This document shows, piece after piece, positions 1 through 42,111 of a DNA stretch of 42,111 nt. The translations under genes were made by a program, and so were the position numbers. Source of the stretch: Chloroflexota bacterium. Lineage in GTDB: Bacteria > Chloroflexota > Anaerolineae > Anaerolineales > Anaerolineaceae. The stretch is from NCBI GenBank assembly GCA_012514645.1, contig JAAYZW010000069.1, positions 1 through 42,111 of the forward strand, given 5' to 3'. How positions within the stretch are numbered: the stretch's first letter is position 1; the number at the start of each line of letters is the position of its first letter. Below the pieces are notes generated by a model. That model worked only from the letters and a program-made list of their open reading frames with translations, searched no databases and was not told the DNA's origin.

Positions 1-387
1 CGCAAGTGCCTGGAAGCCAAAGAACAGAACGCAGCAGAGATTGTTGCCTGGGGCGACGGCTCGCCGACGCGTGAGTTTATCTATGTCGATGATGCTGCCG
101 AGGGGATCACGCTCGCCACCATGCGCTATAACAGTTCCGACCCGGTCAACATCGGCTCGAATTTCGAGATATCGATCAAAGACCTGACCGAGTTGATCGC
201 CCGCCTGACCGGCTTTGAGGGCGAGATCCGCTGGGATACCAGCAAACCCAACGGTCAGCCGCGGCGCAAGCTGGACACATCGCGTGCAAAGGAGCGCTTC
301 GCCTTTGAAGCCAAAACCAATTTTGAAGACGGGCTGCGGCGAACGATTGAATGGTACGCCAATGAAAGGGCACATGGCAGAGAGTAA
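1..387 (+). CDS. NAD-dependent epimerase/dehydratase (GDP-L-fucose synthase-like), C-terminal part; 5' end outside window
   Basis: Frame +1 is open from base 1: RKCLEAKEQNAAEIVAWGDGSPTREFIYVDDAAEGI..., the typical C-terminal half of an extended SDR sugar epimerase; stop at 385-387. Confidence 0.8.
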   Translation, partial: RKCLEAKEQNAAEIVAWGDGSPTREFIYVDDAAEGITLATMRYNSSDPVNIGSNFEISIKDLTELIARLTGFEGEIRWDTSKPNGQPRRKLDTSRAKERFAFEAKTNFEDGLRRTIEWYANERAHGRE

Positions 388-1219
388 AACACTTCCCACC
401 AACCAGGTCGTAACGATCAAGCCTGCCAAGGGCTGGTTGGGGATCGACCTGCAGGAGCTCTGGCACTACCGCGAGCTGATCTACTTTTTGACCTGGCGGG
501 ATATCAAGGTGCGTTACAAGCAAGCCGCGCTGGGCATCGCTTGGGCGATCTTGCAGCCTGTCCTCACGACCGTGATCACCTCTATCGTCTTTGGCTATTT
601 GCTTAAGGTTGACAGCGGCAATTTACCCTACCCGGTTTTCACGCTGGCGGCGCTGCTGCCCTGGCATTTATTTCAGCTTTCGCTGCAAAAAAGCAGCATC
701 AGCCTTGTGGGCAATTCCAATTTGATCACCAAGATCTACTTTCCGCGTGTGATCATCCCGCTGTCGTCGGTTTTGGCAGTGCTGGTCGATTTTGCGATTT
801 CTGTGGTGATTTTGTTTGTTGCCATGGCGATATATAAAACGCCACTCACGTGGAACGCCTTGTGGCTCGTGCCGCTGACGCTGCTGACCGTTTTGGCTGC
901 CCTGGCAGTCGGGTTGTGGCTCTCGGCGATGAATGTACAATATCGCGACATTCAGCAGATGGTGCCGTTTTTGCTGCAAATCTGGATGTATGCCACACCG
1001 ATCGTCTACCCGATTACGATCATCCCTGAGGGCACGATCCGCTATATCTACAGCCTCAACCCCATGGTTGGGGTGGTGCAGGGTTTCAGGTGGGCGCTGT
1101 TTGGCGGATCGCCGCCCGATATGACGTTGCTCTTCTCTTCAATTGCAGTGGTTGTGCTGCTTATTAGCGGGCTGTTTTTCTTCCGGCGGATGGAAAAAAC
1201 CTTTGCGGACGTGGTGTAA
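362..1219 (+). CDS. ABC-2 type polysaccharide export permease (Wzm-like)
   Basis: Multi-TM protein with LIYFLTWRDIKVRYKQAALGIAWAILQPV and the NPMVGVVQGFRWALFG motif; start 362 or 374 rather than the ORF-track start at 215. Overlaps the previous gene and precedes an ATPase. Confidence 0.9.
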   Translation: MKGHMAESKTLPTNQVVTIKPAKGWLGIDLQELWHYRELIYFLTWRDIKVRYKQAALGIAWAILQPVLTTVITSIVFGYLLKVDSGNLPYPVFTLAALLPWHLFQLSLQKSSISLVGNSNLITKIYFPRVIIPLSSVLAVLVDFAISVVILFVAMAIYKTPLTWNALWLVPLTLLTVLAALAVGLWLSAMNVQYRDIQQMVPFLLQIWMYATPIVYPITIIPEGTIRYIYSLNPMVGVVQGFRWALFGGSPPDMTLLFSSIAVVVLLISGLFFFRRMEKTFADVV

Positions 1220-1220
1220 C

Positions 1221-2504
1221 ATGGACAAAGACACCTCAATTATTGTTCGCGGCATCGGCAAGCGCTATAAGATTGGTGCTTTCCAAGAGAGGCAGGACAC
1301 ACTGCGCGACCTGATTGTCAGCCAGGTTCAAAAAATGGGCAATGTTTTTCGCAAAGGCGGCGGCAAAAGCAAAAAAGAAGAAATCTGGGCGCTGCGCGAC
1401 GTCAGCTTTGATGTAAGGCAAGGGCAAGCACTGGGAATCATCGGCAGAAATGGTGCTGGCAAAAGTACACTGCTCAAGATTCTCTCGCGCGTGACCGACC
1501 CGACCGAAGGCTACGGCGAACTGCGCGGCAGGGTTGGCTCGCTGCTGGAGGTTGGTACCGGCTTTCATCCCGAACTGACCGGCAGGGAAAACATCTTCCT
1601 GAATGGCGCCATTTTGGGGATGCAAAAACGCGAAATTGAAGCCCGGTTTGATGAGATCGTCGATTTCTCGGAAGTGGGAAAATTTATCGATACACCGGTC
1701 AAACGCTATTCTTCCGGGATGTATTTGCGCCTGGCGTTTGCCGTGGCGGCGCACCTTGAACCGGAAATTTTGGTTGTGGATGAGGTGCTGGCGGTGGGTG
1801 ATGCCGATTTTCAGCGTAAATGCCTGGGCAAAATGGGTGATGTGGCAGACTCAGGGCGCACGGTGTTGTTCGTCAGCCATAACATGTCGGCGATTTTACG
1901 GTTGACACAGGAGTCGATCGTGTTGGATAAGGGCAGGGTGCTGTTGCGCGCGCCTTCGAGCGAGGCGGTGGATTTTTACCTCAACCGCGGGCTCTCCAAG
2001 CTGGGTGAACGCTATTGGGAGAGAGATGAGGTGCCTGCAAACAGCGCGCCTTTCAAGCCGCTGGCGATACGGATTATCGATAAGGCTGGAAATGTTTCCG
2101 ATTCGGTGCGCTCGGTCGACCCGATCACGATTGAAATTGAATATGAGCTTGCCGAGGAGATCACCGGCTTGCGCGTAGGTTATTATATATTCACCACCCG
2201 TGGTGAAGCAGTTTTCACCAGTTTTGACATCGACTCAGAAGCGCTATTTCGCGAATATACCTCGCGACCGAAAGGCGTTTACCTGAGCCGCTGCGTGATC
2301 CCAGCGCACACGCTCAACGAAGGTCGCTTTGTGCTTGGCGTGAACGCAAGCTCTTATCGCATCAAACGATACTTCCAGGACGACCAGGCGCTCAGTTTTT
2401 CGGTGGATGCCAGTGGTGCCGCCGGCACGCAATGGGCTGAACCGCGCCCCGGAGCAGTGAGACCTGCCTTGGAATGGACGATCGAGGAGCGGGGTCGCGA
2501 ATGA
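1221..2504 (+). CDS. Polysaccharide ABC transporter ATP-binding protein (Wzt-like) with C-terminal Wzt carbohydrate-binding-type domain
   Basis: Walker A GRNGAGKST, signature YSSGMYLRLAFAVAAHLEPEILVVDEVLAVGD, plus an extra ~170 aa beta-rich C-terminus typical of Wzt_C. ATG at 1221. Confidence 0.92.
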   Translation: MDKDTSIIVRGIGKRYKIGAFQERQDTLRDLIVSQVQKMGNVFRKGGGKSKKEEIWALRDVSFDVRQGQALGIIGRNGAGKSTLLKILSRVTDPTEGYGELRGRVGSLLEVGTGFHPELTGRENIFLNGAILGMQKREIEARFDEIVDFSEVGKFIDTPVKRYSSGMYLRLAFAVAAHLEPEILVVDEVLAVGDADFQRKCLGKMGDVADSGRTVLFVSHNMSAILRLTQESIVLDKGRVLLRAPSSEAVDFYLNRGLSKLGERYWERDEVPANSAPFKPLAIRIIDKAGNVSDSVRSVDPITIEIEYELAEEITGLRVGYYIFTTRGEAVFTSFDIDSEALFREYTSRPKGVYLSRCVIPAHTLNEGRFVLGVNASSYRIKRYFQDDQALSFSVDASGAAGTQWAEPRPGAVRPALEWTIEERGRE

Positions 2505-4144
2505 GCACTATGCTAAAAGACCTCGTTGGGAAAATCCCCATTGTGGTTGATGCTTACTGGGCTTTGCGCGGCAGGCACAAGCCCTGGAATGCTCATTTTG
2601 AGTTGGTGGGTTTAAAGGCTGTGCTCCCTGGTGCGGTTGAAGATGTTTTGGAATATCAGCGTAAGACTGAGCAACCTCGAAAGATTTGCGTCTTTGCCAC
2701 GCTGCATTACTGGATCGAGCAAGCCATGCTGGTTGCGCTCGGTCTGGCGGGGTATGGACACCAGGTAAGTTTTGCCTGGCTGCCTTATGCTGAATGGGAT
2801 CAGGAGATCAGCCGGTTTGATTTGCGCCGGCAAGACCTTTACACCAGGGATGTCCTGCAACCCGCCTCCAGGGTTATGCGCATAGGTAGTCTTCTGGGCT
2901 CGAGTCAACAAGTTGGCTCCAAACTGAACTTATCACCTGAGCTGCAAAAAATCGTTGACCAGGTATCTGATTATGACACGCAATACACGTTGCAAATCGA
3001 AGAAACTGACCTCTCCAGCCCGCTTTACCTGCTGCGACAGCAGCGTAACGGACAGGCGGCTGTGGCAATCCATGACTGGTTAAAGAAAGAGCAGCCCGAT
3101 CTGCTGGTGATCCCCAACGGCACTATCCTGGAGATGGGCGTGGCTTACCAGGTTGCGCAGCTGCTGGGCATCAAAACGGTTACTTTCGAATTTGCCGACC
3201 AGCAGGAACGCATCTGGGTGGCTCAGAACGACGAGATCATGCGGCACAACACAAGCGACCTATGGAACAACCTGGGCGATCAGCCTCTGCCCGAGAAAGC
3301 CAAACAGGCTTTAGCTGGTCTTTTTGGAGCGCGCAAGAACGCCCACCTGTGGGGCAACTTTGCCCGCCAATGGCAGCAAAACCCGGTAAAAGGCGGCGCC
3401 AGCGTCCGCGAAAGCTTGAATTTGGATGCGCGACCGCTCGCTCTTTTGGCGACCAACGTTTTGGGCGACAGCCTCACACTTGGCAGGCAGCGCATCACCG
3501 AGACCATGGCTGAAATGATCGTTGGGACGATTGACTACTTTATCCAACATCCAGGACTGCAGCTGGTAGTGCGGGTGCACCCGGGTGAACTGAAAACGCA
3601 CGGTACCTCAATGATCGATGTAATCAACCAGGCTTATCCCCAGCTGCCCGAAAACATCCATGTCATCCGACCGGAAGACAAAACCAACACCTATGACCTG
3701 GTTGAGATCGCAGATTTCGGGCTGGTCTATACCACCACGGTCGGGATGGAAATGGCGATGACCGGTCTGCCGGTGATCGTAACCGGAATAACCCACTATG
3801 CCGGTAAGGGCTTCACGCTCGACCCGCAAACCTGGCAGGAGTATGAAGCCATGCTCGACCAGGTCAGCCAAAACCCGTCTTCTGCCAGGCTTACGCACGA
3901 GCAGGTTGAAAAAGCCTGGCTGTATGCCTACCTGTTTTTCTTCGAATTTTCGCTGCCATTCCCCTGGCATATTCTCTGGCTGCAGGATGATTTCCAGCAG
4001 CGACCGATGGGCTATGTGCTTTCGGATGAAGGGCAGCAGAAATATGGGCAGACTTTCGCCTATTTGGCTGGTGATAGGCTCGATTGGGCGGCGCGTGGGC
4101 TTGCCCGGCTGGAAACACTTCCTTTAAGTGAGGAATCTCAATGA
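2501..4144 (+). CDS. Capsule polysaccharide biosynthesis protein, KpsS/Kdo-transferase-like
   Basis: ATGA overlap with the upstream gene (start 2501). C-terminal motif YDLVEIADFGLVYTTTVGMEMAMTGLPVIVTGITHYAGKGFT resembles the capsule_synth (KpsC/KpsS) superfamily. Confidence 0.65.
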   Translation: MSTMLKDLVGKIPIVVDAYWALRGRHKPWNAHFELVGLKAVLPGAVEDVLEYQRKTEQPRKICVFATLHYWIEQAMLVALGLAGYGHQVSFAWLPYAEWDQEISRFDLRRQDLYTRDVLQPASRVMRIGSLLGSSQQVGSKLNLSPELQKIVDQVSDYDTQYTLQIEETDLSSPLYLLRQQRNGQAAVAIHDWLKKEQPDLLVIPNGTILEMGVAYQVAQLLGIKTVTFEFADQQERIWVAQNDEIMRHNTSDLWNNLGDQPLPEKAKQALAGLFGARKNAHLWGNFARQWQQNPVKGGASVRESLNLDARPLALLATNVLGDSLTLGRQRITETMAEMIVGTIDYFIQHPGLQLVVRVHPGELKTHGTSMIDVINQAYPQLPENIHVIRPEDKTNTYDLVEIADFGLVYTTTVGMEMAMTGLPVIVTGITHYAGKGFTLDPQTWQEYEAMLDQVSQNPSSARLTHEQVEKAWLYAYLFFFEFSLPFPWHILWLQDDFQQRPMGYVLSDEGQQKYGQTFAYLAGDRLDWAARGLARLETLPLSEESQ

Positions 4145-5016
4145 GTAAAGATTCGGTAAAACATCAGGTCAGCCAGTTTTATGATGAAGTCGGCTGGCAG
4201 ATGGAGGGCGAGGTCTATCAAAATGCCCGTTACGAAGACTTGCGCCCGGTTTCGGCAGAATATATCCACAGGTGCCACATGCGCGTTAAGCGCCACCTGG
4301 CTCCCACCGGCAAGTATTTGCTGGATGCCGGCTCGGGTCCGGTGCAATATGACGAATACCTGACGTATTCGGAAGACTATCAATATCGGGTCTGCATGGA
4401 TCTGTCGCTGGTCGCGCTGCAGGAAGCGCGCAAACGCCTGAGCGAGAAGGGTATTTATGTAAAAGCCGATATTTCCAACCTGCCCTTTGCCACAGAAGTA
4501 TTCGACGGCATTGTTTCGCTGCACACCATCCACCACGTCCCGGTGGAGGAGAAGGTAGCGGTCTACCAGGGGTTGCACCGCACGCTGAAGCCTGGGCGCA
4601 CCATGGTTACCGTGGATGGTTGGGCTGAAGTCCCATTGTCAGGTGTTATGGGCTTCTTAATGCGCATAGCTAACCGGCTTCGAAGATGGACCGGCAAAGA
4701 AGCGCCGCCCATGCCCGATGGCAAGCCTGCAAGCCAGGCAAACAATGAAAAAAAGCAGCTTACCCAGGCACCTGTGGGTACATATGTATTAAAAACTTCC
4801 GCCAAGTGGTTTCATAAAGTAATGAGAGGCGTTTTACCTTACGAGATCCGGGTTTGGCGCAGCGTTTCTGTAAAATTTTTACGTTCTGTCATCCAACCGG
4901 AATGGGCAGGACGTTTCTGGTTGAAAGTTTTATACCGACTGGAAGAGTGGTTCCCCCATTTTTTCGGCGAGAAGGGGCAATACCCTCTCATCGTAATTTC
5001 TAAAGACGAGCGCTAA
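4141..5016 (+). CDS. Class I SAM-dependent methyltransferase
   Basis: LLDAGSGPVQY... motif I, FDGIVSLHTIHHVP; ATGA overlap with the preceding gene. Confidence 0.8.
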   Translation: MSKDSVKHQVSQFYDEVGWQMEGEVYQNARYEDLRPVSAEYIHRCHMRVKRHLAPTGKYLLDAGSGPVQYDEYLTYSEDYQYRVCMDLSLVALQEARKRLSEKGIYVKADISNLPFATEVFDGIVSLHTIHHVPVEEKVAVYQGLHRTLKPGRTMVTVDGWAEVPLSGVMGFLMRIANRLRRWTGKEAPPMPDGKPASQANNEKKQLTQAPVGTYVLKTSAKWFHKVMRGVLPYEIRVWRSVSVKFLRSVIQPEWAGRFWLKVLYRLEEWFPHFFGEKGQYPLIVISKDER

Positions 5017-5025
5017 GGAGCAAGC

Positions 5026-6036
5026 ATGGATTGGTCGAATAAAGTAGTTTTAGTGACCGGTGGAACCGGTTCGTTTGGGAAGAAGTTCATTGGTATCTTG
5101 CTGGATGAATACAACCCCGCCAAAGTAATCGTTTTTAGCCGCGATGAACTCAAGCAGCACGACATGCGCGAACTACTGGGCTTCAATGACCAGCGCATTC
5201 GCTATTTTATTGGCGATGTGCGCGATAAGGAACGCCTTAGCCGCGCGATGTATGGTGTTGACATCGTGGTACATTCTGCCGCACTCAAACAGGTGCCGGC
5301 TTGTGAATACAACCCGATGGAAGCGATCAAGACCAACATCCTTGGTTCTGCCAACGTGGCAGACGCCGCCATCGAAAATGGTGTCGAAAGAGTGCTCGCG
5401 CTTTCGACCGACAAGGCGGTTAACCCGATCAATCTTTATGGCGCCACCAAGCTGGCAGCCGAAAAGCTGCTTGTGCAAAGCAACGCCTACGCCGGCGGGC
5501 GCAAAACCCGCATCTCCTGCACGCGTTATGGCAATGTGGTTGGCTCGCGCGGTTCGGTGGTTCCGCTTTTCATCAAGCAGCGACCAACCGGTGTGCTGAC
5601 GATTACCGATGATCGCATGACCCGTTTCTGGATGTCGCTCGAACAAGGTGTGCGCTTTGTGATCAGTGCCATCGAGCAGATGCAGGGCGGTGAGGTTTTT
5701 GTTCCAAAGATCCCGAGCATGAAGATGACCGACCTGGCAAAGGCGATGGCACCCAAAGCAGAGATCAGGATTATCGGCATTCGCCCCGGCGAAAAACTGC
5801 ATGAAAGCCTGATCTCGGAAGACGAAGCCCGCAATACGGTGGAGCTGCCCGACATGTATGTGGTACAGCCTTCGGGGGCTGAGCTTTGGTTTGGGCAAGC
5901 CTGGAAGGAAAAAGGAGCGTCAGTGCCGGAGGGTTTCGTTTACAACAGCGGAACCAACCAGCAGTGGCTGGACGTAGAAGGTATTATGGCTTTTATTAAG
6001 CCGATCGAAGAAGAACTGGCAAAGGCTCAGATATAA
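5026..6036 (+). CDS. pseB: UDP-N-acetylglucosamine 4,6-dehydratase (PseB/FlaA1-like, short form)
   Basis: VLVTGGTGSFGKKF, VFSRDELKQHDMRE, HSAALKQVPACEYNPMEAIKTNI, DDRMTRFWMSLEQGVRFV; typical PseB-family length and motifs. Confidence 0.85.
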   Translation: MDWSNKVVLVTGGTGSFGKKFIGILLDEYNPAKVIVFSRDELKQHDMRELLGFNDQRIRYFIGDVRDKERLSRAMYGVDIVVHSAALKQVPACEYNPMEAIKTNILGSANVADAAIENGVERVLALSTDKAVNPINLYGATKLAAEKLLVQSNAYAGGRKTRISCTRYGNVVGSRGSVVPLFIKQRPTGVLTITDDRMTRFWMSLEQGVRFVISAIEQMQGGEVFVPKIPSMKMTDLAKAMAPKAEIRIIGIRPGEKLHESLISEDEARNTVELPDMYVVQPSGAELWFGQAWKEKGASVPEGFVYNSGTNQQWLDVEGIMAFIKPIEEELAKAQI

Positions 6037-6037
6037 A

Positions 6038-6958
6038 ATGACACGTTTGCTGGTCACCGGTGTGAGCGGACTGCTGGGAGTTAACCTGGCGCTTAAAGCG
6101 ATTGAAAAGGGCTTTGATGTGGTCGGCTGGAGCAACACCCGCAGGCTGAAAAACACACCTTTTGAGCAAGCAACTGTGTCACTTGAAAGGCTGGAAAGTT
6201 TGGCGACAGCGCTTGACGATGCACAACCAGACGCGATTGTTCATTGCGCAGCGATCGCCAATCTCGATGCGGCAGAGAAAAACCCAAGGTTGACAAATTT
6301 GGTGAATGCGCAGGCGCCTGGTGTTTTGGCAGAAGCAGCAGCAAAAAGGGGGGTGCCTTTTGTGCAGATATCGACGGAAGCGATTTTTGACGGAAAAAAG
6401 GGAAATTACGTTGAAGACGACACCCCCAACCCACAAAACACCTACGCGCAAGCGAAGCTGGCTGGAGAAATTGCCGTTCGCCAGGCTTATTCAAAGTCGT
6501 TAATTGCCCGGGTGGTTTTCCATGGCTGGTCTCTCAGCGGCACTCGCAGCCTGGCAGAGTTTTTTTATAATAATCTGAGCCAGGGCAAGCGCTGCAACGG
6601 TTTCACTGACTCTATCTTCAGCCCGCTCTACGTTGGCGACCTTGCAAACCTCCTTTTGGAGGCATTATCAGTGCAGCTGACCGGCACCTACCACTTCTTT
6701 TCAAGCGAAAGCCTGAGTAAATATGACTTCGGCGTCGCCCTGGCACGCCGTTTTGGTATGGACGAGGATCTTATCAGCCCTGTCATCACCGCCAATGGAG
6801 ACCTGCAAACCCAGCGCTCGCTCAACCTCAGCAGCAACCCTGCCAGGCTGGAGGCTGCGCTTGGGAGGCAAATGCCCGGAATTGATGAAGGCATTCAGCG
6901 GCTGTACGAGGATTTCCAAAAAGGCCACAGAAAACGACTAATGGATTATTTGGCATAA
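6038..6958 (+). CDS. RmlD-like sugar nucleotide reductase (SDR)
   Basis: LLVTGVSGLLGVNLA, PDAIVHCAAIANLDAAEKNP, FVQISTEAIFDGKKGNYVEDD, NTYAQAKLAGE. Confidence 0.8.
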   Translation: MTRLLVTGVSGLLGVNLALKAIEKGFDVVGWSNTRRLKNTPFEQATVSLERLESLATALDDAQPDAIVHCAAIANLDAAEKNPRLTNLVNAQAPGVLAEAAAKRGVPFVQISTEAIFDGKKGNYVEDDTPNPQNTYAQAKLAGEIAVRQAYSKSLIARVVFHGWSLSGTRSLAEFFYNNLSQGKRCNGFTDSIFSPLYVGDLANLLLEALSVQLTGTYHFFSSESLSKYDFGVALARRFGMDEDLISPVITANGDLQTQRSLNLSSNPARLEAALGRQMPGIDEGIQRLYEDFQKGHRKRLMDYLA

Positions 6959-6969
6959 TTGGAGATGTT

Positions 6970-8037
6970 ATGGAACTAAAAATTGGTAAACACACGCTTG
7001 GTGATGCGCACCCCACATATTTTATCGCTGATATCGCTGCCAACCATGATGGCAGTCTCGATCGGGCGTTGAACCTGATTCGCCTGGCTGCACAAGCGGG
7101 AGCCAACGCCGCCAAATTCCAAAACTTCCGCGGTCCTGAAATCGTTTCCGATTATGGCTTCAGCCATATGAACGCCCAGGTCTCGCACCAGGCAAATTGG
7201 AAAAAGAGCGTCACCCAGGTTTACAACGAAGCATCTGTGCCATTTGAGTGGACACCAATTCTCAAAGAAGCCTGTGACCAGGCTGGCATAGATTATTTCT
7301 CTTCGCCCTACGACTTTGCGGCAACTGATATGCTCGACGCGTACATGCCAGCTTATAAAATCGGCTCGGGCGACATCACCTGGCTGGAAGCCTGTCTGCA
7401 TATAGCGCGAAAAGGTAAGCCCGTGCTGCTGGCAACCGGCGCGTCTGATATTGGTGAGGTGCAGCAGGCGGTTGACGCGATCCTGGCGGTAAACCCCACC
7501 CTGGTATTGATGCAATGTAACACTAATTACACTGCAGCCGATGGGAATTTTGACAACATCCACCTCAACGTACTCAAGACGTATCACCTTATGTGGCCCA
7601 ATTTGATTTTGGGGCTTAGCGACCATACTCACGGTCACGCTACCGTGCTGGGCGCGGTCGCGCTGGGCGCAAGGGTGGTAGAAAAACACTTTACTGATGA
7701 TAACAACCGTGAAGGTCCGGACCATGCTTTTGCCATGAACCCTGAGAGTTGGGCTGAAATGGTGCGTAACACCCGCCAGTTGGAGCGCGCGCTTGGCTCA
7801 GCTAACAAATTTGTGGCAGATAATGAGCAGCAAACTGTGGTTGTGCAACGGCGCTGCCTGCGTGCTGCCCGCGACATCTGGGCGGGCGAGACCGTTTCGC
7901 GCGATATGATCGCGGTTTTGCGCCCAGCAACCCCCGGAGCGATTGAGCCTTATAAGATCGATGAGGTGATCGGTTTGAAAGCTCTGCATGATATTCCGTT
8001 TGGGAAGGAACTTCGCTGGACACAACTTGGCGATTAA
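6970..8037 (+). CDS. N-acetylneuraminate/nonulosonate synthase family protein (NeuB-like) with C-terminal SAF domain
   Basis: YFIADIAANHDGSLDRALNLIRLAAQAGANAAKFQNF, PAYKIGSGDITW, GLSDHTHGHATVLGAVALGARVVEKHFT, and SAF-like tail RRCLRAARDIWAGETVSRDMIAVLRPATPGAIEPYKIDEVIG. Confidence 0.88.
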   Translation: MELKIGKHTLGDAHPTYFIADIAANHDGSLDRALNLIRLAAQAGANAAKFQNFRGPEIVSDYGFSHMNAQVSHQANWKKSVTQVYNEASVPFEWTPILKEACDQAGIDYFSSPYDFAATDMLDAYMPAYKIGSGDITWLEACLHIARKGKPVLLATGASDIGEVQQAVDAILAVNPTLVLMQCNTNYTAADGNFDNIHLNVLKTYHLMWPNLILGLSDHTHGHATVLGAVALGARVVEKHFTDDNNREGPDHAFAMNPESWAEMVRNTRQLERALGSANKFVADNEQQTVVVQRRCLRAARDIWAGETVSRDMIAVLRPATPGAIEPYKIDEVIGLKALHDIPFGKELRWTQLGD

Positions 8038-8040
8038 CCT

Positions 8041-9132
8041 ATGCGCATACTTTATCTGACCCGTTCCGACTCCGTTCACGACCAGCGCTTTTTGCGAACG
8101 CTGGCTCAAAGCGAGCATGAAGCTTTTGTTTGGCGCCTGTATTCCGGGCGCTACCCGACACCCAATGGTGTCACCGCGCTTGAATGGAATGGCTTGGAAG
8201 ACGGTTTACAAGCCTGGAACCTGCCTTATGCCCAAAGTGCTCTCTCGAGCGCCATCCGGGCAGTTGAGCCCGACCTGGTTCACGCCGGTCCGTTGCAAGA
8301 CCTTGCCTTTCTGGCTGCCAAAACCGGTTTCCCAAACTTGCTGGCGATGAGCTGGGGTTTCGACCTGATGAAAGACGTTTGGGTCAGCAAGCTGGACGAG
8401 CACCGCGCCCGTTTCGCGCTTCAGCGTTCCCGTCGCCTAATCACTGACGCGCAAGCCTCTGCCAACAAGGCGGTTGAATTGGGTTTTGATCGTGATAAAA
8501 TCTGTGTCTTTCCCTGGGGGGTTGACTTGCAGCACTTTTCACCGCTAAAGGCGAAACAGGCGGCTGTGGGTTGGCGCGAAGAGCTTGGCTGGGAGGACAA
8601 ACTGGTCTATTTGTGCCTGCGCAGCTGGGAACCGAACTATGGCGTGGACGTTCTTTTGGACGCTTTTGAAAACGCGGCTGCAAAAGACCCGAATATCCGC
8701 TTGATCTTGCTGGGCGATGGCAGCTTACATGACAACTATATTATAAAACTGGAAAGCGAGACCCTCAAAGACACGGTCTTCGCAGGCGGTCGCGTGCCCA
8801 ACCACGACCTGATCAAATACTTTGGTGCTGCCGATGTTTACGTCACCCCCAGCCATGTTGACGGCTCATCGGTTTCTTTAATGGAAGCCCTTGCTTGCGG
8901 TTTGCCGACAATTGCTTCAAACATCCCGGCAAACCTGGAATGGGTGTACCATAACGTCAATGGCTGGATCTTCCCTGACAACGATATCGACGCGCTGAGG
9001 GAGACTATTTTGACCTGTCATCCCACAGAAGCGATGGCAGAAAATGCCAGGCAAACTGCCGAAAAAAAGGCGGACTGGCAGAATAACCGGCAGGTGCTGT
9101 TGGATTGCTATCTGCAGCTCCAGTCGAACTAA
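8041..9132 (+). CDS. Glycosyltransferase family 4
   Basis: GT-B C-terminal motif FGAADVYVTPSHVDGSSVSLMEALACGLPTIASNIPANLEWV. Confidence 0.88.
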   Translation: MRILYLTRSDSVHDQRFLRTLAQSEHEAFVWRLYSGRYPTPNGVTALEWNGLEDGLQAWNLPYAQSALSSAIRAVEPDLVHAGPLQDLAFLAAKTGFPNLLAMSWGFDLMKDVWVSKLDEHRARFALQRSRRLITDAQASANKAVELGFDRDKICVFPWGVDLQHFSPLKAKQAAVGWREELGWEDKLVYLCLRSWEPNYGVDVLLDAFENAAAKDPNIRLILLGDGSLHDNYIIKLESETLKDTVFAGGRVPNHDLIKYFGAADVYVTPSHVDGSSVSLMEALACGLPTIASNIPANLEWVYHNVNGWIFPDNDIDALRETILTCHPTEAMAENARQTAEKKADWQNNRQVLLDCYLQLQSN

Positions 9133-9142
9133 GGAAACTAAA

Positions 9143-9790
9143 ATGAAAAAGAAACTGATCGTAACGCTGAGCGTGATCATGATGTTGGCGGTTGTGTCTT
9201 GTAACATTCCGCTTCAAAAAAAAGCGGCTACACCAACCCCCACCCCTGCTCCAACCGCAACACCAGATATGAACATGCAGCTCTATTACGGGGAAGGCAT
9301 GCAAATTATGCTTCCGCCCACCTACATCGCCGAAGATATCACGACCGCGCTGCCCTCGATCATTGAGATCATCACCAACCTGGTTGGCTCGACCGAAGGT
9401 TTTGCTGCTGACCTGATCAATGACCTTGAGGGCAACGTTGCCTGGTATGGCTACGACGGTGGTACCCCGGCAGTCTACCCAACCCGTCTGACAGTGATCA
9501 AGAACAAATCGCTCTCTGCTCTGCCGGTTAGTGTGATCACGTTTGGGCTGGAACAGATCCTCAATCGTGGTGAAACACAGATCAATCGCGATTCGCTGAC
9601 TCTCGGCGGGCGTAATGTCATCCGTTTCACCTACTCTAAAGAGGCGATTGCCTGGTCAGCTTATATATTTAAGGAAGAGGGTCGCCTTTGGATCAGCGTG
9701 TTTACAACTACACCGGCAAACATGGCTGCCTCATTAGGAGATTACGACACCAGTGTTGCCTCAATGCTCATCGACCCAGTCACAGAATAG
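9143..9790 (+). CDS. Predicted lipoprotein with Thr/Pro-rich linker
   Basis: ATG at 9143; MKKKLIVTLSVIMMLAVVSC signal with lipobox Cys at residue 20, then AATPTPTPAPTATP linker; remainder of unknown family. Confidence 0.75.
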   Translation: MKKKLIVTLSVIMMLAVVSCNIPLQKKAATPTPTPAPTATPDMNMQLYYGEGMQIMLPPTYIAEDITTALPSIIEIITNLVGSTEGFAADLINDLEGNVAWYGYDGGTPAVYPTRLTVIKNKSLSALPVSVITFGLEQILNRGETQINRDSLTLGGRNVIRFTYSKEAIAWSAYIFKEEGRLWISVFTTTPANMAASLGDYDTSVASMLIDPVTE

Positions 9791-9799
9791 CAGGAATCG

Positions 9800-11437
9800 T
9801 TGAAAAAAGTAGCAATAATTCAAGCCAGGCTTACATCCAGTCGCCTTCCTGGGAAGGTTTTATTGGATGTGGGCGGTGAGCCAATGCTCGCGCGGGTGAT
9901 CTCACGGGTGCGCCAGGCTCAGCTTGTTGATGAAATTGTTGTCGCTACCTCCAGTGATTTCGCAGACGATCCAATAATGCACTTTTGCCAGGAGAGGAAG
10001 ATTAGCTGCTGTCGCGGAGACGCTTACGACGTGCTTGACCGCTTTTACGAGTGCGCGCGAGCACATGAAGCAGATCTGATTATTCGGATTACTGCCGATT
10101 GCCCCATGATTGCCCCCGAAGAAATCGACCGGGTGATACAGGCATTTCTTGACAGCGGAGCTGACTTTGCCGCCAATCGCCTGCCGCCGCCGTTTGAACG
10201 CAGCACACCGATCGGCATGGATACGGAGGTGTGTTCCATGAGCGCGCTTGAACGAGCCTGGAAGGAAGCAAAACAACCCTACCAGCGCGAACATGTGATG
10301 CCCTATCTCTATGACACACCCGGACGGTTTAAAGTTCAGGTTGTTGACCTGGAGCCTAGCCAGGGTCACCTGCGCTTCACCGTTGACACTCCCGAGGACT
10401 TGGAGCTCGCCAACCAGGTTTTTGCTGCCTTTGAGGGTCGTGATGACTTTAGCCTGGCAGAACTGCTGGCAGAAAACGAACGGCACCCGGAATGGCAAGA
10501 CCAGGTTGCGCAAGTGCGCCACAAAAACCTGTATGAAACTGATTCGCGGGCTGCTTCGAAGCTTCCGGTGTGCCCTTTGTGTGCCAGCCCGAAGAGTAAG
10601 AACCTTGAAAAGGTGGAGTCGTTTGGTTTCCCGCTCCAATATTTAATCTGCCAAGATTGCGGCTTTGTTTTTCAAGACCCACACACCAACCAGGCAGCCG
10701 ACCCACAGTTCTACCAGGAGACCTACCGGCAAATCTACCAGTCAAGCGCTGAGCCAACTTCAAAGGATCTTTACCAGCAAAGGCAACGCGCGCTCAACCA
10801 GGCTGGGTGGCTGAAAAGCCTGGGGTACACCAGCTTTGATAGCCTGCTCGATATCGGCGCTTCAGCTGGCTTGCTCCTGGTGACCTTTGCCCGTGAGTTT
10901 GGCGCGAAAGCTGCCGGTGTGGAGCCAGGCGATGCCTACCGCGCGCTTGCCGAAGGCAGAGGTATTGCGATGTTCGAGTCCCTCGAAGGGTTGTTGAAAA
11001 CGGAGCATCAACGCTTCGAGCTGGTATCCCTCATGCATGTCTTGGAACACCTGGATAAACCTCTCGATGTACTTAGGCAGATACGCGACGAAATGCTTGC
11101 AGAAGATGGACTGCTTTTAATAGAGGTGCCAAACTTCTATGCGCATGATTCTTATGAGCTGGCGCACCTTTCCTGCTTTACCGAACACACTTTGCTCGAG
11201 TTGCTGCAACAAGCCGGCTTTGAAAAAGTCGCTTTCCGTCAGCATGGCATGCCGCGTTCAAGGATCCTGCCTCTTTATCTATCAGTTCTTGCCAAACCTG
11301 CCAAAACAGACCAGCCAGAACCGGTTGCTCCCGAAAAAAATGTAACAATTAAGCGGAAGTTGGGCATGCTGAGACGAAAAGTCCTCAGTCGGTTGAACCC
11401 GACCACAGCCTGGCTGCCACTGGAGCGCAAGCAATGA
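9800..11437 (+). CDS. SpsF-like cytidylyltransferase fused to C-terminal zinc-ribbon SAM methyltransferase
   Basis: TTG start. N-term VAIIQARLTSSRLPGKVLLDVGGEPMLARVI...IIRITADCPMI (SpsF/NeuA-like); then CPLCASPKSKN...LICQDCGFVFQDP zinc ribbon and LDIGASAGLLLVTFAREFGAKAAGVEPG...MHVLEHLDKP methyltransferase. One uninterrupted 545-aa frame. Confidence 0.8.
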   Translation: MKKVAIIQARLTSSRLPGKVLLDVGGEPMLARVISRVRQAQLVDEIVVATSSDFADDPIMHFCQERKISCCRGDAYDVLDRFYECARAHEADLIIRITADCPMIAPEEIDRVIQAFLDSGADFAANRLPPPFERSTPIGMDTEVCSMSALERAWKEAKQPYQREHVMPYLYDTPGRFKVQVVDLEPSQGHLRFTVDTPEDLELANQVFAAFEGRDDFSLAELLAENERHPEWQDQVAQVRHKNLYETDSRAASKLPVCPLCASPKSKNLEKVESFGFPLQYLICQDCGFVFQDPHTNQAADPQFYQETYRQIYQSSAEPTSKDLYQQRQRALNQAGWLKSLGYTSFDSLLDIGASAGLLLVTFAREFGAKAAGVEPGDAYRALAEGRGIAMFESLEGLLKTEHQRFELVSLMHVLEHLDKPLDVLRQIRDEMLAEDGLLLIEVPNFYAHDSYELAHLSCFTEHTLLELLQQAGFEKVAFRQHGMPRSRILPLYLSVLAKPAKTDQPEPVAPEKNVTIKRKLGMLRRKVLSRLNPTTAWLPLERKQ

Positions 11438-12384
11438 AACCCTACCTGACCCTTTTCACCGCCCCAAAAGCGTTTACCGACCCGCACACCAGCCTGATCC
11501 AGCATAATGCTTTTCGTTCGTGGCAGGCGTTAGGAGATTCTGTTGGCGTTGTCGTAGTTGGAGATGAGGAAGGTATCGCTGAAGCCGCCCAGGAATACGA
11601 CTTTTCCCACCGACCCGATGTTCGTCTTAACCAACTGGGCACACCGCTGATCAGCTCGATTTTCGAGCTCGGTCGGCAGGAAAACGACAGCCCCTTTTTG
11701 GCTTACGTCAATGCCGATATCATTCTCTTCCCGGAAACGCTCAATGTGATCGGCACGGTTGCGAGCCAGGCTGAGAAGTTCCTCCTGGTTGGTCAACGCT
11801 GGGACCTGGAAGTTTTGCAGCCACTGACCTTCAGCGGTGACTGGGTGCCTGGTTTAAAGCAGATGATGCGCACAGAAGGCGAGTTGCATAAACGCACTGG
11901 CAGTGATTACTTCATCTTCCCGCGCGCATGCTTCCAGCAAATCCCTGATTTCAGTGTTGGCAGAGCCGGCTGGGATAACTGGATGATCTATAAAGCCAGG
12001 CGCGAGGGTTGGCTGGCGGTCGATTGCAGCGGGGAGATGGATATTATCCACCAGGATCACGACTATCGCCACCTGCCAGACGGCAAACCGCATTACCGCC
12101 TGCCTGAAACCGGTGAAAACATTCGCCTTGCTGGCGGCAGACGCACAATTTTCCTTCTGGATGACGCCTCTCACCGATTGGTAAACGGAACAGTCAAAAA
12201 AATGCCCCTGACCTGGACGCGCTATTGGCGCGAGTTCCAGAACGCGCCGCTGATAAAAGATGGCAATTACGCTGCCACAGAAAAACGCTTTAAACGCCTT
12301 CACCCGCGCTTAGCCAAAATCGAAAGAACAAAACAGGTCGAGATGGATCGTCGATTGGCGGAGTCTGAATTGGGAGGTAACTGA
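11434..12384 (+). CDS. Putative GT-A-like glycosyltransferase
   Basis: ATGA overlap; FLAYVNADIILFPETL resembles a GT-A DXD region; VGRAGWDNWMIYKARREGW. Confidence 0.55.
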   Translation: MKPYLTLFTAPKAFTDPHTSLIQHNAFRSWQALGDSVGVVVVGDEEGIAEAAQEYDFSHRPDVRLNQLGTPLISSIFELGRQENDSPFLAYVNADIILFPETLNVIGTVASQAEKFLLVGQRWDLEVLQPLTFSGDWVPGLKQMMRTEGELHKRTGSDYFIFPRACFQQIPDFSVGRAGWDNWMIYKARREGWLAVDCSGEMDIIHQDHDYRHLPDGKPHYRLPETGENIRLAGGRRTIFLLDDASHRLVNGTVKKMPLTWTRYWREFQNAPLIKDGNYAATEKRFKRLHPRLAKIERTKQVEMDRRLAESELGGN

Positions 12385-13403
12385 TGGCACGCTTGGGCAC
12401 GAACCCTTCACGCGGGCAGCAGCTCGACTTCACGCCGCCAAGAGTAACAGTTGCTGTGTTGGTCTATGCCCCCAACCAGTCTGGTTATTTTCAGCACCGG
12501 CTGGATGTTACCCGATTGACGCTCGAGAGCATCATTGCCAACACACCAAAACCTTTTGAACTGCTGGTTTTCGATAACGGCTCTTGCCAGGAGATGACTG
12601 ATTTCTTAAAAGAGCTGAACCAGATGGGCAAGATTGATACCCTGGTGCTTTCAGCCCTAAACATCGGGAAATTGAACGCGCTTTGGCGGGTTGCCAACCT
12701 TGCCCAGGGCGAGATCATTGCCTACAGCGATGATGATGTCTACCATTTGCCTGGCTGGCTGCCTGCACACCTGCAGATTATGGATAGCTACCCGAATGTC
12801 GGAGCAGTGACCGGCTTTTATATTAAGCAGCGTGTAGTGATGAGCTCTGAGAGTACGCTCAGGTGGGTTGAAGCTTACCGAAACGACCACCCTGGGTTGG
12901 TCAAATCTGGAAACCTGATCCCGCGCAAGTGGGAAGAAGAATATATGGAAAATTCGGGGCGCACAGAAGAGCGCTACCAGGGCGAAATTGATGGAGTAGA
13001 GGATGTCGTGGTGGACTACCAGGGTGTCAAAGCCTGGGTCTCCGCTCACCACTTCCAGATGATGACCCCAAAAAAAGTTCTGTTGGAAGTTCTTTCGGAG
13101 ATGTTGGAAGATGGCTGGAGCGACATGATGATGGGGCGGATGGTCGAAATGGACGACCGTATGGACGCCAAGGACTATCTGCGCCTGACCACGTATGCTC
13201 AAACCATGCGGTTATTGGGCAATGCCATTGATGACGAGGTGAAAGACTTGGCTGCCAGGGACGGAATCGATACCCAGGCTGCCGTGAACGCAGTTTCAAA
13301 GAAACGCCGTGGAATTTGGGGCATCCCGCTTGTGCAAAAAATTGCGCAGCGCATTATTAATTGGCTTTATCTTGGAATTCACGAAAACGGGAGGACAGAA
13401 TGA
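12384..13403 (+). CDS. Glycosyltransferase family 2
   Basis: TVAVLVYAPNQ...ESIIANTPKPFELLVFDNGSCQEM...IIAYSDDDVYHLPGWL; TGATG overlap with the upstream gene. Confidence 0.82.
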   Translation: MARLGTNPSRGQQLDFTPPRVTVAVLVYAPNQSGYFQHRLDVTRLTLESIIANTPKPFELLVFDNGSCQEMTDFLKELNQMGKIDTLVLSALNIGKLNALWRVANLAQGEIIAYSDDDVYHLPGWLPAHLQIMDSYPNVGAVTGFYIKQRVVMSSESTLRWVEAYRNDHPGLVKSGNLIPRKWEEEYMENSGRTEERYQGEIDGVEDVVVDYQGVKAWVSAHHFQMMTPKKVLLEVLSEMLEDGWSDMMMGRMVEMDDRMDAKDYLRLTTYAQTMRLLGNAIDDEVKDLAARDGIDTQAAVNAVSKKRRGIWGIPLVQKIAQRIINWLYLGIHENGRTE

Positions 13404-14395
13404 AGTTTTTAATCGCTGGTTTAGGCTCGATTGGTCGCAGACATCTGCGCAACTTGAAAACCCTGGGACAAAACGATCTAATCTTGTATCGCACGCACCA
13501 GGCTACACTGCCAGATACCGAATTGAGCGGTTATCCAACCTACACCGATTTAGATGAAGCGCTCGCGCAAAATCCAGATGGTGTCATTGTGGCGAACCCA
13601 ACTTCTCTGCACCTCCAGGTTGCATCAGCGGCAGCCAAGGCTGGCGCTGCTCTGCTGATTGAGAAACCAGTCTCAGACAGCCTGATCGGCATTCGCGAGC
13701 TGCAAGCCGCGCTGGACGCAGCCGGTAAACCCGCGCTTATCGGCTTTCACCTGCGCTACCACCCGGTATTGCGGCGGATTAAAGCCCTGATCGACTCGGG
13801 GAAACTTGGCAAAGCGCTAAAATCTCACGCTCATTGGGGCGAATACCTTCCCGGCTGGCATACCTGGGAGGATTACCGTTACTCTTATGCTGCCCGTGCA
13901 GACCTGGGCGGCGGCGCGTTGAATACGCTTTCTCACCCGATCGATTATTTGCGCTGGATGATGGGCGAAGTCCGCTCTTTGTCGGCAAGCCTGGCAAACC
14001 TGAGCGAACTTGAACTGGATGTGGAAGACAATGCTGAATTGCTTCTCAAATTCCATTCAGGCTCGATCGCCACGGTTCACCTGGATTATTATCAGCGACC
14101 GCCTTCACACACACTCGAGATCGCTTTTGACAAAGGTCGCGTCCGTTGGGACAGCCATTCGGGCTGCGCTATCGTTGATAATGCAGAGATGGACACGACT
14201 GAGACGTTCTGCCCACCCGAGGGCTTCAAACGTAACGACATGTTCCTGGCAGAAATGGAAGATTTTGTGCGCCTTTGCCGGGACGAACAGGTTGAGCATT
14301 GCACCCTGGCAGATGGCAAGCGCGTCCAAAAAATCGTCGAAGTGGCTTGCCAAAGTTCTTCCCAGAGCAGCCGCTCTGTCCAGCTGCCCTCATAG
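13400..14395 (+). CDS. Gfo/Idh/MocA family oxidoreductase
   Basis: MKFLIAGLGSIGRRHLRNL Rossmann start, ANPTSLHLQVASAAAKAGAALLIEKPVS (EKP motif). ATG at 13400 overlaps the previous stop. Confidence 0.88.
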   Translation: MKFLIAGLGSIGRRHLRNLKTLGQNDLILYRTHQATLPDTELSGYPTYTDLDEALAQNPDGVIVANPTSLHLQVASAAAKAGAALLIEKPVSDSLIGIRELQAALDAAGKPALIGFHLRYHPVLRRIKALIDSGKLGKALKSHAHWGEYLPGWHTWEDYRYSYAARADLGGGALNTLSHPIDYLRWMMGEVRSLSASLANLSELELDVEDNAELLLKFHSGSIATVHLDYYQRPPSHTLEIAFDKGRVRWDSHSGCAIVDNAEMDTTETFCPPEGFKRNDMFLAEMEDFVRLCRDEQVEHCTLADGKRVQKIVEVACQSSSQSSRSVQLPS

Positions 14396-14440
14396 CGTCC
14401 GCCTGATGGTAAAATCCAAGCCACTGGAAGATTAACCAAA

Positions 14441-15268
14441 ATGACAGAATCTATTTTAGAGAAATTCGACATGGCTCAAAAAACAGTGATTGTCACTGGA
14501 GCAGCAGGCTTACTCGGAAAGCAGTTCAGCCTGGCATTGGCACAGGCTGGGGCAAAGGTATTGCTTGCTGATCTTGCTGTGGATATTGCCGCGCAAAACG
14601 CAACCGATTTGAAAAACCTAAATCTCATTGCCGCGGCTACAAAAGTGGACGTTACTGACCCTGCTTCAACCCGCGCGATGGTGCAGACAGCGCTCGACAG
14701 CTTTGGCAGTGTTGATGTGTTGATCAATAGCGCCGCCCTCGACCCAAAATTTGATCCTGAAAGTGTTGGCTTGCAAGGCGCCAACGCATTCGAGAGCTAC
14801 TCGCTCGATTCCTGGCGCAAGGCACTCGATGTTAACCTAACTGGAATGTTTCTTGCCTCTCAGGCTGCAGTAATACCGATGCTGCAGCAGGGGTCAGGCG
14901 TGATTGTCAACATCTCTTCAATGTACGGGCTGGTTGGACCAGATCAGCGCCTTTATGAACGACCAGACGGCAGTCGCTCGTTTAAACCGGCCTATTATTC
15001 GGTTGCAAAAGCAGGCGTGCTCGGGTTCACCCGCTATCTGGCGGCATATTACGCCGGTAAAAACATCCGCGTCAACGCCCTAACACCCGGGGGGGTCTAC
15101 AACGGTCACGATGAGGTGTTTACGAAGCAATATAGCAATCGTACCGTATTGGGACGCATGGCGAATATTGATGAAATGAGCGCGGCAATGCTCTTTTTAT
15201 GCAGCAATGCCAGCTCTTATATGACCGGCAGCAACCTGGTGGTCGATGGGGGTTGGACAGCTTGGTAG
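14441..15268 (+). CDS. SDR family oxidoreductase
   Basis: VIVTGAAGLLGKQFSLALAQAGAKVLLADL, LINSAAL, YYSVAKAGVLGFTRYLAAYY, SNLVVDGGW. Start 14441 or 14471. Confidence 0.85.
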   Translation: MTESILEKFDMAQKTVIVTGAAGLLGKQFSLALAQAGAKVLLADLAVDIAAQNATDLKNLNLIAAATKVDVTDPASTRAMVQTALDSFGSVDVLINSAALDPKFDPESVGLQGANAFESYSLDSWRKALDVNLTGMFLASQAAVIPMLQQGSGVIVNISSMYGLVGPDQRLYERPDGSRSFKPAYYSVAKAGVLGFTRYLAAYYAGKNIRVNALTPGGVYNGHDEVFTKQYSNRTVLGRMANIDEMSAAMLFLCSNASSYMTGSNLVVDGGWTAW

Positions 15269-15273
15269 AAAGA

Positions 15274-16491
15274 ATGGAAGTTTTAGTATTAATTCCTGCG
15301 CGAGGCGGTTCCAAGGGAATCCCGCGCAAAAACGTGCGAGACTTTGCCGGCGCTCCCCTGATCGCCTATAGCATTGTTGCCGGTTTGCAGGCTGAGTTGG
15401 TCACCCGGGTGATTGTCTCAACCGATGACGAAGAGATCGCAGAAACAGCCCGAGCCTGGGGAGCAGAGGTACCCTTCATGCGCCCCTCCGAATTCGCCCA
15501 GGATGACACCACCGACCTTCCGGTTTTCGAACACGCCCTGAAATGGCTGCGTGAAAATGAGGGTTACCAGCCAGATATCGTTGTCCAACTGCGCCCAACA
15601 TCACCGGTCAGACCGGTCGGGCTGGTGGATGATGCCATCAATACCCTGATCCAACATCCTGAGGCTGATTGCGTTCGTGGGGTGGTGGCATCGGGTCAAA
15701 ACCCCTTCAAGATGTGGCGCATTTCGAGCAGTGGTCAGCTTAAACCGCTCTTAAGAGTTGCGGGGCTTGACGAACCGTATAACGCACCCAGGCAAGCGCT
15801 GCCGGACACCTTCTGGCAGACCGGGCACATCGACGCGATTAGGACCAGCACGATTTTGGAAAAACACAGCCTGACAGGCGATGTGATCTTCCCGCTGATC
15901 ATCGACCCCCTTTATACGGTCGATATCGACACAATTGAAGATTTCAAAAATTCAGCTCGGTTAATGAGCGATCTCCGCATCAAGGCGGTCGATCCACTCA
16001 GAAACCGACGTGGTTTTCCTGTAAGGGTCAGCCACCTGATCATGGATTTTGATGGCGTTCTGACCGACGACAAGGTTTATACCAACCAGGATGGGCACGA
16101 GAGCGTGCGCGCTAGTCGTTCCGACGGATTTGGGTTGGACATGCTCAAACGACAGACAGGCATAAAAGCAATGATCATGTCGCGCGAAACCAACCCGGTG
16201 GTCAGCGCCCGTGCGCGCAAACTGGGTATCGAGGTTTTTCAGTCTATCTTAAATAAAGACGAGGCAATCAAGGCACTGATAAAAGAAAGAAACCTTGATC
16301 CAAACCAGATCATCTATATTGGCAACGATCTAAACGACCTGGCAGTATTGCCATTCGTCGGGTTCTTTGCCTGCCCATCAGACGCACACCCACGGGTATG
16401 CAGGCAAGCCGACCTGGTGCTCGGTCACGCTGGTGGTGATGGTGCAGTGCGTGAACTGATTGAAAAAATTTTAGAGCAATTTGACAAGTAA
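15274..16491 (+). CDS. Bifunctional acylneuraminate cytidylyltransferase (NeuA-like) / HAD-IIIC phosphatase (KdsC / KDN-9-P phosphatase-like)
   Basis: N-term VLVLIPARGGSKGIPRKNVRDFAGAPLIAYSI...VQLRPTSPVR; C-term VSHLIMDFDGVLTDDKVYTNQDG...IYIGNDLNDLAVLPFVGFFACPSDAHPRV in one frame. Confidence 0.9.
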   Translation: MEVLVLIPARGGSKGIPRKNVRDFAGAPLIAYSIVAGLQAELVTRVIVSTDDEEIAETARAWGAEVPFMRPSEFAQDDTTDLPVFEHALKWLRENEGYQPDIVVQLRPTSPVRPVGLVDDAINTLIQHPEADCVRGVVASGQNPFKMWRISSSGQLKPLLRVAGLDEPYNAPRQALPDTFWQTGHIDAIRTSTILEKHSLTGDVIFPLIIDPLYTVDIDTIEDFKNSARLMSDLRIKAVDPLRNRRGFPVRVSHLIMDFDGVLTDDKVYTNQDGHESVRASRSDGFGLDMLKRQTGIKAMIMSRETNPVVSARARKLGIEVFQSILNKDEAIKALIKERNLDPNQIIYIGNDLNDLAVLPFVGFFACPSDAHPRVCRQADLVLGHAGGDGAVRELIEKILEQFDK

Positions 16492-16520
16492 AAAAATCGA
16501 ACAAAGGATGTCAAACAACG

Positions 16521-17594
16521 ATGATCGATATTGAATTTTATATGAAGGTCGGAGACTTGAAGAAACGCCTTAGTGCTGGAGAGCAATTTTCACGGTCAGA
16601 ACTGGAAGGGCTGCTTGAGAGTTATCGCGATCCCAATCCTGTGGTCTATAACATTGAGACCACCAACGCTTGCAATATGCGCTGTGAAATGTGCCCCCGT
16701 ACCACCATGATGACCAGACCGGTTGAGACAATGGCTCCCGAACTCTTTAAGTGCGTGATCGACCAATTGAGACCTTTCAGCCATGAACAACTGAACCGCT
16801 GGGAGGATTTCGCAGAAAGTTATTATGGCGTTTCACGCAATGATATGAGCGAAAACCACTTCTTCCTCTACATCATCCCTCGCGTGATCGTTTTGCATGG
16901 TTACGGCGACCCACTTTTGGACAGGCACATCCCTCAATATGTTAAATGGATGACCGAACGAGGGCTTGAATCGTATTTCTCGTGCAATCCCGCTAACATC
17001 AATATGGACCGGACCATCGAAACTTTTGAGAATGGTCTTGGCTACGTAAAGTATTCGATCGAAAGCGTGGATGACCTGCGCCACAAAAGTGTGCGCGGAG
17101 ATGCCTCCAACTTCACGCAAGCCTACCGTAACATTTTGAGATTGCTGGATCTTAAGGCACAAAAGAATTACAAAACCACCATCGTTATCACCATGATCAA
17201 CCTGAACAAACCCTGGCAGCGTGAAGAATATCAGAAGTTAGTGGAAGCTTTCGAAGGGTTGGATGTGTACATTTACCTCAAGAGCCAGGACCAAACTTGG
17301 TACGAAGACAACAAACAAACCACAGAATCCATTCACTGGCAGGAATTTTGTCAGTTCCCCTGGTCGTCCATGACGATCAAGTCGAATGGAGAGTGCGCGG
17401 AGTGCGTCGAGGACTTTAACAATGAAATCATCCTGGGTGACACCCGCAACCACAGCCTCTATGATATCTGGAATGGAGAGACTTACCAGGCTTTCCGTCA
17501 GGCACATTTTGATCTGAAACCTGGAATCAAGTGCACTGAGCAATGCGATATGCACCTGATTGGCAGCTATTTGGCTCAGGAAAGGATACTATGA
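16521..17594 (+). CDS. Radical SAM protein with SPASM-like C-terminus
   Basis: VYNIETTNACNMRCEMCPRT (CX3CX2C), C-terminal CAECVEDFNNEIILGDTRNHSLYDIWNGETYQAFRQAH...CTEQCDM. Confidence 0.88.
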   Translation: MIDIEFYMKVGDLKKRLSAGEQFSRSELEGLLESYRDPNPVVYNIETTNACNMRCEMCPRTTMMTRPVETMAPELFKCVIDQLRPFSHEQLNRWEDFAESYYGVSRNDMSENHFFLYIIPRVIVLHGYGDPLLDRHIPQYVKWMTERGLESYFSCNPANINMDRTIETFENGLGYVKYSIESVDDLRHKSVRGDASNFTQAYRNILRLLDLKAQKNYKTTIVITMINLNKPWQREEYQKLVEAFEGLDVYIYLKSQDQTWYEDNKQTTESIHWQEFCQFPWSSMTIKSNGECAECVEDFNNEIILGDTRNHSLYDIWNGETYQAFRQAHFDLKPGIKCTEQCDMHLIGSYLAQERIL

Positions 17595-18466
17595 GAAAAA
17601 CGATTAAGCTTGGACAACGCAATGTAGGGGATGGATACCCCACCTATATTGTTGGAGAAATCGGAATTAATCACAATGGCAACCTTGAAATTGCTAAAAG
17701 CCTGATGTTAGCAGCAAAAAAAGCTGGCATTGATGCAGTCAAGTTCCAAAAACGCACACCCGAAATTTGTGTGCCCCTGGATCAGCAGGGACAAATGCGC
17801 GATACACCCTGGGGTTACATGACTTATCTTGATTACCGTTATAAGGTTGAGTTTGACGAAGCAGATTACACTGAGATCGACCGTTATGCGAGGGAGCTCG
17901 GTTTGGACTGGTTTGCCTCTTCGTGGGATATTCCTTCCCTGGAACTCATGGAAAAGTTCAACCCTTTAACCCACAAGATCCCTTCAGCTTTGTTGACCGA
18001 CAAAGAATTGCTGCGTGCCCACCGCGATACGGGCAAGCCGCTTATTCTTTCGACGGGCATGTCGAACATGGAGCAGATCAGGGAAGCGGTAGAATTGCTG
18101 GGAGAAGATAATATCGTTCTTTGTCACACCACCAGCTCATACCCCTGCCCGCCCGAAGAGCTTAACCTACGCATGATCCAGACCCTACGCGAAACCTTCC
18201 GCTGCCCGATAGGATACTCTGGTCATGAAGTTGGTTTGGTGCCGACCGTGGTGGCTTCAGCATTGGGCGCCAGCTTGGTGGAACGCCATATCACGCTCGA
18301 CCGGGTGATGTGGGGCTCAGACCAAAGCGCATCGGTGGAGCCGCAAGGAATTGCCACACTGGTTAAATATATTCGCGTGACCGAAAAAGCCCTCGGTGAT
18401 GGCGTTAAGCAAGTTTATGACAGTGAACAGTCGTCAATGAAGAAATTGAGACGGATAAGCCAGTGA
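17591..18466 (+). CDS. N-acetylneuraminate/nonulosonate synthase family protein (NeuB-like), without SAF domain
   Basis: PTYIVGEIGINHNGNLEIAKSLMLAAKKAGIDAVKFQKRTPE, HTTSSYPCPPEELNLRMI, IGYSGHEVGLVPTVVASALGASLVERHITLDR; ends about where the TIM barrel ends. ATGA overlap with the radical SAM gene. Confidence 0.9.
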   Translation: MRKTIKLGQRNVGDGYPTYIVGEIGINHNGNLEIAKSLMLAAKKAGIDAVKFQKRTPEICVPLDQQGQMRDTPWGYMTYLDYRYKVEFDEADYTEIDRYARELGLDWFASSWDIPSLELMEKFNPLTHKIPSALLTDKELLRAHRDTGKPLILSTGMSNMEQIREAVELLGEDNIVLCHTTSSYPCPPEELNLRMIQTLRETFRCPIGYSGHEVGLVPTVVASALGASLVERHITLDRVMWGSDQSASVEPQGIATLVKYIRVTEKALGDGVKQVYDSEQSSMKKLRRISQ

Positions 18467-18467
18467 G

Positions 18468-20090
18468 ATGAGCAAGCTTAATTTTCCCAACCGGTTGGTG
18501 CGCCGGGTAAGGCGGGAGCTTTCTCACGGTAAGAATCAGGGAAAGCTGCGGGCGAAATCCCGCGAGGTCTTTGAGCATACACCTGTTACAGATCAGCGAC
18601 CGGTTATTTTTTTTGATGCCTCCACCAGACTGACAGGTTTGAGCCTGAATGCCGGTTTTGCCGTCGCGAGCGCCTGGTCATTGAGCCTGCAAGGAGTGCC
18701 GGTGGTTCATTTTGTCTGCAATGCCGGAATGAAACCCTGCGTCCTGGGTACAAATCGGCGCGACCCCAATGCCCCTCCGCCCTGCGCGGGCTGCCTGAGG
18801 CAGTCAGAAGCCACCTTCTCGAACAGCCAGGTCAGATATTTTGAATTCCAGGCTGATATTGAATTTGGAAAGGCACTTGCACCCCACGATTTGCCTGGAT
18901 TGATGAGTTTCGAATACCTGGGCATCCCCCTGGGGGCATTGTCTCTGCCGTCAATTCGATGGATTTTACGCCGGCACCACCTGATTGACGATCACTATAC
19001 CCGCGATTTATACAGAAACTACCTCAAATCTGCGTGGTCGCTGGCAATGCAGTTTGAAAAGCTGCTCGATGAAACCGACCCACAGGCTGTGGTGGTCTTC
19101 AACGGACTTCAATACCCCGAAGCGACCGCCCGATGGCTTGCCCAAAGGCGCGGCATTCGCGTGATCAGCCATGAGGTCGGAATGCAGCCGCTCAGCGCTT
19201 ATTTCACAGATGGCGATGCAACCGCTTATGACCTCGACCTCCCTGTTGATTTTTCCTTGAATGAACGCCAAAACGAAAGGCTGGATGCCTATCTCAGCGC
19301 CCGGTTTAAGGGCGATTTCCATATGGCAGGGGTGCAGTTCTGGCCAGAGATGAGCCAGCTCAGCCCCGAGTTTCTGCAATTTGCCTCAGAATTTAAGCAG
19401 GTTGTGCCAGTTTTTACCAATGTAATTTTCGACACCAGCCAACCACATGCCAATGTGATTTTTGAAGATATGTTTACCTGGCTGGATCAAATTCTCGACA
19501 TTGCCAGACACCACCCGGAAACGCTTTTTGTGATTCGCGCTCACCCAGACGAAGCACGCCTGGGAAAAGCCAGCGAAGAATCAGTTTCCCAGTGGGCACA
19601 AACGCGCAATGTGGAGCAGCTGCGAAATATCCGTTTCGTTCCGCCGCAGCAATATATCAATTCGTACGATTTGATCCGAATGGCGAAATTCGTCTTGATC
19701 TACAATTCCACCATTGGCATGGAAGCTTCAATCCTCGGCGCGGGGGTGCTTTCTGCTGGCAAAGCCCGCTACAGCGCCTCGGATGTTGTCTGGTTTCCCG
19801 CCAGTAAAAGCGATTATTTAGCGCAATTGGAAGAGTTGCTGCAGGTCGACAAGGTTGAGGTGCCCGATCGATTCAATACCAACGCCCGCCGCTTCCTCTA
19901 TTGGCAGCTCTACCGGTCATCGCTTAGTTTCAATGAATATCTTGAGCCAGAGGGCATCTGGGCTGGCTATGTAAAACTAAAAGACTTTGATTGGCAAAAA
20001 CTTCTTCCAGCAAACTCGACCACACTCGCGGCAGTTAGCGATGGGATTTTGCGGAATGGAGATTTTATGCTCAGAGAGGGCGAAGAATGA
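18468..20090 (+). CDS. Capsule polysaccharide biosynthesis-like protein (KpsS-like; distant paralogue of 2501-4144)
   Basis: LFVIRAHPDE...YDLIRMAKFVLIYNSTIGMEASILGAGVLSAGKARY matches the same conserved block as the 2501-4144 product. Confidence 0.65.
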   Translation: MSKLNFPNRLVRRVRRELSHGKNQGKLRAKSREVFEHTPVTDQRPVIFFDASTRLTGLSLNAGFAVASAWSLSLQGVPVVHFVCNAGMKPCVLGTNRRDPNAPPPCAGCLRQSEATFSNSQVRYFEFQADIEFGKALAPHDLPGLMSFEYLGIPLGALSLPSIRWILRRHHLIDDHYTRDLYRNYLKSAWSLAMQFEKLLDETDPQAVVVFNGLQYPEATARWLAQRRGIRVISHEVGMQPLSAYFTDGDATAYDLDLPVDFSLNERQNERLDAYLSARFKGDFHMAGVQFWPEMSQLSPEFLQFASEFKQVVPVFTNVIFDTSQPHANVIFEDMFTWLDQILDIARHHPETLFVIRAHPDEARLGKASEESVSQWAQTRNVEQLRNIRFVPPQQYINSYDLIRMAKFVLIYNSTIGMEASILGAGVLSAGKARYSASDVVWFPASKSDYLAQLEELLQVDKVEVPDRFNTNARRFLYWQLYRSSLSFNEYLEPEGIWAGYVKLKDFDWQKLLPANSTTLAAVSDGILRNGDFMLREGEE

Positions 20091-20758
20091 AACTCGAAAG
20101 TATTGTTGCATTGGTGCCCATGCGGCACGACTCAAAGCGCGTGCCTGGCAAAAACTACCGCCCGATGTGCGCTAAACCGCTCTATGCTCACATAATAGAA
20201 ACGCTGCTGCGCTGCCCGGAGATCAACCAGGTTGTGGTTGACACTGACTCGCCAATTATCATCGATGGTTTGGCAAAAGATTATCCACAAGTGACCATTT
20301 TGCTGCGCCCTGATCACCTGTGTGCCGATACCACGCCGACAAATGAAATTCTCGTCCATGATACCGGTCAGGTCCCCGCGGATCTTTATTTGCAGACCCA
20401 CGCCACCAACCCGCTGCTAAAATCTGAGACGATCTCAAGGGCGATTCAGGATCTGCGCAAATTTTATCCTGAGTACGATTCGCTTTTCAGTGTGACCCGA
20501 CTACAGACGCGCCTGTGGGATCAACTTGGAAGGGCGATCAACCACAATCCTGCCATCCTGCTGCGCACTCAGGACCTTCCGCCTGTTTACGAAGAAAATT
20601 CTTGTCTTTATCTGTTCATGCGCGAAACACTGCTGACCCGCCGCAATCGGTTGGGCGAACGCCCGCTGATGTTCGAGATGGATGCGCTCGAAGCCACTGA
20701 CATCGACGAAGAGCACGATTTTGTGCTCGCCGAAAGCTTAATGCAACAACAAAAATAA
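20087..20758 (+). CDS. Acylneuraminate cytidylyltransferase family protein (NeuA-like)
   Basis: IVALVPMRHDSKRVPGKNYRPMCAKPLYAHIIETLL, YLQTHATNPLLKSETI; ATGA overlap with the upstream gene. Confidence 0.85.
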   Translation: MKLESIVALVPMRHDSKRVPGKNYRPMCAKPLYAHIIETLLRCPEINQVVVDTDSPIIIDGLAKDYPQVTILLRPDHLCADTTPTNEILVHDTGQVPADLYLQTHATNPLLKSETISRAIQDLRKFYPEYDSLFSVTRLQTRLWDQLGRAINHNPAILLRTQDLPPVYEENSCLYLFMRETLLTRRNRLGERPLMFEMDALEATDIDEEHDFVLAESLMQQQK

Positions 20759-20768
20759 CCGAGGTATT

Positions 20769-21743
20769 ATGAGAACTGTTTTGATTACTGCCCCTTATAT
20801 CCTGCCCTCCATGCACCGCTTTACACCTATTTTGGAATCCTTTGGGCTGAAAGTGGTCACGCCGAAAGTAAACGAACGCCTGGACGAAGAAGAAATTTTA
20901 GAATACGCAGGGCAGTTTGAAGGCACAATCTGCGGCGACGATAAATACACAGCCAAGGTGATTGCTGCCTGCGCCCCCCATCTGAAAGTGCTGTCGAAAT
21001 GGGGCACCGGTATTGACGCGTTGGACCAGGAAGCGGCTGATGAGTATGGAGTTAAGATTTTCCGGACCCCCAACGCCTTTACCGTTCCGGTTTCTGAAAG
21101 TGTTTTGGCGAATATGCTGGCGTTTGCCCGCAATGTGCCCTGGATGGACCGGGCGATGAAAACCGGCGAATGGAAAAAAATTGCCGGTCACACCCTGATG
21201 GAATCGACCCTGGGCGTGATTGGGGTTGGCAATATTGGCAAGGCGGTCATCCGCCGAGCGCGACCGTTTGGGATGAAGATTCTGGCGAATGATATTATCG
21301 AGATCGAGCCCGATTTCATCATCGAACAACGCATTGAAATGACCAGCCTGCAAGATTTGCTGGAGCGTTCCGATTACATCAGCCTGAACACTTCGCTGAA
21401 CCCGACCTCCTACCACCTGATCAATGCCGAGACCCTCAAACACGTCAAACCGACAGCAGTGGTGATTAACACCTGCCGCGGTCCGGTTGTGGATGAGGAT
21501 GCCCTGATCGAGGCTCTGAAGGAGGGGCGCCTGAGAGGCGCGGCACTGGATGTGTTTGAAAAAGAACCACTGCCAGTCGACAGCCCCTTAAAACAAATGG
21601 ACAATGTGATCCTCTCACCGCACAATACCAACAGCAGCCCATTTTTTTGGGAACGCATCCACTGGAATTCGATCAGAAACCTGCTTATCGGTCTGAGCAT
21701 CCCGGTGGGGGACGTTGAAAGCCTGAAAGCGATGGAAAAATAA
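20769..21743 (+). CDS. D-2-hydroxyacid dehydrogenase / phosphoglycerate dehydrogenase-like
   Basis: LGVIGVGNIGKAVIRRARPFGMKILANDI, VINTCRGPVVDEDALIEALKEGRLRGAALDVFEKEPLP, ILSPHN. Confidence 0.9.
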   Translation: MRTVLITAPYILPSMHRFTPILESFGLKVVTPKVNERLDEEEILEYAGQFEGTICGDDKYTAKVIAACAPHLKVLSKWGTGIDALDQEAADEYGVKIFRTPNAFTVPVSESVLANMLAFARNVPWMDRAMKTGEWKKIAGHTLMESTLGVIGVGNIGKAVIRRARPFGMKILANDIIEIEPDFIIEQRIEMTSLQDLLERSDYISLNTSLNPTSYHLINAETLKHVKPTAVVINTCRGPVVDEDALIEALKEGRLRGAALDVFEKEPLPVDSPLKQMDNVILSPHNTNSSPFFWERIHWNSIRNLLIGLSIPVGDVESLKAMEK

Positions 21744-21802
21744 GAGTAGTTGCAGTAAGTAGAGTGATAATTTAGGTCAGAAGCAGGAAGAGAAGAGTTA
21801 TT

Positions 21803-22564
<762 letters not shown>

Positions 22565-22565
22565 T

Positions 22566-23357
22566 ATGGCAACAATTCAAGAAAGACTGATGGATTTTGC
22601 ACGCCGCATTTATGACGGTTTGCGACGGCTGCCTGAACTCCCGGTTGCAAGTTGTCACCCCTGGCGAAGAGAGTCAAAACGCCGGCTGGCTGCCCTCAAG
22701 GACAGTCACAAAGGCGAGCGCTGCTTCGTGGTTGGCAATGGTCCTTCTTTGAAAAACACCGACCTCTCAAAACTGGAAAACGACTTTTGCATCGGCATGA
22801 ACCGCATTTTTCTGGCAGCTGACGAGCTGGGGTTTCGCCCGGATATCCTGGTTTGTGTGAACGACCTGGTAGTGGAGCAGTCGGTTGAGGAGTTTAGCAA
22901 CCTGCAAATGCCAAAGTTTTTCGCCTGGCGGGCACGCAAGTGGTTAACAATGGACCCCTGGACGCACTTTATTTACACCTCTTACACCTCGCCCAAATTT
23001 TCAAAAGATGTTCGTGGTCGGGTTTGGGAAGGCGCGACTGTCACCAACGTGTGCCTGCAGCTGGCATATCACCTGGGCTTCAGCGAGGTTATCCTGATCG
23101 GCGTTGATCATAGTTTTGCCACCAAGGGCAAACCCAACACTACCATTCAGTCTCAAGGTGACGACCCGAATCACTTTTCCGCTTCTTACTTCGGTAAAGG
23201 CTTTCGTTGGCAGCTGCCCGACCTTGAAACCTCAGAGTTGGGCTATCGCATGGCGTGCCGGGCTTATGAAGAATCAGACCGCAAAATCCTCGACGCGACC
23301 GTTGGCGGTAAACTCGATATTTTCGATAAAGTCGACTACGAAAGTTTGTTCAAGTAG
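22566..23357 (+). CDS. DUF115/MptE-like protein (candidate glycosyltransferase)
   Basis: GERCFVVGNGPSLKNTDLSKLENDFCIGMNRIFL and VILIGVDHSF, hallmarks of the DUF115/MptE-like family. Confidence 0.75.
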   Translation: MATIQERLMDFARRIYDGLRRLPELPVASCHPWRRESKRRLAALKDSHKGERCFVVGNGPSLKNTDLSKLENDFCIGMNRIFLAADELGFRPDILVCVNDLVVEQSVEEFSNLQMPKFFAWRARKWLTMDPWTHFIYTSYTSPKFSKDVRGRVWEGATVTNVCLQLAYHLGFSEVILIGVDHSFATKGKPNTTIQSQGDDPNHFSASYFGKGFRWQLPDLETSELGYRMACRAYEESDRKILDATVGGKLDIFDKVDYESLFK

Positions 23358-23421
23358 AGAATATCCGAATATGCCGGTATTTTGACCGGCTGTTTTCAAT
23401 GGCAGTCGTTTTGACATCAGC

Positions 23422-23427
23422 TATAAT
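23422..23427 (+). promoter_or_regulatory. Candidate -10 element (TATAAT) for a leaderless GT2 mRNA
   Basis: TATAAT-tcaccc-ATG; 6 nt between -10 and start codon; no Shine-Dalgarno upstream of the ATG. Confidence 0.55.
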
Positions 23428-23433
23428 TCACCC

Positions 23434-24378
23434 ATGCCTAACCAACCGCTGGTCTCAATAGTCACGCCGTCTTATAACCAGGGAGGCTTCCTTGAGCAAA
23501 CCATTCTCTCCGTGCTCGAGCAAGATTACCCAAACATCGAATATTGGGTCGTTGATGGCGGTTCGAGCGATAACAGCGTTGAGATTGTCAAGCAATATGC
23601 CCACCGGTTGGCGGGCTGGGTTTCCGAAAAGGATCGCGGGCAGGCAGATGCGGTCAATAAGGGCTTTACCCAGGCAACTGGCGAAATTATCGGCTGGTTA
23701 AATTCCGATGATCGCTACTATCCAGGGGCGATCGCTGAAGCGGTGGAAGCATTCAGGCAGTATCCTGAAGCTGGCTTTGTTTTCAGCGATGTCGAATCGA
23801 TTGATGAAAACGGAAGGGCTTTCAATCTGATGCGATACGGCGACTGGAAACTGCAAGACCTGATGAGCTTCAAAATAATCGGTCAGCCCGGCGTTTTCAT
23901 GCGCCGCGAGGTACTGGAGCAAGCTGGTTACCTGGATCTCAGCTACAACTACCTGCTGGATGTGCAGCTCTGGTTGCGGATGGCAGCGATTGCCGAGCCC
24001 CAATATGTTCACGGCAAAGTTTGGGCTGCGGCGCGCATGCATTCTGATGCCAAAAACATCGCCCATGCTCAAGAGTTTGGCGAGGAAGCTTTCAGGTTGG
24101 CGCGATGGCTGGGCGAAGACGAGCGCTTTTACCCACTTAGTGCTCAGATCTTCAAGAAAATCTGGGCGGGTGCGCACCGTATCAACGCTTTTTACCTGGT
24201 TGAGGCGGGCAATTACAAAGAAGCCCTCAAAGCCTACGCCCGGATGCTGCGGTATCAACCCATACCTCCGCTTAAAACTGTCCGGCGAATGGCATATGCC
24301 GCCCTTTCTGCCTTTGGCATCGTCCGTTCACGAGCCGGTTACGACCGCAAGCGCAAAGACCAATACAAGCGGTTGTAG
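23434..24378 (+). CDS. Glycosyltransferase family 2
   Basis: PLVSIVTPSYNQGGFLEQTILSVLEQDYPNIEYWVVDGGSSDNSVEIV...GWLNSDDRYYPGA. Confidence 0.92.
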   Translation: MPNQPLVSIVTPSYNQGGFLEQTILSVLEQDYPNIEYWVVDGGSSDNSVEIVKQYAHRLAGWVSEKDRGQADAVNKGFTQATGEIIGWLNSDDRYYPGAIAEAVEAFRQYPEAGFVFSDVESIDENGRAFNLMRYGDWKLQDLMSFKIIGQPGVFMRREVLEQAGYLDLSYNYLLDVQLWLRMAAIAEPQYVHGKVWAAARMHSDAKNIAHAQEFGEEAFRLARWLGEDERFYPLSAQIFKKIWAGAHRINAFYLVEAGNYKEALKAYARMLRYQPIPPLKTVRRMAYAALSAFGIVRSRAGYDRKRKDQYKRL

Positions 24379-24513
24379 ATCCCGCTCCATGTGACCCAGC
24401 ATTACGTTAATGCTTTTACGGCTGCTTGTCGCCGGTCGGAATGTGGCAAGCATTTCCTGGAGGCAGTTGTAAGGCGCTGCTACATCTCGTTTCCCCATTT
24501 ATGAGGCTTCATC

Positions 24514-24519
24514 TATAAT
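24514..24519 (+). promoter_or_regulatory. Candidate -10 element (TATAAT) for a leaderless GT2 mRNA
   Basis: TATAAT-aaacgc-ATG; same 6-nt spacing as at 23422, no Shine-Dalgarno. Confidence 0.55.
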
Positions 24520-24525
24520 AAACGC

Positions 24526-25305
24526 ATGCCAAACCCTCAGCCGCTAGTCTCGATCGTCACGCCTTCATACAACCAGGCGCGTTTTCTTGAGGAAAGCATG
24601 CTTTCCGTTCTGGAGCAGGATTACCCCAACATCGAATATATCGTTATCGACGGTGGTTCCACAGACGATAGCCCCGAGATCATCCAGAAATACGCCGACC
24701 GTCTGGCTTACTGGCAGAGCGAGAAGGACAAAGGACAGACAGATGCCATCAACCAGGGCTTTGCGCGGGCTGGCGGCGAAATTATGGCTTGGCTGAACTC
24801 AGATGACATCCTCTACCCAGGCGCGGTCAGCGCAGCAGTTCGGCAGCTGCAGCAACACCCGGAGGTGGGCATGGTTTATGCTGATTGTGACTGGATCAAC
24901 ACCGAAGGCAAGGTGATAGGCAAGTTTCCGGCTGCGCAAACCGACCTGGCAAAGCTGCGCCGCGGCTATGTGCATATTCCCCAGCAAACCGCCTTTTTCC
25001 GGGCGGACCTGTGGCGCAAAGTCGCTCCGCTGGACGACAGCTTCTACTTTGCAATGGATTACGACCTCTGGACCCGACTGGCGACTCACGCGCCGCTGCT
25101 CTATGTGCCCGAGTTGTGGGCAGCCTTCAGGCTGCACGAAGGCGCGAAATCGATTGCCGATGACGATCGCTGTTGGCCTGAGATGCTGCGGGTGCATTAC
25201 CGCGATGGCGGCAAGAAAATCTCGGCGATGACAGTCAAATATACAATTCGCAAACTCCTGCAGCCATTATGGATCTGGCTGCGTAAACGCAGGCTTTCTG
25301 GATAA
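24526..25305 (+). CDS. Glycosyltransferase family 2 (paralogue of 23434-24378)
   Basis: PLVSIVTPSYNQARFLEESMLSVLEQDYPNIEYIVIDGGSTDDSPEIIQKYADRLAYWQSEKDKGQTDAINQGF...AWLNSDDILYPGA. Confidence 0.92.
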   Translation: MPNPQPLVSIVTPSYNQARFLEESMLSVLEQDYPNIEYIVIDGGSTDDSPEIIQKYADRLAYWQSEKDKGQTDAINQGFARAGGEIMAWLNSDDILYPGAVSAAVRQLQQHPEVGMVYADCDWINTEGKVIGKFPAAQTDLAKLRRGYVHIPQQTAFFRADLWRKVAPLDDSFYFAMDYDLWTRLATHAPLLYVPELWAAFRLHEGAKSIADDDRCWPEMLRVHYRDGGKKISAMTVKYTIRKLLQPLWIWLRKRRLSG

Positions 25306-25361
25306 AGACACGCCAATAATTACCAGGTTGCAAGGTGAATAGTCTCTTAAGCTGTGCCTAA

Positions 25362-25469
25362 GAGCGCTACTGGAGAGGTTACTATACTTACCCTCACCAA
25401 CTGCACAGCGAAAAAGCCTGGGGCAACCTGATCGCTACCAACAACGATCCCTCTATCAAAATCTCGTGA
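25362..25469 (+). pseudogene. Possible short coding remnant
   Basis: Open frame ERYWRGYYTYPHQLHSEKAWGNLIATNNDPSIKIS* preceded by in-frame TAA without a start codon; protein-like codon use in an otherwise noncoding gap. Confidence 0.25.
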
Positions 25470-25501
25470 AAAGATGCGAACCTAAAACCAGGCTGCGAAG
25501 T

Positions 25502-26398
25502 TCAACCAGCTAATTGCTTCTTGCCGGGTCTGAGATTTACCAAAATCGTGCCAGCACTGGCAATCGCCAGACCAACTACCCCAACCCAGCTCAGGCGCTC
25601 TCCCAGGAATAACCAGGCGAGCAGGCTGATTTGGATTAGCATGGTGTTGTTGATCATGCTTGATTCCATTGCCGTCAGCACCTGCAGACTCTTATTCCAT
25701 AACCAGAAAGCGAAAGCGGTATTGACTACCGCCAACCAGAGCAGGATCAACAAAGACCTCCCGCTCAAATTCGGCAGACCCTCAACGACGAAACCACTTC
25801 CCAGCAGTAAGAGCGCCCCAAAACCCATGCTGATGCCCGTCACAATGATTGGGTCCAGGCTTTTGCCCCGATTCACCCAACGGCCGATCACAGAGGCAAC
25901 CGCATTCGATAGTATGGTAAAAACCCCCAAGGTCACACCGAGCGCGTTCTTTGGCAGGCTGGCTTGGGGGAGGAAATAAACCAGAACACCAAGTAAAAAG
26001 ACAACGATGCCTGTCCATTGAAGTTTTGCTACTGGCTCATGGAGGACGACCAAACCGATAATCGCAATGAGGGGAGCCGAAAAATTGAGCATCAGGCTGA
26101 GTGTGATTGCGTCAAGATGTTTCAGCGCCAAAAATTGACCGCCCTGGGTAAACGCGTAATAAACCACCCCCAATAGCAGCAAGACCCCCCACTCATTTTT
26201 TGTCATTTTTTGAATGAAATATCGCTTTGTGAACAAACCTGGCAGAAGCACCAGGAAGGCGAGCATATATCGCAACCCCGCAAAAGTTAGCGGTGGTATC
26301 TCGTCGATTGATAGTTTGATTAATACCCATGAACTAGACCATAATAAGGTCACGAACAGGGCTTGAATGATAGCTTTATTTCGTTGGGATAATGACAT
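25502..26398 (-). CDS. EamA/DMT family transporter
   Basis: ~10 TM hydrophobic protein, ALFVTLLWSSSWVLIKLSI...TFAGLRYMLAFLVLLPGL, second repeat with FLGERLSWVGVVGLAIASAGTILV. Confidence 0.88.
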   Translation of the reverse strand: MSLSQRNKAIIQALFVTLLWSSSWVLIKLSIDEIPPLTFAGLRYMLAFLVLLPGLFTKRYFIQKMTKNEWGVLLLLGVVYYAFTQGGQFLALKHLDAITLSLMLNFSAPLIAIIGLVVLHEPVAKLQWTGIVVFLLGVLVYFLPQASLPKNALGVTLGVFTILSNAVASVIGRWVNRGKSLDPIIVTGISMGFGALLLLGSGFVVEGLPNLSGRSLLILLWLAVVNTAFAFWLWNKSLQVLTAMESSMINNTMLIQISLLAWLFLGERLSWVGVVGLAIASAGTILVNLRPGKKQLAG

Positions 26399-26590
26399 TT
26401 CAGCACTCCTTTTCTCTAAATGATGAAAGAATGCCTACCTAACCCCTCCCGGTTTTTATCCGATCCGGTGCTACGCTTTCGCTTTTGCAACGCTTGGTCC
26501 AGCCCTGCGAACATGTCGCAGCGGAACCCTAGATGCTCAGGTCGGCAAGGAAATTGTAACATTGAAACACACTTGTCCAGACAAATTCAT

Positions 26591-26617
26591 CAGGCTGACA
26601 AAAACTCTGTCAGCCTG
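26591..26617 (-). terminator. Perfect 10-bp stem-loop downstream of kbl (possible terminator)
   Basis: CAGGCTGACA-aaaactc-TGTCAGCCTG, ~115 bp past the kbl stop on the - strand; no strong U-tract on the - strand. Confidence 0.45.
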
Positions 26618-26732
26618 TTTAGCCTCCTTGATTTCTGAGGGCTTTACACCCGGCACTTTCGCCAGTTGGTGGAAGCAGAAAACGCTGCCTTCTGCATCGG
26701 GGTCATAACCCTGTCTGGCTATGAACCTGAGG

Positions 26733-27917
26733 TTAGGCGCCTTTGCCCAGTTGTTTTCCGACCCGCTCAAAGGCATCCAGAGCTTGTTCGAGGTGATCCT
26801 GGCTGTGGGAGGCAGAAATCATCACACGGATGCGGGCTTTGCCCATCGGAACGGTTGGGAAGCCCAGGGAAATGGCAAAGATGCCCTCATCAAACAACCT
26901 GCGGCTGAACTCACGTGCCAGCTGTACGTCGCCCAACATGACCGGGGTGATCGGTGTTTGTGTCATGCCGGTGTCAAACCCCAGCTTTCGCATCTCTTCC
27001 TGGAAGAAGCGTGCGTTTGCCCACAGGCGATCAACCAATTCAGTTGATTCCTCCAGCAAATCGACGGAAGCCAGGCAGGCAGCCACATCAGGGATGGTCA
27101 CAGCCGAGGAGAACAGGAAGGGGCGCCCGCGCTGACGCAGCCATTCGATGATCCTGGCATTACCGGCAACCACGCCTCCGACGACACCAAAGGCTTTGCT
27201 GAAGGTGCCGACTTCGATGTCAACCTGACCATGCAGTTTGAAGTGGTCTACGATTCCGCGACCGCCTTCGCCCATAACACCTTCGCCGTGAGCATCATCG
27301 ACCATGGTCATCAGGTCATATTTTTTCGAGACGTCAACCAGTTTGTCGAGCGGTGCGTAGTCACCATCCATCGAGAAAACACCATCAGTGATCATTAATC
27401 CCCGGCGGTAGTCGCCCTGGGCAGCCTTGACGACCTTCTCGAAGTCTTCCACATCGGCATGTTTGAAGCGGTAAATTTTAGCCCTCGAAAGACGGGATCC
27501 ATCGATGATTGAGGCATGATTCAGCTCATCAGAAAAAATCGCGTCTTCTTTGTCGACCAGTGCCGGGATGGCGGCACCATTGGCAGTAAAGCCTGACTGG
27601 AAGGTGATGGCTGCTTCCACGCGTTTAAACGCCGCCATGCGTTTTTCAAGCTCGACATGCAGGCTGGTTGTCCCGGCAATCGAACGTACTGCGGCTGGTC
27701 CGACGCCAAATTTATCCATAGCCTCTTTGGCTGCCGTGACGAGGCGGGGGTGGTTCGCCAGCCCAAGATAGTTGTTGGCACAAAAGTTGAGCACTTCTTT
27801 CCCGTTAATTGTCACAACCGGACCCTGGGCTGAGTCCATGGTGGGAATTTTGTTATAAAATCCGGTTTCCTTGAGGGTGTTGAGTTCCTCGTCTATCCAG
27901 GCTAATTTATCAGTCAT
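26733..27917 (-). CDS. kbl: Glycine C-acetyltransferase (2-amino-3-ketobutyrate CoA ligase)
   Basis: [102 protein letters not shown] ribosome-binding site before ATG at 27917. Confidence 0.92.
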
Positions 27918-27953
27918 AATCTCCTCATTCTGTTTTGGTGGATATTTGCTTAG

Positions 27954-27959
27954 ATTATA
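27954..27959 (-). promoter_or_regulatory. Candidate -10 (TATAAT) for kbl
   Basis: TATAAT on the - strand ~37 bp upstream of the kbl start; recognisable -35 lacking. Confidence 0.4.
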
Positions 27960-28003
27960 CACTCCTGTCGATGCTGCGCCTGTCACCTTCCAAACCGATG
28001 CAG

Positions 28004-28009
28004 TATAAT
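28004..28009 (+). promoter_or_regulatory. Candidate -10 (TATAAT) for nagB
   Basis: GCAGTATAATC, ~35 bp upstream of nagB ATG with AAGGAG at ~28033; divergent to the kbl promoter. Confidence 0.45.
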
Positions 28010-28044
28010 CTTGTCGGAATTATCCCTGTTTCAAGGAGTTGGAC

Positions 28045-28776
28045 ATGTTGATCATCAAAGCGCAAGATTACAACGACATGAGTCGAAAAGCAGCCCGGTT
28101 CATCGCCGCCCAGGTTCAATTGAAACCAAACAGTGTTCTCGGTCTGGCAACTGGCTCGACCCCGTTGGGCACCTATCGGGAATTGATCCGTTTTCATCGT
28201 CAGGAGGAGCTCAGCTTCTGCGACGTGAGAACGGTCAACCTCGATGAGTATTATGGGTTGCCCTCCACGCACCCACAGAGCTATTGTCACTATATGCAGG
28301 AGCACCTTTTTAACCATATCGACATCACCCCCGGGAATACTCATATCCCCGACGGATTGGCAGATGATCCAAACGCTTATGGCAGGGAATATGATGACCT
28401 TATCGTCTGCATGGGGGGCATTGATGTGCAGTTGCTCGGCATTGGCAGCAAAGGGCACATCGCCTTCAATGAACCCAGCCAGGTTTTCTCAACGCAAACC
28501 CGACTGGTTGATTTGAACGAAACTACAATTGAAGACAACGCCCGTTTCTTTGAATCGGAAGAAGAAGTCCCTCGCCAGGCGATCTCGATGGGGATGAAAT
28601 CGATTATGGCTGCGAAACGAATTTTGATTTTGGCTAGTGGGAATGGCAAGGCTGAGGCGGTCAAGGCGATGGTGGAAGGACCCGTCGACCCGATGGTGCC
28701 AGCATCAATACTGCAGCTGCACCCCGATGTGATCCTGATTGCGGATGCTACCGCTCTGTCGTTGTTAGCGCAGTAG
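28045..28776 (+). CDS. nagB: Glucosamine-6-phosphate deaminase
   Basis: LGLATGSTPLGTYRELIRFH, VNLDEYYGL, GIGSKGHIAFNEP, SMGMKSIMAAKRILILASG; ATG 28045 with AAGGAG ribosome-binding site. Confidence 0.95.
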   Translation: MLIIKAQDYNDMSRKAARFIAAQVQLKPNSVLGLATGSTPLGTYRELIRFHRQEELSFCDVRTVNLDEYYGLPSTHPQSYCHYMQEHLFNHIDITPGNTHIPDGLADDPNAYGREYDDLIVCMGGIDVQLLGIGSKGHIAFNEPSQVFSTQTRLVDLNETTIEDNARFFESEEEVPRQAISMGMKSIMAAKRILILASGNGKAEAVKAMVEGPVDPMVPASILQLHPDVILIADATALSLLAQ

Positions 28777-28830
28777 ATACCCTGCTCTGACATTTAATAA
28801 TTTAACGCTCCAGATGACGGAGTTACGGAA

Positions 28831-29679
28831 TTATTCGTAATATCCGGCAATCGCGACCGCGCCCTTGCCGGCATGCGCCCCCAACACCGGTCCAGTGGGG
28901 GTCAGGATAAGCTCAACAGGTTGCAGTTCCTGCTGAATGCGTTGCTTTAAATAGTCAGCCTCTTTAGAGGCAGCGCCATGCATGACCGCTGCATGAAGTT
29001 TTAACCCTGCGCCGATTTTTTGCTTGAAGTGGTTGAAAACCTTATCGAGCATAGACTTTTTTGTTCGTGCCAATCCGATCGGATCAATTTTCCCGCTTTC
29101 TGAGTTCACCGCCACCAACGGATGTACCGAAATTACTACGTTGCTGAAGAGTTTAAATGCTGGTCCAAGTCTGCCTGAGCGGGCAAGGTTTGTTAGCGTT
29201 GGCAATCCCACAGAAAAGATAACTTTTTGGCGCACCTTCTCAATCGAATCCAACACCTGTTGCACCGTGGCGTCCATGCGAACCGCCCTTGCCGCTGCCA
29301 GCACCTGGAAGCCCTGCTGCATGGAGATCGAACGAGTATCGACAACGTGCACCGTCACCGGGCTTTCTTTTGCGGCAGCACTTGCCGAATCAAACGTGCC
29401 GCTCAGTTTGCCACTGACAGTAAGACAGATGATAACACTGGCACCCTCCAAAGCTGCTTGCTTAAATGCCGCCAGAAATTCACCCATACTGGGTTGGGAA
29501 GATGTGGGAATCGCGTCGGTAGCGGGCAACCGTTGGTAAAACTGATCGGCTGTCATCGTCACGCTGTCCAGATAATCTTCTCCGTCCCAAATAATGTGTG
29601 TGGGCACTTTAATGATGCCAAATTCTTGGGTAAGATCTTCGGGAAGGTCACAAGCGCTGTCAGTTACGATTTTGACCAT
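28831..29679 (-). CDS. DegV family fatty-acid-binding protein
   Basis: MVKIVTDSACDLPEDLTQEFGIIKVPTHIIWDGEDYLD, IPTSSQPSMGEFLAAF, ICLTVSGKLSGTFDSA; start 29679. Confidence 0.93.
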   Translation of the reverse strand: MVKIVTDSACDLPEDLTQEFGIIKVPTHIIWDGEDYLDSVTMTADQFYQRLPATDAIPTSSQPSMGEFLAAFKQAALEGASVIICLTVSGKLSGTFDSASAAAKESPVTVHVVDTRSISMQQGFQVLAAARAVRMDATVQQVLDSIEKVRQKVIFSVGLPTLTNLARSGRLGPAFKLFSNVVISVHPLVAVNSESGKIDPIGLARTKKSMLDKVFNHFKQKIGAGLKLHAAVMHGAASKEADYLKQRIQQELQPVELILTPTGPVLGAHAGKGAVAIAGYYE

Positions 29680-29777
29680 ACTATCCTCCAATTTCAACCA
29701 ATGCAGAGGGTGAGGTTGCACGATTAAGTTTAACAGTAATAACGCGAAAATGTACCTCTGTGCAAGGAATCGTAACA

Positions 29778-29815
29778 ATTCTAAATTTGGAAATTTTGGA
29801 TCTAAAATGTAGAAT
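29778..29815. repeat. Imperfect inverted repeat upstream of degV (possible operator)
   Basis: ATTCTAAATTT (29778-29788) ... AAATGTAGAAT (29805-29815), one mismatch in 11-bp arms. Confidence 0.35.
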
Positions 29816-30005
29816 GCAGGTAAACCGGACTCCGAATCTGAGGCTATTACAGGATTGTTGGCTATGAAATTATCACAATAGTAAGGGTAGGTTCAGGACG
29901 TGAGCAAATCGGCAGTGCTATCACAAACGAAATTGATTATTTCAACATTTCTACTAATATAGAAACACAAGCTTAACAAAAAAGTAGCGAATCCTCGTAT
30001 AAATT

Positions 30006-31172
30006 CTATGAGCCCCACTGCCAGCGGCTGCCAGGAACAGGCTCGAGGCGCTTAAAACCAGCCCGCGCAAAAAAGCTTGCAAAGCCAATTTCACCAAGGT
30101 CATAACGTTGTAGGAGGGCTTCCCGAGGTTGGTTGATATCATCCAGCGGCAGAGCCAGCAGCGTGGTTGCCCCTGCCCTGCGAGCCTCTTCAATTGCCCT
30201 GTTCAAAAGAGACAGGAAAAGCGAAGCATATTCAGATCGTTTTGCTAATGAGACCTGGCGAACCACCCATTGCTCTGCTCCAGCATCTGTTATGGGAGGG
30301 AAAAGTTCACAAGCGCCAATGCCGCGACCGTTTTCCAACAAAAGCACCCCGATGCGAAAGCTTGCCTCTCGTAAACATTGCAGCGAAATCGGTGGCGTGC
30401 TCTTGCATTTTTCCAACATTTCCAGGAAGGCTGATTGGGTTTCGGATGAGAGTTTGTCGGGCTTGCTCTTGTCGAGGATACTGGTGAAAGACAGATATTC
30501 TGCCGGGCTTCGCGGCACCCGGATGGTGAACTTTTCTGGCAGTTTCCACCTGCCAGGCTCTCCGCGTTCATAGAGCCTGTCGGCATATTCCTGGTACTCT
30601 GGTGGAAGGTTGATTTTGAACAAATTGCAAATATATTGAACATCCATGTAGTCCTGATGATCAAAATCATATCCCAGGTGAAAGTCAACCAACCATTCGG
30701 GGTGAATACAGGCAACATTCATGCCGGCGATTCGCCCTTGCCCGGTCAGGGAATCTCCCGGGTATTGTACGCCACCGATGATCTGCCCCTTACTGTTGCG
30801 AACAAAACTGTGCAGATCAACCTGGTGTCCAGCGCCATTCTCGAGCACAAAATTATGCAGCCACTCATCTGCCCGCGGTAAATATTGGTAATCCAACCGG
30901 CGTAAAATATTTAACAGCCGGGGTAAATATTGCTGGTTAATCGCCAGGTCAAGGTCGGCGTGCTCCCGGGTTTGCCAGCCTAAAAGCGCGTCCACCGCCC
31001 AGCCACCGTCAACCACCACCGGAATGCCTGCGATCTCTGCGAGCTGTAAGACCCGGGCAGTTTCTTCTTCGTTCATTACCGGTTTTTGGGTGCCGTGTAT
31101 CCGCGTTGGAAAATCGGACAGTAATTCAGCCAATCTCGGATCAGCCGGGCGCAGAGCTTTCAGATCACTCAT
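30006..31172 (-). CDS. Nucleotidyltransferase (lincosamide/aminoglycoside nucleotidyltransferase-like) fused to a C-terminal GNAT-like domain
   Basis: VVVDGGWAVDALLGWQTREHADLDLAI...HQVDLHSF (LnuA-like NTase); C-term GVLLLENGRGIGACELFPP...VRQVSLAKRSEYASLFLSLLNRAIEEARRAGATTLLALP...FFARAGFKRL. ATG at 31172. Confidence 0.7.
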   Translation of the reverse strand: MSDLKALRPADPRLAELLSDFPTRIHGTQKPVMNEEETARVLQLAEIAGIPVVVDGGWAVDALLGWQTREHADLDLAINQQYLPRLLNILRRLDYQYLPRADEWLHNFVLENGAGHQVDLHSFVRNSKGQIIGGVQYPGDSLTGQGRIAGMNVACIHPEWLVDFHLGYDFDHQDYMDVQYICNLFKINLPPEYQEYADRLYERGEPGRWKLPEKFTIRVPRSPAEYLSFTSILDKSKPDKLSSETQSAFLEMLEKCKSTPPISLQCLREASFRIGVLLLENGRGIGACELFPPITDAGAEQWVVRQVSLAKRSEYASLFLSLLNRAIEEARRAGATTLLALPLDDINQPREALLQRYDLGEIGFASFFARAGFKRLEPVPGSRWQWGS

Positions 31173-32424
31173 TCTTCCCTCCAACAGGCGTGAGTTTAGG
31201 CTCGAACCTGCCCGCACTGAGGGCGAGAAACAGTGAGAGTAAGTTTAACGCCGCCGCGACCAGGTAGACCTCGCGGTTACCAAAGCGGTCAACCACCAGC
31301 CCACTCAAGGCGTTGCTGACGATGTATCCGACCCCAAACAGGGTCACATAGATGAAAGCATGGGCAGTGTTGACAACCCTTTTTGGCAGTGAGAGATTGA
31401 CAAGCATCAGCGTGCCTACCAGGCGGAAGGTGAAGCTTACCGAGGTGATGATGCTGGTGGCAAAAACCATGGCAGCTGAAGGGAAGAACCAGACCAACAA
31501 GCGTCTGACGAGGTCAAAAAGGATGACAGCGACAATGATTCGCTGAATGCCAATCTTGCGAATCACCCGATCGGCGTACATCATGAAAGGTACTTCTCCG
31601 ATTGCGCTCAACGAACTGGCGAGCCCAACCATCCCCGCCCCGAGCCCGAGGTTGCTCATGTAGATGGGTTCAAACGAACGTACACCATCCTGGGTCGGAT
31701 CTGATATTGCCAGCGCCAGCACCATCAGCCACAAAAAGCGATGCGAAACGACCAGTTTTAGCACAGCCGGGATGCTGAGGCTTTCCTTTGCCTCTTCTTC
31801 TTCCTCCACCTTAAAAACAGAATCGGGCATCAAAAGCAGCACCACCACGCTTAGTCCGGTGAATACCAGGAAGAGCATGGTGTTAATGGTGATTCCAAAG
31901 GACTGGTAAAGCCACCCGGCAAACACGGTGGCGATAGCATAGCCAATTGAACCCCACAGCCTGATTGAGCCGAAACTGGAATTGCCTTTATCGGTTGATT
32001 TGGCGGCAACTGCATAAGAGAGGTTCTCTGAAATCGAATAATATGGTCCCATTACCATACGATAGATCATGTAGGCGAATAATATCGGCACAAACGCTTT
32101 TAACCAGGCGACCGAGCTTAATGAAACCCCCATAATCACGAGAGAGATGACCAGAACCTGGCGCTTATCGATTGCACGGTCGTAGAGCAAACCATATCTG
32201 GGTGCCACCAGGATCAAAGCCGCCGAGCCTACGATCATTATTGTGCTGATTTGGATGCCGCTGAAACCAAGCGAATCATATTGCAGCGACAAGAAAGCCA
32301 ACAGCATGCCTAGGGCAGCAAAAGTGAATAGGAAATATAATCGAAACAGTAATTTTACTGATAGTTGAACCGAGGATCTTGGCATGGCAATAAGTTGTAA
32401 AAAAAGTTTTGTTAATTGTATCAT
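31165..32424 (-). CDS. MFS transporter
   Basis: ~12 TM hydrophobic protein, LLFRLYFLFTFAALGMLLAFLSLQYDSLGFSGIQIS...; 3' end overlaps the start of the 30006-31172 gene. Start uncertain (32424 or 32385). Confidence 0.85.
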   Translation of the reverse strand: MIQLTKLFLQLIAMPRSSVQLSVKLLFRLYFLFTFAALGMLLAFLSLQYDSLGFSGIQISTIMIVGSAALILVAPRYGLLYDRAIDKRQVLVISLVIMGVSLSSVAWLKAFVPILFAYMIYRMVMGPYYSISENLSYAVAAKSTDKGNSSFGSIRLWGSIGYAIATVFAGWLYQSFGITINTMLFLVFTGLSVVVLLLMPDSVFKVEEEEEAKESLSIPAVLKLVVSHRFLWLMVLALAISDPTQDGVRSFEPIYMSNLGLGAGMVGLASSLSAIGEVPFMMYADRVIRKIGIQRIIVAVILFDLVRRLLVWFFPSAAMVFATSIITSVSFTFRLVGTLMLVNLSLPKRVVNTAHAFIYVTLFGVGYIVSNALSGLVVDRFGNREVYLVAAALNLLSLFLALSAGRFEPKLTPVGGKNE

Positions 32425-32514
32425 TGCCAGCCAAAACGGGTAATTTTTGTGGAAAAAAAGCAAGCTTAACGGTATACTTAACTGATACAAAACGCCATAA
32501 TCCCTGGAGGTTCC

Positions 32515-33651
32515 ATGAAAGCCATCGTTCAACAACAGCAACTCGCCCACGGTGTCAGCACTGTTTCACGCGCGGTTACTTCGCGAAGCACCCTCGCGGT
32601 GCTCTCGAATATCCTGATCAGGACCGACGATGGTCGCCTGCGCCTTTCAGCCACCAACCTCGAGCTGGGCATCAGCGCCTGGATCGGTGCGAAAATTGAG
32701 CAGGAGGGCGGGCTGACAGTTCCTGCCAGGACCTTTGTTGATATGGTAAGCAACCTCCCGAACGATGAAGTCACCCTCACGGTCGACGAGCACTCCCAAA
32801 CTTTGAACGTGAAGTGCGGCACCCTCAACACCGATATCAAAGGCATCAGTGCCGAAGAGTTCCCGCCCATGCCGACCCCAAACCTCGATGAAGCGATCGC
32901 CTTAAATGTAGAGAACTTTAAAGATCAAATTGAACAGGTGGTATTCGCGGCTTCAACCGATGATGCACGCCCAAACCTGACTGGTGTGCATATGAGTTTC
33001 AATGGGCACACACTGGAGATGGCGGCGACTGACGGCTTCCGTATTTCGATCGCCAAATCTGAAATGGCTCAAAAAGTCCCCCAAAACTTTGACGCTCTTG
33101 TACCGGCGCGAGCACTTTCAGAATTGAGCAGGATCGCCTCTGATGGCGATGAGACCCTGCTGGTTGCTTTCCCACAGGGGCGCGGGCAGGTTATCTTCCA
33201 GTTGAAAAACGCCCAGTTGGTTTCACAGCTTATCGAGGGCAGTTTCCCCAATTACAGCGCTATTGTTCCGCCCTCATTCAAGACCCGCACAGTGCTTTCG
33301 ACCGCACAACTGCTCAAGGCTTGCAAGCAAACTGAGATTATCGCCCGCGAAGGCAGCTATATTGCCAAACTCGATATTCAACCGGAGACCGAAGGCGAAA
33401 AAAGCTCACTGCTTGAGATCTCTGCGCGTTCTGAACAAACGGGTTCTTCAGAGGTGATGGTTGATGCCTCGGTAGACGGCGTGCCGCTGCTGATCTCATT
33501 CAATATCCGCTACCTGCGCGAAGCGCTGGAGGTGATCAAAACCCCAAATGTCGTGCTGGAAACGAATGCGGTGCATACCCCGGGCTTGCTTCGCCCGGTT
33601 GGTGACGAAAACTTCACACACATAATTATGCCAATTAATACGGCAAGGTAA
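32515..33651 (+). CDS. dnaN: DNA polymerase III subunit beta (sliding clamp)
   Basis: MKAIVQQQQLAHGVSTVSRAVTSRSTLAVLSNILIRTDDGRLRLSATNLELGI ... ATDGFRISIAK ... IRYLREALEVIKTPNVVLE ... FTHIIMPI. Confidence 0.96.
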   Translation: MKAIVQQQQLAHGVSTVSRAVTSRSTLAVLSNILIRTDDGRLRLSATNLELGISAWIGAKIEQEGGLTVPARTFVDMVSNLPNDEVTLTVDEHSQTLNVKCGTLNTDIKGISAEEFPPMPTPNLDEAIALNVENFKDQIEQVVFAASTDDARPNLTGVHMSFNGHTLEMAATDGFRISIAKSEMAQKVPQNFDALVPARALSELSRIASDGDETLLVAFPQGRGQVIFQLKNAQLVSQLIEGSFPNYSAIVPPSFKTRTVLSTAQLLKACKQTEIIAREGSYIAKLDIQPETEGEKSSLLEISARSEQTGSSEVMVDASVDGVPLLISFNIRYLREALEVIKTPNVVLETNAVHTPGLLRPVGDENFTHIIMPINTAR

Positions 33652-33709
33652 AAGGAAACAGGGAGCAGATATCCCTGAAACAGCCAAATCATGTTTAGGT
33701 AGATTAGTG

Positions 33710-33737
33710 AGGGCGGGTCTCGGACTCGCCCTTTTTG
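33710..33737 (+). terminator. Intrinsic terminator of dnaN
   Basis: AGGGCGgGTCtcgGACtCGCCCTttttg: GC-rich stem followed by a T-run, 58 bp after the dnaN stop. Confidence 0.8.
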
Positions 33738-34145
33738 TTTGATCATGCCGGGCGCCTGACCGTGCGAGGGGGGGTTACCGAAGGCGTCCAATTTCATAAA
33801 GACGACCAACATTAAGAACGCCCGCACAAGCAGGCGGGCAACCGGCCAGGAAACAACAGCGGTGCCCTCAGACCCAACAGTCTGGATGTGCGAAAGATCG
33901 GTTTCGAAAAAGGACCTTTTTTGATTAATGCGCTTTCTCCCTCTATCACAGCACCTCATTGGCTCTCCTTGTCACAGACAAAAGGAGAAAAAAAATCGAA
34001 ACCTCAAAAAAGCTAAAAACTCAAAAACCTACGCTCTTTGAAATCTCATTGGATGCCACGAATGCGAAATACTGAGTGTTTTTCGCGCACTTTTACCGGC
34101 GCAGAGCAGACAGGGTAGAAAACAGGGAACTGGCTTGCCGGCTCC

Positions 34146-35123
34146 CTATATAGTAACGATGTCTTTTGCCCAGGAGCGATTAGTCAGGTACCAGTTAACT
34201 AAATTCTGCATACCCTCATGCAGCCCTACGCGGGGTTCCCAGCCAAGAACGGTCCGGGCTTTATTCACATCGGCGACGTTGCTGTAAACATCTGCCGGGT
34301 GGGCTGGGACGTAAACCCTATGAGCCTTTTTACCCAACAGATCTTCAAAGGTTTCTACAACCTGGTTGATGCTCATCACTTCGTGCCCGCCCAGGTTAAA
34401 AACCTCGTATCCTGTGTCATGTAATGCCAGCAATGTTCCTGCCGCAATGTCATCCACGTAAGTGAACCCACGCGATTGCTCACCATCACCCGTAATCGTC
34501 ACCGGTCTGCCTTCGGCGATCCACTGGCAGAAGCGGAACATGGACATATCGGGTCGACCAGCCGGACCATAGACGGTAAAGTAACGGACGATCGAGGTAT
34601 CGATTCCATAGAGATGGTGGTAGGCATGAGCGAAGGCTTCCGCGCCTTTTTTGCTGGCGGCATACGGTGCCAGCGGATAATCTGTGCGGGCGCTTTCCAC
34701 GTGGGCAGACGGACCGCTTTCACCATACAAGCTGGACGTTGAGGCTAAAACAAATTTCGGCACCCCCTGACGGCGGGTATATTCGAGCATGTTGAGCGTG
34801 CCGAGCGTATTGGTTTCCAGGTAGCTCCACGGATCCGTGGTGCTTTGACGCACGCCCGCGATCGCGGCGAGATTGATTAATGCCACTGCCTGGGGCGCGA
34901 CTTCAACCAGCTTGTTAATGTTCTCCCTCTCAGTGATATCTGCCTGAAAAAACGAAAAGCCAGGCTGGGGGAGCAGGCTTTCGAGACGATGCTGTTTCAT
35001 GCGCACGTCATAAGTGGCAGAGAGGTTGTCAATACCGACGATAGTATGCCCTTGCCCCAGAAGGGCATCCGCGACCTTTGATCCGATAAAGCCGGCAGCC
35101 CCCGTGACAACATAGGTGCTCAT
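34146..35123 (-). CDS. NAD-dependent epimerase (UDP-hexuronate/HexNAcA 4-epimerase-like)
   Basis: VVTGAAGFIGSKVADALLGQGHTIVGIDNLSATYDVRMKQHRLE, SSLYGE, YAASKKGAEAFAHAYHHLYGI, RYFTVYGPAGRPDMS. Confidence 0.85.
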   Translation of the reverse strand: MSTYVVTGAAGFIGSKVADALLGQGHTIVGIDNLSATYDVRMKQHRLESLLPQPGFSFFQADITERENINKLVEVAPQAVALINLAAIAGVRQSTTDPWSYLETNTLGTLNMLEYTRRQGVPKFVLASTSSLYGESGPSAHVESARTDYPLAPYAASKKGAEAFAHAYHHLYGIDTSIVRYFTVYGPAGRPDMSMFRFCQWIAEGRPVTITGDGEQSRGFTYVDDIAAGTLLALHDTGYEVFNLGGHEVMSINQVVETFEDLLGKKAHRVYVPAHPADVYSNVADVNKARTVLGWEPRVGLHEGMQNLVNWYLTNRSWAKDIVTI

Positions 35124-36436
35124 CAGAGCTTGATCACTTTCAGATCAGTTTTTGGAACGTCTTGTGTCGCATTGCGCGCGTCAAAAACAAGCGTGGCTTT
35201 TTCAACGATCATGTTGTAATCGTATTTACTGTGGTTGGTGATGATCGCAACCAGGTCTACAGCTTCGATCGCTGCAGCAAGGTCTTTTTCTGAACTCATC
35301 TGGATATTGTCATAATCCAGTTCCGGGACAAAGGGGTCATGGTAGCTCACGAGAGCGCCTCTTTCCCGCAGCAAATGGATGATATCCAACGCAGGAGATT
35401 CGCGCATATCGTTGATATTGGGTTTGTATGCCACACCAAGCACGAGAATCTTGCTGCCGTTGAGCGGTTTTTTGTAGCGGTTCAGGGCATCCTGGATGCG
35501 ACCGACAATATAACGAGGCATGTTCGTGTTGATATCTGACGCCAGCTCGATGAAGCGGGCTGTGTAATTCAGAGTTTTCATCTTCCAGGAGAGATAAAGT
35601 GGGTCAATCGGGATGCAGTGCCCGCCCAGCCCGGGGCCAGGGGTGAACTTCATGAAGCCAAAAGGTTTGGTAGCCGCGGCATCGATCACTTCCCAAACAT
35701 CCACATCGAGTCGTTCACACATCTGAGCCAGCTCGTTAACCATCGAGATATTGATCATCCGGAAGGTGTTCTCAAGCAATTTGGTCATCTCAGCCACCTC
35801 GGTGGTCGAAACAGTCACAACTGATTCGATCGCTTGCTGGTACCAGGCTTTGGCAACCTCGGTGCAGGCAGGGGTGATCCCGCCCAATACTTTGGGCGTG
35901 TTGAAGGTGGTGAAATCTTTACGACCAGGGTCCACCCTTTCGGGGGAGAACGCCAGGAAGAAATCTTCTCCGACTTTTAAACTGGTCTCAGCGGTCAATT
36001 TTGGCAATACATACTCGCGGGTTGTGCCGGGATAAGTGCTCGACTCAAGCACGATAACCATGCTGCGATGCAGGTAGGGCGCGATCTGGTTGCTGGCACT
36101 GGCGATGTATGACATGTCGGGGTCACCAGTTTTGCGCAGCGGGGTTGGCACACAAATCGAGACTGCATCGATTTCAGACAAAACGGAATAGTCAGTGGTG
36201 GCGCGCAGTCTGCCGGCATCGATGTGCTTGCGAACCTGCGCGTTGGTGACGTCTGAGATGTAACTCTCGCCGCTGTTCAGTTGTTCGACCTTCTCTTCGT
36301 TAGGGTCAATACCGGTTACATTGAAACCGGCATTCGCGAAGGTAATGGCAAGCGGGAGCCCGACATAACCGAGACCGATCACGGCGATGTTGGCACGTTT
36401 TTGTTGGATATCTTGAATCAAGTCTTCTTTTACCAT
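35123..36436 (-). CDS. Nucleotide sugar dehydrogenase (WbpA/UDP-GlcNAc 6-dehydrogenase-like)
   Basis: IAVIGLGYVGLPLAITFANAGFNVTGID, LESSTYPGTTREYVLP, AFSPERVDPGR, KLLENTFRMINISMVNELAQ, GPGLGGHCIPIDPLYLSWK. Confidence 0.93.
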   Translation of the reverse strand: MVKEDLIQDIQQKRANIAVIGLGYVGLPLAITFANAGFNVTGIDPNEEKVEQLNSGESYISDVTNAQVRKHIDAGRLRATTDYSVLSEIDAVSICVPTPLRKTGDPDMSYIASASNQIAPYLHRSMVIVLESSTYPGTTREYVLPKLTAETSLKVGEDFFLAFSPERVDPGRKDFTTFNTPKVLGGITPACTEVAKAWYQQAIESVVTVSTTEVAEMTKLLENTFRMINISMVNELAQMCERLDVDVWEVIDAAATKPFGFMKFTPGPGLGGHCIPIDPLYLSWKMKTLNYTARFIELASDINTNMPRYIVGRIQDALNRYKKPLNGSKILVLGVAYKPNINDMRESPALDIIHLLRERGALVSYHDPFVPELDYDNIQMSSEKDLAAAIEAVDLVAIITNHSKYDYNMIVEKATLVFDARNATQDVPKTDLKVIKL

Positions 36437-36463
36437 TATTTACCTCACAGATTTCGCCAATAC

Positions 36464-37195
36464 TCAAAAAAGGCTTAGTTGTTCAGGCGGTGTCTGTTCT
36501 TCAATTTTTTCTGGATTGAGTGATTCTTTGGCAGGATCTTCCTCAGGGTGTTCCACGGATGGTTGAGTCGGTGGAATAACCTCAGCAATGATCTTGCCGA
36601 GGGTGGGATTTTCGGCCTCTTCGGGCACGGCTGGCTTTGCCCTGGAACTGATAAATTTTTTCAACCGCGAGAAGTCTTCAAGCAAAACAGGACGCAAAGC
36701 CGGTTGGTGCAGTGCCGCGGCGGGGTGGTACATTGTGACCACTTTTTGCCCGTTGACATTATGGGTGCGCCCATGGATCGCGCTAATGCGCCCTCCGGTG
36801 ACATACTTTGCCATCGATATGCGCCCCAACGTGACAATCACTTCGGGCTGCAGCAACTTGATTTGCTCGTCCAGATAAACCTGGCAGGCTTCCAGTTCTT
36901 CTGGCAGCGGGTCGCGATTATTAGGCGGTCGGCATTTGACCACATTGGTGATATAAACCTGGTCACGCTCAACACCGGCTGCCTGTATCAATTCGTCTAA
37001 AAACTGACCGGCTTGCCCAACAAAGGGTTTGCCCTGCTTATTTTCATGGAACCCGGGAGCCTCACCGATGAACATAACGTCCACCTTTGCGGGACCCTCA
37101 CCAGGTACAGTGTTTAAGCGACCCTTAGCCAGCGGGCAGCGCTGGCATTTGGTGATTTCTTCGCGAATTTCCTGTAAACGTTGTTCTGAAGACAT
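36464..37195 (-). CDS. Type-4 (Fe-S) uracil-DNA glycosylase with extended C-terminal tail ending QLSLF
   Basis: [58 protein letters not shown]...[25 protein letters not shown]; last codons verified on the - strand as GAA CAA CTA AGC CTT TTT TGA. Confidence 0.93.
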
Positions 37196-37235
37196 AAAAT
37201 TTCTCGCTTTAGATTTTACCGCATACTGCTCTCAT

Positions 37236-37730
37236 TTAGACGCTCGTGGAGGGGAGAAAGTTCCTTAATTGGATTTCATCCAGCCTGTCAAGGTTAAGTA
37301 ACAAGGCGTCTTCGTGGTCGTTTTGATAATATTTTTCCCGGACTCCCACTACCCTGTATCCAAAGCGTTCATAAAGTCTGAGAGCGGGCAGGTTGCTCCG
37401 CCTAACTTCAAGCAAGGACGAGGTTGCTCCCCTGCGACAGGCAATCAGCAGCGCGCTGGACAAAAGGGCAGAACCGACTCCCTGGTGCAAATAATCCGGG
37501 TGGACGGCGATCGTGGCAACATGCGCCTCATCGACCACCAGCCAGACCACAATCGCGCCAATCACTTTCCCCTCCTGGTCCTCAGCCACGAGGGCGATAC
37601 TATAGGTGGTGGTCAGTTCGTATGCAAAGGTGTTGGTTGGCCAGGGTTCGCTAAAACTGATCCGGTCAATTTCGCCAACCATGCCTAAATCTTTCCGTTT
37701 CATCGGTCTGACATGAATAATCGCGTCCAT
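37236..37730 (-). CDS. rimI: Ribosomal protein alanine N-acetyltransferase
   Basis: [69 protein letters not shown], next to tsaB/tsaE. Confidence 0.92.
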
Positions 37731-37743
37731 GTTTGTTAAATTG

Positions 37744-38412
37744 CTAATCAGGAAGGTTGCTCAACGTATGAACATAGATCGGCGAAAGGCTGACCACGTC
37801 GTCGGCGTGACCTTCCTGCAACTTTGTCCAGGCTAATTCCGCCAGGACCGAAGCCCTGCGCACGCACAACGAAGCCGGCGCAAGCTGCGCTGTCTTCCAC
37901 TTTCGCCCCATGATCTGCCGCTCTTCAGCGTTCATTTCACCGACAATGTAAGTGGCCGAGGTGATCGTAGAGGCGATTGTCTTGACATCGTCAACCTGGG
38001 TTTCAGTTATCTGCCCCCATGATGGGTTTTTGTAGCGGAAGCGCGCCCAGGCAAAACGACCACGCCCAACCTTAACCATGGCGGTCATTGGTTTGCGCAA
38101 GCCCGGCTGCGCTGCGACCAGGAATTCGAGTGTCGGCACGCCCGCGATCGGGATTTTTCGCCCGAGTGCCAGACCTTTGGCAGCACTGAGCCCGATGCGC
38201 AGACCGGTGAAAGAACCGGGACCAAGCGCGACGCCCACACCAGTTAGCTGCGATGGCTTAACCTGGCATTTCGCCAGCATGTCGGCGATCGCGGGAACCA
38301 GCTCGACCGTGTGGTAATTCTGACTGCGCCAGTTGTGCTCTGCCAATACCTGGACGCCGTCATAGAGCGCGATACCGATCCATTGGGAGGATGTGTCAAT
38401 TGCTACCAACAT
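37744..38412 (-). CDS. tsaB: tRNA threonylcarbamoyladenosine biosynthesis protein TsaB
   Basis: MLVAIDTSSQWIGIALYDG...TGVGVALGPGSFTGLRIGLSAAKGLALG. Confidence 0.94.
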   Translation of the reverse strand: MLVAIDTSSQWIGIALYDGVQVLAEHNWRSQNYHTVELVPAIADMLAKCQVKPSQLTGVGVALGPGSFTGLRIGLSAAKGLALGRKIPIAGVPTLEFLVAAQPGLRKPMTAMVKVGRGRFAWARFRYKNPSWGQITETQVDDVKTIASTITSATYIVGEMNAEERQIMGRKWKTAQLAPASLCVRRASVLAELAWTKLQEGHADDVVSLSPIYVHTLSNLPD

Positions 38413-38413
38413 A

Positions 38414-38914
38414 TCAGGCTCCAAACAAGGCTTTCTGTAATTTTTTCAGCAACTGTTCATAACGTTTGCCGTTGGGAGTGAGGATGAGATGGCGCTGTTC
38501 GGGGTTGATCCAATCCATCTCGATCCACAAATTCTCTTCTGGCAGGCTTGCTTTCATTCGTTCCGCCCATTCCATTACCAAAACTCCATTGGAGAGCGCT
38601 TGTTCAACTTCCAAAATAGCACTGTCAAGTGGTTGGTCCGGCATCAACCGGTAAGCATCGGTATGGTAAAGGGTCGCGCCAGTGGGATGGCGATATTCGT
38701 TCATGATCACGTAAGTCGGACTGGTTACTCGGTCTGCCGAGCCCCAGCCCTGGACGATACCGCGCACCAGGGTTGTTTTTCCAGAACCAAGGTCGCCTTC
38801 GAGGCAAACTACATCACCATTCTGCAAAAAGTTGCCCAGTCGCACGCCCACCCGCAGCGTCTGCTCGGGGCTATGGCTGAAAAATTCAAAGGCATGAGGC
38901 TTTAAAATAGGCAT
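38414..38914 (-). CDS. tsaE: tRNA threonylcarbamoyladenosine biosynthesis ATPase TsaE
   Basis: VCLEGDLGSGKTTLVRGIVQGWG, SPTYVIMNEY, YHTDAYRL, VLVMEWAERM. Confidence 0.95.
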   Translation of the reverse strand: MPILKPHAFEFFSHSPEQTLRVGVRLGNFLQNGDVVCLEGDLGSGKTTLVRGIVQGWGSADRVTSPTYVIMNEYRHPTGATLYHTDAYRLMPDQPLDSAILEVEQALSNGVLVMEWAERMKASLPEENLWIEMDWINPEQRHLILTPNGKRYEQLLKKLQKALFGA

Positions 38915-39273
38915 AATTTCGTGTAACCGTCCGCTGTTTTGATTATACCTTAACGATCTTCTGAAAGACGATGGTATAGGGATATTTTGTCAGCTTAAGC
39001 CAATTTCGCGAAGATTCTTTTCTGATTGACATTTTGAAAACCGCATATTTAGAAATCGAAGGTCGTTTTGAAGAAGTAAACCGGCTTTATGAGAGAATGG
39101 CCTCGGCTCACTCGCATAATCTTAAAAGATGCCGAAACCCGTCGCGTTTCCCAGACGCAAAGATGGTCCATGGAAGATTGGGTGAAAAAGCGGTTTCATC
39201 ATGCCGGCAGGTTTTCGTTGAGCACGACTTTCAAGCCACCGGTCAGATGGCTTGGTTATTGTTGTGAAATTAT

Positions 39274-39522
39274 TTAAATAGTGATTTGTTCGTGAGGGTA
39301 GACCATACCCTCGAGAATAAATTCAAGACCCATGGTGTGGGCGCAGATTCCACGACTTTGGAAGTAATTACAAGTGCAGGTCCATTCTCCGTCGGAATAG
39401 GTTACAGTATGGTCGTTGTTTTCCCCTTTGAATTGAGCACTAAAACTGCTGATTTTGATGCGGTCACGTTCTTCCGCATAGCGTTTTGCCTTCTCGATTT
39501 TACCGATTAATCCGCTGTCCAT
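39274..39522 (-). CDS. Small SWIM zinc-finger domain protein
   Basis: 82 aa from ATG 39522; EWTCTCNYFQSRGICAHTMGLE matches CxCx(n)CxH SWIM. Confidence 0.75.
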   Translation of the reverse strand: MDSGLIGKIEKAKRYAEERDRIKISSFSAQFKGENNDHTVTYSDGEWTCTCNYFQSRGICAHTMGLEFILEGMVYPHEQITI

Positions 39523-39842
39523 TAGGTAGGCTCCTTTACCAAGAAATAAAAAACACGCGCCAAATATTAACGGCGAGTGTCTTAGTTGACTTCGACTGGG
39601 CACGAAATGTGCGTATCAAGCTAACTCCTGCATAGTGGCTTAATTATAGAGGGGATCGGGCAGTTCGTCAATCAGAACTGCAAGGTTGAAGGAGGGAAAC
39701 AGGGTATGGGGAACAGAGGACAGAGCGCAATTCATCTTTTTCATTTGAAAACTGTGGGTTATGGCGTCAGTCAGATCGCGTTGTTTATCCTGTCGTCATT
39801 CGTGTTTGGCAAAGCACCAACACACGCTATGTCATGGGTTCA

Positions 39843-41792
39843 TCAACCACCACTTTTAAAAGGTTTGGGTTGAATTTCGTCCTCATGCAACGTTTTTGCC
39901 AGGCGCTCCCATTCTGACAGCAGCTCCTCCAGGCGCAGGCTGACAGCCTGGTAGGCTTCGGTGATCTTTTGTAGTTGGTGTGAGTCGGCAGGCGGCGAGG
40001 CGAGCTGTGCTTCCCAGGTTGCTTTCTCGGTTTCAGCAGCATGCACTTTCGTTTCCAGCGCGGCAATTTTCTTTTGCAGCTGCTGGCGTTGGTTGCGGCT
40101 GAGACCTTTGCTTGCAGGTTTCTTCTCAGTGGGATCGTGGTGTTCAGCCACCCGGGCTGTGCCAGGGTCAGGCTTGTTGCGGTTGGCAAGAAACTCTTTA
40201 TATTCTGAGTAACTGCCCTTATATACGCGCAGACTTTCCTGCGTCGGTAAGAGATCCCAAATCTGGGTCGCCAGGGCATCGATCAGGTAGCGGTCATGTG
40301 ACACCAGCAGGATCGTGCCCGGGTATTCTGAGAGCACGTTTTGCAAGACTTCCTGGGTGGGCAGATCGAGATGGTTGGTGGGTTCGTCCAGCAGAAGCAG
40401 GTTGGCATCTGAAAGGGCAAGCTTTGCCAACGCCAGGCGACCGCGCTCTCCGCCAGAAAGCGTGGCAACCCGGTCAAAAACCTGCTCGCCCTGAAAACCA
40501 TAGCGCGCCAGGTAATTGCGCGCCTCTGCCGGCAGCATATTGGGCGCGACGGTGTTGATCTCCTGGATCAGGTCGTTGGTGGGGTCGAGGTCTTCATGTG
40601 CCTGGGCGAAATAACCGACTTTCAGGCTGGCGCCCAGCTGGGTCTTGCCGCTATAGGCTGGGATCTGCCCCAAAATCGTTTTCAGGAAAGTGGTTTTACC
40701 GGCACCATTGGGACCGATAAGCGCCACACATTCGCTGCGTTCCAAAACCAGGTCAGGACTGGTGAAGAGCGGGCGCCCCTCATCTTCATAGCCGACCTGC
40801 AGGTCATAGGTGCGCAAAACCAAATCACCCGAGCGACCGACAGTCTTGAGCCGCAGGTGCATAGGGCGGGTGTGGGTTTTGGGGGCGGTCAGGCGGCTGT
40901 CTTGCAGCAGGCGCTCAAGCCGGCGCTGGCGACCGCGCGCCTGGTTGGTGTTTTGGCTGCCCAGATTTTTGCGGATGTAGTCTTCCTGCTTTTCAATGTA
41001 TTCGGTTTGGGCTTCATATTCTGCCAGGCGGCGGGTATAACGCTCCTGGCGCTGGTGCAGGTAGGCACTGTAATTACCGCGGTAGACCTCCAGCGCGGGG
41101 GTCATTTCCCAGATTACGCGGGCGGTCTGATCGAGAAAGTAACGGTCATGCGAGACGATTACCACCGCGCCGTTCCAATCGCGCAGGTAAGCTTCCAGCC
41201 ATTCCACCGCGTTGATGTCCAGATGATTGCTGGGCTCGTCTAAAAAGAGGATGTCAGGGTCTTCAAGCAAAATGCGCGCCAGGCGGGCTCGTGTGCGCTG
41301 CCCTCCGGAGAGCTGCTGAAGCGGGCGTTCGTAGTCAGATTCATCAAAACCCAATCCGGTGAGGGTGTGTTGGATGCGGTTGCTGTAAGTGTAGCCGCCT
41401 TTGAGGTCAAACTGGTGCTGCAGTTTGCCATAGCGGATTAGCACTTCGGGGTCGCAGGCAGGATCCTGCATCTGAATTTCAAGCTGTCTCAGCTCATCTT
41501 CAAGACTGAGCAGCTCTTCAAACGCGAGGACACAACTTGACCAAAGTGTGCCATCAGAGACGCGCACAGCCGCCTGGGGCAGGTAGCCAACCCGAAGCCC
41601 GCGGGAGCGGAAGACCGAGCCCTCAGTAGGCTCATCTTCGCCAGCAAGGATGCGCAGGAGGGTGGTTTTGCCAACGCCGTTGCTGCCAACGATGGCAATG
41701 CGGGCATTGTGTGGGATTGAAAGGCTGATCCCCTCAAAGACATCCACCGGCCCAAAAGAACGGCTTAAATTCTGCGCGGTTAACAGTGACAT
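39843..41792 (-). CDS. ABC-F family ATPase (Uup/EttA-like)
   Basis: Two ABC cassettes: GSNGVGKTTLLRIL/LSGGQRTRARLARILLEDPDILFLDEPSNHLD and GPNGAGKTTFLKTIL/LSGGERGRLALAKLALSDANLLLLDEPTNHLD, with a coiled-coil C-terminus. Confidence 0.95.
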   Translation of the reverse strand: MSLLTAQNLSRSFGPVDVFEGISLSIPHNARIAIVGSNGVGKTTLLRILAGEDEPTEGSVFRSRGLRVGYLPQAAVRVSDGTLWSSCVLAFEELLSLEDELRQLEIQMQDPACDPEVLIRYGKLQHQFDLKGGYTYSNRIQHTLTGLGFDESDYERPLQQLSGGQRTRARLARILLEDPDILFLDEPSNHLDINAVEWLEAYLRDWNGAVVIVSHDRYFLDQTARVIWEMTPALEVYRGNYSAYLHQRQERYTRRLAEYEAQTEYIEKQEDYIRKNLGSQNTNQARGRQRRLERLLQDSRLTAPKTHTRPMHLRLKTVGRSGDLVLRTYDLQVGYEDEGRPLFTSPDLVLERSECVALIGPNGAGKTTFLKTILGQIPAYSGKTQLGASLKVGYFAQAHEDLDPTNDLIQEINTVAPNMLPAEARNYLARYGFQGEQVFDRVATLSGGERGRLALAKLALSDANLLLLDEPTNHLDLPTQEVLQNVLSEYPGTILLVSHDRYLIDALATQIWDLLPTQESLRVYKGSYSEYKEFLANRNKPDPGTARVAEHHDPTEKKPASKGLSRNQRQQLQKKIAALETKVHAAETEKATWEAQLASPPADSHQLQKITEAYQAVSLRLEELLSEWERLAKTLHEDEIQPKPFKSGG

Positions 41793-41979
41793 GGCAGTGA
41801 AAGTATACCAGTGAGAACAAACAATAAATCAAAACACTTGTTGTTCGAGCAGGGTTACGATCATGAATAGGACTCCTTCGAGGAAACCGTGCGCCCGGTC
41901 TGCTCGCTTATACCTACGGTGTCGGGAGACCCTGGCGAACGGTTAGTTTGGAGACTGGTGGAAATAAGTCTTTTTAAAC

Positions 41980-42111
41980 CTACGGAAATTCAACAAGCAA
42001 AACCGATCCATCTTCGCCGCTCATGGATAAATAAAAATGCCTTGTTGCACCATTTTCATCGTCAAAAGCGACCCCTCTGTGTGGTATCGCGCCTTGCTCC
42101 ATCCAGGTTAC
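41980..42111 (-). CDS. Hypothetical protein, C-terminal fragment (5' end outside window)
   Basis: Open frame on - strand from the window end: VTWMEQGAIPHRGVAFDDENGATRHFYLSMSGEDGSVLLVEFP*, protein-like composition. Confidence 0.55.
   Translation of the reverse strand, partial: VTWMEQGAIPHRGVAFDDENGATRHFYLSMSGEDGSVLLVEFP

Follow-up and report, generated by a model that had tools for sequence, protein, structure and literature searches.

A family-4 uracil-DNA glycosylase with a C-terminal extension

The window analyzed here is a stretch of 42,111 nucleotides from a Chloroflexota bacterium of the family Anaerolineaceae (contig JAAYZW010000069.1 of assembly GCA_012514645.1). It carries a gene for a uracil-DNA glycosylase (UDG) that extends past its core domain, and a gene for the beta sliding clamp, DnaN. 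The features relevant to this report are as follows.

36464..37195, minus strand: family-4 uracil-DNA glycosylase, 243 amino acids (ATG at 37195, stop codon at 36464-36466)
36641..37195, minus strand: glycosylase core, residues 1-185 (alignment, and pLDDT of 93-98 up to residue 180)
36482..36640, minus strand: Pro/Glu-rich disordered linker, residues 186-238 (pLDDT and composition)
36467..36481, minus strand: C-terminal predicted clamp-binding pentapeptide QLSLF, residues 239-243 (CAACTAAGCCTTTTT, then stop)
32515..33651, plus strand: dnaN, beta sliding clamp and presumed partner (TIGR00663, 299.8 bits; cleft largely conserved)
37236..38914, minus strand: rimI-like acetyltransferase, tsaB and tsaE, the co-directional upstream genes of the glycosylase (conserved neighborhood)

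A first-pass annotation of this DNA had described a uracil-DNA glycosylase with an acidic, proline-rich tail ending in QLSLF, and both parts of that description hold. The letters and coordinates of the tail are exact in the 243-residue open reading frame on the minus strand, and the core matches the family-4 profile TIGR00758 at 202 bits (cut-off 125.3). The protein does not reach the threshold of the stricter archaeal equivalog NF040953 (224.4 versus 250). Alignment places the Fe-S cysteines at C17, C20, C88, and C104, and identifies GEAPGFHE and HPAAALHQ as the other core motifs. Furthermore, the AlphaFold model of the core aligns with the solved family-4 enzymes of Sulfolobus (4zbx), Thermotoga (1l9g), and Thermus (1ui0) with target TM scores of 0.88-0.90. 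Profile, cysteines, and predicted fold thus all assign the protein to family 4. A family-1 Ung was not detected in this genome, whose assembly is 93% complete, and the family-4 protein is therefore probably the chief uracil glycosylase encoded there.

Among 44 aligned sequences, cysteines C17, C20, and C104 are invariant, and C88 is nearly so. A few Chloroflexota orthologs replace this third Fe-S cysteine, which lies in the motif KCRPP, to give KDRPP (L135), KSRPP (L153), or KHRPP (L183). These substitutions raise the question of whether such proteins retain the cluster.

The AlphaFold model consists of an ordered core that stops near residue 185 and an unstructured tail, as expected from the earlier proposal that the tail is flexible. 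The linker has pLDDT values of about 53-69, lacks secondary structure, and has a composition that gives a net charge of -8 across residues 185-238. At the last residues of the protein the values climb back to 72-76, a possible sign of contact with the core, although the rise may simply mirror conservation in the alignment. We also scanned the 2.03 Mb genome with a degenerate nucleotide pattern for QL[S/T]LF followed by a stop, with Gln as CAR. Among the three matches, the glycosylase alone closes with a stop codon, and the other two end in TGG. Judged from sequence and model, a canonical clamp motif (QL[S/D]LF or QxxLF) lies in an accessible, disordered segment of this glycosylase.

Conservation of the terminal peptide across Chloroflexota

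Orthologs were drawn from the class, from the phylum, and from named Anaerolineaceae genomes, and their C-termini were read. The non-redundant collection includes 179 proteins, of which 115 belong to Anaerolineae and 64 to other classes of the phylum. The class-level set comprises best matches to a query containing the tail, and the phylum-level set, which was gathered with a core-only family model, gives the same picture of the tail.

The tail is strongly conserved in relatives, a point on which the initial proposal depended and which it had named as a check. The motif Q[LM]x[LMF][FL] is present inside the last 20 residues of 169 of the 179 orthologs (113/115 in Anaerolineae and 56/64 in other classes). 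The protein ends exactly with Q[LM]x[LMF]F in 148 of the 179, and with QLSLF itself in 88. The preferences by position are Q, then L/M, S/R/T/N, L/M, and F/L, and in Anaerolineae the linker has an information content of about 1 bit, against 3.3-4.3 bits for the five positions of the motif. By hand count, the motif is kept over roughly 30 family-level groups of Anaerolineae and about 40 in other classes.

It might be argued that the motif arose by chance or was inherited as a low-complexity ending, and that it has no function, given that the linker itself is of low complexity. We regard this as exceedingly improbable, and it is refuted by the retention of the motif over many family-level groups even though the orthologs are only 44-75% identical to the window protein by alignment, and by the synonymous turnover of its codons. 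Specifically, the 88 copies of QLSLF are encoded by 69 different 15-mers, which indicates selection on the peptide. When tails were shuffled, a Q[LM]x[LMF]F ending arose in 11 of 178,000 trials (0.006%), and this ending was found in none of 1718 other long open reading frames from the same loci. Judging from these comparisons, the terminal peptide shows the pattern expected when a short linear motif at the tip of a free linker is under strong selection at the protein level.

A second alternative accepts selection on the peptide but holds that it serves as a degradation signal or binds some other partner, such as an adaptor, a protease, or SSB, rather than the clamp. The motif forms the exact C-terminus of most orthologs, where degrons and SSB-type tails sit. 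However, several orthologs carry residues past the motif (QLSLFDC, QLTLFG, QLSLFD, QLGLFEG, QLDLFGGGASSGGSD), and therefore a free carboxylate is not needed. In addition, the pattern at each position is that of the clamp consensus, and the Gln would be superfluous for a hydrophobic degron. We therefore find this alternative very unlikely.

Ten orthologs lack a strict match. Several of these hold degenerate forms (QRSLF, QKTLFDL, QIPLFESFA), and about four show no trace of the motif. A frameshift as the cause was ruled out, because no clamp motif was found in the other reading frames of the ten genes, and so these losses look real or degenerate. Since about four of the 179 orthologs seem to be motif-less, the motif is not essential in every lineage.

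Some glycosylases from outside Anaerolineae (L125, L129, L131, L134, L140, and L144) end in QLRLL or QLTLL rather than QLxLF. This shared change of the last residue could conceivably be accompanied by a matching change in the DnaN cleft.

Relatives without the tail

Tail-less family-4 homologs are common among the relatives sampled. The solved enzymes of Sulfolobus and Thermotoga stop at about the end of the core, and the motif is absent from the Collinsella, alpha- and betaproteobacterial, and phage family-4 members examined. Sampling of other bacterial phyla was through plasmid and phage records only, and in these the motif is present in none of nine readable relatives, including those of Collinsella, Mycetohabitans, and Azospirillum (a tenth, from Manganitrophus, is not clearly readable). 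The motif is likewise found within the last 20 residues of none of 71 distinct viral relatives. A good part of these viral frames read on into sequence resembling a polymerase and leave the locus before closing, so that only the closed frames allow a fair comparison. A viral scan with the alignment as query found 80 loci, none with the motif, and a viral scan with the single protein as query gave no matches. Because homologs without the tail are common elsewhere, the tail is best regarded as an addition that is typical of Chloroflexota in this sample.

Many of the viral UDG-like frames (L202, L204, L212, L213, L214, and L217, among others) continue into an apparent family-A DNA polymerase. Thus, viruses seem to join the UDG-like domain to a polymerase and not to rely on a peptide for the clamp.

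The distribution of the tail also bears on a third alternative, in which the peptide docks back onto the core of its own enzyme to regulate catalysis or to stabilize the fold. The small rise in pLDDT at the very end of the chain is in keeping with such contacts, but the stretch from the HP motif to the Gln of the peptide ranges from 39 to 86 residues among orthologs, and the sequence of the linker diverges completely. Moreover, the tail is missing from solved family-4 enzymes and from many viral and bacterial relatives. Intramolecular docking is therefore very unlikely in our estimation.

The sliding clamp as the presumed partner

We take the peptide-binding cleft of the E. coli clamp to include L155, T172, G174, L177, F241, P242, V247, N320, Y323, V360, M362, P363, and M364, with H175 and R246 at its rim. 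On comparing the DnaN encoded in the window with the E. coli protein (E. coli numbering), we found that L155, T172, G174, F241, P242, N320, Y323, M362, and P363 are identical. Four other cleft positions carry conservative changes (L177I, V247I, V360I, and M364I), and both rim positions differ (H175F and R246A). In the numbering of the window protein, the residues that form the cleft include T172, I177, P245, I250, I370, and M372. The cleft of the cognate clamp therefore appears largely intact, with most residues identical or conservatively replaced.

The DinB polymerase of the same genome carries the motif QLGLF, and therefore the window clamp very probably recognizes the same QLxLF-type code. 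In the assembly, dnaE is truncated.

The consensus for clamp binding is QL[S/D]LF, or more broadly QxxLF (PMC12309361), with which the position preferences of the Chloroflexota glycosylase motif agree. The polymerase PolC of Bacillus subtilis ends in the identical pentapeptide, although it is a replicative polymerase and not a repair glycosylase. The KD of its C-terminal QLSLF for DnaN is 3.8 uM, and the affinity for the E. coli clamp is higher still (PMC12309361). This consensus, together with the measured PolC ligand, is in line with the initial statement that QL(S/D)LF is the canonical bacterial clamp pentapeptide (PMC12309361).

A proposed role in replication-linked uracil repair

Given the sequence and structure predictions described above, we consider it highly probable that the glycosylase uses its disordered linker and QLSLF peptide to dock on DnaN, and that uracil repair is thereby linked to replication. 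Recruitment to DnaN had been suggested in the first-pass annotation, and this reading is supported by the conservation of the tail, the AlphaFold model, the clamp cleft, the PolC ligand, and the analogy to archaeal UDG-PCNA complexes. Likewise, the near phylum-wide retention of a clamp-type ending suggests that uracil repair is hooked to the replication machinery in Chloroflexota.

In the proposed mechanism, the peptide would dock into the hydrophobic cleft formed where domains II and III of DnaN meet, and the glycosylase would thereby be concentrated at clamps that stay behind on DNA after its replication. Uracil arising from misincorporated dUTP or from cytosine deamination might then be removed near the fork, and the same clamp could then supply the repair polymerase and ligase. 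Perhaps the clamp also stimulates glycosylase activity, and the coupling may influence the mutation rate.

Clamp coupling of uracil glycosylases is already established for eukaryotes and archaea. In human cells, the PIP box of UNG2 is N-terminal. As in our proposal, UNG2 is a glycosylase that partners with a sliding clamp (PCNA), although it is a family-1 enzyme. Archaeal UDGs also bind PCNA, and the Pyrococcus furiosus enzyme is stimulated by PCNA, which it binds through a short peptide with a KD of 220 nM (PMC4858679). The initial claim that archaeal family-4 UDGs bind PCNA is in agreement with this archaeal binding (PMC4858679). The S. solfataricus enzyme belongs to family 4. The archaeal systems (P. 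furiosus, S. solfataricus, and P. aerophilum) likewise join a uracil glycosylase to a sliding clamp. However, the archaeal partner is PCNA, which the P. furiosus enzyme binds through an internal peptide, AKTLF, whereas in Chloroflexota the predicted partner is DnaN and the peptide sits at the C-terminus, after a disordered linker.

In mycobacteria, the base-excision enzymes Nei2 and XthA are interaction partners of the beta clamp, DnaN; the clamp stimulates Nei2, whose motif is reported to be peculiar (PMC9690074). The Chloroflexota glycosylase would share with them the link to the clamp, but they are different enzymes from UDG. A table of clamp partners published in 2022 lists no UDG for bacteria, and its eukaryotic column has UNG2 as a PCNA partner (PMC9690074). 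A search of mainly open-access literature turned up no earlier description of a bacterial UDG with a clamp motif. Thus, both the enzyme family and the docking peptide are known, and it is their combination that seems to be undescribed in bacteria.

The best reading of these sequence similarities and analogies is that the Chloroflexota UDG tail probably represents a bacterial counterpart of archaeal UDG-PCNA coupling. It also seems likely, if less so than docking by the enzyme studied here, that replisome-tethered uracil repair extends across the phylum, with a clamp-docking tail gained early in Chloroflexota and with DnaN playing the part that PCNA plays for UNG2 and archaeal UDG. If this is true, uracil base-excision repair would be coupled to the fork in Chloroflexota, unlike that by the tail-less family-4 enzymes sampled elsewhere. 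With such a peptide carried by the UDG of a whole bacterial phylum, fork-coupled uracil repair would also be a solution that recurs in all three domains. Furthermore, the tails of the Chloroflexota orthologs constitute a large natural alignment of predicted DnaN-binding peptides.

Gene neighborhood

The adjacency of rimI and udg, and that of udg and tsaE, are also found in other phyla, and Collinsella and Mycetohabitans have a partial version of this neighborhood. The first-pass annotation had also pointed to a dnaN gene about 3 kb away. Its position at 32515-33651 was correct, and the actual distance from the glycosylase gene is 2.8 kb, with two sugar-nucleotide genes between. As support for coupling, this proximity did not stand up and was rejected, because the two genes are on opposite strands, share no operon, and do not lie close together in general. 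A nearby dnaN recurs in a close relative (L031), but in another (L034) none lies in the 3.7 kb that flank the shared genes. The nearby dnaN is therefore probably incidental.

Two other genes on the minus strand of the window deserve mention. The gene at 30006-31217 encodes a nucleotidyltransferase domain resembling aminoglycoside-2''-adenylyltransferase (PF10706, 79 bits) and overlaps the end of the adjoining MFS transporter gene. At 39274-39603 there is a lone small protein with a match to the SWIM zinc finger (PF04434).
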